38,660 nt of DNA from Candidatus Sulfotelmatobacter sp. (GTDB taxonomy: Bacteria > Acidobacteriota > Terriglobia > Terriglobales > Acidobacteriaceae), in assembly GCA_030040965.1 (NCBI GenBank), contig JASHOT010000342.1, forward strand, positions 1-38,660. Reading direction: 5' to 3'. This document shows positions 1 to 38,660 of this stretch, one piece after another. Below the pieces are notes generated by a model, which was not told where the DNA came from, ran no database searches, and worked only from the letters and a program-made list of their open reading frames with translations. Each line of letters starts with the position of its first letter. Positions within the stretch are counted from its first letter, which is position 1. Position numbers and translations under genes: made by a program.

Positions 1-1074
1 GATGCCCTCGGCCTTAAGCAACGATGCCAGCAGCGTGTGCTTGTCTTTGCAGTCTCCATAGCCGTTATCAAGCACGTCGTCAGCTGCGTGCGGCTGGTAG
101 CGGCCGATACCGAAGTCGAGTCCGATGTAGTGGTATTTCAGCGAAACGAAGGTGTAAAGCGCGCGGATCTTCTCCTCGTCCGTTTTCAGGTCCTTCGTCA
201 CTTCCGCCGCCTTCGCCTGGATGGCCGGGGTGACTGTAAGCGGTTCTTTCTCCAAGCTCTCGTACCACCGACCGACATCCTCCCAACTGGCAAATGTGGT
301 CAGCTGCACGTCGGGCGGCGGCGGTGTGAGACGGGGTATTTCGTCGGGATCTTTTTCTTTCACCTCCAAGTTCGAATGCTTCCAGCGATAGACGCGACGG
401 CCAGTTTCCTCGGCAATCTCCGGTTTGAACTCGGGGCTGACCACCTTCACGTATTTATCTGCGGGAACGTCGACCTCCAGTCGCTCGTCGCGCACGATCG
501 CCTTGGTGATGAAGCTGTCTTCGTACCAGAACTGACCGGGAACCTGAGGCGCGATCACACGCACGCGAGCCACATACTCAAGCACATCTCCCACCGCCAG
601 TCCCTTCACGGCAACATGCTTCTCATGAACGTCGCTGTATAAGGGAGCCGATCGGCTCACCTCGGCCGGCATGTCCTGAATGTTGTAGTCCGGAGTCTTT
701 ACGATGGTGCCATCAGGTTTGCGGACGCGGACGTAGTCAAATTCGATGACCTCGTTGGAACTGGTGTAGGGGAAATCGAGAACTGCGAATTCTTTCACGC
801 CGGCCTCGGAAAGCACTCTGATTTCTGCCGTGCGCTCCCGCGTACCCGTGCCGTCGGCTTCGTGACGGACGAGAGTGTACCAACGCTCGATTACATAGCC
901 TTCTTTGGAGTAGTCTCCGCCCTGCGCGTTTGCCTGCGAGGATGGGTTCGAAGCAACTTTCTTGGCTGAATTCTGCGACGCGGGGGCCGCGGGTTTTCCA
1001 TTCGCGGCTTGGCTCGTCGCCAGTGGCGCGGCAAGCGCCAGAAGGACCAATAAAAAAGGAACTCTCACAAGCAT
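1..1074 (-). CDS. DUF3857 / transglutaminase-like exported protein (3' end outside window)
   Basis: The minus strand is open from an ATG at 1074 to the window edge, giving the first 358 residues; the stop lies outside. Residues 1-20 form a hydrophobic signal peptide (MLVRVPFLLVLLALAAPLA), followed by a low-complexity Ala/Ser/Gln linker. The next ~200 residues fit the DUF3857 beta-sandwich, with phrases such as EGYVIERWYTLVRHEADGTG and YTSSNEVIEFDYVRVRKPDG. The last visible residues, GYGDCKDKHTLLASLLKAEG, carry the catalytic Cys of a transglutaminase-like core. Family members are periplasmic or secreted, common in Acidobacteriota and Bacteroidota, and their substrates are largely unknown. His and Asp of the triad would lie beyond the edge. 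The family assignment is firm; the biological role is not. Confidence 0.85.
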   Translation of the reverse strand, partial: MLVRVPFLLVLLALAAPLATSQAANGKPAAPASQNSAKKVASNPSSQANAQGGDYSKEGYVIERWYTLVRHEADGTGTRERTAEIRVLSEAGVKEFAVLDFPYTSSNEVIEFDYVRVRKPDGTIVKTPDYNIQDMPAEVSRSAPLYSDVHEKHVAVKGLAVGDVLEYVARVRVIAPQVPGQFWYEDSFITKAIVRDERLEVDVPADKYVKVVSPEFKPEIAEETGRRVYRWKHSNLEVKEKDPDEIPRLTPPPPDVQLTTFASWEDVGRWYESLEKEPLTVTPAIQAKAAEVTKDLKTDEEKIRALYTFVSLKYHYIGLDFGIGRYQPHAADDVLDNGYGDCKDKHTLLASLLKAEGI

Positions 1075-1135
1075 GAGTCGCTCCAGGAGCGAAAAGTCTA
1101 GAGTTCCGGTGCCCTATGGATCAACAACTATTTGT

Positions 1136-1354
1136 TTATTTCTTGCCGACCGCGCTGAGGCACCTTCCATACAGCTCCAGGAGTTTCTCGGCGTAATCCT
1201 CGGGCTTGGCGGCTGAGCCGGTTCCTTGAAAGCCCACCCCGGTCGACGTGGTCCGTCCATAGCCGGTGGTCATGGCAACGAACTTCATCAAATCCAGGGC
1301 AATATCCTCATTCCGCCGGGCTGCGCCCGAGCCAGTGGCTGGAGTTTCATCCAT
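1136..1354 (-). CDS. small conserved-looking hypothetical protein (72 aa)
   Basis: A 72-residue cytoplasmic protein with no recognised domain. The frame is open further upstream to 1471, but the ATG at 1354 is preceded by AGGAG eight bases away, an excellent ribosome binding site, so the shorter start was chosen; the 39 extra upstream residues are acidic (DDDDFDDE) and look untranslated. The product has an acidic-helix N-terminal part (NEDIALDLMKFVAMTTGYGR) and a C-terminal helix with EDYAEKLLELYGRCL. No signal peptide or membrane segment is visible. It lies just upstream of the DUF3857 gene on the same strand with a 61-base gap, so the two could be co-transcribed. Function is unknown. Confidence 0.6.
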   Translation of the reverse strand: MDETPATGSGAARRNEDIALDLMKFVAMTTGYGRTTSTGVGFQGTGSAAKPEDYAEKLLELYGRCLSAVGKK

Positions 1355-1528
1355 GATGCCTTCTCCTCTTCCAGAAATAATGGGGGTCTGTTCGTCGTCG
1401 AAATCGTCATCGTCCAGAAAAATCGGATCGACGAAAACCGGTTCGAGACAAATTTTTTCGAGATACCGCATGACGCAAAGATGACTCCGCCAGCGATGAT
1501 AGCAGAGAGGCAGCGCTTGGGTTCGCGC

Positions 1529-2335
1529 CTAGCCGAGCCCCATCTTCTCTGCGAGCAAACGCACGCGCTTGCCGTAGATCGTGCCGTGCACGCCGAGTGC
1601 CGGGCCGATGACAAAAAACCACCAGCCCGCGTAACCGGGATATTTGAATGCCAGCGCGAAGGAAATCGTACCCACCGCGACCATGATGAGGTTTTCCTGG
1701 ATCGGCAGCCGCGTCTGCAATTCCTCCAGCGGGTTCAGTTCTAGTTCCCGGTGCAGTTTATAGGCATGCGCATATAGCAGGGCAAACAACGCAAAAACTG
1801 CCGCAAAGCCCCCAGCGTAGACTCGCATCAGCACCGAGACCTCGTGCTCATTCATCGCGATACTGTGTCCGGTCAGTGCGTCGAACAACATCGTAAAGAC
1901 GAACTTCAGCGGATATACGTAAAAGAGGACAAGAAAGAGCAGGACAACGTTCAGCATGATGGTGTAGGGATCTTCGAGGCGGTAGCGGCGGGAGAACTGG
2001 TAATGAGCGCGCCAGATCATGATGAGCTGGGCGAAGCAAACGGCGAAGGGAACGAATCCCCGCATGGCGGCCATCAGTTCGCTGAAGTTGCGCGGGACTT
2101 CGAGCGACACGACCAGCAGCGTCAAGGCAAAGCCAAACACTACGTCGCAGAATGCCTCGAGGCGCGAGATTTCGCCCGCGCGCCAGCGAAAATAAAGTTC
2201 AGGAAGCAGTCCGCGGCGGTGCTCAGCGGGCATGGGAGAATGACCCGCAAGTTTCAATTCTTCGCTCGCCGAGATGGAATCGCTTCCGTTTTCCATTGCT
2301 GCGGGCGAATGGCCACGCTTGTGCCGGTGACTCAT
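1529..2335 (-). CDS. TMEM175-like (DUF1211) potassium channel family protein
   Basis: 268 residues from the ATG at 2335; an upstream in-frame start at 2425 would add 30 unlikely residues. After a polar N-terminal stretch the first helix begins RLEAFCDVVFGFALTLLVVS, matching the family signature R-x-x-x-FSD in which Phe and Asp line the pore (here FCD). About six hydrophobic helices follow, as expected for one DUF1211 repeat. Bacterial TMEM175 proteins form tetrameric K+-permeable channels in the inner membrane. The Ser-to-Cys change in the FSD motif is a minor deviation. No ribosome binding site is obvious before the chosen start. The neighbours offer no functional link. Family membership is likely; ion selectivity is inferred from the family only. 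Confidence 0.75.
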   Translation of the reverse strand: MSHRHKRGHSPAAMENGSDSISASEELKLAGHSPMPAEHRRGLLPELYFRWRAGEISRLEAFCDVVFGFALTLLVVSLEVPRNFSELMAAMRGFVPFAVCFAQLIMIWRAHYQFSRRYRLEDPYTIMLNVVLLFLVLFYVYPLKFVFTMLFDALTGHSIAMNEHEVSVLMRVYAGGFAAVFALFALLYAHAYKLHRELELNPLEELQTRLPIQENLIMVAVGTISFALAFKYPGYAGWWFFVIGPALGVHGTIYGKRVRLLAEKMGLG

Positions 2336-2475
2336 GGTTAGGGATTGTGACCGGTCTCGCCCAAGTTGGCAATGGATACTGTTTACAACGCCCGCATCGG
2401 CCCGAATACCGCGGATTCCAAGCATCTGGCTTGACTCGGCGCGGTGAATCTTCTCGACTGACTATCGCTTTGTTC

Positions 2476-2889
2476 TTACCTCGCCGTCTTTACCTCACTC
2501 ATGAGGGCCATCAAATTCTCTTCGCTGTCGCGGAAAGACGTCATCCATAAATCGTGGCCCGGCATTTTCGCGATCATGTGAGGCTCGTCTTCAAACCTCA
2601 CGCCTTTCTCTTCCATCTGTGCGTAGGCCGATTGAATGTCGGGAACCGCAAAATAAAAAATCGAGCTGGGATGATCGAACTCCGGCTTCTCCGGATGGTC
2701 AATCATGAGCCGCACGCCGCCGCAATCGAAGAAGGCGAGTCCAGGCGGAGCTTTGAAGAGCAGCTTCAGCCCCAGCACATTCTGATAAAAGTCTGCCGCC
2801 CGTTCCACGTCGTGAGCGCGAATCTGAATCTGGCCGATCCGCGCGATTCCGATTCCATCTACGTCCTTCCGTTTGCCACTTTCACTCAT
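2476..2889 (-). CDS. VOC (glyoxalase/bleomycin-resistance fold) family protein
   Basis: 137 residues from an ATG at 2889 preceded by GAGG at good spacing. The sequence shows the paired beta-alpha-beta-beta-beta modules of the vicinal oxygen chelate fold: IQIRAHDVERAADFYQNVLG in the first half and IFYFAVPDIQSAYAQMEEKG in the second. Candidate metal ligands are the His of IRAHD and the Glu near the C-terminus (ENLMALMSE). VOC proteins include glyoxalases, dioxygenases and antibiotic-binding proteins, and the sequence alone does not decide among them. It is divergent from the broken copper ATPase gene that starts just to its right. Single-domain length is typical for the family. Confidence 0.85.
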   Translation of the reverse strand: MSESGKRKDVDGIGIARIGQIQIRAHDVERAADFYQNVLGLKLLFKAPPGLAFFDCGGVRLMIDHPEKPEFDHPSSIFYFAVPDIQSAYAQMEEKGVRFEDEPHMIAKMPGHDLWMTSFRDSEENLMALMSEVKTAR

Positions 2890-2935
2890 GGTTGAATGCC
2901 TCGCTAGACACGCCAGAAGTCTGCCTTAAAAGCGC

Positions 2936-5287
2936 ATGCGTGACAACCATCACAACATTCCATCACAACATTCCGTGGCCGAGGTCACAGACTCGACAGA
3001 ACAAGATTTTCCAGCGCAGCTTGCAACTCGGCCTGATCTCGAACCCCACAACGAAGGAAGAACCCTCTGCCCCGCAGGCAACACCCCCGTCAGAAGAATT
3101 ATTGCTGCACGTCGGCGGCATGTGGTGCACTTCCTGCACCTGGCTGGTGGAACATGCATTAGGCGGGATGCCGGGTGTGATCAAGGTGGAAGTTTCTTTC
3201 GCTGCAGATTTGGCGAAAGTGCAATACCAGCCTCAAATACTGGCGCCAGAACGCATCATTGATCGCATCAACAGTCTCGGTTACAAGGCCAGCAAATATT
3301 CCACGCACAATGATCGCGCCGATGCCGAACGGCGCGACCTCATCATCCGCACTGGATTGGCTGCCTTCCTCTGGGCCAACGTTATGAGTTTCAGCCTCGT
3401 CTTCTATGCGGGCTACTTCGAACAGATTTCCGGAAGCGTCGGGCGCCGGTCTGCCCTGCGTGGCGCGGCTTGCTCCATCGCACGATTCGCATGGAGTCGC
3501 TGCTCTCTTTGGGTATTCTTGCAGCTTACGGATTCAGCGTGGTGCAAACATTCCGCGGGCAGATTCATCTTTACTGCGACACAGCTTCAGTAATCGTCGC
3601 ACTCGTTCTTGCGGGCAAGCTCATTGAGCGAAACGCAAAAGAAAAAGTATCCGAGTGGATTTCCCAGTTGCATCGCATGCTGCCCAACAAAGCACGCCTG
3701 CTCAGTAACGGCGCAGAACATTTCGTTAGCGTGGAGGCGTTGATTCCGGGGCAAAGCTTTATCGTCAAGGCGGGAGAAAGAATTCCCGCCGATGGTGTCG
3801 TCGTGACGGGCGACTCCCACGCCGACGAATCTCTGCTCACTGGGGAGTCCTTGCCAGTGCGAAAGGCACCCGGCCACAAAGTTGCCTCCGGCACCATTAA
3901 CCTCGACGGCGTACTTACTGTGGAGGCGACAAAGTCCGCGAACGAGTCTTCCTTGTCGCGCATAATTGCGTTGGTGGAGCGGGCGCTTGGCAGCCGTTCA
4001 GACCTGGAGCGCACCGCCGACAAAGTTTCCCGGGTCTTTGTTCCGGTCGTGATCGTGATCGCGGGGCTCACATTTGTTGTTACGTGGATGTCAGGTACGG
4101 CTGCCCTCGCGCCGGCATTGATGCGAGCCATTACCGTGCTGGTGATCGCTTGTCCGTGCGCGCTCGGGCTGGCAACCCCGTTGGCCATTACGGCGGCATT
4201 CGGTGCGGCGTCGCGGCGAGGAGTGCTCGTCGGTGACGGGCGGGTACTGGAACAATTGCGCAAAGTCGACGCGATCGTTTTCGACAAAACCGGAACTGTC
4301 ACGGAAGGCAAGTTTTCTCTCTTAGAGTTCGTATCGTGCAATCAGCCTCAAGTAGCGTTTGCAGTCGCCGGCTCGGGCAGGCGCGCTGGCTTAGCCGAAC
4401 TCTCGCCTGCTCAAACTTGCAACCCGCCAGAAGAAAATCTGCTGGCACTTGTGGCCTCGGTCGAGCAAAGTTCTGAACATCCGCTCGGACGAGCCATTGT
4501 GGAGCACGCTCGCGAACAGCGCATTCTGCTGCATGATGCCCACAGAGTTGAAATTTACAAAGGACGTGGCCATTACCGGCCTGGTCCGTGGCCACAATGT
4601 TTTTGCTGGCAACCGCCGTATGGTCGAAGAACTCAGCATTCAGATGGACCAGGCAGCCAACCAACAAGCTCATCAATGGGAGCGAGAGGGCAAAACAGTG
4701 TCGTTCATGGGCTGGAATGGCGAAGTTCGCGCCGTAGCTTCTTTTGGAGACAACCTCCGACCCGAAGCCGTCGGCCTGATTGTGGAATTGAAGCAGCACG
4801 GCCTGGAAACGCGCCTCATTTCCGGCGATTCTCGCGCCACAACAAGGTGGATCGCGTCACGACTCGGTGTGGACTCCTTCGAAGCTGAAGTTTTGCCGGA
4901 AGCGAAAGTGGATGCAATCCGACGTTTCCAGGAAAGAGGCGGCGTCGTTGCCATGGTCGGGGACGGAATTAACGATGCCCCTGCCCTGGCTCAGGCCGAT
5001 CTCGGCATCGCCATGGGCTCAGGAACGGATATTGCGATGAAAGCAGCCGCCGTCGTGCTCATCAATAACTCGCTGCGCAAAATCCTTGACGTCTTCGATT
5101 TGGCGGAGGTCACGGTCCGCGTCGTTCGGCAAAATCTTTTCTGGGCATTTTTCTATAACACGGTTGGAATCACGCTAGCCGTGCTTGGTGTCCTGAATCC
5201 GATCATGGCTGCCTCGGGCATGTTGCTCTCAGTTTTTCAGTCGTGGCCAACTCGATGCGCCTCGCGCGAAACTCTGGGCCGACCTAA
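2936..5287 (+). pseudogene. copper-type P1B ATPase, disrupted by several indels
   Basis: Three overlapping reading frames together encode one heavy-metal P-type ATPase. The first frame (to about 3425) carries an HMA domain with the metal site GGMWCTSC and the start of the membrane domain. The second (about 3440-4570) has TGES, the transport motif ACPCALG, the phosphorylation site FDKTGTVT and SEHPLG. The third (about 4570-5235) has GDGINDAPAL and the last helices. The first junction loses roughly 25 residues including most of a helix; the second is explained by one extra C in the CC at 4570-4571; a third at the T5 run 5233-5237 needs one more T to restore the usual VVANS tail ending at 5287. 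A 13-bp tandem duplication at 2948-2973 also puts the only upstream ATG (2936) out of frame. CPC and the Cys-rich HMA indicate Cu(I) export in the intact ancestor. Neighbouring long genes are intact, which favours true decay over base-calling error. Confidence 0.82.
2948..2973. repeat. 13-bp perfect tandem duplication
   Basis: CATCACAACATTC occurs twice head to tail. It lies between the ATG at 2936 and the HMA domain of the broken copper ATPase. Removing one copy joins that ATG to the HMA reading frame, so the duplication is a plausible frameshifting lesion. It could alternatively be a direct-repeat operator between the divergent genes. Confidence 0.8.
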
Positions 5288-5389
5288 GCCGGCTCCACCT
5301 TTGGCTTCCCACGGGCTCAAACATCGTAATGATTGACTCCTGCCAACTTTCACTTAGAATTCGGCTGCTGCAGGCGAAAGGATTCTGCC

Positions 5390-6805
5390 ATGAACGTGCA
5401 AACAGATAAAACTTCGGCCACTGCTGAAACCGGATTGGTTCGAGTCGGTCTTGGACTGGCGAGCTGGAGCGAGAAGTGGTTTCCAGATCCCCTGGTATTC
5501 GCGCTGCTCGGCATTGTCGTGGTTTTTATCGCCGGCCTCGCACTTCACGAAAGTCCTGCGAACCTTGCCATTCAGGGAGGCAAAAGCTTTTGGGTTCTGG
5601 TTCCCTTCACCATGCAGATGGTAATGATCATCATCGGCGGCTACGTGGTTGCATCCACGCCGATTGTGCGATGGGTCATCCGGGCACTCGCGTCGGTGCC
5701 GACGAAGCCAAAAACTGCCGTCGCTCTCATCGCGCTGTTCTCCATGTTGACTTCGCTGATTTCGTGGGGTTTGAGCCTGATCTTCAGTGGACTTCTGGCG
5801 CGTGAGATGTCATATCGCGTCAAGGGAATGGATTATCGCGCGGCCGGCGCTGCCGCTTATCTAGGGCTCGGCGCGGTCTGGGCCATGGGAATGTCTTCTT
5901 CCGCCGCCATGCTCATGGCAACCAAGTCGGCGATGCCGCCCACCTTGTTCAACATCAGCGGCTTGATTCCTCTCACCCAAACTCTTTTTCTTTGGCAAAG
6001 TATCGCCACAACTTTCGTGCTGATTGTTGTCTCGGTGCTGGTCGCCTATTGCTCTACTCCATCTGCGGAAAATGCAAAAACAGCCGAGTCCTATGGCATC
6101 CAGCGCGAACCGATCGCCTCCACCCTGGGAAGCAGGAGCAAGCCCGGTGAATGGCTGGAGTACAGTCCACTTCTAACGATTCTGGTTGCCGCGCTTCTTT
6201 GCTGGTACCTGATCGACATGTTTCGCACCTCGCCTGTGGGAGCTCGCGCTGCGCTTGATTTAAACAACTACAACCTGATCTTTATCGCCATTGGATTGCT
6301 GCTGCAATGGCGGCCAAAGCGCTTTATGCAGGCGGTTAACGAATCTGTTCCCGCGACCGGAGGAGTGCTGATTCAATTTCCTTTTTATGCTGTGATTTTT
6401 GGAATGATCAGCGGGACCAGCATTTCCGCGGTCTTGGCCAGATTGTTTGCCTCGGTCAGCACGCACAAGACCTATTCGTTACTGGTCGCGATGTATTCGG
6501 CGGTCCTGGGAATTTTTGTTCCCTCCGGCGGCAGTAAGTGGGTGATCGAAGCGCCCTACATTTTGCAGGCCGCGACCTTGCATCAGGTGCATCTGGGATG
6601 GGTGGTGCAGATCTATAACGCGTCGGAAGCCCTGCCCAATCTTGTCAATCCGTTTTGGATGCTGCCCCTGCTCAGCATTCTCAAGCTGAAAGCGCGCGAT
6701 ATTGTGGGATATGGCACCCTGCAGTTAATCGTTCATATTCCAATCGTATTTTTCCTGTGTTGGCTCTTCGCTCAGTACATTCCGTATGTGCCGCCGATGA
6801 AGTAA
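5390..6805 (+). CDS. atoE: short-chain fatty acid transporter, AtoE family
   Basis: 471 residues from an ATG at 5390 with AAAGGA eight bases upstream; the frame is open further 5' but that start lacks a site. The protein is almost wholly hydrophobic with about 11-12 helices and matches the AtoE-type short-chain fatty acid permease family: an N-terminal EKWFPDPLVFALLG, central MGMSSSAAMLMATKS, and C-terminal FVPSGGSKWVIEAPYI followed by YNASEALPNLVNPFWMLPLL. Family members import acetoacetate, butyrate or related acids across the inner membrane. No CoA-transferase or thiolase genes lie beside it. It is convergent with the lactate permease gene only 33 bases away, an adjacency of two organic acid carriers. 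Exact substrate is not shown. Confidence 0.88.
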   Translation: MNVQTDKTSATAETGLVRVGLGLASWSEKWFPDPLVFALLGIVVVFIAGLALHESPANLAIQGGKSFWVLVPFTMQMVMIIIGGYVVASTPIVRWVIRALASVPTKPKTAVALIALFSMLTSLISWGLSLIFSGLLAREMSYRVKGMDYRAAGAAAYLGLGAVWAMGMSSSAAMLMATKSAMPPTLFNISGLIPLTQTLFLWQSIATTFVLIVVSVLVAYCSTPSAENAKTAESYGIQREPIASTLGSRSKPGEWLEYSPLLTILVAALLCWYLIDMFRTSPVGARAALDLNNYNLIFIAIGLLLQWRPKRFMQAVNESVPATGGVLIQFPFYAVIFGMISGTSISAVLARLFASVSTHKTYSLLVAMYSAVLGIFVPSGGSKWVIEAPYILQAATLHQVHLGWVVQIYNASEALPNLVNPFWMLPLLSILKLKARDIVGYGTLQLIVHIPIVFFLCWLFAQYIPYVPPMK

Positions 6806-6838
6806 CGAATCGAATGTTGTTCGAAACTGGAGCACGGG

Positions 6839-8671
6839 TCACTGCACAACCAGGCGCGTGAATGGCGGTACGTAGGCCTGAAGAAAGACCAAAATTCCCA
6901 CCAGGCACGCCAGCGCGATGCTGTGCCAGAACACATAGCGCAGAATGTCGCCTTCGTGTCCATACCACTCGGTGGCGGTGCTGGCGACGACGATGCTTTG
7001 CGCATCGATCATCTTGCCCATCACGCCGCCCGAACTATTCGCTGCAGCCATCAAGGTGGGCGAGATCCCAATCTGCTGGGCGGAAATTTTCTGCAGACTT
7101 CCGAACAACACGTTCGATGAAGTGTCCGACCCGGTGAGCGCCACACCGAGCCAACCCAGCAAAGTTCCGAAAAAGGGATAAAAATGTCCCGTGCGCGCAA
7201 AAGCCAAACCCATCGTGGCATCCACGCCCGAGTAGCGCGTGAGAATGCCGAGCGACATCATCGCTGCGATCGTGAATAAGGAAAAGCGCACATGCCATAC
7301 CGTCTGCCACCACATCACCACCATCTTTGGAAGCGATAGTCCCATGATGAAGCCCGAGATTATGGCTGCCAGCAGGATTCCCGAACCGGTGGCCGAAATC
7401 CAGTTCAACCCGAAGACGGCGGCCTCGGCCGTCGGCTTCGGAACGACCGGCGGAACGCGTTGCACAAGCTTGTTAAGGCCGGGAACCGGGATTTGCGGAT
7501 TCGTAATTTTGCTGGGCGGCGTCGACCACGCACTCATGGATTGAAATACTTTTTCCGGCGTGTTCATGATCTTCTTGCCGGTTTGGGTTCCCCAGCAGAA
7601 GACGAGCACGCTCAGCACCAGCCAGGGCAACCATGCGCTCACAACTTCCGAGCGGCTGTAGCCGTGTGCACCGCGCGCGGTGCGCGATTGTTCCTGAGCG
7701 CCTTCGTGTCCCCAGATTACCTTCGGCTGCCATATTTTCAGGAACAGAATCAGGCAAACCATCGAGCAAAGCGCGGCGATAATATCCGTCAGCCAGGGCC
7801 CGTGTAAGTTTGAGACCAGGAACTGTGGTACCGCAAAGGTGATGCCGGCCACGGCGATCGGCGGCCAGATTTCTTTCATTCCTTTGAAGCCTGCATAAGC
7901 CCACACCAGCCAGAACGGCACCAGCACGGAGAAGAATGGCAAGATTCGTCCTACTTGCGCGCCGAGCGCAACTTCGCTGAATCCTGTCATCGCGGCCAAA
8001 GCAATAATGGGCGTAGCCAACGCACCGTAAGCCACGGGCGCCGTGTTGGCAATCAAAGACAATCCTGAGGCCTGCAGCGGCTTGAATCCGAGTCCGATGA
8101 GCAATGCCGCCGTCACAGCGACCGGCGTGCCAAATCCTGATGCGCCTTCGAAAAAAGCGCCAAACGAAAACGCTATGAGCAGCAGCTGCAGCCGGGTGTC
8201 TTGTGTAATGCCGGTCATGCTTTCCTGCAGAACCTTGAAGCGTCCGGTGGCGCAGGTCATGCGGTACAAAAAGATGACGTTCAAAATGATCCAGCCGATG
8301 GGAAAAAGGCCGTAGCACGCACCATAAATCGCGGTGATGCTCGCCATTTTGAGCGGCATATGAAATAGGCCACAAGCCACCACCAACGCGGTAACCAGTC
8401 CGAGAAAGGCGGAGTAGTGTGCCTTCATGCGGAAGAGGGCGAGAGTTCCCAGCAGCACAACCACAGGCAAGGTCGCGCAAATCGTCGAGAGCCACCAATG
8501 ACCGAGCGGATCGTATCCCTGCGACCAGGGCGCGGTGCGCGAATTTCCTGACCAGGCAAAAACAAGTATGCCCACGCTCACCAGCGCCATCAAAATCGTC
8601 GGAACCGGACCTTCTTTTTCAGGAACGGAAGCGCCTGATTTGGTCTGCGGAGAACCTGTAGCGACGGCCAT
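6839..8671 (-). CDS. lctP: L-lactate permease, LctP family
   Basis: 610 residues from an ATG at 8671 preceded by GAGG; an in-frame start at 8731 has weaker support. The sequence has about 13-14 membrane helices and LctP hallmarks: FSFGAFFEGASGFGTPVAVT, LIANTAPVAYGALATPI, TGSDTSSNVLFGSLQ and the C-terminal NSSGGVMGKMIDAQSIVVA. Family proteins are proton symporters for lactate and glycolate in the inner membrane. The polar loop around residues 355-440 is long and proline-rich. A TATACT -10-like hexamer lies upstream around 8748-8753 on the minus strand but no good -35 partner was found. No lactate dehydrogenase or utilisation genes are beside it, so the role is inferred from the family. Confidence 0.92.
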   Translation of the reverse strand: MAVATGSPQTKSGASVPEKEGPVPTILMALVSVGILVFAWSGNSRTAPWSQGYDPLGHWWLSTICATLPVVVLLGTLALFRMKAHYSAFLGLVTALVVACGLFHMPLKMASITAIYGACYGLFPIGWIILNVIFLYRMTCATGRFKVLQESMTGITQDTRLQLLLIAFSFGAFFEGASGFGTPVAVTAALLIGLGFKPLQASGLSLIANTAPVAYGALATPIIALAAMTGFSEVALGAQVGRILPFFSVLVPFWLVWAYAGFKGMKEIWPPIAVAGITFAVPQFLVSNLHGPWLTDIIAALCSMVCLILFLKIWQPKVIWGHEGAQEQSRTARGAHGYSRSEVVSAWLPWLVLSVLVFCWGTQTGKKIMNTPEKVFQSMSAWSTPPSKITNPQIPVPGLNKLVQRVPPVVPKPTAEAAVFGLNWISATGSGILLAAIISGFIMGLSLPKMVVMWWQTVWHVRFSLFTIAAMMSLGILTRYSGVDATMGLAFARTGHFYPFFGTLLGWLGVALTGSDTSSNVLFGSLQKISAQQIGISPTLMAAANSSGGVMGKMIDAQSIVVASTATEWYGHEGDILRYVFWHSIALACLVGILVFLQAYVPPFTRLVVQ

Positions 8672-8826
8672 ATAGCACCTCGCAAAGGGCGAACTAACCA
8701 GCACCGGAAGCTGACTTGTCCCGGCTGGCACTGAATTCGACTGCGAGAGTATATAGGATTACAGAAAAAACGCTAGGACCAAACGCACAGTGCCAATTCC
8801 CAATTGCCGGCCAATTCTGTGGCAGG

Positions 8827-11025
8827 TCAGCGCTGATCGAAAAGTTCGCTTCGATCGATGCGTTCGCCTTTGAAGACTACAAGCGAAATTCTTTCAGTCG
8901 CGGAGATGTCTTCCAGCGGATTTCCGTCGACGACCAATAGATCGGCGTCGTTTCCGGGCTGGATGGAACCAATTCTCTTTTCGGCACGAAGCAGGCGGGC
9001 GGCGTTGTAGGTAGCCGCCTGTAACGCCACAGAGGGCGCGATCCCAGCCTGCACCCAGAGCTCGATTTCGTGCTGCACCGTCGGCCCATGAATCACCAGA
9101 AGATTTCCCGCGTCGCTCCCTGTGACCAGCAGAACACCGTGTTGCTGGGCCCGCTTCAGATTCTCGATCGCCACTTGCATGTCGATCGGATATTTGGCCG
9201 CGGTCTGACGCATCGCTTCGGTGTCTTTCGATGTCAGCGCATCCTCGGTTGCCCGCAAGAGCTCAGGCGGACCGACCTGCTGCACCAGCGACCGCTTCAA
9301 CAACCGATCCTTGCCGGCGACAAAATCGAGCGTGGCCTCTCCGGCACTTAGCGTGGGATCGTAGAATGTTCCGTGCTTCGCCATTTGCTCGAACAGTGGG
9401 TCGGGGATCTCCTGGCGAAACGAACCGTGCTCAATGGAGTTCGCCCCTGCCTCAACGGCGTCAGCGACGTCGCGTGCATCTCCGGTATGAACGGCAAGTG
9501 GCAGCCCATCCGCAAGTGCGGCGCGGGCCACAGTATCAAAGATACCGACGTCAAGACGGTTAAATACGGTTTCCCCTCCGCCCGCTTCCAGAATCGCCTT
9601 GATGCAATCAAGGTTTCGCTGCTTCAGCTCATCCACTTGCCTCTGTGCTTCCTCGGTTGAAGTCGGGAGCCGCAGCACTTGTTCCTCTACGCGTGAGCGA
9701 ATATTCGCCGGCAGATCTTTAAAAAACTCCGTACCATGTCCGCCCGCAGTCGTGAACATCGGGCCACATGCAAATAATTCCGCGCCTAGGTCCTGTCCAT
9801 CCCGTATCTCGGAGCGCACCTTCAATATTCCGTCGAGATCATCGCCAACGCTTCGGACTGTCGTTACGCCGCTGTATAGATAGGCTGCCAACTCGCGCAG
9901 CTTACGTTTTTCACGGTCCTCACTATCGCTTTGCGAATCGAACCCCCCCGACGGACTCAGATGAACGTGAACATCAATCAGCCCGGGAAGAATCGTTTTG
10001 CCCACCGCTTCGACTGCTTCCGCTTTCAGAGACTTGGGATCGGGACCATCGCCCTCGTAAACTTCGGCGATCTTTCCGCCGCGCACCAGCACGCTTCCGG
10101 TTTCAATCACCTTGCCATTTCCCACAAAAATGCGCGCGCCGCGAATTAGAAAGGTGTCACCGCGAGCGAGTTGCCGCGCCAGAAGCTTGGTTTCAACAAT
10201 GCCTTGCCGCGTGTGCATTTGCCACGCCCCGAGCAGCAAGAACGGCGTCAACACGGCCGCCAGCCACAGCTTCGCCGAGGGACGAATCTTCTCTTCTTTT
10301 TCCCAGCGAAACAGCTTAAAGGCGATGAACAGACCGACGGCAGTAGTGAGCAGCAAAGCCAGCGTGGGCTGAATGATTGTCCTGATTCCGCTATTCCAGG
10401 AAAGCAGGCTCTGAATGCCCGTCACCATGTATCGAGCCGGGACGAACAACGTCACCACCTGCAGCCAGGGCGGGAACATGGAGGGAGGAAATGTCGCTCC
10501 ACTCAGAAACAGCATTGGAAGATAGATGAGCTGCACGACGAGCTGACTTTCCTGCATCGAGTTCACAACCGAGGCGATGATCATGCCGATGGCGCGGAAA
10601 CCAGCGATCGCGACCGTGACAAAAAGAAAAATCAAGCCAATCGACTGCGGCCATGGCATCCCGTATAAAGTGTGCGCGAGCACGAAAATGAGGATGACGT
10701 TCGGCATGTACAGGATCCAGCCGGTTACCACCGAAGCAACCAGCAACGGCAGCGGCGTGATCGGCGTGACCTTGTAACGGCGTAGAATATTGGCTTCGCG
10801 CTCTTGCACCGCCCGAATCCCCGCGCCGAACAGGCCATTTCCGAGAATGCCGATCACCAGCACCATGCCGATTACCACGGTCATGGCTGCCCCGCGCTCG
10901 GCATGCATCGCCTGGCCGAAAATAAAGAAAAAGATCAGGGGAAACAAATAATTAAAGAAGATGACAGACCGCTGGCGAAGCGCCAGTTTCAGATCCAAAG
11001 CGATCAATGCCTTGTAACTCTTCAT
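8827..11025 (-). CDS. ABC-2 type permease fused to a metal-dependent amidohydrolase
   Basis: 732 residues in one uninterrupted frame. Residues 1-240 are an ABC-2 permease with six hydrophobic segments and the family phrases QEREANILRRYKVTPI and LSGATFPPSMFPPWLQ. A further helix spans about 252-270 (LWLAAVLTPFLLLGAWQM). Residues 290-730 are an imidazolonepropionase/prolidase-like amidohydrolase: HxH at 353/355 (DVHVHLS), a candidate carbamylated Lys476 (CIKAIL), His513 (AVHTGD), His533 (IEHGS) and Asp638 (GSDAG), then the closing beta-sandwich strand (DADLLVVDGNPL). All metal ligands are present, so the enzyme should be active. Predicted topology cannot be settled by eye, so the side of the enzyme domain is uncertain. 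The partner ATPase gene lies 10 bases upstream in the same direction. The substrate is unknown; a secreted peptide or cyclic amide is only a guess. Confidence 0.88.
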   Translation of the reverse strand: MKSYKALIALDLKLALRQRSVIFFNYLFPLIFFFIFGQAMHAERGAAMTVVIGMVLVIGILGNGLFGAGIRAVQEREANILRRYKVTPITPLPLLVASVVTGWILYMPNVILIFVLAHTLYGMPWPQSIGLIFLFVTVAIAGFRAIGMIIASVVNSMQESQLVVQLIYLPMLFLSGATFPPSMFPPWLQVVTLFVPARYMVTGIQSLLSWNSGIRTIIQPTLALLLTTAVGLFIAFKLFRWEKEEKIRPSAKLWLAAVLTPFLLLGAWQMHTRQGIVETKLLARQLARGDTFLIRGARIFVGNGKVIETGSVLVRGGKIAEVYEGDGPDPKSLKAEAVEAVGKTILPGLIDVHVHLSPSGGFDSQSDSEDREKRKLRELAAYLYSGVTTVRSVGDDLDGILKVRSEIRDGQDLGAELFACGPMFTTAGGHGTEFFKDLPANIRSRVEEQVLRLPTSTEEAQRQVDELKQRNLDCIKAILEAGGGETVFNRLDVGIFDTVARAALADGLPLAVHTGDARDVADAVEAGANSIEHGSFRQEIPDPLFEQMAKHGTFYDPTLSAGEATLDFVAGKDRLLKRSLVQQVGPPELLRATEDALTSKDTEAMRQTAAKYPIDMQVAIENLKRAQQHGVLLVTGSDAGNLLVIHGPTVQHEIELWVQAGIAPSVALQAATYNAARLLRAEKRIGSIQPGNDADLLVVDGNPLEDISATERISLVVFKGERIDRSELFDQR

Positions 11026-11035
11026 GATTCTTGAC

Positions 11036-11965
11036 TCATTGGCGCAAGCTCTTGCCGGTGAGCTCGATGAACACGTCTTCCAAACTCGGCTGCTTCAGGC
11101 GCACGTCCGTCAATTCCATTTCCTGCTGATCGATCCACTTGACCAAATCGACCAATGTCGCCGCCGGACGCCGCGAGTGAACGGTCAGTGTGTGTCCGGA
11201 CGAATCGAGCGTGCTCTCGGTCGCTTCCACCCAGGTCGGACGAGACGCAGGAAATGGCGCCGCACAGGTTACCACGATGCTCGATGCGCTGCGGCTTTGC
11301 TGCTGCAGACGAGCCGGAGTATCGAGCGCGATGATGCGGCCTTCGTCGACAATTGCAACCCGATCACAAAGACGTTCTGCTTCTTCGATGTAGTGCGTAG
11401 TCAGCAGAATAGTGCGCTGCTCGCGCTTTAACTCCTCGAGCAGGGAATGAATCTCCGCGCGCACTTGCGGGTCAAGACCGGTCGTGGGCTCGTCCAGGAA
11501 AATAAGCTGCGGATCGTTCAGCAGCGCCAGAGCCAGCGCCAGCCGCTGCTTTTGACCGCCTGACAGAGTTCCGTAGAATGCATTTTTCTTCTCGTCCATC
11601 TGCAGGCGCTTGAGGAGTTGATGCAAATCGACATGGCGCGTGTAGAACGAGGCGAAGACTTCCATCGCTTCGTGCACGCGAATTTTTTCCGGCAAATTGG
11701 TCGCCTGTAGACACACGCCAATTCTGTCTTTCAATTTTTGGCGCTGCCTGTCCGGATCGAATCCCAGCACAGCGACGTTTCCGCCGCTACGCGCGCGGAG
11801 TCCCTCCAGAATTTCAACTGTTGTGGTCTTGCCTGCGCCGTTTGGCCCGAGAAGGCCGAAGACCTCGCCCGTGTGGATTTCGAAGTCGATACCCTTTACG
11901 GCTTGTACTTCGCCGTACGACTTCGTCAGTCCTTGCACAGAGATGGCCAGAGAAGTAGCGATCAT
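11036..11965 (-). CDS. ABC transporter ATP-binding protein (exporter type, DrrA/CcmA-like)
   Basis: 309 residues. Walker A is GPNGAGKTTT (about residue 40), the Q-loop is CLQATNLP, the signature is LSGGQKQRLALALAL, Walker B is LIFLDEPTTGLDP and the switch His is in LLTTHYIEEAE. A C-terminal extension of about 80 residues ends with the typical SLEDVFIELTGKSLR of drug and polysaccharide exporters. It is the first gene of a two-gene unit: its stop is 10 bases before the start of the permease-amidohydrolase fusion, so the two form one exporter in which the fusion supplies the membrane part. The cargo cannot be read from sequence. No ribosome binding site of note was found before the ATG at 11965. 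Confidence 0.93.
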   Translation of the reverse strand: MIATSLAISVQGLTKSYGEVQAVKGIDFEIHTGEVFGLLGPNGAGKTTTVEILEGLRARSGGNVAVLGFDPDRQRQKLKDRIGVCLQATNLPEKIRVHEAMEVFASFYTRHVDLHQLLKRLQMDEKKNAFYGTLSGGQKQRLALALALLNDPQLIFLDEPTTGLDPQVRAEIHSLLEELKREQRTILLTTHYIEEAERLCDRVAIVDEGRIIALDTPARLQQQSRSASSIVVTCAAPFPASRPTWVEATESTLDSSGHTLTVHSRRPAATLVDLVKWIDQQEMELTDVRLKQPSLEDVFIELTGKSLRQ

Positions 11966-12051
11966 GTGGAACGGATAGGCTACTTAAGAAAGAACCGGGA
12001 GTCAAAAGGAGATTCAGAAAAGTGCAGTTGTAATCGAATTCCGAAACGCCA

Positions 12052-12603
12052 TCAGCTGAGACGTGCCTGGGAGTCGTCGACCGGCCGCCGCTCCCACCAA
12101 ATACGCGGCGCCTGGACAACTGGCTTTTTCTCGCAATGGAAACCGCGCCGCCCTAACTCTTCGACGACTAGATCGATGGCCCGGCTGACGGAGGCCCGAA
12201 CTGCATCACTCAGCGGCTGACCGGGATCAAAGCATGTTCCTACGATTCCCACAAGCAGGAAGTCTCGGGGCGCTGCGCCCAGCATGTCCGCGGCGATCAG
12301 ACATTCCGACAAAGCGGGCGAATGAGGATCTAACCGCTGGGCAGTGATCTCCCGGACAATGTCTTCCTTTCGATAAAGAATGACGGAGCCGACTGAAGCG
12401 TCGTCGACTACGGAATCAACAAGAATGACGGCGTCTAATCCGGCGATCCGATGGGTCAAATCGAGAGCGGGCGTGCCCAGATCCGCGATCTCAACACCCT
12501 CACCGAATGAGTACTGTGCCTCGAGCATGTGCACTACATACGGACCGACGGCGTCATCCCCCAGCAGGACGTTACCGATGCCGCCGATGAGCGCTCGTTT
12601 CAC
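12052..12603 (-). CDS. hydrogenase maturation protease (HyaD/HybD family)
   Basis: 183 residues starting at a GTG whose first bases overlap the TGA stop of the large subunit gene (GTGA), so translation is probably coupled. It has the family N-terminus GIGNVLLGDDAVGPYV with the first nickel-sensing acidic residue, IADLGTPALDL with the second, and PHSPALSE with the metal-binding His. These endopeptidases clip the C-terminal tail of the [NiFe] large subunit after nickel insertion. The adjacent large subunit has the matching uncut tail after DPCMACACH, so enzyme and substrate are encoded together. The C-terminal 25 residues (CEKKPVVQAPRIWWERRPVD) extend beyond the usual family length. It appears intact. 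Confidence 0.9.
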   Translation of the reverse strand: MKRALIGGIGNVLLGDDAVGPYVVHMLEAQYSFGEGVEIADLGTPALDLTHRIAGLDAVILVDSVVDDASVGSVILYRKEDIVREITAQRLDPHSPALSECLIAADMLGAAPRDFLLVGIVGTCFDPGQPLSDAVRASVSRAIDLVVEELGRRGFHCEKKPVVQAPRIWWERRPVDDSQARLS

Positions 12604-14174
12604 AGAATCTTGGTCACGCCAATCTTACGTCCAGACGGATCGAACGCGTGGCAGGCGCAAGCCATGCAGGGATCGAAGGAGTGCACCGTCCGCAGCACTT
12701 CCAACGGTTCCTCCGGACGCGCCAGCGGAGTATGCAGCAGCGAAGCTTCATACGGCCCATGCGCTCCCGCATGGTCCCTCGGGCTCGCGTTCCAGGTCGA
12801 AGGAACCACCGCCTGATAATTCTTGATCTTCTCGTCCTTGATGACCACCCAATGCGACAGCGTTCCGCGCGGCGCCTCGTGCGTTCCCACGCCTTGCACT
12901 TCATGTGACGGCAGCACGGGCTGATTGTGGACAGTGTAATCGCCCTTCGAAATGTTATCCACCAGCAACTGCCAATGTTTCTGCGCCAGTTCCGCCAGCA
13001 TGCAGGCGCGAATGGCGCGTGCCGCATGGCGTCCAAGCGTGGAATGAAGCGCCGCAGGCGTGGCACGAACTCCGCCGATCGCCGCAATTTTTTCAACCGC
13101 CAGATCCGTATATTTGCGCGTCAAAGGATGTCCTTGCGCGTATCCGATCAGCACCTGCGCCAACGGTCCGACCTGCGCCGGTTCATTGTTGAATCGCGGA
13201 CTCTTTACCCATGAGTATTTTCCGTCCGCATTCCACCCGGTAAAGGCAGGTTCGGTCTCTCCTACCCATGGATGCAGCGGCCGATCACCCTGATAGTAAG
13301 CGTGAGCCACGTCTTCACTCACCGATTGCCGGAAGATCGGGTCCGACGCCGTCTGAAATCCGTGCACGGCCGACAGATCTCCATCGTGAATGTAGCCGCC
13401 CGGCAGGTCATAAGCGGAGCCGCGGCTATCCAGTGGAAGATCGGGCACCGCGAGATAGTTGCGCACTCCACTGCCGATCTTGAACCACTCCGGATACATC
13501 GCTGCCACCGCGCACACGTCCACGAAATAGACCTGCTGCACGAACTGCACAACTTCATCCAGCAAGGTGCGGATCAGTTCCAGCTTATCCATGCCCAGCG
13601 CCGAAGTGCTGTCGAGATCGATCGCATTGGCGACTCCTCCCACCGTCAGGTTCTGAATGTGCGGAGTCTTTGAGCCCAGGATTCCCACCACCTGCAGCGC
13701 CTTGCGCTGATATTCGAGCGCCTGCACATAATGCGAGAAAGCCAGCAGATTGATGTCAGGTGAGAGACGCATCGCCGGATGCCCCCAATAGCCGTTGGCA
13801 AAAATCCCCAGCTGTCCGCTTGCTGCAACCGCATTGACGCGATCCTGCGCCGCTTTGAGTTCGTTGCGCGAGTTGCGAGTCCACGGCGACAGGCTCTCGG
13901 CGAGTTTTGACGTCGCTGCGGGGTCCGCCTTCGGAATCTGCAGCACATCGACCCAATCGAGCGCCGGCAACTGATAGAAGTGCACAATATGGTCGTGCAA
14001 GGCATGCGCGATCAGAATCAGATTGCGGATGTATTGCGCGTTGAGCGGGATTTCCAGCTTGAGGGCATCTTCCACCGAGCGCACGCTGGCCATGGCATGC
14101 ACGGTGGTGCATACCCCGCAGAAGCGCTGCGTAAACAGCCATGCGTCGCGCGGATCGCGCCCGCGGCTGATGTT
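12600..14174 (-). CDS. [NiFe]-hydrogenase large subunit, group 1-like, missing its N-terminus
   Basis: The first formal start (GTG, 14102) would begin at VHAMASVRSVED, but the same frame upstream encodes SRGRDPRDAWLFTQRFCGVC, which holds the first Ni-Fe cysteine pair and clearly belongs to the protein. Homology fades above 14174; the frame stays open to a TAA at 14316-14318 with no ATG, GTG or TTG, and the usual VDPVTRIEGH block is absent. The rest is complete: IFANGYWGHPAM, and C-terminal DPCMACACH with the second cysteine pair, followed by a 15-residue tail for protease removal. The protein would be about 525 residues against ~570-600 in the family. No small subunit, cytochrome b or hyp genes are present. 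Either the 5' end was lost by deletion or an assembly join lies near 14175-14190. Activity without a small subunit is unlikely. Confidence 0.82.
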   Translation of the reverse strand, partial: NISRGRDPRDAWLFTQRFCGVCTTVHAMASVRSVEDALKLEIPLNAQYIRNLILIAHALHDHIVHFYQLPALDWVDVLQIPKADPAATSKLAESLSPWTRNSRNELKAAQDRVNAVAASGQLGIFANGYWGHPAMRLSPDINLLAFSHYVQALEYQRKALQVVGILGSKTPHIQNLTVGGVANAIDLDSTSALGMDKLELIRTLLDEVVQFVQQVYFVDVCAVAAMYPEWFKIGSGVRNYLAVPDLPLDSRGSAYDLPGGYIHDGDLSAVHGFQTASDPIFRQSVSEDVAHAYYQGDRPLHPWVGETEPAFTGWNADGKYSWVKSPRFNNEPAQVGPLAQVLIGYAQGHPLTRKYTDLAVEKIAAIGGVRATPAALHSTLGRHAARAIRACMLAELAQKHWQLLVDNISKGDYTVHNQPVLPSHEVQGVGTHEAPRGTLSHWVVIKDEKIKNYQAVVPSTWNASPRDHAGAHGPYEASLLHTPLARPEEPLEVLRTVHSFDPCMACACHAFDPSGRKIGVTKIL

Positions 14175-14392
14175 TTTCCTTGGGATCTTTCGATTGAGGC
14201 GAGATGTCGTGGGCTGGATTGGGGATGGTCTGGGTATCGGCGAGAATACATGAAAACGTATGAAGGTTCTACCAGTCTGGCCGCAGGATCCCTGTTTGGC
14301 CGCTCCGACCCTCCTTTATCGAGCTCTGGCGCACTCCCGGTGAGCCCGTCCTAATCGAATGATCGTTTATCGGATATTCCGGAATTGTAGAC

Positions 14393-14408
14393 CGTGACCT
14401 AAATCACA
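14393..14408. promoter_or_regulatory. CRP/FNR-family-like operator upstream of hydrogenase
   Basis: CGTGA-N6-TCACA on the plus strand (TGTGA-N6-TCACG on the minus) differs from the perfect CRP consensus palindrome at one position. It lies about 75 bases upstream of an orphan AAGGAGG and in the right place to control the hydrogenase unit on the minus strand. Regulation by a CRP/FNR homologue is inferred; no such regulator is in the window. Confidence 0.45.
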
Positions 14409-14459
14409 GATGGACGTGATAAGGGTCTCAGGTCGATTCCGAATAATCCCAAGGTCGTG

Positions 14460-14493
14460 AAAAAGGAAGCGCACGGCATAGATCCGTGCGCTT
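14460..14493 (-). terminator. rho-independent terminator of the TonB receptor gene
   Basis: A perfect 10-bp stem (AAGCGCACGG / CCGTGCGCTT, 14467-14476 and 14484-14493) with a 7-base loop is followed on the minus strand by CC and a run of five T. It is 37 bases after the receptor stop codon and has no T-run on the plus side. Confidence 0.82.
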
Positions 14494-14529
14494 TGACATC
14501 ACTCGGCCATTCCGAGCCGCCAGCAGTTC

Positions 14530-17500
14530 TTAGAAGATCAAGTGCAGCGTCATCTGGATCTGCCGTGGCCCGCCAATCGTCTTATTCGTCACTCCCAAAC
14601 CGGCCGGGCAATTGTAGAACCCGACATTCGAACTGGTGCACGAGGTCGGCAGCGGAGTGGTTCCCTCAATCGGAAACTGATTGTAGAACGCGTTCTGCGA
14701 GACATCGTCGATGGGGATGTCGAAGCTCGCGGTATTGGTCACATTGAAAACGTCGAAGCTGTATTTCAGCGAGTACCGTTCGCTGAGTTGCGTAATTTTC
14801 ACCAGAGAAACCTGCAAGCTCTTCTGCCACGCCTGCCGGAAAATGTTGCGTTGGCCGTTGGTGAAATTGGTTTCGTAAAGATCGTTCGATGGAATCGCTC
14901 CGCCCAGATCGCCCGGGCTCAACAAGGGCAGCGTGAAGCACGCGGAATTCAGCGCCGGGGTCGCGAATGCGCCCGAAGCGCCAGTCACCGCGCTCTTGGC
15001 CGTGCAGCCCGCAGCCAGTGGAACCACCGGATTGGTAATGCCGTCATACACGCTGTAGAAGATGCTGCCCACCGCACCCGTGTAGTCAATAATGCTGTAG
15101 GGCTGTCCGCTCTGGAATACTGCGCTGCCATCGAGTTCCCACCCGTTGCTGAATTTCCCTTTGAACGACGAATCGTTGAAGAACTTCGGCAGCATGTAGG
15201 TGTAGCTGAAGTTGAAAATGTGCGTGCGGTCGAAGTCCGACGATCCATAGGCGGAGCGCAGATTCAAAGGATTATTTCCGTTGAAGAACAATCCCATCCC
15301 GCTCTGCTCATCGAGCGCATGCGAGTAAGTATAAGAGAATCCCACGCGCAGGCCATGGCTCATGCGCTTTTCCACGTGCGTCTGCAAGGCGTTATAACCT
15401 GAAACTCCCGCTGCGGTGTACGACTCCGACTCCGCCGAATACCCGAGGTAGGGCACGCGCAGGTCCACGTTGCCGCCTTCATAGTTCGTCTGGAAACACG
15501 TATTCGGTACTGGCGCCGGACCACAGTCGACGCCCGTCTGCAGGTTGATCGCGTCGAATGTGTTCGGATTCACCACGGTATAGCCGTAGGTGTACGACTG
15601 CGGATAGGGCGAATTCGGATGAATGATGTTTGTGGGTGAAGCGATTGCCGGCTGATTGAAGGGGAGCGGAATCACTCCGTGCCTTCCCAGATTTCCCACG
15701 TAGCCCACTTCAAACATCAGATCGTTTCTCGGCTGCCACTGCACGTCGAGAGTCTGATTCATCGTGTAGGGCAACTTATTGGCTCGGTTGTAGGTGGCAA
15801 AGGAAAACAGCGGATCTCCGTTCGCGATTCCCGCCGTCAGCCCCACGCCACCGTTGGGCAGAAATTGGGTGATATCGGCGGGGTTGCCGCTCGGACCGGG
15901 GCCCAGCGTTATACCCCATGGATTGGACAGCGAATACGGTCCCGGTGTGAAGGAACTGGGAGAGTTGCAGGTGGGGATGAAGCCTTCATAAAGATAGTTG
16001 GCGGCGCCGCAAGACTGCGCATTCACGTAGGGCGGAGTCTGATTCACTCCGAACGGGCCGCCGTTGATTACACCCTCCGCATATCCCGGGGAGAGGTACG
16101 AAAAGAGTTCCCCGCGATCGTAATAAAGCCCCCAGCCAGCGCGGACCACGAGCTTGTCGTTGAACTTGCGCGGGCTCCACGCCAGGCCGACGCGAGGCGC
16201 CAACCCCCACTGCCGGCCCGTTAGCGTCGTCTTGCTCACGCCTTTGGTTGGAAACAAGGCGTTGTTTCCGGCAATGATGATGCCGTTGGACGTGATGGTG
16301 TCTGTGGCATCATCATACGAATACAGGGCCGGATCGAAATTGAAAATCCGCCCGTACTTCTCCGTCAGCCCGCCATCCCAGTCAAAGCGCAGGCCGCCTG
16401 TGAGGCTCAGATTCGAACGGAACTGAAACTTATCCTGAACGAACGCTCCGGCCTGCCCGGCGCGATAGTAGCGGTTCGCATTGCCCTGTAAAAATTTTGT
16501 TGTAGTGAAATCGTCGTTGGTCGTCACTAACCCTTGCACGAACTGCGAGAAGTCGGCCGTCGAAATCATCCCCTGGTTGGTTCGCTCATCGCGGGTATTG
16601 AGCTGTGTGTAGGAATAGCTTCCCCCGAACGTAACCGTGTGCTTGTTGTGCATCCAGATCGCATTCGCCGATGGCATGATGCGATTCTGAAATGCGCCGG
16701 TAAACGCGCCCTGGGACGCCGCGCCCTGCCCGATCGTCAAAAACTGCAGATTCTCGATGCCCGCGGGATTGGCGGCGCCATTGCTCAGCCCCAGTGGATC
16801 GACGATCGTGATCCCCGGAAAATATGGCGAGCCGAACGTGTTAATGCCCATTTCCTGCGGCGTAAATGGCTGCGCGATCGTGCTGTAAACCTTCTCTCGC
16901 AAAATGCCCAGCACCTCCGTCACGCTCAGGCTGGGCCGCAGAGTCTGCGTATTCGTCAGCGAAGCTACCTGGCTGCCCGCGTCCAGATGCTGCGAAAAGC
17001 CGGCAACGTTCGAGTAGGCGTAAGGCGCAAGGCTGGGATCGTGCTGGTAGTAATACTTTGCCGAGACTGTGTCCCTCGTGCTCTTGTTCCAGTCAAGATT
17101 TGCCACCGCCTGATCTGCAAGAAAATAAGCCGTGCCGGGACTGATCGCGTTTTCCGGAAAGCTTGGCGTTGGAATCTGACCGTCGCTGTACGGAATCATG
17201 TATTGCCCGTTGGGTAACTGCGCCTGAAAGAGCGCGAGAGCGACCGGGCTCACGTTGGCCGCGGTCAAAGAGGTGCCCCATTCGTCGTTCGAGATGTCCG
17301 CCATACACGTGGCAAACTGCGCGCTCGATCGATTGATCGTGCCGCAACCCGGTGCAGCCATCAAGAAATTCGGATTAAGATCGGCGGGTACCAGCATCCG
17401 CGACAATCCAATCTCCTGATCGGAATCGTGCAGGTGTTGATAACTGACAAACGCGAACAGTTTGTCTTTGATCAGCGGTGCGCCAATCTTTCCGCCCGCA

Positions 17501-18498
17501 ATGTAGCGATGCAGCTGCGGAACCTTGTCGTTGGCCGGAAGATTCGGATCCTGCTTGTCAAAAAACGGTGCCGCGTTGATCCAGTTGGTGCCGCGATTCG
17601 CATATCCTTCGCCATGAATATTGTTCGTCCCGGAAGCGGTGCTCATATCGATGTGTGCTCCGCTCGTGCCTCCCGCCTGCGCGTCATACATCGAGGTGTT
17701 CACGCGAAGTTCCTGAATCGTTTCCGGGGCCGGCGTCGGAATGCCCTGTCCGATCGCCAGATACACCGATGCCGTGCTCTGAATCGGTGCCGCGCTGGTG
17801 CTGGCCGCATTCGCCACGCCCGTATTGTTCACGATTCGTGCCGACGCCACCTGGCTTGTGCTCTTGCCGTTGAACAGACTGCTCACATCCACGCCGTTGA
17901 CCAAAAAAGTATTGCTGGTATCTCGCTGACCGTTGGCCCAGATCGGCTGATTCCCGAGTCCCGTGTTCACCCCGGTCCCTCCATTCAGCTCCGCGCTGAC
18001 GCCAGGGGAAAGAATGGCCAGCTGCGTGAAGCTTCCGGTCGGCAGAGGCACCGCCTGTATCTGCTGCTCTTCCAGGATGTAGCCGTTCGTTGTGTCGACG
18101 GCATTCATGATCGGAGCCGCGTCAACCTCGATCGTCGTTCCCACCTGTCCCACTTTCAGCGACACGTTCAGCGTTGCCGTTCGATCCGCCTGTACAAGGA
18201 TGGCGGGCAGCTTTTCGGTTTGAAATCCATCGTGGGTCACCGTCACCGTATAAGTGCCGATCGGCAGGTTGACGAAATCGTACGATCCGGTCGTATTTGT
18301 CTTCTGGGTGCGCGTCAGCTTGGTCTGATCCGCCACGATCGTCACGGTCGTGTCTGGCAGCACGCTGCCGCTCTTGTCCGTCACCGTGCCCGTAATTCCG
18401 CCCAGCGTCTGTTGCGCCCCGGCAGCAGCGCAGAACGTTAGAAGAACAATCAGAATCGAAACGATCGAGAAAATGCCCGGCTTCATCTTCTGCGTCAT
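14530..18498 (-). CDS. TonB-dependent receptor with carboxypeptidase-regulatory-like N-terminal domain (Oar-like)
   Basis: 1,322 residues with an ATG at 18498 preceded by GAGGTG. Residues 1-28 are a signal peptide ending AAGAQQ. Residues about 32-115 are a CarboxypepD_reg-like beta domain (GGITGTVTDKSGSVLPDTTV). The plug follows with TSNTFLVNGVDVSSLFNGKS and its VNG phrase. The remaining ~1,000 residues are a beta-barrel with repeated aromatic strands, GGLRFDWDGG and QWGLAPRVGLAWSP, ending in the outer-membrane signature LHLIF. The length and layout are those of the expanded Oar-like receptors abundant in Acidobacteriota, thought to import oligosaccharides or peptides or to act in adhesion. 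No TonB/ExbB genes or SusD partner lie nearby. The ligand is unknown. Confidence 0.93.
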   Translation of the reverse strand: MTQKMKPGIFSIVSILIVLLTFCAAAGAQQTLGGITGTVTDKSGSVLPDTTVTIVADQTKLTRTQKTNTTGSYDFVNLPIGTYTVTVTHDGFQTEKLPAILVQADRTATLNVSLKVGQVGTTIEVDAAPIMNAVDTTNGYILEEQQIQAVPLPTGSFTQLAILSPGVSAELNGGTGVNTGLGNQPIWANGQRDTSNTFLVNGVDVSSLFNGKSTSQVASARIVNNTGVANAASTSAAPIQSTASVYLAIGQGIPTPAPETIQELRVNTSMYDAQAGGTSGAHIDMSTASGTNNIHGEGYANRGTNWINAAPFFDKQDPNLPANDKVPQLHRYIAGGKIGAPLIKDKLFAFVSYQHLHDSDQEIGLSRMLVPADLNPNFLMAAPGCGTINRSSAQFATCMADISNDEWGTSLTAANVSPVALALFQAQLPNGQYMIPYSDGQIPTPSFPENAISPGTAYFLADQAVANLDWNKSTRDTVSAKYYYQHDPSLAPYAYSNVAGFSQHLDAGSQVASLTNTQTLRPSLSVTEVLGILREKVYSTIAQPFTPQEMGINTFGSPYFPGITIVDPLGLSNGAANPAGIENLQFLTIGQGAASQGAFTGAFQNRIMPSANAIWMHNKHTVTFGGSYSYTQLNTRDERTNQGMISTADFSQFVQGLVTTNDDFTTTKFLQGNANRYYRAGQAGAFVQDKFQFRSNLSLTGGLRFDWDGGLTEKYGRIFNFDPALYSYDDATDTITSNGIIIAGNNALFPTKGVSKTTLTGRQWGLAPRVGLAWSPRKFNDKLVVRAGWGLYYDRGELFSYLSPGYAEGVINGGPFGVNQTPPYVNAQSCGAANYLYEGFIPTCNSPSSFTPGPYSLSNPWGITLGPGPSGNPADITQFLPNGGVGLTAGIANGDPLFSFATYNRANKLPYTMNQTLDVQWQPRNDLMFEVGYVGNLGRHGVIPLPFNQPAIASPTNIIHPNSPYPQSYTYGYTVVNPNTFDAINLQTGVDCGPAPVPNTCFQTNYEGGNVDLRVPYLGYSAESESYTAAGVSGYNALQTHVEKRMSHGLRVGFSYTYSHALDEQSGMGLFFNGNNPLNLRSAYGSSDFDRTHIFNFSYTYMLPKFFNDSSFKGKFSNGWELDGSAVFQSGQPYSIIDYTGAVGSIFYSVYDGITNPVVPLAAGCTAKSAVTGASGAFATPALNSACFTLPLLSPGDLGGAIPSNDLYETNFTNGQRNIFRQAWQKSLQVSLVKITQLSERYSLKYSFDVFNVTNTASFDIPIDDVSQNAFYNQFPIEGTTPLPTSCTSSNVGFYNCPAGLGVTNKTIGGPRQIQMTLHLIF

Positions 18499-18712
18499 CG
18501 CGACACCTCATCAATGGGGATCTATAAAAACAAGAATCCTGTGCAGCCTGTCGCGACCGCCCCAGTCATCTCATAGGTTGCTCGAAACTCAAATGCAGAG
18601 CTGGTTTACTCTGCGGCAGGCTGGCAAACTACCCCGCAAATGTACGCGAACTTGCCCCAAAGTGGAAGTCTGCGTGCTAATGAAATTTCTTTTTGTCGGG
18701 AATCAGTAATTT

Positions 18713-20143
18713 TTATGACTGCGAGAGTTCTGCCGGCTCGGAGACGGCCTCTTTCTTGCCTCGTCCGCGGACCGCAAACCACGCCAGTCCCGCCCCCAGG
18801 TAGGCTACATAGATGTAAGGCAGTTTTCCGTAAGGACCTTCCGGCACTGGATAAAGATTGCCGATGAGTGCCAGCAGCATGGCCGCAGCGGCCAAAGCCG
18901 AAACTACCTGCGCTCCCGAGGTCAATGCATTTTCTCGTCGCAGGTAGCGCGGCAGCGCCACGCACACCAGCGCATACGCGACAATAAATCCGTAAGTCGC
19001 CAGCGACCCCAGCCATCCATAAACATCCAGTCCGCTTGCCCCGCGAGCCGCAAGCGCAGCCACCGGCGCTACCGCGGCAATGCCCGTGATGATCACCGCC
19101 AGGCTCGGCGTGTGATTCCGTGCATGCGTTTTCTTCAATACTTCATGCGCCAATCCGTCATGTGCCATTCGCAACAGCACCCTTGCCGCCGCGGTGATGC
19201 AGGCCAGAGTCCCAGCAAATAAACTGACCAGCGCTCCGATATCGATCAGCAACCCTAGCACCGGCGCGCCTCCCACGCGCGCTAGCACATACATGGGGGC
19301 ATCGCTTTTGCCGAGATCCTGACCAACCACGTGAAACCCGAGAACCTCCGCATAGGCACACACCGTGAAAAAAGCCCCGGCAAGAACCGCGCTCTGTATG
19401 ACCGCACGCGGAATCGTCTGCAGCGGATTCCGTGCCTCCGCTCCCAAGGTCGTCGCGCTTTCGAATCCAACAAAGCTGAAGAGTGCCAGCACCAATCCCA
19501 ACCGCAGCCCGCTGCCCGTCATGCCAGTCAAATGCAGTTCTTCGGCGTCCCACTTCCATCCGTGACGATAGAGAAGCAACACGACCACAATCACAATCAC
19601 TGACACGGATGCCGCTTCGATCCACAACATCAGTCGCGCCGAAATCTTCACATCACGATACGCGATCCACATGGATACGCATGTCACCAGAAGCGCAAGA
19701 AATACCGCAGACAGCACGTGCCCCGTTGCATCGCGCAGCAAAAGATTCGCGTAGTGATAAAACCCTCCAATCACGCTCGATCCCGTGGCCACATAGGCAA
19801 GCAGCAAACTCCACGCCACGGTCGCTGAGAGCCAGCGCGGCAAGGTCATCGAGGCATAACTGTAAAGCGATCCCGGAGACGCGGAAAGCCGCGCATATCG
19901 GCTGATGCACAGCGCGACCAGAAGAATTGCGACGGTCGCCAACACATACGCGAGCCACGTGCCATTCCCCGCCAGCGCACATACCAGTGGAATCGTCGCT
20001 GCCGGCGTGGTCGTCGGCGCCATCGTCGATACCGATTGCGCCAGCGTCTCCGTTGGCGAAAGAATCTCGCGCTGCAGGCCAAAATCAGTCTGCGCCTGCG
20101 AATCCTTGGCGGGGTGAGATTCAGCGTTTGCCGAGCCGGTCAT
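18713..20143 (-). CDS. APC-superfamily amino acid permease
   Basis: 476 residues from an ATG at 20143 (an alternative at 20164 adds seven residues). A polar N-terminus is followed by about 12 helices. The unwound TM1 region PLVCALAGNG and the helix-6 region FVGFESATTLGAEARNPLQT, with the conserved Glu and PxxxIPRAV continuation, are diagnostic of the amino acid-polyamine-organocation family. Late helices include TPSLAVIITGIAAV. The protein would be an inner-membrane symporter or antiporter for amino acids or amines. It lies 214 bases upstream of the TonB receptor start on the same strand; that gap shows no terminator, so co-transcription is possible but not shown. Substrate is not predictable. 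Confidence 0.9.
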   Translation of the reverse strand: MTGSANAESHPAKDSQAQTDFGLQREILSPTETLAQSVSTMAPTTTPAATIPLVCALAGNGTWLAYVLATVAILLVALCISRYARLSASPGSLYSYASMTLPRWLSATVAWSLLLAYVATGSSVIGGFYHYANLLLRDATGHVLSAVFLALLVTCVSMWIAYRDVKISARLMLWIEAASVSVIVIVVVLLLYRHGWKWDAEELHLTGMTGSGLRLGLVLALFSFVGFESATTLGAEARNPLQTIPRAVIQSAVLAGAFFTVCAYAEVLGFHVVGQDLGKSDAPMYVLARVGGAPVLGLLIDIGALVSLFAGTLACITAAARVLLRMAHDGLAHEVLKKTHARNHTPSLAVIITGIAAVAPVAALAARGASGLDVYGWLGSLATYGFIVAYALVCVALPRYLRRENALTSGAQVVSALAAAAMLLALIGNLYPVPEGPYGKLPYIYVAYLGAGLAWFAVRGRGKKEAVSEPAELSQS

Positions 20144-20164
20144 GGTTGGGCAGGGATTGTACAA

Positions 20165-20482
20165 CAGCCGCCTTCCGGTAGTGATGTAGTTTGCGCTGTC
20201 ATCCTGAGCAACCGTAGTTTGCGCCGCGAAGGCCCCGGGCTAGCCGCGCGTCGCGGCGCGGTGTTGGCCGCAACAAACGCGCGTTTGGCTCGCTTCCTTG
20301 TCACCGCCCCATCAGACAAAACTCAACTCTCAGCGGCATTTTGCTAGAAGAAAAATCAATCGGCCTCAGTCAAAAACAAACGCGCACTATTTTCAGGGTC
20401 GTGATAGTTTTCGCTTGAGAACTAAAGAAACGGGGCCGTCCCAGCAGATCTCAAAGGCGGCCCCAGTTTTCGGAGTCCGGCA
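20165..20482. other. noncoding region with palindromic repeat remnant
   Basis: No gene is supported in this 318-base stretch. Around 20197-20236 it carries CTGTCATCCTGAGC...CGAAGG, a motif reminiscent of a repeat seen widely in acidobacterial intergenic DNA (recollection, not a search). A GC-rich imperfect palindrome follows at about 20251-20268. At 20432-20464 there is an inverted repeat listed separately. Confidence 0.5.
20432..20464. terminator. GC-rich hairpin with short T tracts on either side
   Basis: GGGGCCG (20432-20438) pairs with CGGCCCC (20458-20464) across a 19-base loop. On the plus strand it is followed by AGTTTT; on the minus strand by GTTTCTTT. It could end minus-strand transcription coming from the cupin gene, or sit in the leader of the zinc-ribbon gene that starts 19 bases downstream. 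Confidence 0.4.
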
Positions 20483-20653
20483 ATGAGAATCTGCCCCAAC
20501 ACCTCATGCGTGGCCTTTGGCCGCATCGTCTATTCGGTGAGAACCCGTTGCCCATTCTGCAAGTGGGACCTGAAGCCTTCACTTCCCGCTGGCACCACGC
20601 CTGCGCCGCCACCGCCAGCGCAGAAAGACACGCGCCTCCCGGCAACTCGCTGA
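20483..20653 (+). CDS. 56-residue zinc-ribbon protein with proline-rich tail
   Basis: The ATG at 20483 is preceded by CGGAG about eight bases away, and the frame closes with TGA at 20651-20653. Residues 4-26 hold four cysteines as C-x4-C and C-x2-C (CPNTSC... then CPFCKWDL), the arrangement of a zinc ribbon, with IVYSVRTR between the two knuckles. The tail (TTPAPPPPAQKDT) is proline-rich and probably disordered. No signal peptide or helix is seen. The opposite strand of this stretch is also open but reads as shadow sequence. It lies alone on the plus strand between the APC permease and cupin genes. Function unknown; zinc binding is inferred from the cysteine spacing. Confidence 0.65.
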   Translation: MRICPNTSCVAFGRIVYSVRTRCPFCKWDLKPSLPAGTTPAPPPPAQKDTRLPATR

Positions 20654-20695
20654 GCCGGCATTTCCCTCGTTCCTGTAGAGGAGGATTGTGATTTG

Positions 20696-20797
20696 CGAAG
20701 GGCACGACTTCGGTCTTTGAGCCTGCCCTGAGCAAGCGAAGCGCGCCGAAGGGTGCCGCAAAGACTCCCACTAGGTTGCGGCTTAGCCGCTGAGGGG
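20696..20797. repeat. composite intergenic repeat, copy A
   Basis: Three modules in order: AAGGGCACGACTTC, a 44-base core at 20716-20759 beginning TTTGAGCCTGCCCTGAGC, and GCGGCTTAGCCGCTGAGGGG ending at 20797. The core matches the reverse complement of 37997-38040 at 42 of 44 positions, and the outer modules recur there and at 22721-22789. The modules are partly self-complementary. It lies after the zinc-ribbon gene and before the end of the cupin gene. Confidence 0.85.
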
Positions 20798-20826
20798 CGC
20801 CACACCACGCCATCACACCAAGTGTT

Positions 20827-21546
20827 CTAGTTCTTAGGAAATTCCAGCAAAATAAATTTTGCCGGCGCACCCGCACACCATAAATCTTTCTGATGCCCGG
20901 GCGCTAGCCACTGAACTCCACCCGTGTCCAGTTTGACCATCGCCGCGAAGCTCATGGTATGGTGGGGCTGGGGCCTGCCCTGCATCATACGCACTTTGTC
21001 GGTCAGAGCGACCACAAGCAGCGGCCCATCCGTCAACGGCAGTATTCCTTCGTGCTGAAGTTCAACTTCCGAAACCCGGATTCCGTCTTTTACAAAGAGA
21101 ACCTCTTCCGTCCCACCTTCGAGGATGTGTAGCCCGCGATCCTCATCCCATGTAGATGCAGCCTGGCGTCGCTTTTCATCCTGCAGGATCTCAATCGTTA
21201 CGTTGCGAAAAGGTTTGTCCGAAACATTGCGCGCGACGTGCGCGAAATTGCCCGGAGTGAAACGCGTTTCTCCATCCTGCAGTTGCAACCGAATCGGATC
21301 CTTCCCTTTTACCGCATTCACTACTTCCGATGCGCCGAGCGTCACATAAATGTAATCGTGGTGGTGCAGGTGCATCTGCGTCTCGCCATGGGGCGGCACC
21401 TCAACACTGAACACGCGCAGCTCTTCGTTCTTGAATACCAGATGATGATGCGGTTCGGCAGTGATCTCCACTTCCGGCGGCGCTTGGGCGAGCCCAAGTG
21501 CAGTGACCAGCAGGAAAAGAGCGGAGCGAAAAAAAGGTCGTCTCAT
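20827..21546 (-). CDS. secreted cupin-domain protein
   Basis: 239 residues with a signal peptide (MRRPFFRSALFLLVTALGLA, cut near AQA). The mature part contains the cupin metal motif HLHHHDYIYVTLG, whose histidines could bind a metal, followed by GETRFTPGNFAHVARN, the second cupin motif. A second beta-rich half (residues ~140-235) has DGPLLVVALTDKV and PHHTMSFAAMVKLDTG and may be a degenerate second cupin. Export suggests an extracytoplasmic role. It lies after a 45-base gap from the T-free start region near 21547 and is not clearly in an operon. The cupin fold is well supported but the enzymatic or binding role is unknown. Confidence 0.82.
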   Translation of the reverse strand: MRRPFFRSALFLLVTALGLAQAPPEVEITAEPHHHLVFKNEELRVFSVEVPPHGETQMHLHHHDYIYVTLGASEVVNAVKGKDPIRLQLQDGETRFTPGNFAHVARNVSDKPFRNVTIEILQDEKRRQAASTWDEDRGLHILEGGTEEVLFVKDGIRVSEVELQHEGILPLTDGPLLVVALTDKVRMMQGRPQPHHTMSFAAMVKLDTGGVQWLAPGHQKDLWCAGAPAKFILLEFPKN

Positions 21547-21629
21547 GAGGCGGATTGTATCTTGAACATTGCTTGGATTGTCGAAGGGCGTAGCTGAAAG
21601 GAAGTCCGCGGAAGTAAATTCAGTCGGCT

Positions 21630-22016
21630 TCAGCGCTCACGCGTCACACGAATCCATTGTTCCATCTGATCCAGATATTCAGTCAGCGCGCGCCGCCCGG
21701 TCGCGGTCAGTCGATACTCGGTCCGAGGAACGCGTCCCTCAAAGAATTTCACGCACGAAATATATTCCGCTTCCTCGAGCTTGCGCGCATGCACGCTCAA
21801 ATTGCCGTCGGTCGTTTTGAGCACACGCTTCAAATCGTTGAAGCTGAGGGACTCGTTCGTCGCCAGCGCGCTGACAATTCCCAGCCGGATGCGCTCATGA
21901 ATCAACCGGTCGAGTTCTGGAAGCTCGGGAGCCGTGGCTTCGGCACGCTGCCGTGTGCGCGCCTCCAGCTTTGCCGGCTTTGCGTGTTTTATTCGAGAGG
22001 AAACCGACCTACCCAC
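21630..22016 (-). CDS. winged-helix transcriptional regulator (HTH_27/PadR-MarR-like)
   Basis: 128 residues. After a basic, Ala/Glu-rich N-terminal 35 residues comes a winged helix: LDRLIHERIRLGIVSALAT, then SFNDLKRVLKTTDGNLSVHA as the helix-turn-helix with recognition helix, the wing GRVPRTEYRLTATG, and a C-terminal dimerisation helix ALTEYLDQMEQWI. This is the small 'winged helix DNA-binding' family related to MarR and ArsR. Its start at 22016 overlaps the last eight bases of the upstream membrane protein gene, so the pair is translationally coupled and likely acts together or shares regulation. Targets are unknown. Confidence 0.87.
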   Translation of the reverse strand: MGRSVSSRIKHAKPAKLEARTRQRAEATAPELPELDRLIHERIRLGIVSALATNESLSFNDLKRVLKTTDGNLSVHARKLEEAEYISCVKFFEGRVPRTEYRLTATGRRALTEYLDQMEQWIRVTRER

Positions 22017-22653
22017 CGTGTCTCCTCGCGATCAGAAATCCAAAAACCACGTGCAATCCACCAAATCCTGCTGCCAGAAACCAGTTTCCCCACGCTGCTG
22101 GCCCCAGTGCCGCCAGACCGCCGAGCAGCAGGAAACAGACTCCCATGACCGGCACGATCGAAACCGAGAATGCGCCTCCCGTCATAATTCCGGCGCCGTA
22201 CAGCAGCAACCAGGTTGCGGGAAGAGCCGACGTGTCACCCGTGCGAAACAGCTGAAAGGTCAGGAATGCTCCCGCGACCAGAGGAGGAGCCAGTCCCAGC
22301 GCAACTTTACGCGCCGGGCCGGAAAACAGGGGAAGGCCGCGCCGGTTCGCCTTCCAGGTGCAGGAAAGCAAGGCAATCGCAACCGCGACTACTCCTTCCG
22401 CCAGCCATACACGCAACCAGGTGAAGTTAGAGGTCTGCTGCGTCGCAAGCCACGCCGCAAACAGGGCCGTGCCGCCGACCAACACCTGCCCCCACCCCGA
22501 AACCGCGGTAAACGACGCCGAGCGCTCCATGGTGTCGCGGATAAAGCGCAGATCGTCGGCCATGTCATTGCCAAAGTCCGGAACGGCGTCCTTCGACAAC
22601 GGCTTCAGTGGCCGGTGAAAACGGCGCAACCGGTGAGGTCGGGTTTCTGACAT
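22009..22653 (-). CDS. hypothetical multi-pass membrane protein coupled to a winged-helix regulator
   Basis: 214 residues. The first 45 are polar and charged (PLKPLSKDAVPDFGNDMADD), followed by a short amphipathic helix LRFIRDTMERSASFTAVSGW and then about five to six hydrophobic helices, including LPATWLLLYGAGIMTGGAFS and a C-terminal FGGLHVVFGFLIARRHGG. No known domain was recognised. Membrane protein genes overlapping a small HTH_27-type regulator are a recurrent pairing in Acidobacteriota as far as I recall; the functional meaning is not known. It overlaps the regulator gene by eight bases on the same strand. An inner-membrane location is inferred. Confidence 0.72.
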   Translation of the reverse strand: MSETRPHRLRRFHRPLKPLSKDAVPDFGNDMADDLRFIRDTMERSASFTAVSGWGQVLVGGTALFAAWLATQQTSNFTWLRVWLAEGVVAVAIALLSCTWKANRRGLPLFSGPARKVALGLAPPLVAGAFLTFQLFRTGDTSALPATWLLLYGAGIMTGGAFSVSIVPVMGVCFLLLGGLAALGPAAWGNWFLAAGFGGLHVVFGFLIARRHGG

Positions 22654-22720
22654 GTATCAAGAATAGCGAGGCGGTCAACCTATGGTCAAGTACTTTGTAA
22701 TGCAGAGTGAGTCTCAACTT

Positions 22721-22789
22721 GGGAAGGGCACGGCTTCAGCCGTGCCGAAAGATGTTCGTTGACGTGAGCGGCTTCAGCCCCTTGAGAGG
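22721..22789. repeat. composite intergenic repeat, copy B (short form)
   Basis: GGGAAGGGCACGGCTTC followed by a perfect 8-bp hairpin (GGCACGGC-TTCA-GCCGTGCC, 22727-22746), then GCGGCTTCAGCCCCTTGAG at 22769-22787. The end modules match copies A and C, but the 44-base core is missing. It sits directly after the stop of the beta-propeller gene, so it may double as a 3' hairpin for that transcript. Confidence 0.75.
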
Positions 22790-24376
22790 CTACTTTGCAG
22801 ACGAAGACAACTCCCCAAACACGCCAACTCCGTTGGTGGTCGGCACGTAGACTTTGCCGTTGGCAATGGTGGGCGCGGCGTACTTGTTTCCCACACCAAA
22901 GTTGTCTCGTCCGTTGGCAGCCTGCGTCGTGTTGTAGAGTTCAGCGAGCGTATTTGCGGAAAGAGCGTGCAGCACGGCCGGATTCGTATTCTCCACGGCC
23001 CATACAATCACGTTCGTGCCGTCGTTGCCCGAGACCATCATCGTCGCCCCGGGAAACCCGAAGACGTGCTGCGACTGCGCTACCGGCGTGGTCTGCAGTT
23101 TCGCATCGGTGAACTGAAATGCCAGAATCGGAGATTCCACCGGTCCGTAGTACAGCCTCGATCCCGCAAACACAGGACTGTTCCACATTCCTCCGGGAAG
23201 TGCGCTGGGAAGCTCCTGGTAAATGTTGTTCGTGGTCGAATTGTATTTTCCCAACTGATTGCGATTCACGATATACAGGTTTTCATCTTTGCCCGCGCCC
23301 GCCGCCAGTTGCCATGTATTGCCCGACGAATCCTTCAAGTTCGGCAAAATTAGTGCCGCTCCAGATCCCAGGTCGACATCGCAACAATTCTCCTCCCCCT
23401 GGTTGTACATTTCGAAATATCCGTTTACCTTTAGCCCCGTCGAAACGCGCAGGAACGCGTTCCCATAATCACCTTCCGACGGAAATCCTGACGAGTTCAG
23501 CGTCGTATCGAATACCCCATTCGCATCCAGGAGGAAGATGTTTCCTTCGCCATCGTAGGTCAGCCCCCCTCCCGATCCCCAAATCGCACCTTCATTTCCG
23601 TTCGGCGTCACGTTCAGAATGCTCGTCTGCTTCAGAGTCGATGCGCTGTAGCCCATAATCCACCCTGTGTATGGGCGGATGTCGCAATGCGATGCCCAGG
23701 TCAGATAAACCGTCTCTTTGGCCAGCAGCAAACCAGAGCGCTCTTTATACTGCGCGGGATCGAAAATCACGTAGCCGTTCGAGCTGTTATCGCCTGTGCC
23801 GGGATATTGCCCTGTGATCTCCACCGGTCCGTCGAAAAGTTCTTTGCCGGTGGGAACCGCTAGCGCATGCAGCCGTTGGTGATAATTTCCTGACGAGTCT
23901 TTTGACATCGCGACCAGGTAAATAATCCCGTTGCTCCCTGCCGGACGGGAAATCACCGGAGTCGAGGTAATCCCAATCACCGGCACGACCTGGTTGCAGC
24001 CGCGATCGTCGGAAGGCGTCTCGCCCGACAGTAGCGTTGATGTTTGCCAGTATTGCGTCCCGGTATCGGCATCGAACGCGTACACATAGTCTCGCTCCGT
24101 CGCCACAATCAGCACGTTGTGCGTCCCACCCGCAATCGTCACCGATGAAACGTACAGCGGCTCGGCGTCGACATAGCCATCGACCGACAACACAAAAAGC
24201 TTTCCGAAGCTGTTTACGTTGACATTGCTCGGCGTGAGCGTCGTCTCCGCGTTGTCAAAGCCGGTACGCGCGGTGTTGTAGCGGTAGGTAAGTACATCCT
24301 GGCCGGAAGCGACAACTGCCCATAACATCGCAGTCATGATCAGCGCTGATAAACTACGGATGTGTGCAATCTTCAT
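22790..24376 (-). CDS. secreted PQQ-like beta-propeller repeat protein
   Basis: 528 residues from the ATG at 24376, chosen because GGGAG precedes it; an ATG six residues upstream is possible. A signal peptide (LSALIMTAMLWAVVASGQ) is followed by LTYRYNTARTGFDNAETTLT, the usual opening of acidobacterial proteins of this type. Repeated blades include VLIVATERDYVYAFDADTGT, IYLVAMSKDSSG and ANGKVYVPTTNGVGVFGEL, the last closing the ring. This resembles PQQ-enzyme propellers, but the catalytic Ca/PQQ residues and a cytochrome domain are not evident, so it is more likely a non-enzymatic surface or periplasmic propeller. It stands alone, with a composite repeat immediately after its stop. Confidence 0.85.
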   Translation of the reverse strand: MKIAHIRSLSALIMTAMLWAVVASGQDVLTYRYNTARTGFDNAETTLTPSNVNVNSFGKLFVLSVDGYVDAEPLYVSSVTIAGGTHNVLIVATERDYVYAFDADTGTQYWQTSTLLSGETPSDDRGCNQVVPVIGITSTPVISRPAGSNGIIYLVAMSKDSSGNYHQRLHALAVPTGKELFDGPVEITGQYPGTGDNSSNGYVIFDPAQYKERSGLLLAKETVYLTWASHCDIRPYTGWIMGYSASTLKQTSILNVTPNGNEGAIWGSGGGLTYDGEGNIFLLDANGVFDTTLNSSGFPSEGDYGNAFLRVSTGLKVNGYFEMYNQGEENCCDVDLGSGAALILPNLKDSSGNTWQLAAGAGKDENLYIVNRNQLGKYNSTTNNIYQELPSALPGGMWNSPVFAGSRLYYGPVESPILAFQFTDAKLQTTPVAQSQHVFGFPGATMMVSGNDGTNVIVWAVENTNPAVLHALSANTLAELYNTTQAANGRDNFGVGNKYAAPTIANGKVYVPTTNGVGVFGELSSSAK

Positions 24377-24559
24377 AAATTGGGTATCTCCCAATGCTTG
24401 GATGGGAGGGACGACGGTAGTCTGGACTTCTCACTGATCGCGGCGAAGTGGGGCGCTTCCCGGGTCAGTTGCTCACTGTTTTCGCGCCTCTCAGCGCCTT
24501 GCTAATACTGGAGAGCGCTTCCTGGGGGAAATCAGTATATCACCGATCTCGGCAAATTA

Positions 24560-24763
24560 TTGATTGGAATCGGACTCGTCCTGGTGGTGGCTGGCGCCAT
24601 TTTAACTATCTTTGGACGAACCCACCTTCCCTTAGGCCGTCTACCGGGCGATATCGTGTACCGCGGTAAACACTCGACGGTCTACTTTCCGCTCGTCACC
24701 TGCCTCCTGCTGAGCGTGATCTTATCCCTTGTTTTCTATGTCTTAGGTCGCTTTCGAAGGTAG
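24560..24763 (+). CDS. DUF2905 small membrane protein with no canonical start at the expected site
   Basis: The encoded sequence has two membrane helices separated by GRLPGDIVYRGKHSTVYFPL, the hallmark of DUF2905, then LLLSVILSLVFYVLGRF. The only ATG/GTG/TTG in the open frame is TTG at 24560, giving 67 residues, but this drops the family-conserved DLGKL block, which is encoded just upstream (ITDLGKLL from 24539). An ATC at 24539 has GGGGGA nine bases before it and aligns with the usual Met, so the true start may be ATC, or ATG has been lost. The frame is closed upstream by TAA near 24504. Function of DUF2905 is unknown; inner-membrane location is predicted. It is convergent with gyrA. Confidence 0.75.
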   Translation: MIGIGLVLVVAGAILTIFGRTHLPLGRLPGDIVYRGKHSTVYFPLVTCLLLSVILSLVFYVLGRFRR

Positions 24764-24784
24764 GGAGAGAATTTAGGGGACAGA

Positions 24785-24817
24785 GAGAGAAGAAAGATGC
24801 AGAGTCTTCCTTCTCTC
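24785..24817. terminator. candidate bidirectional terminator between DUF2905 and gyrA
   Basis: A 13-base arm GAGAGAAGAAAGA pairs with TCTTCCTTCTCTC with one mismatch around a 7-base loop, in the 69-base gap between two convergent genes. No long T tract follows on either side, so efficiency is uncertain. Confidence 0.45.
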
Positions 24818-24832
24818 GCTAGAACTCAGCCC

Positions 24833-27493
24833 TTACTGAATCAGCGTTCCGCCGTTCGCTTCCTCTTCCGGCGGAATCACTACGGCAGCCGCTACCCGGT
24901 CGCCCGGCTCCAGATGCAGCAGGCGCACTCCCTGTGCATTCCGTCCTGACTCGCGGATGGTCGTCGAATCCATGCGAATGATCTTGCCGTACTGGCTGAT
25001 CAGCATGACCTGCGAGTTCTCGTCGACCTGCGCAATGCCAACGACTTTGCCCGTGCGTTCGGTGGTTTTGATGTTGATCACACCCGAACCGCCGCGTCCC
25101 TGCAAACGATACTCATCGGCGGCCGTGCGCTTGCCGTATCCGTTCTCTGAAACCGAGAGAATCAGCGATCCCTTGACGGGCAGAGTCTCATCGGTCGCCG
25201 TGCCCTCGGGGACGCCGGCCTCGGCCGCGGCCTTCGCCGCTTCCGCTTCGGCCTTCTGCGCATCTTTTGGCGTGGTCGCCATGCCAACGATGTAGTCGCC
25301 CTTGTCCAGGCTCATGCCGCGGACGCCATAGGCCGGACGTCCCATCGACCGCACATCGGATTCGTCGAACCGAATCGCCTGCCCGTCATGCGAGGCCAGG
25401 AATACGATCTGATTTCCGTCGGTGAGAGTGACCCCAACCAGTTCATCTCCCTGGTCGATGCCGATGGCGATGATGCCGCGCGACATCACATTGCAGAAGT
25501 CTTTCAACTCGGTTTTCTTCACGGTTCCATTGCGCGTAGCGAAGAAAATGTAGCGACCCTCTTCTTCGAGATTCCGCACCGGCAGGAACGTGCGCACGGT
25601 CTCGCCCGGTTGCAATCCGATCAGGTTGCTGACGTGCTTGCCCTTGCCCGCCGCGCTGACGTCGGGCACCTCGTACACCTTGAGCCAGTACACGCGGCCC
25701 GTGTTGGTGAAGATGAGAATGTAGGCGTGCGTCGACGCGATGAACAGATGCTCGACGAAATCCTCGTCGCGCGTCTTCATCCCGGTTCGGCCTGTGCCTC
25801 CGCGCCGCTGCATGCGGTAGGTGGAAATCGGCGTCCGCTTCAGATATCCGGAGTGGCTGACTGTTACAGCCACCTGCTCGTCGGCGATCAGGTCTTCCAG
25901 TACGATCTCGGCGGCTTCGTCTTCAATCCGCGTGCGCCGCTCATCGCCATACAGCTTCTTCACTTCTTCCAGCTCTTTCACAATGACTTTGCGCAGTTTT
26001 GCTTCCGACGCCAGAATCGACTCGTACTCGGCAATATTCTCGCGAACTTCCTTCAACTCGGTCGAAATCTCATCGATCGAGAGTTTGGTCAGCCGGTGCA
26101 ATTGCAGCTCGAGAATCGCATCCGCCTGCTTCGCCGTGAATGGCTTTTCCGGGTCGAGCTTCGGCGCGCGCCCCGTCGTGTTGATCTCGATCTTCTTCCC
26201 GCCAAAGTAGAGAACCAGATTCTCTCGCGCATCGGCCCGGTTGGCGCTGCCGCGAATGATCGTAATCACGTTGTCGAGATGATCGAGCGCCACCAGGTAG
26301 CCCTCGAGAATGTGCTCGCGGTCTTTGGCCTTGGCCAGCAGATATGCGGTGCGCCGCCGCACCACGTCCACGCGGTGCTCGATGAAATACTTGATCGCCT
26401 GGATCAGTCCCATCTCGCGCGGTTGCCCGTTCACCACCGCCAGCAGGATCATGGAAAAACTTTCCTGCATCTGCGTGTGCTTGAACAGCTGATTCAGCAC
26501 AATTTGCGGCTCGGCTCCGCGCTTCAGTTCGATCACGATCCGCATGCCGTCGCGATCGCTTTCGTCGCGCACGTCCGAAATGTCTTCAATATCTTTATCG
26601 TTCACCAGCTGCGCGATGCGCTTGATCAGCACCGACTTGTTCACCTGATACGGAATCTCGGTGACCACGATCGCCTCGCGGTCTTTGCTGAACGTTTCAA
26701 TCGATGCCTTGGCGCGCATCATGAACCGACCGCGGCCCGTCTTGTACGCCTCGAAAATTCCCTGCCGCCCGTGAATGATTCCGTAGGTCGGAAAATCCGG
26801 GCCCTGCACGATTTTCAGAATTTCCGCCAACTGCGCGTTCGGATTGTTGATCAGCGTGATCGCCGCATCGACAATCTCGGTGAGATTGTGCGGCGGAATC
26901 TTCGTCGCCATGCCCACCGCGATACCGTCCGATCCATTGATCAGCAGATTCGGAACGCGAGATGGCAGGACGACTGGCTCCGGCGTGGATTCGTCGAAAT
27001 TCATGACGAAGTCAACCGCATCTTTATCGATGTCGACCAGCATCTCCTCCGCGATGCGGGTCATGCGGCATTCGGTGTATCGGTAAGCCGCCGGCGGATC
27101 TCCGTCGACCGAGCCAAAATTTCCTTGGCCATCCACCAGCGGGTAACGCAGGCTCCAGGGCTGGGCGAGCCGGACCAGCGCGTCGTAGACGGCGCTGTCG
27201 CCGTGCGGATGGTACTTCTTCAACAACTCGCCGACGACGCCGGCGCACTTGGAAAACTTGCGGTTGTGCAGCATTCCCATGTCGTACATTGCATAGAGAA
27301 TGCGCCGGTGCACCGGCTTCAACCCGTCGCGCACGTCGGGCAGCGCCCGGCCAATGATTACCGACATTGAATAGTCGAGATACGACCGCCGCATCTCCTC
27401 TTCAATGTTGACCGGTTGAATGTTCAGCGCCCCCGGACCATCGCTGCCAGGAGGTGGGGTCAAAGGAAGCTCTGGATTTTTATCGTCTGCCAT
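24833..27493 (-). CDS. gyrA: DNA gyrase subunit A
   Basis: 886 residues, ATG at 27493 with AAGG seven bases upstream. The winged-helix domain has [20 protein letters not shown] and the catalytic Tyr139 in YRYTECRM. The quinolone region reads GDSAVYD (Ser100, Asp104), the susceptible residues at positions equivalent to E. coli 83 and 87. The coiled coil spans about 360-500. The C-terminal domain has beta-pinwheel blades such as [14 protein letters not shown] and [14 protein letters not shown]. The GyrA box reads QRRGGTG rather than QRRGGKG, and an Ala/Glu-rich insertion ([13 protein letters not shown]) lies between blades near residue 740. GyrA with GyrB introduces negative supercoils; GyrB is not in the window. 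The presence of the GyrA box favours gyrase over topoisomerase IV. Confidence 0.96.
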
Positions 27494-27802
27494 TTTTAGC
27501 CTTCAGCCACCAGCTCTCGGGCGACACAGCAAACCACACCCGAGGTCGGGAAAGCAATGTAACTGATTGGATTTAAACGATGTTATGCCAACCTGGAACT
27601 ATCTTGATTGTACCATGAACAGACGAGTTCCGGCTTGGGTGGCCTCGATGAGGGGCCTCAAGAGTTGACCTGTGGGATTCGGATTTTCAGTTCTTCATTC
27701 TTGATGTTCTTTGCGGATCTCTTGCTTTGCGATTCTCCTGGCGTTCTTCGCGAGTCTTTCTTTGCGATTACATCTTTTCTGCCTCTCTCGCTCGGAAGTT
27801 TC
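27494..27802. other. gyrA upstream region with degenerate CGCAAAG-type repeats
   Basis: No gene is supported; the plus-strand open frame here lacks coding character. A TACAAT hexamer at 27608-27613 on the minus strand could be a gyrA -10 but has no good -35. Between about 27711 and 27770 the plus strand repeats TTCTTTGCG / TTGCGAT / TTCTTCGCG at irregular 12-17 base intervals, a decayed tandem array. Confidence 0.45.
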
Positions 27803-28492
27803 TTATGGCCCGACCATCACTTCATTCCGCGCTGCCGGCAGCCGGAAGCGTACACCGCGCGCCTGATTCAAGCGAACCGTCTCTTCCAGATTGAGTGAAG
27901 AAAGTTCAATTCGCTTATCCCACGATCCGCCGCTGTAGAAATCTCCATTCCCATAGAGAACTCCGTCGGCGATGGTGTAGCCCGAAATCTGTTCCTGGTG
28001 TCCGTCGCGAAACACCAGCACCGCATCCGCCGGCGGCTCCCTCGCCGCACTTGAGCCAGGCACACCATTCGCCGGCCGAGACGATTCTTCCTCCAGCATC
28101 TGCGACCCCGAACGAGCGTCGCCGCTTACCTGAACGTAACGCCCATTCTGCAGTTCAATCATGAGCGGAACCGGCGCTGTTGCCGTCTGCATACGCGCCT
28201 GTGCTGCTGTCCCACCCTGAACGATAATCACCGGCAGCTGCGCGGCTACGGGATATCCCGCGTCGTACAACGCATCTGCGTAAAACGGATCAAGCAGCGG
28301 AATTGCGCCGAAGCCGCCATATCTTCCAAAATTTCCGCCGAACCCGGCACGAAAATTCGCTCGCGCTCCAAAACCAGCTCCGCCGAAATGCCCGCCGCCG
28401 CGCTGCGCAGTCAAACACACTGGTGCGGCAAAAGTCAGCGCCGCCGCGCATAAGGCGACCATCACGGCCCGCACTTCAACGATCCTGCGCAT
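27803..28492 (-). CDS. secreted protein with Gly-rich segment and C-terminal domain shared with upstream neighbour
   Basis: 229 residues from ATG at 28492, one base after the stop of the upstream gene (TGA T ATG), hence coupled; a more upstream in-frame start was rejected for overlapping that gene by 53 bases. A signal peptide (VMVALCAAALTFAAPVCLTA) is followed by a Gly/Phe-rich stretch GGHFGGAGFGARANFRAGFG, then IELQNGRYVQVSGD. The C-terminal 60 residues (VLVFRDGHQEQISGYTIADG... then IELSSLNLEETVRLNQARG) align with the same region of the neighbouring protein and look like a compact beta domain. No catalytic motif is visible. Function unknown; an extracytoplasmic location is inferred. Confidence 0.7.
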   Translation of the reverse strand: MRRIVEVRAVMVALCAAALTFAAPVCLTAQRGGGHFGGAGFGARANFRAGFGGNFGRYGGFGAIPLLDPFYADALYDAGYPVAAQLPVIIVQGGTAAQARMQTATAPVPLMIELQNGRYVQVSGDARSGSQMLEEESSRPANGVPGSSAAREPPADAVLVFRDGHQEQISGYTIADGVLYGNGDFYSGGSWDKRIELSSLNLEETVRLNQARGVRFRLPAARNEVMVGP

Positions 28493-28493
28493 A

Positions 28494-29249
28494 TCAATTC
28501 GCCTGTGGAGATGACGGAACGTCAAACACAACCCCATGATCGTCATTGACTTTGCGCGTCGCCTCCAGATCCAGATCGGCCAGCGCTATTCGCCGCGCGT
28601 GTCCCGGCGTCAGATCGTACAGCGTTTGGCCAACGACAGCATAGTTACCGACTTCCATCTCGTGCCCGTCTTTGAACATTAGCGTCGTCGGCAGCTGCGG
28701 CGTTTCAGCCTGCACATTCGTGTTCGCCGCATGCGGCTGCGGCACATTCTTCACTGGAGGGATATACGAATCCGCGCCTGATCCCCGCCGGTCAAAAACG
28801 GTCGGACCACCCTGATAATCGGCATCATCGTTGGCCTGGGAATCATCTTGATCTTCCGCTTCCTGGGAATCCACGTCGACCGCATATGGCACCGCATACC
28901 AGACCGGTCCAACATAACCCTCATGACCGCCGCCACTGTGATGGGGATGATGATCGCCGTTGTCAGCCGAATGTCCCGAGCCCGGGGAGAAAGTCACCCG
29001 AGTTCCCGCCGTTCCATTCTGTCCGAGACCGCTCTGACTCTGATTGCTTTGACTGAAAGAAGTAACGCCCGGCGCTGCGCCGCTGAAAGCTCTTCCGCTG
29101 CCCTGAGAAGCTACTGAAGCGGGGGCGCCATTCGCCTGCGCCGCACCGGCTGAGACGCAGGTCACACAGAACGCCATCACCGCAAATGCCGCTACCGAAG
29201 CCGGAACCCACCGCTGCACGCGACCATGATACTCCAGCCTGCAACTCAT
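28494..29249 (-). CDS. secreted low-complexity protein, paralogous C-terminus to downstream gene
   Basis: 251 residues, ATG at 29249 with GAGG six bases before it. Signal peptide: VPASVAAFAVMAFCVTCVSAGA. The middle is Ser/Gln/Gly- and His-rich (SFSQSNQSQSGLGQNGTAG, DHHPHHSGGG) and acidic (DSQEAEDQDDSQANDDAD), probably disordered. The last 60 residues (TLMFKDGHEMEVGNYAVVGQ... ALADLDLEATRKVNDDHG) form the shared domain; the two copies agree in DGH, LxDLxLExTxxxNxxxGVxFxxP-type positions. The gene leads a two-gene unit with the paralogue. It is divergent from the PASTA gene, with 117 bases between. Function unknown. Confidence 0.7.
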   Translation of the reverse strand: MSCRLEYHGRVQRWVPASVAAFAVMAFCVTCVSAGAAQANGAPASVASQGSGRAFSGAAPGVTSFSQSNQSQSGLGQNGTAGTRVTFSPGSGHSADNGDHHPHHSGGGHEGYVGPVWYAVPYAVDVDSQEAEDQDDSQANDDADYQGGPTVFDRRGSGADSYIPPVKNVPQPHAANTNVQAETPQLPTTLMFKDGHEMEVGNYAVVGQTLYDLTPGHARRIALADLDLEATRKVNDDHGVVFDVPSSPQAN

Positions 29250-29366
29250 CGCGCACCTCGCAACAGACCCACCTGCACTCTATTAGATCACTCTGTCCGA
29301 CGCAGGGATAGCCGCATTTACAAACAGTTACAGGCAGCCTGGCAACCTCCCCGGACTATAATTTCG

Positions 29367-30167
29367 ATGAAAGAAACAGGAATTTCGACAACCAAGCTCC
29401 CGCCCATGAAATCCGCCCTGCGATTCGCCACGCTGGCCCTGATCCTCGTGATCGTCGCCATGATCTCGGCTCTCACCGCCATGCGTTTCGCCATTCACGG
29501 ACAGGAGGTCGCGGTTCCTGCGCTCGTCGGTCTGAATCCCGCCGAAGCCGACCGCGCCGTTTCGACACTCGGCCTCCAGGTCACCATCGAGCGCCAGTAC
29601 TACAGCCCGCAAATTCCCGAGGGCCGCATCATGTCACAGCTGCCGGCACCGGGCACGAAAGTTCGCCGCGGCTGGGAAGTGCGCGTCGCGCAAAGTCTCG
29701 GGCCGACCCGCGTTGCCATCCCTGACGTCACTGGACAAAGCGAGCATGCCGCGGAACTGAACATTCGTCGCCGCGGGCTGGAAATTTCCTCCATGGCTCA
29801 GGTTGAAGAGCCGGGCATTCCCCCCGATCAGGTTCTTGCGCAGAGCCCTCCGCCCAAGGCTACTCAGGTGCTCGCGCCCAACATCAGCCTGCTTGTCACC
29901 GCTCCCGCCCAGGCGCAATTTTTCGTCATGCCCAGCTTCGTCGGACAACCGCTCGGCGCCGCCAGCCGAATCCTCGAAGACTCCGGGTTCAAGCTCGGCA
30001 ACGTGACCATGGCCCCTCCACCGTCTATCGAGGAAGTCCCCGCCGCAACTCCCACCACGCCCCCTCCGCCGGCACAGCCCTCGCCCGCCAGCATCGTCGC
30101 CTCCCAGACCCCCGCCGCCGGGCAAAAAGTCGCGTCCGGAATCACCGTGAATTTCGAAGTCCATTGA
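29367..30167 (+). CDS. single-pass membrane protein with three PASTA domains
   Basis: 266 residues from ATG 29367 (an ATG at 29406 is equally possible, since a TATAAT lies at 29357-29362 and neither start has a clear ribosome site). One helix (ALRFATLALILVIVAMISAL) is followed by three extracellular PASTA repeats: VAVPALVGLNPAEADRAVST, VAIPDVTGQSEHAAELNIRR and FVMPSFVGQPLGAASRILED, each with a later SQxPxxGxxV-type strand. The third repeat is split by a Pro-rich insert (TTPPPPAQPSPAS). PASTA domains bind peptidoglycan or muropeptides in kinases and PBPs; no kinase or transpeptidase domain is present here. The gene is next to rsmB, convergent with it. Confidence 0.87.
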   Translation: MKETGISTTKLPPMKSALRFATLALILVIVAMISALTAMRFAIHGQEVAVPALVGLNPAEADRAVSTLGLQVTIERQYYSPQIPEGRIMSQLPAPGTKVRRGWEVRVAQSLGPTRVAIPDVTGQSEHAAELNIRRRGLEISSMAQVEEPGIPPDQVLAQSPPPKATQVLAPNISLLVTAPAQAQFFVMPSFVGQPLGAASRILEDSGFKLGNVTMAPPPSIEEVPAATPTTPPPPAQPSPASIVASQTPAAGQKVASGITVNFEVH

Positions 30168-30250
30168 AAGGTTTATCCACGGTGGTGTCGAATCTGGCGC
30201 GACTTGGCGCTTTGCAAGACTTCAACCGACCGGTACTGTGGCTCTGCCGG

Positions 30251-30466
30251 ATGAAAATCATGCCCTCCAGAAAGACTGTTTCGAAGAGGCATCCTAAACC
30301 TGTTCGCCCTCCAGACCTGACAGAGTTAGGCCTGCGCCTGCTGGAAACTCATCGCGCACTCACAACGGAAATGGAACAACTCATGTGCGAGTTGCAAGAG
30401 AGTGTGATTCTCATCCAGGAAACCAGACGAGCGCGAATTTTGAAGTTCCCATCAGCGCCGTCTTAG
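30251..30466 (+). CDS. small basic hypothetical protein with predicted coiled helix
   Basis: 71 residues from ATG at 30251; the frame is open upstream to a TTG at 30164 that overlaps the PASTA gene. The N-terminus is basic (PSRKTVSKRHPKPVRP), the rest is one long amphipathic helix (LRLLETHRALTTEMEQLMCE then LQESVILIQETRRARIL). No domain was recognised. It ends ten bases before the end of the convergent rsmB gene. Codon use looks coding-like but the gene is short, so confidence is moderate. Confidence 0.45.
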   Translation: MKIMPSRKTVSKRHPKPVRPPDLTELGLRLLETHRALTTEMEQLMCELQESVILIQETRRARILKFPSAPS

Positions 30467-30476
30467 GACATTTTCT

Positions 30477-31973
30477 TTATCCGGAACGATTGGCGATCCT
30501 TCGCGGCTCAGGAAGTTTTTCAAAGACAGCCGCAAAAAATCCATCGCACCGATGCACGCCTGGAATCGTCCGCAGATACGGACCTCGTGTGAGCCCCGCC
30601 GGCTCAGCTATTAATTCGCCTGCTTCCCTCAGCCGGTTCAATTCGTCGTTGCAGTCGACCAATCCGAGCGACGGGTTCTCTGCCAAAACTTTCTCAACCA
30701 CCTCTTCATTTTCTTCGCGCTCCAATGAGCACGTCGAATAGACCACGCGCCCGCCGGAAGCAACCTGTCCAATTACCGACTCAAGAATCTCGCGTTGCCG
30801 CTTCTGGAGATCCATCAGATGGTCGGGTCGCAGCCGCCACTTGATCTCTGGATTCCGCGCCAGCGTTCCCGTTCCCGAGCACGGCACGTCGGCCAACACG
30901 CGATCGAAAAGTAATGTTGTTGGAAGCAGCCGCGCATCCGCATTTACGATCCAAATCCTTGCCGCCTGCGCCCGACGGAGCAGATTCGTCATCAGACGAG
31001 CGCGGTGCAGATGAAGCTCCAACGCGACAATTTTCGCGGCATAGTCGCGGTCCGCCATCGCCAGCGTCTTTCCGCCCGGGGCCGCGCAGCAATCCAGAAT
31101 TCCCGCGCACCGCCGCGCGCCGCTCGCGGCAATCGCAGCCACCAGCTGCGAACCTTCGTCCTGAATTGCGACCTCTCTGCCGCGAAACGCCTTCGCTTTC
31201 GTAACGTCGCCGGACGCGATCCGTCGCGCGCTTTTTAGCAGTTCGCCCGGCACGATCCCGATCCCGTCTTTCTCAAGTTCCGCCTCGGGCGTCTCCTTGC
31301 GCAGCCGGATCGCGGTCCGTGGAATCTCCTGATCGTACTGGCAAATCGCGCGCGCGACCGCGAGTCCGTATTCGCGCGTCCACCGCTCGACCAGCCACTC
31401 GGGATGCGCCAACTCTCGAGCCAGTTTTTTAACTGAGTCGACCCCAACTGATTGGCATGCCCCACTTCTCGGCGGTTTTGCGAGAAGTGGGGACGTTGCG
31501 GGTGTCCCACTCAAGCCCGATTCTGGCTTAAGTGGAGATTTTGCTTCTGATACCGCGACTGTTCTCGTCAGTTTCCTCAGCACGGCATTCACAAATGGCG
31601 CCGCCGAACGCTTTCGCGCCCGCTTCACCAGTTCGACGCTCTCATCGAGCGCCGCATGATGCGGAATGCGATCCAGATAACGGAATTGATAGAGCGCCAG
31701 CCGCAGCGCGGTGAGAACCTCGGGATCAAGCTTGGCCAGCGGCTGCGAAGAGTGCGCCGCGATCTCTTCGTCCAGCCGCGACCGCCAGCGAAGCACGCCC
31801 ATCACCAGCTCGGTGGCGAGTGTGTGGTCGCGCACAGAAAGTTTCTCGTGAGTCACAGAGTGCAGCAACTCGGATGCATACGCATCCTCGCGCTCGACGC
31901 GCAGTAGTATGTCAAACGCCGCCGCCCGCGCCGGCGAAACGCCCGATTTTTGGGATTGAGCTTTCGGCTTCAA
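30477..31973 (-). CDS. rsmB: 16S rRNA (cytosine-967-C5)-methyltransferase RsmB
   Basis: About 498 residues. Start is uncertain: the frame is open into the neighbouring gene up to 32102, but the first residues matching the family follow shortly after a TTG at 31973. An N-terminal NusB-like RNA-binding domain (ARAAAFDILLRVEREDAYAS) precedes a Rossmann methyltransferase with the SAM motif DCCAAPGGKT, the catalytic Cys in DVPCSGTGTLARNPEIKW and the second Cys in YSTCSLEREENEEV. The enzyme methylates C967 of 16S rRNA. Between the two domains, near residue 150, there is an unusual insert (residues reading SGTPATSPLLAKPPRSGACQ) encoded by palindromic DNA at 31460-31535. The gene is downstream of a GloVer gene on the same strand. 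Confidence 0.93.
   Translation of the reverse strand: MKPKAQSQKSGVSPARAAAFDILLRVEREDAYASELLHSVTHEKLSVRDHTLATELVMGVLRWRSRLDEEIAAHSSQPLAKLDPEVLTALRLALYQFRYLDRIPHHAALDESVELVKRARKRSAAPFVNAVLRKLTRTVAVSEAKSPLKPESGLSGTPATSPLLAKPPRSGACQSVGVDSVKKLARELAHPEWLVERWTREYGLAVARAICQYDQEIPRTAIRLRKETPEAELEKDGIGIVPGELLKSARRIASGDVTKAKAFRGREVAIQDEGSQLVAAIAASGARRCAGILDCCAAPGGKTLAMADRDYAAKIVALELHLHRARLMTNLLRRAQAARIWIVNADARLLPTTLLFDRVLADVPCSGTGTLARNPEIKWRLRPDHLMDLQKRQREILESVIGQVASGGRVVYSTCSLEREENEEVVEKVLAENPSLGLVDCNDELNRLREAGELIAEPAGLTRGPYLRTIPGVHRCDGFFAAVFEKLPEPRRIANRSG
31460..31535. repeat. two tandem palindromic elements inside rsmB
   Basis: First hairpin: CCCCACTTCTCG (31460-31471) and its perfect complement CGAGAAGTGGGG (31481-31492) around a 9-base loop. 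Second: CCACTCAAGCC (31507-31517) and GGCTTAAGTGG (31525-31535), 10 of 11 paired, 7-base loop. Both share a CCCACT outer end. They lie in frame within the inter-domain part of rsmB and contribute about 26-30 extra residues without a stop. Confidence 0.9.
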
Positions 31974-32046
31974 GCCGTCAGTATGCAGCAGCGAAAGAAA
32001 GCGGCAAAGAGAAAAGCAAGCCAAGCGAGCCGTGCCAGCCCATCTC

Positions 32047-33276
32047 CTACGGCGCGGTCCACTCGTAGATCGAGCCCCACTCCTCATTGCCGCTGGCGCC
32101 ATTGGTTGCGCCGTAGAGAGTCCCCGACGGCGTCACAATCAGATTGCAGCAGGGCGGATTGGGCCTCGGGTCGACGGAAAATCGATAAATCACCTGACCG
32201 CCCCATTTCCCGTTACCGGCCTGGGAAAGCGCGAACATGGTTCCAAAGTAACCCTGCCCGCCATCGACCGCATTTAAGCCAACCAGATCGCCTTTCGAAT
32301 CCATGGTCAAAGTGAAGGGAAAGAACCCGCTCGGAGTCGTGAAATTCACTACCGTAAATTCGGTCCAGGTTCCGTCCGAGTTGGGCAAAAGCTCGAACAA
32401 CATTCCGCAGCCTGTGCCTAAAACCCCGCATCCCGTGCCACCTTCGGTGGTGACCCCGAAGAGATTTCCATTCTTGTCGATCACCAACCCGCCCTCGGGC
32501 GCATTGCCATCGGGATAGCCGCAGAAACTATGGAGCAGCGAGTAGGTCCAGCCGTTTGCGCCGGGTTGTAATTCAAACACGGTGCCAATGCTGCATTCGC
32601 CGCCAAAGTAGGTCGTGCCAAACAGGTTGCCGTTCGCGTCCATCAGCAGCCCGTCGGGTTCCCCGCCGTACGGGCCATTTGAGAAGCTGTAAAGAACCGT
32701 CTCCGTCCACTGTCCGCTCGCGCTCGGCGAGAGTTCAAACACAATGCCTCCTCCACCGCTCCCGCCCAGGGTAGTAGTGCCATACAGGTTGCCCGAAGCA
32801 TCCGTCATCAACCATGAAGGCAGGCTGCCGTCGCCAGTGCCGAAGGTGTAGATCGTCTGATACATCCATTCGCCGTCGCCTGTCGGCGAAAGCTCGACGA
32901 TTGCGCTCTGTCGGTTTTCGCTATTGAGATTGAAAACAGTGGCGGCGAACAGGTTGCCCTTTGCATCGCGCGCAAAGGGAGTCTGCTGGCTCAGGGTAGA
33001 GTTCTTGCCCAACTGGTGCAGCACCTGAAACTGCCATGAGCCGTCGCTCTGCGGTGTGAGCTCGAAGATCATTCCGCAGTTCGGGTCGGCATTGGGATCA
33101 CCTGCCAGGCCAAAAAGATTCCCAGAGGGATCCATCAGCAATGCCGAAGGCTCGCAGCCGATCAGGTTGTTGGGAAAGCTGTGAATGACCTTCGGCTGTG
33201 AGGCCGCTGCCGAAGCGATCGGCAAGAGAATTGTGAAGAAAACCACCGTGAGCCGTCGCAATGGTCTCGCGAGCAT
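32047..33276 (-). CDS. secreted GloVer tandem-repeat protein (minus-strand copy)
   Basis: 409 residues from ATG at 33276 with GGGGGGA upstream; an in-frame start 14 residues earlier lacks a site. Signal peptide: LTVVFFTILLPIASAAAS. The mature protein is about seven tandem ~50-residue blades, each with a G-N-L-F/Y-G-x-T...GG...G-x-V/I-F-E-L core, such as DANGNLFGTTYFGGECSIGT and NGNLFGVTTEGG. This is the 'choice-of-anchor tandem repeat GloVer-containing' family typical of Acidobacteriota; the fold is probably a beta-propeller and the function unknown. It is divergent from a second GloVer gene across 306 bases. It lies between rsmB and fmt. Confidence 0.86.
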   Translation of the reverse strand: MLARPLRRLTVVFFTILLPIASAAASQPKVIHSFPNNLIGCEPSALLMDPSGNLFGLAGDPNADPNCGMIFELTPQSDGSWQFQVLHQLGKNSTLSQQTPFARDAKGNLFAATVFNLNSENRQSAIVELSPTGDGEWMYQTIYTFGTGDGSLPSWLMTDASGNLYGTTTLGGSGGGGIVFELSPSASGQWTETVLYSFSNGPYGGEPDGLLMDANGNLFGTTYFGGECSIGTVFELQPGANGWTYSLLHSFCGYPDGNAPEGGLVIDKNGNLFGVTTEGGTGCGVLGTGCGMLFELLPNSDGTWTEFTVVNFTTPSGFFPFTLTMDSKGDLVGLNAVDGGQGYFGTMFALSQAGNGKWGGQVIYRFSVDPRPNPPCCNLIVTPSGTLYGATNGASGNEEWGSIYEWTAP

Positions 33277-33446
33277 GAATCCCCCCGGAAGGAACGGATT
33301 GGGAAGGGGCGCCCGCATTGTATATCGCGCCTCAGCCGGAGGAAGGTGAAAGGAATGTTAAAAGATTGACTGCCAGCCTGCCTGGCTTCCCCGGACGTCG
33401 GAGGCCTTGCCATTCTCCCGTAGTACAGCGCTTCGACCCGAACTGC

Positions 33447-33475
33447 TTGACCTCCCACAGAACCTGCTATATAAG
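33447..33475 (+). promoter_or_regulatory. sigma-70-type promoter for the plus-strand GloVer gene
   Basis: TTGACC (33447-33452), a 17-base spacer and TATAAG (33470-33475) lie about 108 bases upstream of the GloVer ATG at 33583. This is the best promoter-like pair seen in the window. The ATG itself has AAAGGA at good distance. Confidence 0.6.
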
Positions 33476-33582
33476 TTTGCCGACGGACATCGGCTGTCTT
33501 ACCCTTCCCTCCCGCCGAACGGCCCGTCCAGAGCCGGTTTCCCGCTGGAGCCCGGTCCAGACCTCACGCAAAGGATTTCCCT

Positions 33583-34839
33583 ATGATCCAGGCCAACGAT
33601 CGTTGCCTTTCTTTCGCGTTCAAACGGAATTGCAGCCTCAGATCGCCGATTCGTCGCATCGCGTTATCCTGCGCCCTCGTGGCCGCTTGCCTGCTCATGT
33701 CCATCACTGCAACCGCACAAACCTTCACGAGTCTTTTCGATTTCAATTACCTCGACGGAGCCTATCCCTACTACGGCTCGCTCATTGTCGGCCCGGGCGG
33801 CAACCTCTACGGTACGACATGGTTTGGCGGTGCCTATGGGTACGGGACTATTTTCCAGGTTACTCCGGCCGGCGCCGTGACCACGCTCTACAACTTCTGT
33901 CCCCAGTACAGCTGCGCTAACGGGGGTGGAAACCCGTATGCAGGGTTGACCAATGGGCAGGACGGAAATCTTTATGGCGTAACGGGCTATGGTGGTACGA
34001 ATGGCGACGGCACCGTCTTTCAAATCACTCCTGAAGGTACGTTCACAGCCATTTACATTTTTTGTACACAACCTGGCTGCGACGATGGCCTTCGGCCGGA
34101 GGCAGGACTAACTCTGGCCAAGAACGGCACCTTCTATGGCACTACCACCAATGGCGGCGCGAACGGATTCGGCACCATCTTCAACATCACGACAGAAGGA
34201 ACTTTGACAGTCCTTTACAGCTTCTGCGCTCAGACCGACTGCGAGGATGGATACGAAGTGTTTAATCCACTCGTCGAGGCGTCTAACGGAAATCTGTACG
34301 GCACCACAGCGAGTGGTGGCGCTCACGGTCGAGGCACCGTCTTCCAAATCACGTCCAGCGGCAAATTCACTGTTTTACACAGCTTCGACTACACAGATGG
34401 CGCCGGTCCTTACGGTGGATTGGTGCTGGCGTCCAACGGGAATCTGTATGGAACAACCGCAGGCGGCGGCACCGGCGACGGGGGAACGATCTTCTACATA
34501 TCCAAAGGCAATAAATTCCAAACGCTCTACAATTTCTGCTCTAAGGAATATTGTGCCGACGGTTCGGCGCCATTCGGGGCTCTAATCCAGGGCCAGAACG
34601 GCAGACTCTACGGCACAACTCTTGGCGGCGGCACAGATGGTTTGGGAACGGTGTTCGAATTTTCATCTGCCGGTGTGCTCACGACCTTGCATACTTTCAA
34701 CGGTATCGACGGGGGAGAACTCTTCGCCGGTGTGGCGCAGACGTCCAACGGCACCATCTATGGCACGACTATGCAGGGCGGGGATCTCCCCTGTAACCCG
34801 GGCTACGGCTGCGGCACTGTCTTCAGCATCGCACCATAA
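33583..34839 (+). CDS. secreted GloVer tandem-repeat protein (plus-strand copy)
   Basis: 418 residues. An N-terminal signal peptide begins after a basic stretch (SLRSPIRRIALSCALVAACL, cut near ATAQT). About seven repeats of ~50-55 residues follow, with recurring units GNLYGTTWFGGAYGYGTIFQ, GNLYGVTGYGGTNGDGTVFQ and GRLYGTTLGGGTDGLGTVFE; several carry a C-terminal paired Cys segment (YNFCPQYSC, YSFCAQTDC). This Cys-pair feature is absent from most repeats of the divergent paralogue. Family as above: probably a propeller, surface or periplasmic, role unknown. A promoter-like pair lies 108 bases upstream. The two GloVer genes are paralogues by repeat content, not a simple inversion. Confidence 0.87.
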   Translation: MIQANDRCLSFAFKRNCSLRSPIRRIALSCALVAACLLMSITATAQTFTSLFDFNYLDGAYPYYGSLIVGPGGNLYGTTWFGGAYGYGTIFQVTPAGAVTTLYNFCPQYSCANGGGNPYAGLTNGQDGNLYGVTGYGGTNGDGTVFQITPEGTFTAIYIFCTQPGCDDGLRPEAGLTLAKNGTFYGTTTNGGANGFGTIFNITTEGTLTVLYSFCAQTDCEDGYEVFNPLVEASNGNLYGTTASGGAHGRGTVFQITSSGKFTVLHSFDYTDGAGPYGGLVLASNGNLYGTTAGGGTGDGGTIFYISKGNKFQTLYNFCSKEYCADGSAPFGALIQGQNGRLYGTTLGGGTDGLGTVFEFSSAGVLTTLHTFNGIDGGELFAGVAQTSNGTIYGTTMQGGDLPCNPGYGCGTVFSIAP

Positions 34840-35152
34840 CCTACACAGCTTGGATTTCTGCGGACTCGTTCGTGTGCGCCTCCGTGTCTCTGTGGTGAAT
34901 ATTCTTAATCCGGGTAGATCCGCAGCAAAGAAGTTGCCTCAGAGTCAAGTCGACTTTTTGTAAATTTTGAGGCCCAAAACGTACACGAAAGTGGACATTT
35001 CTTCCACAGCCCCACCCATCGAATCTTCACCCGCGTTTTTTCACGCACTCACCGATTCAATCACTTGCCGCGTCGGGTGGTGGCTTAAGTGTTTAAGACA
35101 GTACCCCGCGTCGCAATTTCTTTTTTTGCACAGTGTTCCCATAGGAACACTC
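34840..35152. other. noncoding region downstream of GloVer and fmt genes
   Basis: No gene is supported. It is a 313-base convergent gap. A 20-base inverted repeat AGTGTTCC-CATA-GGAACACT (35132-35151) lies immediately after the fmt stop on the minus strand and may be its 3' hairpin, though followed by A rather than T. Near 34875-34905 the phrase CTCCGTGTCTCTGTGGTGAA resembles a repeat relic known from many bacterial intergenic regions (from memory). Confidence 0.45.
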
Positions 35153-36091
35153 TCACCCTAGCTTCTCGCCGGCAGCCAGCCGGTAGCCGTGAATGAAGTC
35201 GCGCGCCAACGATCTTTTTTTTCCCTCCAGTTGCACCTCGATCACTTCAAGCGCAGTGTCGTGACCGCAACCCACCAGCATTCGATCACGGTTCACCACG
35301 AGTTCACCTTGTCGCGCGCTCTCGGCCACTGCCTTCACATTCAGGATCTGCAGATTCTTGCCGCGGAATTTCGTGTACGCACCCGGCCAGGGCTGAAATC
35401 CGCGCATGCGATTGACGATCTCCTGTGCGCTGCGAGACAAATCAATCAGGCCGTCTTCTTTCCTGAGGATCGGAGCGAGGGTGGCGTGGGCATGGTCTTG
35501 CTTACGGGGAGTGATCGAGCCAGCCTGCAGGCTGCGCAGCGTCTCCACCAGAAGTTGTGCGCCCATCGCAGCCAGCCGTGGAGCGACAGTCACGGCGGTG
35601 TCATCGGGCGCAATCGCAAGTTCTCTTTGCAGAAGGATGTCGCCGGTATCGAGGCCCGCATCGATGCGCATGGTGGTATTGCCCGTGACGGTTTCGCCGC
35701 TCGCGATGGCCCACTGAATGGGCGCTGCGCCACGATATTTCGGCAACAGCGATGCGTGCAGGTTGATGTTGCCCAGCGGAGCGAGATCGAGCATCCACTG
35801 GGGAATGATGCGGCCGTAGCCGACCACAATAATCGCGTCCGGCTTGATTGCAGCAAGCTGCGCACGAAATTCTTCGTTCGCTTTGATCTTGTCGGGTTGC
35901 GTTACCGGAAGGTTCAGCTTGACCGCAGCTTGTTTCACCGGCGAGGCGACCAGTTCAAGGCCGCGTCCCTTGGGACGATCGGGTTGCGTAACGACGAGAG
36001 CGATGCGATGCCGCGCAGCGGCGAGAGCTTCGAGCGCAGGCACAGCGAACTGTGGCGTGCCACAGAAAACCAGATGGAGCGATTGATTCAT
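35153..36091 (-). CDS. fmt: methionyl-tRNA formyltransferase
   Basis: 312 residues from ATG at 36091, since the family begins LHLVFCGTPQFAVPALEALA directly afterwards; a second in-frame ATG at 36115 adds eight residues made only of repeat sequence (TQWLNDS). The catalytic core has NINLHASLLPKYRGAAPIQW, with the SLLPKYRG folate-binding signature, and GLDTGDILLQ. The C-terminal tRNA-binding domain follows (GFQPWPGAYTKFRGKNLQIL). The enzyme formylates initiator Met-tRNA. Upstream, 99 bases separate it from def on the same strand, with a tandem octamer array covering the start. The usual def-fmt pairing is thus kept. Confidence 0.95.
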   Translation of the reverse strand: MNQSLHLVFCGTPQFAVPALEALAAARHRIALVVTQPDRPKGRGLELVASPVKQAAVKLNLPVTQPDKIKANEEFRAQLAAIKPDAIIVVGYGRIIPQWMLDLAPLGNINLHASLLPKYRGAAPIQWAIASGETVTGNTTMRIDAGLDTGDILLQRELAIAPDDTAVTVAPRLAAMGAQLLVETLRSLQAGSITPRKQDHAHATLAPILRKEDGLIDLSRSAQEIVNRMRGFQPWPGAYTKFRGKNLQILNVKAVAESARQGELVVNRDRMLVGCGHDTALEVIEVQLEGKKRSLARDFIHGYRLAAGEKLG

Positions 36092-36186
36092 TGAGTCATT
36101 GAGCCATTGAGTCATTCAGTCGTTGAATAGTCCGGCGAATCAAGGGTTTTAAATGACTCAATGACTCAATCGTCCAATGACTCATT
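36082..36186. repeat. two oppositely oriented octamer arrays between def and fmt
   Basis: Left array, 36082-36129: six octamers close to ATTGAGTC (ATTGATTC, ATTGAGTC, ATTGAGCC, ATTGAGTC, ATTCAGTC, GTTGAATA). Right array, 36155-36186: four units of its complement (GACTCAAT, GACTCAAT, CGTCCAAT, GACTCATT). The arrays are 25 bases apart and can pair to form a long hairpin. The left array contains both candidate fmt start codons. Confidence 0.9.
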
Positions 36187-36190
36187 TCCT

Positions 36191-36700
36191 CTACCACTCG
36201 CCCGCTTTCATCAGCTTTTTGATCTTGCGCTTCATCAGGTCGCGCTTGAGCGCGCTCAGGTGGCTGATGTAGAGCTTGCCATTGAGATGATCGGTTTCGT
36301 GCAGAAGAGCGCGAGCCAGCAACTCTTCGCCGGTTTTTTCAAAGACTTTACCGTCCACGTCCTGAGCACGAACCGTAACTTTGTTGGGACGAGAGACGTT
36401 TTCGCGGAAATCAGGAATGCTGAGGCAGCCTTCGCTCTGGGTGTGCTTGCCCTCGGTGCGAACGATTTCGGGATTGATAAGCACGAGCTTCGCGTTGGGA
36501 TCTTCTTTGAAAGTCACATCGATGACGGCGATGCGGCGTCCGATGCCGATTTGCGGTGCAGCCAGACCCACGCCGTGGGCCGCGTACATCGATTCGAACA
36601 TGTCGTCGATGAGTTTTTTCAGTTCGTGATCGAAGACAGTGACGGTTTGAGACGGCGTTTCCAGAACCGGATTGCCGTATTTCACGATGGGATAGATCAT
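36191..36700 (-). CDS. def: peptide deformylase
   Basis: 169 residues with all three metalloenzyme motifs: GVGLAAPQIG (motif 1, about residue 44), EGCLSIP (motif 2, about residue 92, Cys ligand) and HETDH in LLHETDHLNGKLY (motif 3, about residue 134, two His ligands and catalytic Glu). It removes the formyl group from nascent Met. The start at 36700 is ten bases after the stop of aroC and the genes run the same way, so aroC-def(-fmt) are probably one unit. The length and residues are standard; a C-terminal basic tail (KRDLMKRKIKKLMK) may contact the ribosome. Confidence 0.96.
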   Translation of the reverse strand: MIYPIVKYGNPVLETPSQTVTVFDHELKKLIDDMFESMYAAHGVGLAAPQIGIGRRIAVIDVTFKEDPNAKLVLINPEIVRTEGKHTQSEGCLSIPDFRENVSRPNKVTVRAQDVDGKVFEKTGEELLARALLHETDHLNGKLYISHLSALKRDLMKRKIKKLMKAGEW

Positions 36701-36710
36701 TCTTGTTTGA

Positions 36711-37883
36711 TTAGTAATTCTTTAACTGCTCACAGTATCCCTGAAAATTTCTGAGGATTTCGACCATGGAATCGCCGCCGAATTTTTCGAGCGCACATCG
36801 CGCCAGCGTAAGCGCGACCATGGCCTCAGCGGCAACGCCTGCCGCGGGAACTACACAGACATCGGAGCGCTCATACGCAGCCTTGACCGGCTCGCGAGTT
36901 GCAAAGTCGACCGACTGCAGCGGGCGACGCAGCGTCGAGATCGGTTTGAGATAGCCGCGGACGCGAAGTTCCTCTCCGTTGGAGACGCCGCCTTCAATGC
37001 CACCAGCGTTGTTGTGGCTGCGGGAGAATGCCGTGAAGCCTGACGTACCCGAGTAGCCGATTTCGTCGTGAACGGCGGAGCCGAAGGCGAATGCCGATGC
37101 GACGCCCGTTCCAATCTCGACCGCCTTGACGGCTTGCAGCGACATGACGGCGGCTGCAAGAAGAGCGTCGAGGCGCTCGTCCCATTGGGCGTAGGTGCCG
37201 AGGCCGGGAGGGACGCGCCAGGCCACGACCTCGAAAACTCCACCGATCGAGTCGCCGGTCTTCAGAACCTTGTCGACTTCTGCTTTCATGTGCTTTTCGA
37301 CTTCCGGGTCGGCGCAGTTAAGAAGAACTTCGTCGCGATCGTAGAGGGCGCGAATTTTTTCCCAAGGGACCTGACCGGTGACGGAGACTCCGCCGGTCGT
37401 CACGACGTGGCTGAGCACTTCGATGCCGAGCTCGCGCAGGAAAAGTTTGGCGATAGCGCCGATGGCGACGCGAGCGGCGGATTCGCGGGCCGAGGCGCGC
37501 TCGAGTACGTAGCGGGCTTCGGGAAAGTTGTACTTTAACGCGCCGGCAAGATCGGCATGGCCAGGGCGCGGGGATTTGACCTGCTTGTGTTTTTCCGGAT
37601 CGCCTTCACCGACGGGCAAGGATTCCTGCCAGTTTTTCCAGTCTTTATTCTCCAACCCAACAGCGATAGGAGAGCCGATGGTCTGGCCGTGATGAACCCC
37701 GGAGAGAATATGAGCGGTATCGCGCTCGATCTTCATGCGACCGCCGCGTCCGTAGCCCTGCTGGCGACGCCAGAGTTCGCGATCGAGGAAAGCCTGGTCG
37801 ATCTTCAAACCGGCCGGAATACCGGAGAGAAAGGCGGTGAGGGCCTCGCCATGCGATTCTCCGGCGGTGAAGTAGCGCAGCAT
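36711..37883 (-). CDS. aroC: chorismate synthase
   Basis: 390 residues starting MLRYFTAGESHGEALTAFLS, the family N-terminus with His in ESHG (FMN and substrate site). Further conserved stretches are RQQGYGRGGRMKIERD, SPRPGHADLAGALKYN, RASARESAARVA and HNNAGGIEGGVSNGE, all in the usual order. The enzyme performs the last step of the shikimate pathway, converting EPSP to chorismate. No ribosome site is visible before the ATG and the -10-like TACAAT is only nine bases upstream, so the message may be leaderless. It heads the aroC-def-fmt unit. Confidence 0.97.
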   Translation of the reverse strand: MLRYFTAGESHGEALTAFLSGIPAGLKIDQAFLDRELWRRQQGYGRGGRMKIERDTAHILSGVHHGQTIGSPIAVGLENKDWKNWQESLPVGEGDPEKHKQVKSPRPGHADLAGALKYNFPEARYVLERASARESAARVAIGAIAKLFLRELGIEVLSHVVTTGGVSVTGQVPWEKIRALYDRDEVLLNCADPEVEKHMKAEVDKVLKTGDSIGGVFEVVAWRVPPGLGTYAQWDERLDALLAAAVMSLQAVKAVEIGTGVASAFAFGSAVHDEIGYSGTSGFTAFSRSHNNAGGIEGGVSNGEELRVRGYLKPISTLRRPLQSVDFATREPVKAAYERSDVCVVPAAGVAAEAMVALTLARCALEKFGGDSMVEILRNFQGYCEQLKNY

Positions 37884-37892
37884 AAATTTTCG

Positions 37893-37923
37893 ATTGTACA
37901 GGGAGAACAGTGGTCAGTACCAA
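37893..37923 (-). promoter_or_regulatory. possible aroC promoter, near-leaderless
   Basis: Minus-strand TTGGTA (37923-37918), a 19-base spacer and TACAAT (37898-37893) lie nine bases before the aroC ATG. The spacer is longer than ideal, and no ribosome binding site separates it from the start codon, which fits a leaderless transcript. Confidence 0.35.
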
Positions 37924-37957
37924 GTGACGGGCTTCTTACGAATGGGTAAAACCGATT

Positions 37958-38060
37958 CCCCTCAGGGGCTAAAGCCCGCATTTCTTGTGCGCCAGGGCGG
38001 CAGCCTTCGGCGCGCTTCGGTTGCTCAGGGCAGGCTCAAAAATTGAAGCCGGCCCCTTCC
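37958..38060. repeat. composite intergenic repeat, copy C (inverted relative to A)
   Basis: On the minus strand the modules run GGGAAGGGGCCGGCTTC, the 44-base core (38040 down to 37997, 42/44 identical to copy A) and GCGGGCTTTAGCCCCTGAGG. Module order is the same as in copy A, so the copy is inverted as a unit. It separates aroC from the response regulator region. Confidence 0.85.
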
Positions 38061-38084
38061 CAAAAAACAATTGTTCGGCTCGTT

Positions 38085-38110
38085 CCGGGGCGTCATTCCC
38101 GACGCCCCGG
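38085..38110. repeat. perfect GC-rich hairpin
   Basis: CCGGGGCGTC (38085-38094) and GACGCCCCGG (38101-38110) pair completely around ATTCCC. No T-run follows on either strand, so it is more likely another palindromic repeat unit than a terminator. Confidence 0.7.
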
Positions 38111-38343
38111 ATCCCTTCCCAAAACCACCAAGACGGACAACGCCTTCAAGGCAAGCGCTCCCCCAGGCGATGTTTAAGCCGGATTCCTGAAACGGCACGT
38201 GGCGCTGATTTTCACAGCTGACATGGCGGGGATGCGCGGTAAAATAGTTCTACGATTTGATGGCCGCTCCCGTCTGAGTGATCCTGCGCCAAAGAGTCAA
38301 TTTTTTTCTGGCCGATATTTTCTCTGGCATATAAGGAGGAACT

Positions 38344-38660
38344 GTGTCCCCCCACGCACAGATCCAGAGTGAGAGTGAGTTTCGCGATCAGAAGATACGC
38401 TGCCTGTTGGTGCACGACCACGTCCTGCTGCGGCAAGGATTGCGACGCCTGCTTGAAGACGAGCCGGACATGGAGGTTGTGGCGGAGGCCCAGAGCAGCG
38501 CCGAGGCGGTGATCAAGGTCGCAGAGCATCATCCGGAAATTGTGATTACAGATGCGCGCTTGTTTGACTGCACTGCCGAAGAGGTGGAGCGACTCGTGGC
38601 GCAGGCATCGGAGCAATCGAAGGTGCTGTTTCTCGCGCAAGCGGACGAGACAGACGGATA
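38344..38660 (+). CDS. response regulator receiver domain, NarL/FixJ-like (3' end outside window)
   Basis: GTG start at 38344 with AAGGAGG five bases upstream; 105 residues are visible and the frame runs off the end. The receiver fold is clear: IRCLLVHDHVLLRQGLRRLL, then MEVVAEAQSSAEAVIK and EIVITDARLFDCT, with the phosphoacceptor Asp in ITDA. The first residue of the usual acidic DD pair is His (VHDH), and the Thr/Ser after beta-4 is replaced by Ala (KVLFLAQAD). The sequence of beta-1 and helix-1 is nearest to NarL/FixJ regulators, in which a LuxR-type HTH follows; that part is not visible. No sensor kinase is in view. Confidence 0.85.
   Translation, partial: MSPHAQIQSESEFRDQKIRCLLVHDHVLLRQGLRRLLEDEPDMEVVAEAQSSAEAVIKVAEHHPEIVITDARLFDCTAEEVERLVAQASEQSKVLFLAQADETDG

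What the first reader, a model, noticed from the sequence alone, without database searches (positions are those of the whole stretch)
8827..11965. ABC-2 exporter permease fused to a metal-dependent amidohydrolase
One uninterrupted 732-residue frame joins a six-helix ABC-2 permease, an extra helix near residues 252-270 and a complete amidohydrolase with HxH 353/355, Lys476, His513, His533 and Asp638. A cognate ABC ATPase lies 10 bases upstream. An exporter carrying its own hydrolase could process its cargo during or after export. Fusion is directly seen; coupled processing is inference.
Basis: partly seen in the sequence, partly recalled or inferred. Interest (0 to 1): 0.7.

Follow-up and report, generated by a model that had tools for sequence, protein, structure and literature searches.

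The report
Exporter permease with built-in periplasmic hydrolase
A soil bacterium's drug-type exporter carries a metal-dependent, peptide-trimming enzyme on its tail; the fused gene is real, ancient and shared by dozens of soil species, and in about a dozen lineages the enzyme part has lost its active site or been lost altogether, while most of the inactivated copies are still under selection, so it probably does more than cut.

Summary
The fusion is real: one 732-residue minus-strand frame (8827-11025) joins an ABC-2 permease to a complete binuclear amidohydrolase, 10 bases after its ATPase gene. It is no assembly artefact: 76 complete copies were found in other species of Acidobacteriota and Verrucomicrobiota (49-80% identical), each with the ATPase next door wherever the contig reaches. 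AlphaFold2 and Foldseek confirm a Wzm/ABCG-type permease and an Xaa-Pro-dipeptidase/ochratoxinase-like hydrolase. The 252-270 helix is not part of the join: unfused relatives also have it. As a seventh transmembrane helix it should place the hydrolase outside the cytoplasm; the nearest stand-alone relatives mostly carry signal peptides or anchors. Related hydrolases were fused to such permeases more than once and also sit beside ABC genes, so the link is functional. Unexpectedly, among 63 class-wide permeases of this clade only 35 keep all six metal ligands; 23 keep a ligand-poor or core-deleted domain, four lack it, one is frameshifted. The tree implies about 13 losses, and dead domains remain under purifying selection (dN/dS 0.09-0.40). 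I conclude: a new variant of the exporter-plus-peptidase kind. Trimming of exported cargo is the leading idea but unproven; a non-catalytic accessory role is a serious rival or addition.

The parts
8827..11025 (-). fusion gene: ABC-2 permease + TM7 + amidohydrolase, 732 aa (stop codon included)
10282..11025 (-). ABC-2 permease core, residues 1-248 (amphipathic N-helix, TM1-TM6, re-entrant helices 186-209, conserved FRWEKEE at 239-245)
   Evidence: Pfam; AF2; Foldseek to Wzm, KpsM, NosY, ABCG
10210..10281 (-). seventh transmembrane helix, residues 249-272 (hydrophobic 253-271)
   Evidence: AF2; mean Kyte-Doolittle 1.58 over 126 sequences; also in unfused relatives L018-L020 and L161
8830..10155 (-). 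amidohydrolase domain, residues 291-732 (composite beta sandwich plus barrel)
   Evidence: Pfam; PDB 2qs8 E 4.6e-37; Foldseek 2qs8 E 2e-26, TMt 0.86
9961..9969 (-). codons 353-355, HxH metal ligands
9598..9600 (-). codon K476, expected carboxylated bridging lysine
   Evidence: carboxylation by analogy to PMC11342369
9487..9489 (-). codon H513, metal ligand
9427..9429 (-). codon H533, metal ligand
9112..9114 (-). codon D638, metal ligand / catalytic Asp
9358..9759 (-). residues 423-556: barrel half carrying K476, H513 and H533, the stretch deleted in several relatives (intact here)
11036..11965 (-). cognate ABC ATPase, DrrA-like, 309 aa
   Evidence: universally conserved neighbour

Best explanation
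It is a two-gene ABC-2 export system. Two copies of the ATPase drive two copies of the permease. Each permease ends in a seventh transmembrane helix that carries a binuclear-metal amidohydrolase of the cog1228 type (Xaa-Pro dipeptidase / carboxypeptidase / ochratoxinase-like) to the outer face of the cytoplasmic membrane. In the window's species the hydrolase should be active and most likely removes a C-terminal amino acid from, or splits an amide of, a peptide-like or N-acyl-amino-acid compound leaving through or lying beside the exporter. In other lineages the domain has lost catalysis but is kept, so it also has a structural or regulatory role at the exporter's outer side. Shown: fusion, ATPase linkage, folds (predicted), ligand conservation, repeated fusion or adjacency, repeated active-site loss with retained selection. 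Inferred: dimer, outside location, activity. Speculative: that the substrate is the exported cargo.
For: Uninterrupted frame in many species. The ATPase is the only universally conserved neighbour, 61 of 61 long loci, and same-strand in 66 of 67 further loci; the exception, L174, begins at a contig edge. ABC-2 fold and cog1228-type hydrolase fold. All six ligands in 58 of 62 aligned fusions and 35 of 63 in the class-wide set. TM7 hydrophobic, N-in charge pattern for TM1-TM6. Most nearest stand-alone relatives have apparent signal peptides or lipoprotein signals, judged by eye. The ABC-adjacent split versions have N-terminal anchors: L105/L166 order ATPase-permease-hydrolase, L103/L165 hydrolase-ATPase-permease. 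A second fusion with a different hydrolase branch in L163/L225. Nearest characterised enzymes cut C-terminal residues or amino-acid amides (PMC11342369).
Against: No substrate or activity known. 23 of 63 permeases have a hydrolase domain with substituted or missing ligands and 4 have none, so catalysis is dispensable to the exporter in those lineages. Positive charges flank TM7 on both sides, so the positive-inside rule alone does not settle the hydrolase's location. The other conserved gene is only the ATPase, giving no cargo hint.
Confidence: 0.55

Rival explanations
1. The domain's main role is non-catalytic: an outer cap, adaptor or mechanical lever for the ABC-2 permease, comparable in principle to periplasmic NosD working with the ABC-2 transporter NosFY. 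Catalysis is an ancestral or optional extra.
For: About 13 separate losses or inactivations on the permease tree. Dead domains keep their frame and dN/dS of 0.09-0.40. Similar deletions of residues about 423-556 in several lineages, yet residues Q582/Q583 and H646-P648 are kept in nearly all dead copies. NosDFY is among the structural matches of the permease.
Against: Most fusions outside one family keep all six ligands (58 of 62 in the broad set), and intact pairs show strong constraint on the hydrolase (dN/dS 0.06-0.13). Four permeases do without any domain.
Confidence: 0.25
2. Tethering only: the hydrolase scavenges or detoxifies external peptides or amides and is fused merely to reach the membrane; its substrate has nothing to do with the exporter's cargo.
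For: Close relatives are free secreted enzymes. No conserved biosynthetic neighbour.
Against: At least two independent fusions to related ABC-2 permeases and further adjacency to ABC genes are unlikely for mere anchoring, since a signal anchor would suffice. Dead domains are kept.
Confidence: 0.15
3. The 249-272 helix lies at the membrane surface and the hydrolase is cytoplasmic, acting on cargo before export.
For: Helix broken at about residue 259, next to P261, with basic residues on both sides.
Against: Hydrophobicity equals that of TM5/TM6; most stand-alone relatives appear secreted and ABC-adjacent ones anchored.
Confidence: 0.05

Closest known systems
DrrAB-type ABC-2 exporters (NCBIfam TIGR01188 drrA, TIGR01247 drrB)
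   Same: ATPase and permease order, DrrA-like ATPase, ABC-2 permease
   Different: below both curated cut-offs; the permease has a seventh helix and a C-terminal hydrolase
cog1228 amidohydrolases: Xaa-Pro dipeptidase 2qs8, L-Arg/Lys carboxypeptidase Cc2672 3mtw, ochratoxin-degrading ADH3 8ihq, A. niger ochratoxinase 4c60
   Same: fold, HxH-K-H-H-D metal centre
   Different: about 28% identity or less; here fused to an exporter, and often degenerate in relatives
Peptidase-containing ABC exporters (C39 PCATs) and, from memory, ABC-2 permease fusions to M1 aminopeptidase or CPBP protease
   Same: one protein combines ABC export and peptidase (from established knowledge, not tested here)
   Different: other peptidase superfamily, C-terminal not N-terminal domain (PCATs), outer rather than cytoplasmic side inferred; the M1 case could not be confirmed here
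NosDFY
   Same: ABC-2 permease of the same fold working with a periplasmic protein (PDB 7o0y, 7znq, 7qba)
   Different: NosD is a separate protein; here the outer domain is fused and of amidohydrolase origin

Membership tests
ABC-2 exporter (type V / Wzm-ABCG fold) | ABC-2 transmembrane fold with cognate ATPase | tested here: met
   Pfam ABC2_membrane E 9e-22; Foldseek Wzm/KpsM/ABCG prob 1.0, E about 1e-4 to 1e-3; ATPase linkage
DrrAB daunorubicin-resistance subfamily | scores above the TIGR01188 and TIGR01247 cut-offs | tested here: not met
   262 vs 312 bits and 59 vs 223 bits
cog1228 amidohydrolase / prolidase-like | fold plus HxH, Lys, His, His, Asp metal centre | tested here: met
Xaa-Pro dipeptidase equivalog NF051886 | score above the curated cut-off | tested here: not met
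   169 vs 500 bits
cog1228 amidohydrolase / prolidase-like | metal-dependent hydrolysis of C-terminal amino-acid amides | not testable with these tools
   needs a biochemical assay
peptidase-containing exporters (functional kind) | peptidase domain processes exported cargo | not testable with these tools
   cargo unknown

The most novel reading that the evidence does not exclude
The fused hydrolase is being turned, again and again, into a non-catalytic outer subunit of an ABC-2 exporter: an enzyme recruited to trim cargo became a structural or gating part, so active and pseudoenzyme versions of one machine coexist across soil bacteria.
Probability: 0.35. Interest if true: 0.65.

Novelty: new variant of a known kind. 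Interest (0 to 1): 0.5.

Why it matters
It ties an orphan family of soil exporters to a chemically tractable enzyme: finding what the hydrolase cuts may reveal what the exporter moves. The many dead copies give a natural experiment on what an outer accessory domain does for an ABC-2 transporter.

Tried and rejected
Assembly or frameshift artefact: rejected, the same join is in dozens of species. Chance long frame: rejected, both domains are conserved and under selection. TM7 as a remnant of the hydrolase's own signal anchor: rejected, unfused permeases have it too (L018-L020; L161/L162). Conserved neighbours as a cargo clue: only the ATPase is universal. M1-peptidase fusions as a tested precedent: long M1 frames in the phylum showed no Pfam ABC2 domain, so inconclusive. 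G615 long frame: not a fusion, no hydrolase match. Literature: five searches of the held library gave no paper on this fusion; the library lacks most subscription papers. Folding a core-deleted relative was not attempted: those loci came from the genome search, which is not among the sources the folding tool lists as allowed.

Full report
Observation. The frame 8827-11025 on the minus strand encodes 732 residues from an ATG without interruption, and the ATPase frame 11036-11965 ends 10 bases before it. Pfam gives ABC2_membrane at 4-207 and Amidohydro_1 at 344-722; the neighbour is an ABC ATPase closest to DrrA but below that family's cut-off.

Is the join real? In the window's genus 12 of 37 genomes hold it, ten complete, at 73-80% identity. 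A scan of GTDB species genomes with patterns taken from the permease part alone (WILYMPN, FRWEKEE) returned 80 loci. 76 are complete uninterrupted fusions, three are cut by contig ends and one (L094) has an apparent frameshift. They are Acidobacteriota of the class Terriglobia and Verrucomicrobiota (Chthoniobacterales/Spartobacteria), 49-80% identical. The ATPase lies directly upstream on the same strand in every locus whose contig extends that far, and it is the only neighbour shared by all 61 long loci; 66 of 67 further loci have it and the exception begins at a contig edge.

Structure and place. AlphaFold2 with 62 fusions gives mean pLDDT 88.9 and pTM 0.85. The best PDB match of the whole model is Xaa-Pro dipeptidase 2qs8 (E 2e-26), with ochratoxin-degrading amidohydrolases, prolidases and Arg/Lys carboxypeptidases following. 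The permease modelled alone matches Wzm, KpsM, ABCG5/G8 and NosY. The helix 249-272 is as hydrophobic as TM5 and TM6 over 126 sequences, and loop charges fit an N-inside six-helix core. Unfused relatives, about 35% identical in the permease, also end in this helix. A seventh crossing puts the C-terminus outside. This agrees with the N-termini of the nearest stand-alone hydrolases, most of which look by eye like signal peptides or lipoprotein signals (no signal-peptide predictor was run). Both sides of the helix are basic, so an experiment is still needed.

Evolution of the link. On the hydrolase tree the main fusion group is one clade (support 100) with the fusion of L101 next to it. The fusions L163 and L225 use another hydrolase branch and so look like a second, independent fusion; these are quick trees without bootstrap. 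In L105/L166 the order is ATPase, permease, separate anchored hydrolase; in L103/L165 an anchored hydrolase gene precedes ABC ATPase and permease genes. L101, L163, L105 and L165 hydrolases carry an additional CIA30-like domain. Repeated fusion and adjacency support a functional partnership between these hydrolases and ABC-2 systems.

The unexpected part. A class-wide census with the permease alone (349 genomes) gave 63 permeases of at least 46% identity whose loci were examined. 35 have all six ligands. 7 are full length with one or more ligands replaced; two of these, L194 (HHRQHD) and L215 (HHKHYD), are mild and could be active. 16 lack ligands and a stretch of the barrel, 4 have no hydrolase and 1 is frameshifted. 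My count on the permease tree is 13 separate events inside the main clade; the tool's two-state parsimony count was also 13, on a slightly wider set of rows. Well supported branches alone force fewer, about 10. Similar stretches, roughly residues 423-556 with K476, H513 and H533, are missing in the large core-deleted clade and in L178, L184 and L218, which lie elsewhere in the tree, while Q582/Q583 and H646-P648 remain in nearly all dead copies. Between species, dead or truncated domains have dN/dS 0.09-0.40, against 0.06-0.13 in intact pairs where it could be computed (dS is high in several pairs, so values are rough). A 280-codon tail at dS near 0.9 would collect many stops without selection, so these domains are kept for something. 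The permeases of the same lineages are also somewhat less constrained, so a change of cargo there is possible.

Mechanism. For the window's species, with an intact active site, I favour an exporter with a tethered outer hydrolase that trims a peptide-like or N-acyl-amino-acid compound as it leaves or nearby. The choice of chemistry rests on the characterised relatives, which remove C-terminal residues or split amino-acid amides through two metals bridged by a carboxylated lysine (PMC11342369; a secreted metal-dependent bile salt hydrolase of the superfamily is described in PMC13081902). The dead copies show that this cannot be the whole story: the domain must also, or in some lineages only, serve as an outer accessory part.

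Known or new. Exporters joined to peptidases are a known kind, and the modules are both known families. I found no paper on this particular fusion in the held library. Uncultured and some cultured genomes already contain it. I rate it a new variant of a known kind.

Noticed in passing
window 3470-5336 (+): E1-E2 ATPase domain (3470-4888) and its HAD hydrolase half (4449-5336) lie in two overlapping frames: a P-type ATPase apparently split by a frameshift.
   Followed up: partly
window 12052-14102 (-): NiFe hydrogenase large subunit (E 2e-192) with its maturation protease directly upstream of the ABC genes in the same orientation; no small-subunit gene was seen next to it, but none was searched for.
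   Followed up: partly
window 5333-8731: Short-chain fatty acid transporter and L-lactate permease next to the ABC locus.
   Followed up: no
L163:1754-4465, L225, L101:931-3648: ABC-2 permease + amidohydrolase + CIA30-like three-domain proteins of about 870-900 aa (CIA30 tested in L163 and L101 only); L163 has a TolC-like efflux gene upstream, recognised by eye.
   Followed up: partly
L177: Fusion broken by a frameshift between permease/N-terminal hydrolase and the rest in G611; decay or assembly error.
   Followed up: no
L007:2327-3278 (same locus as L024): The ATPase gene appears split over two frames in this species.
   Followed up: no
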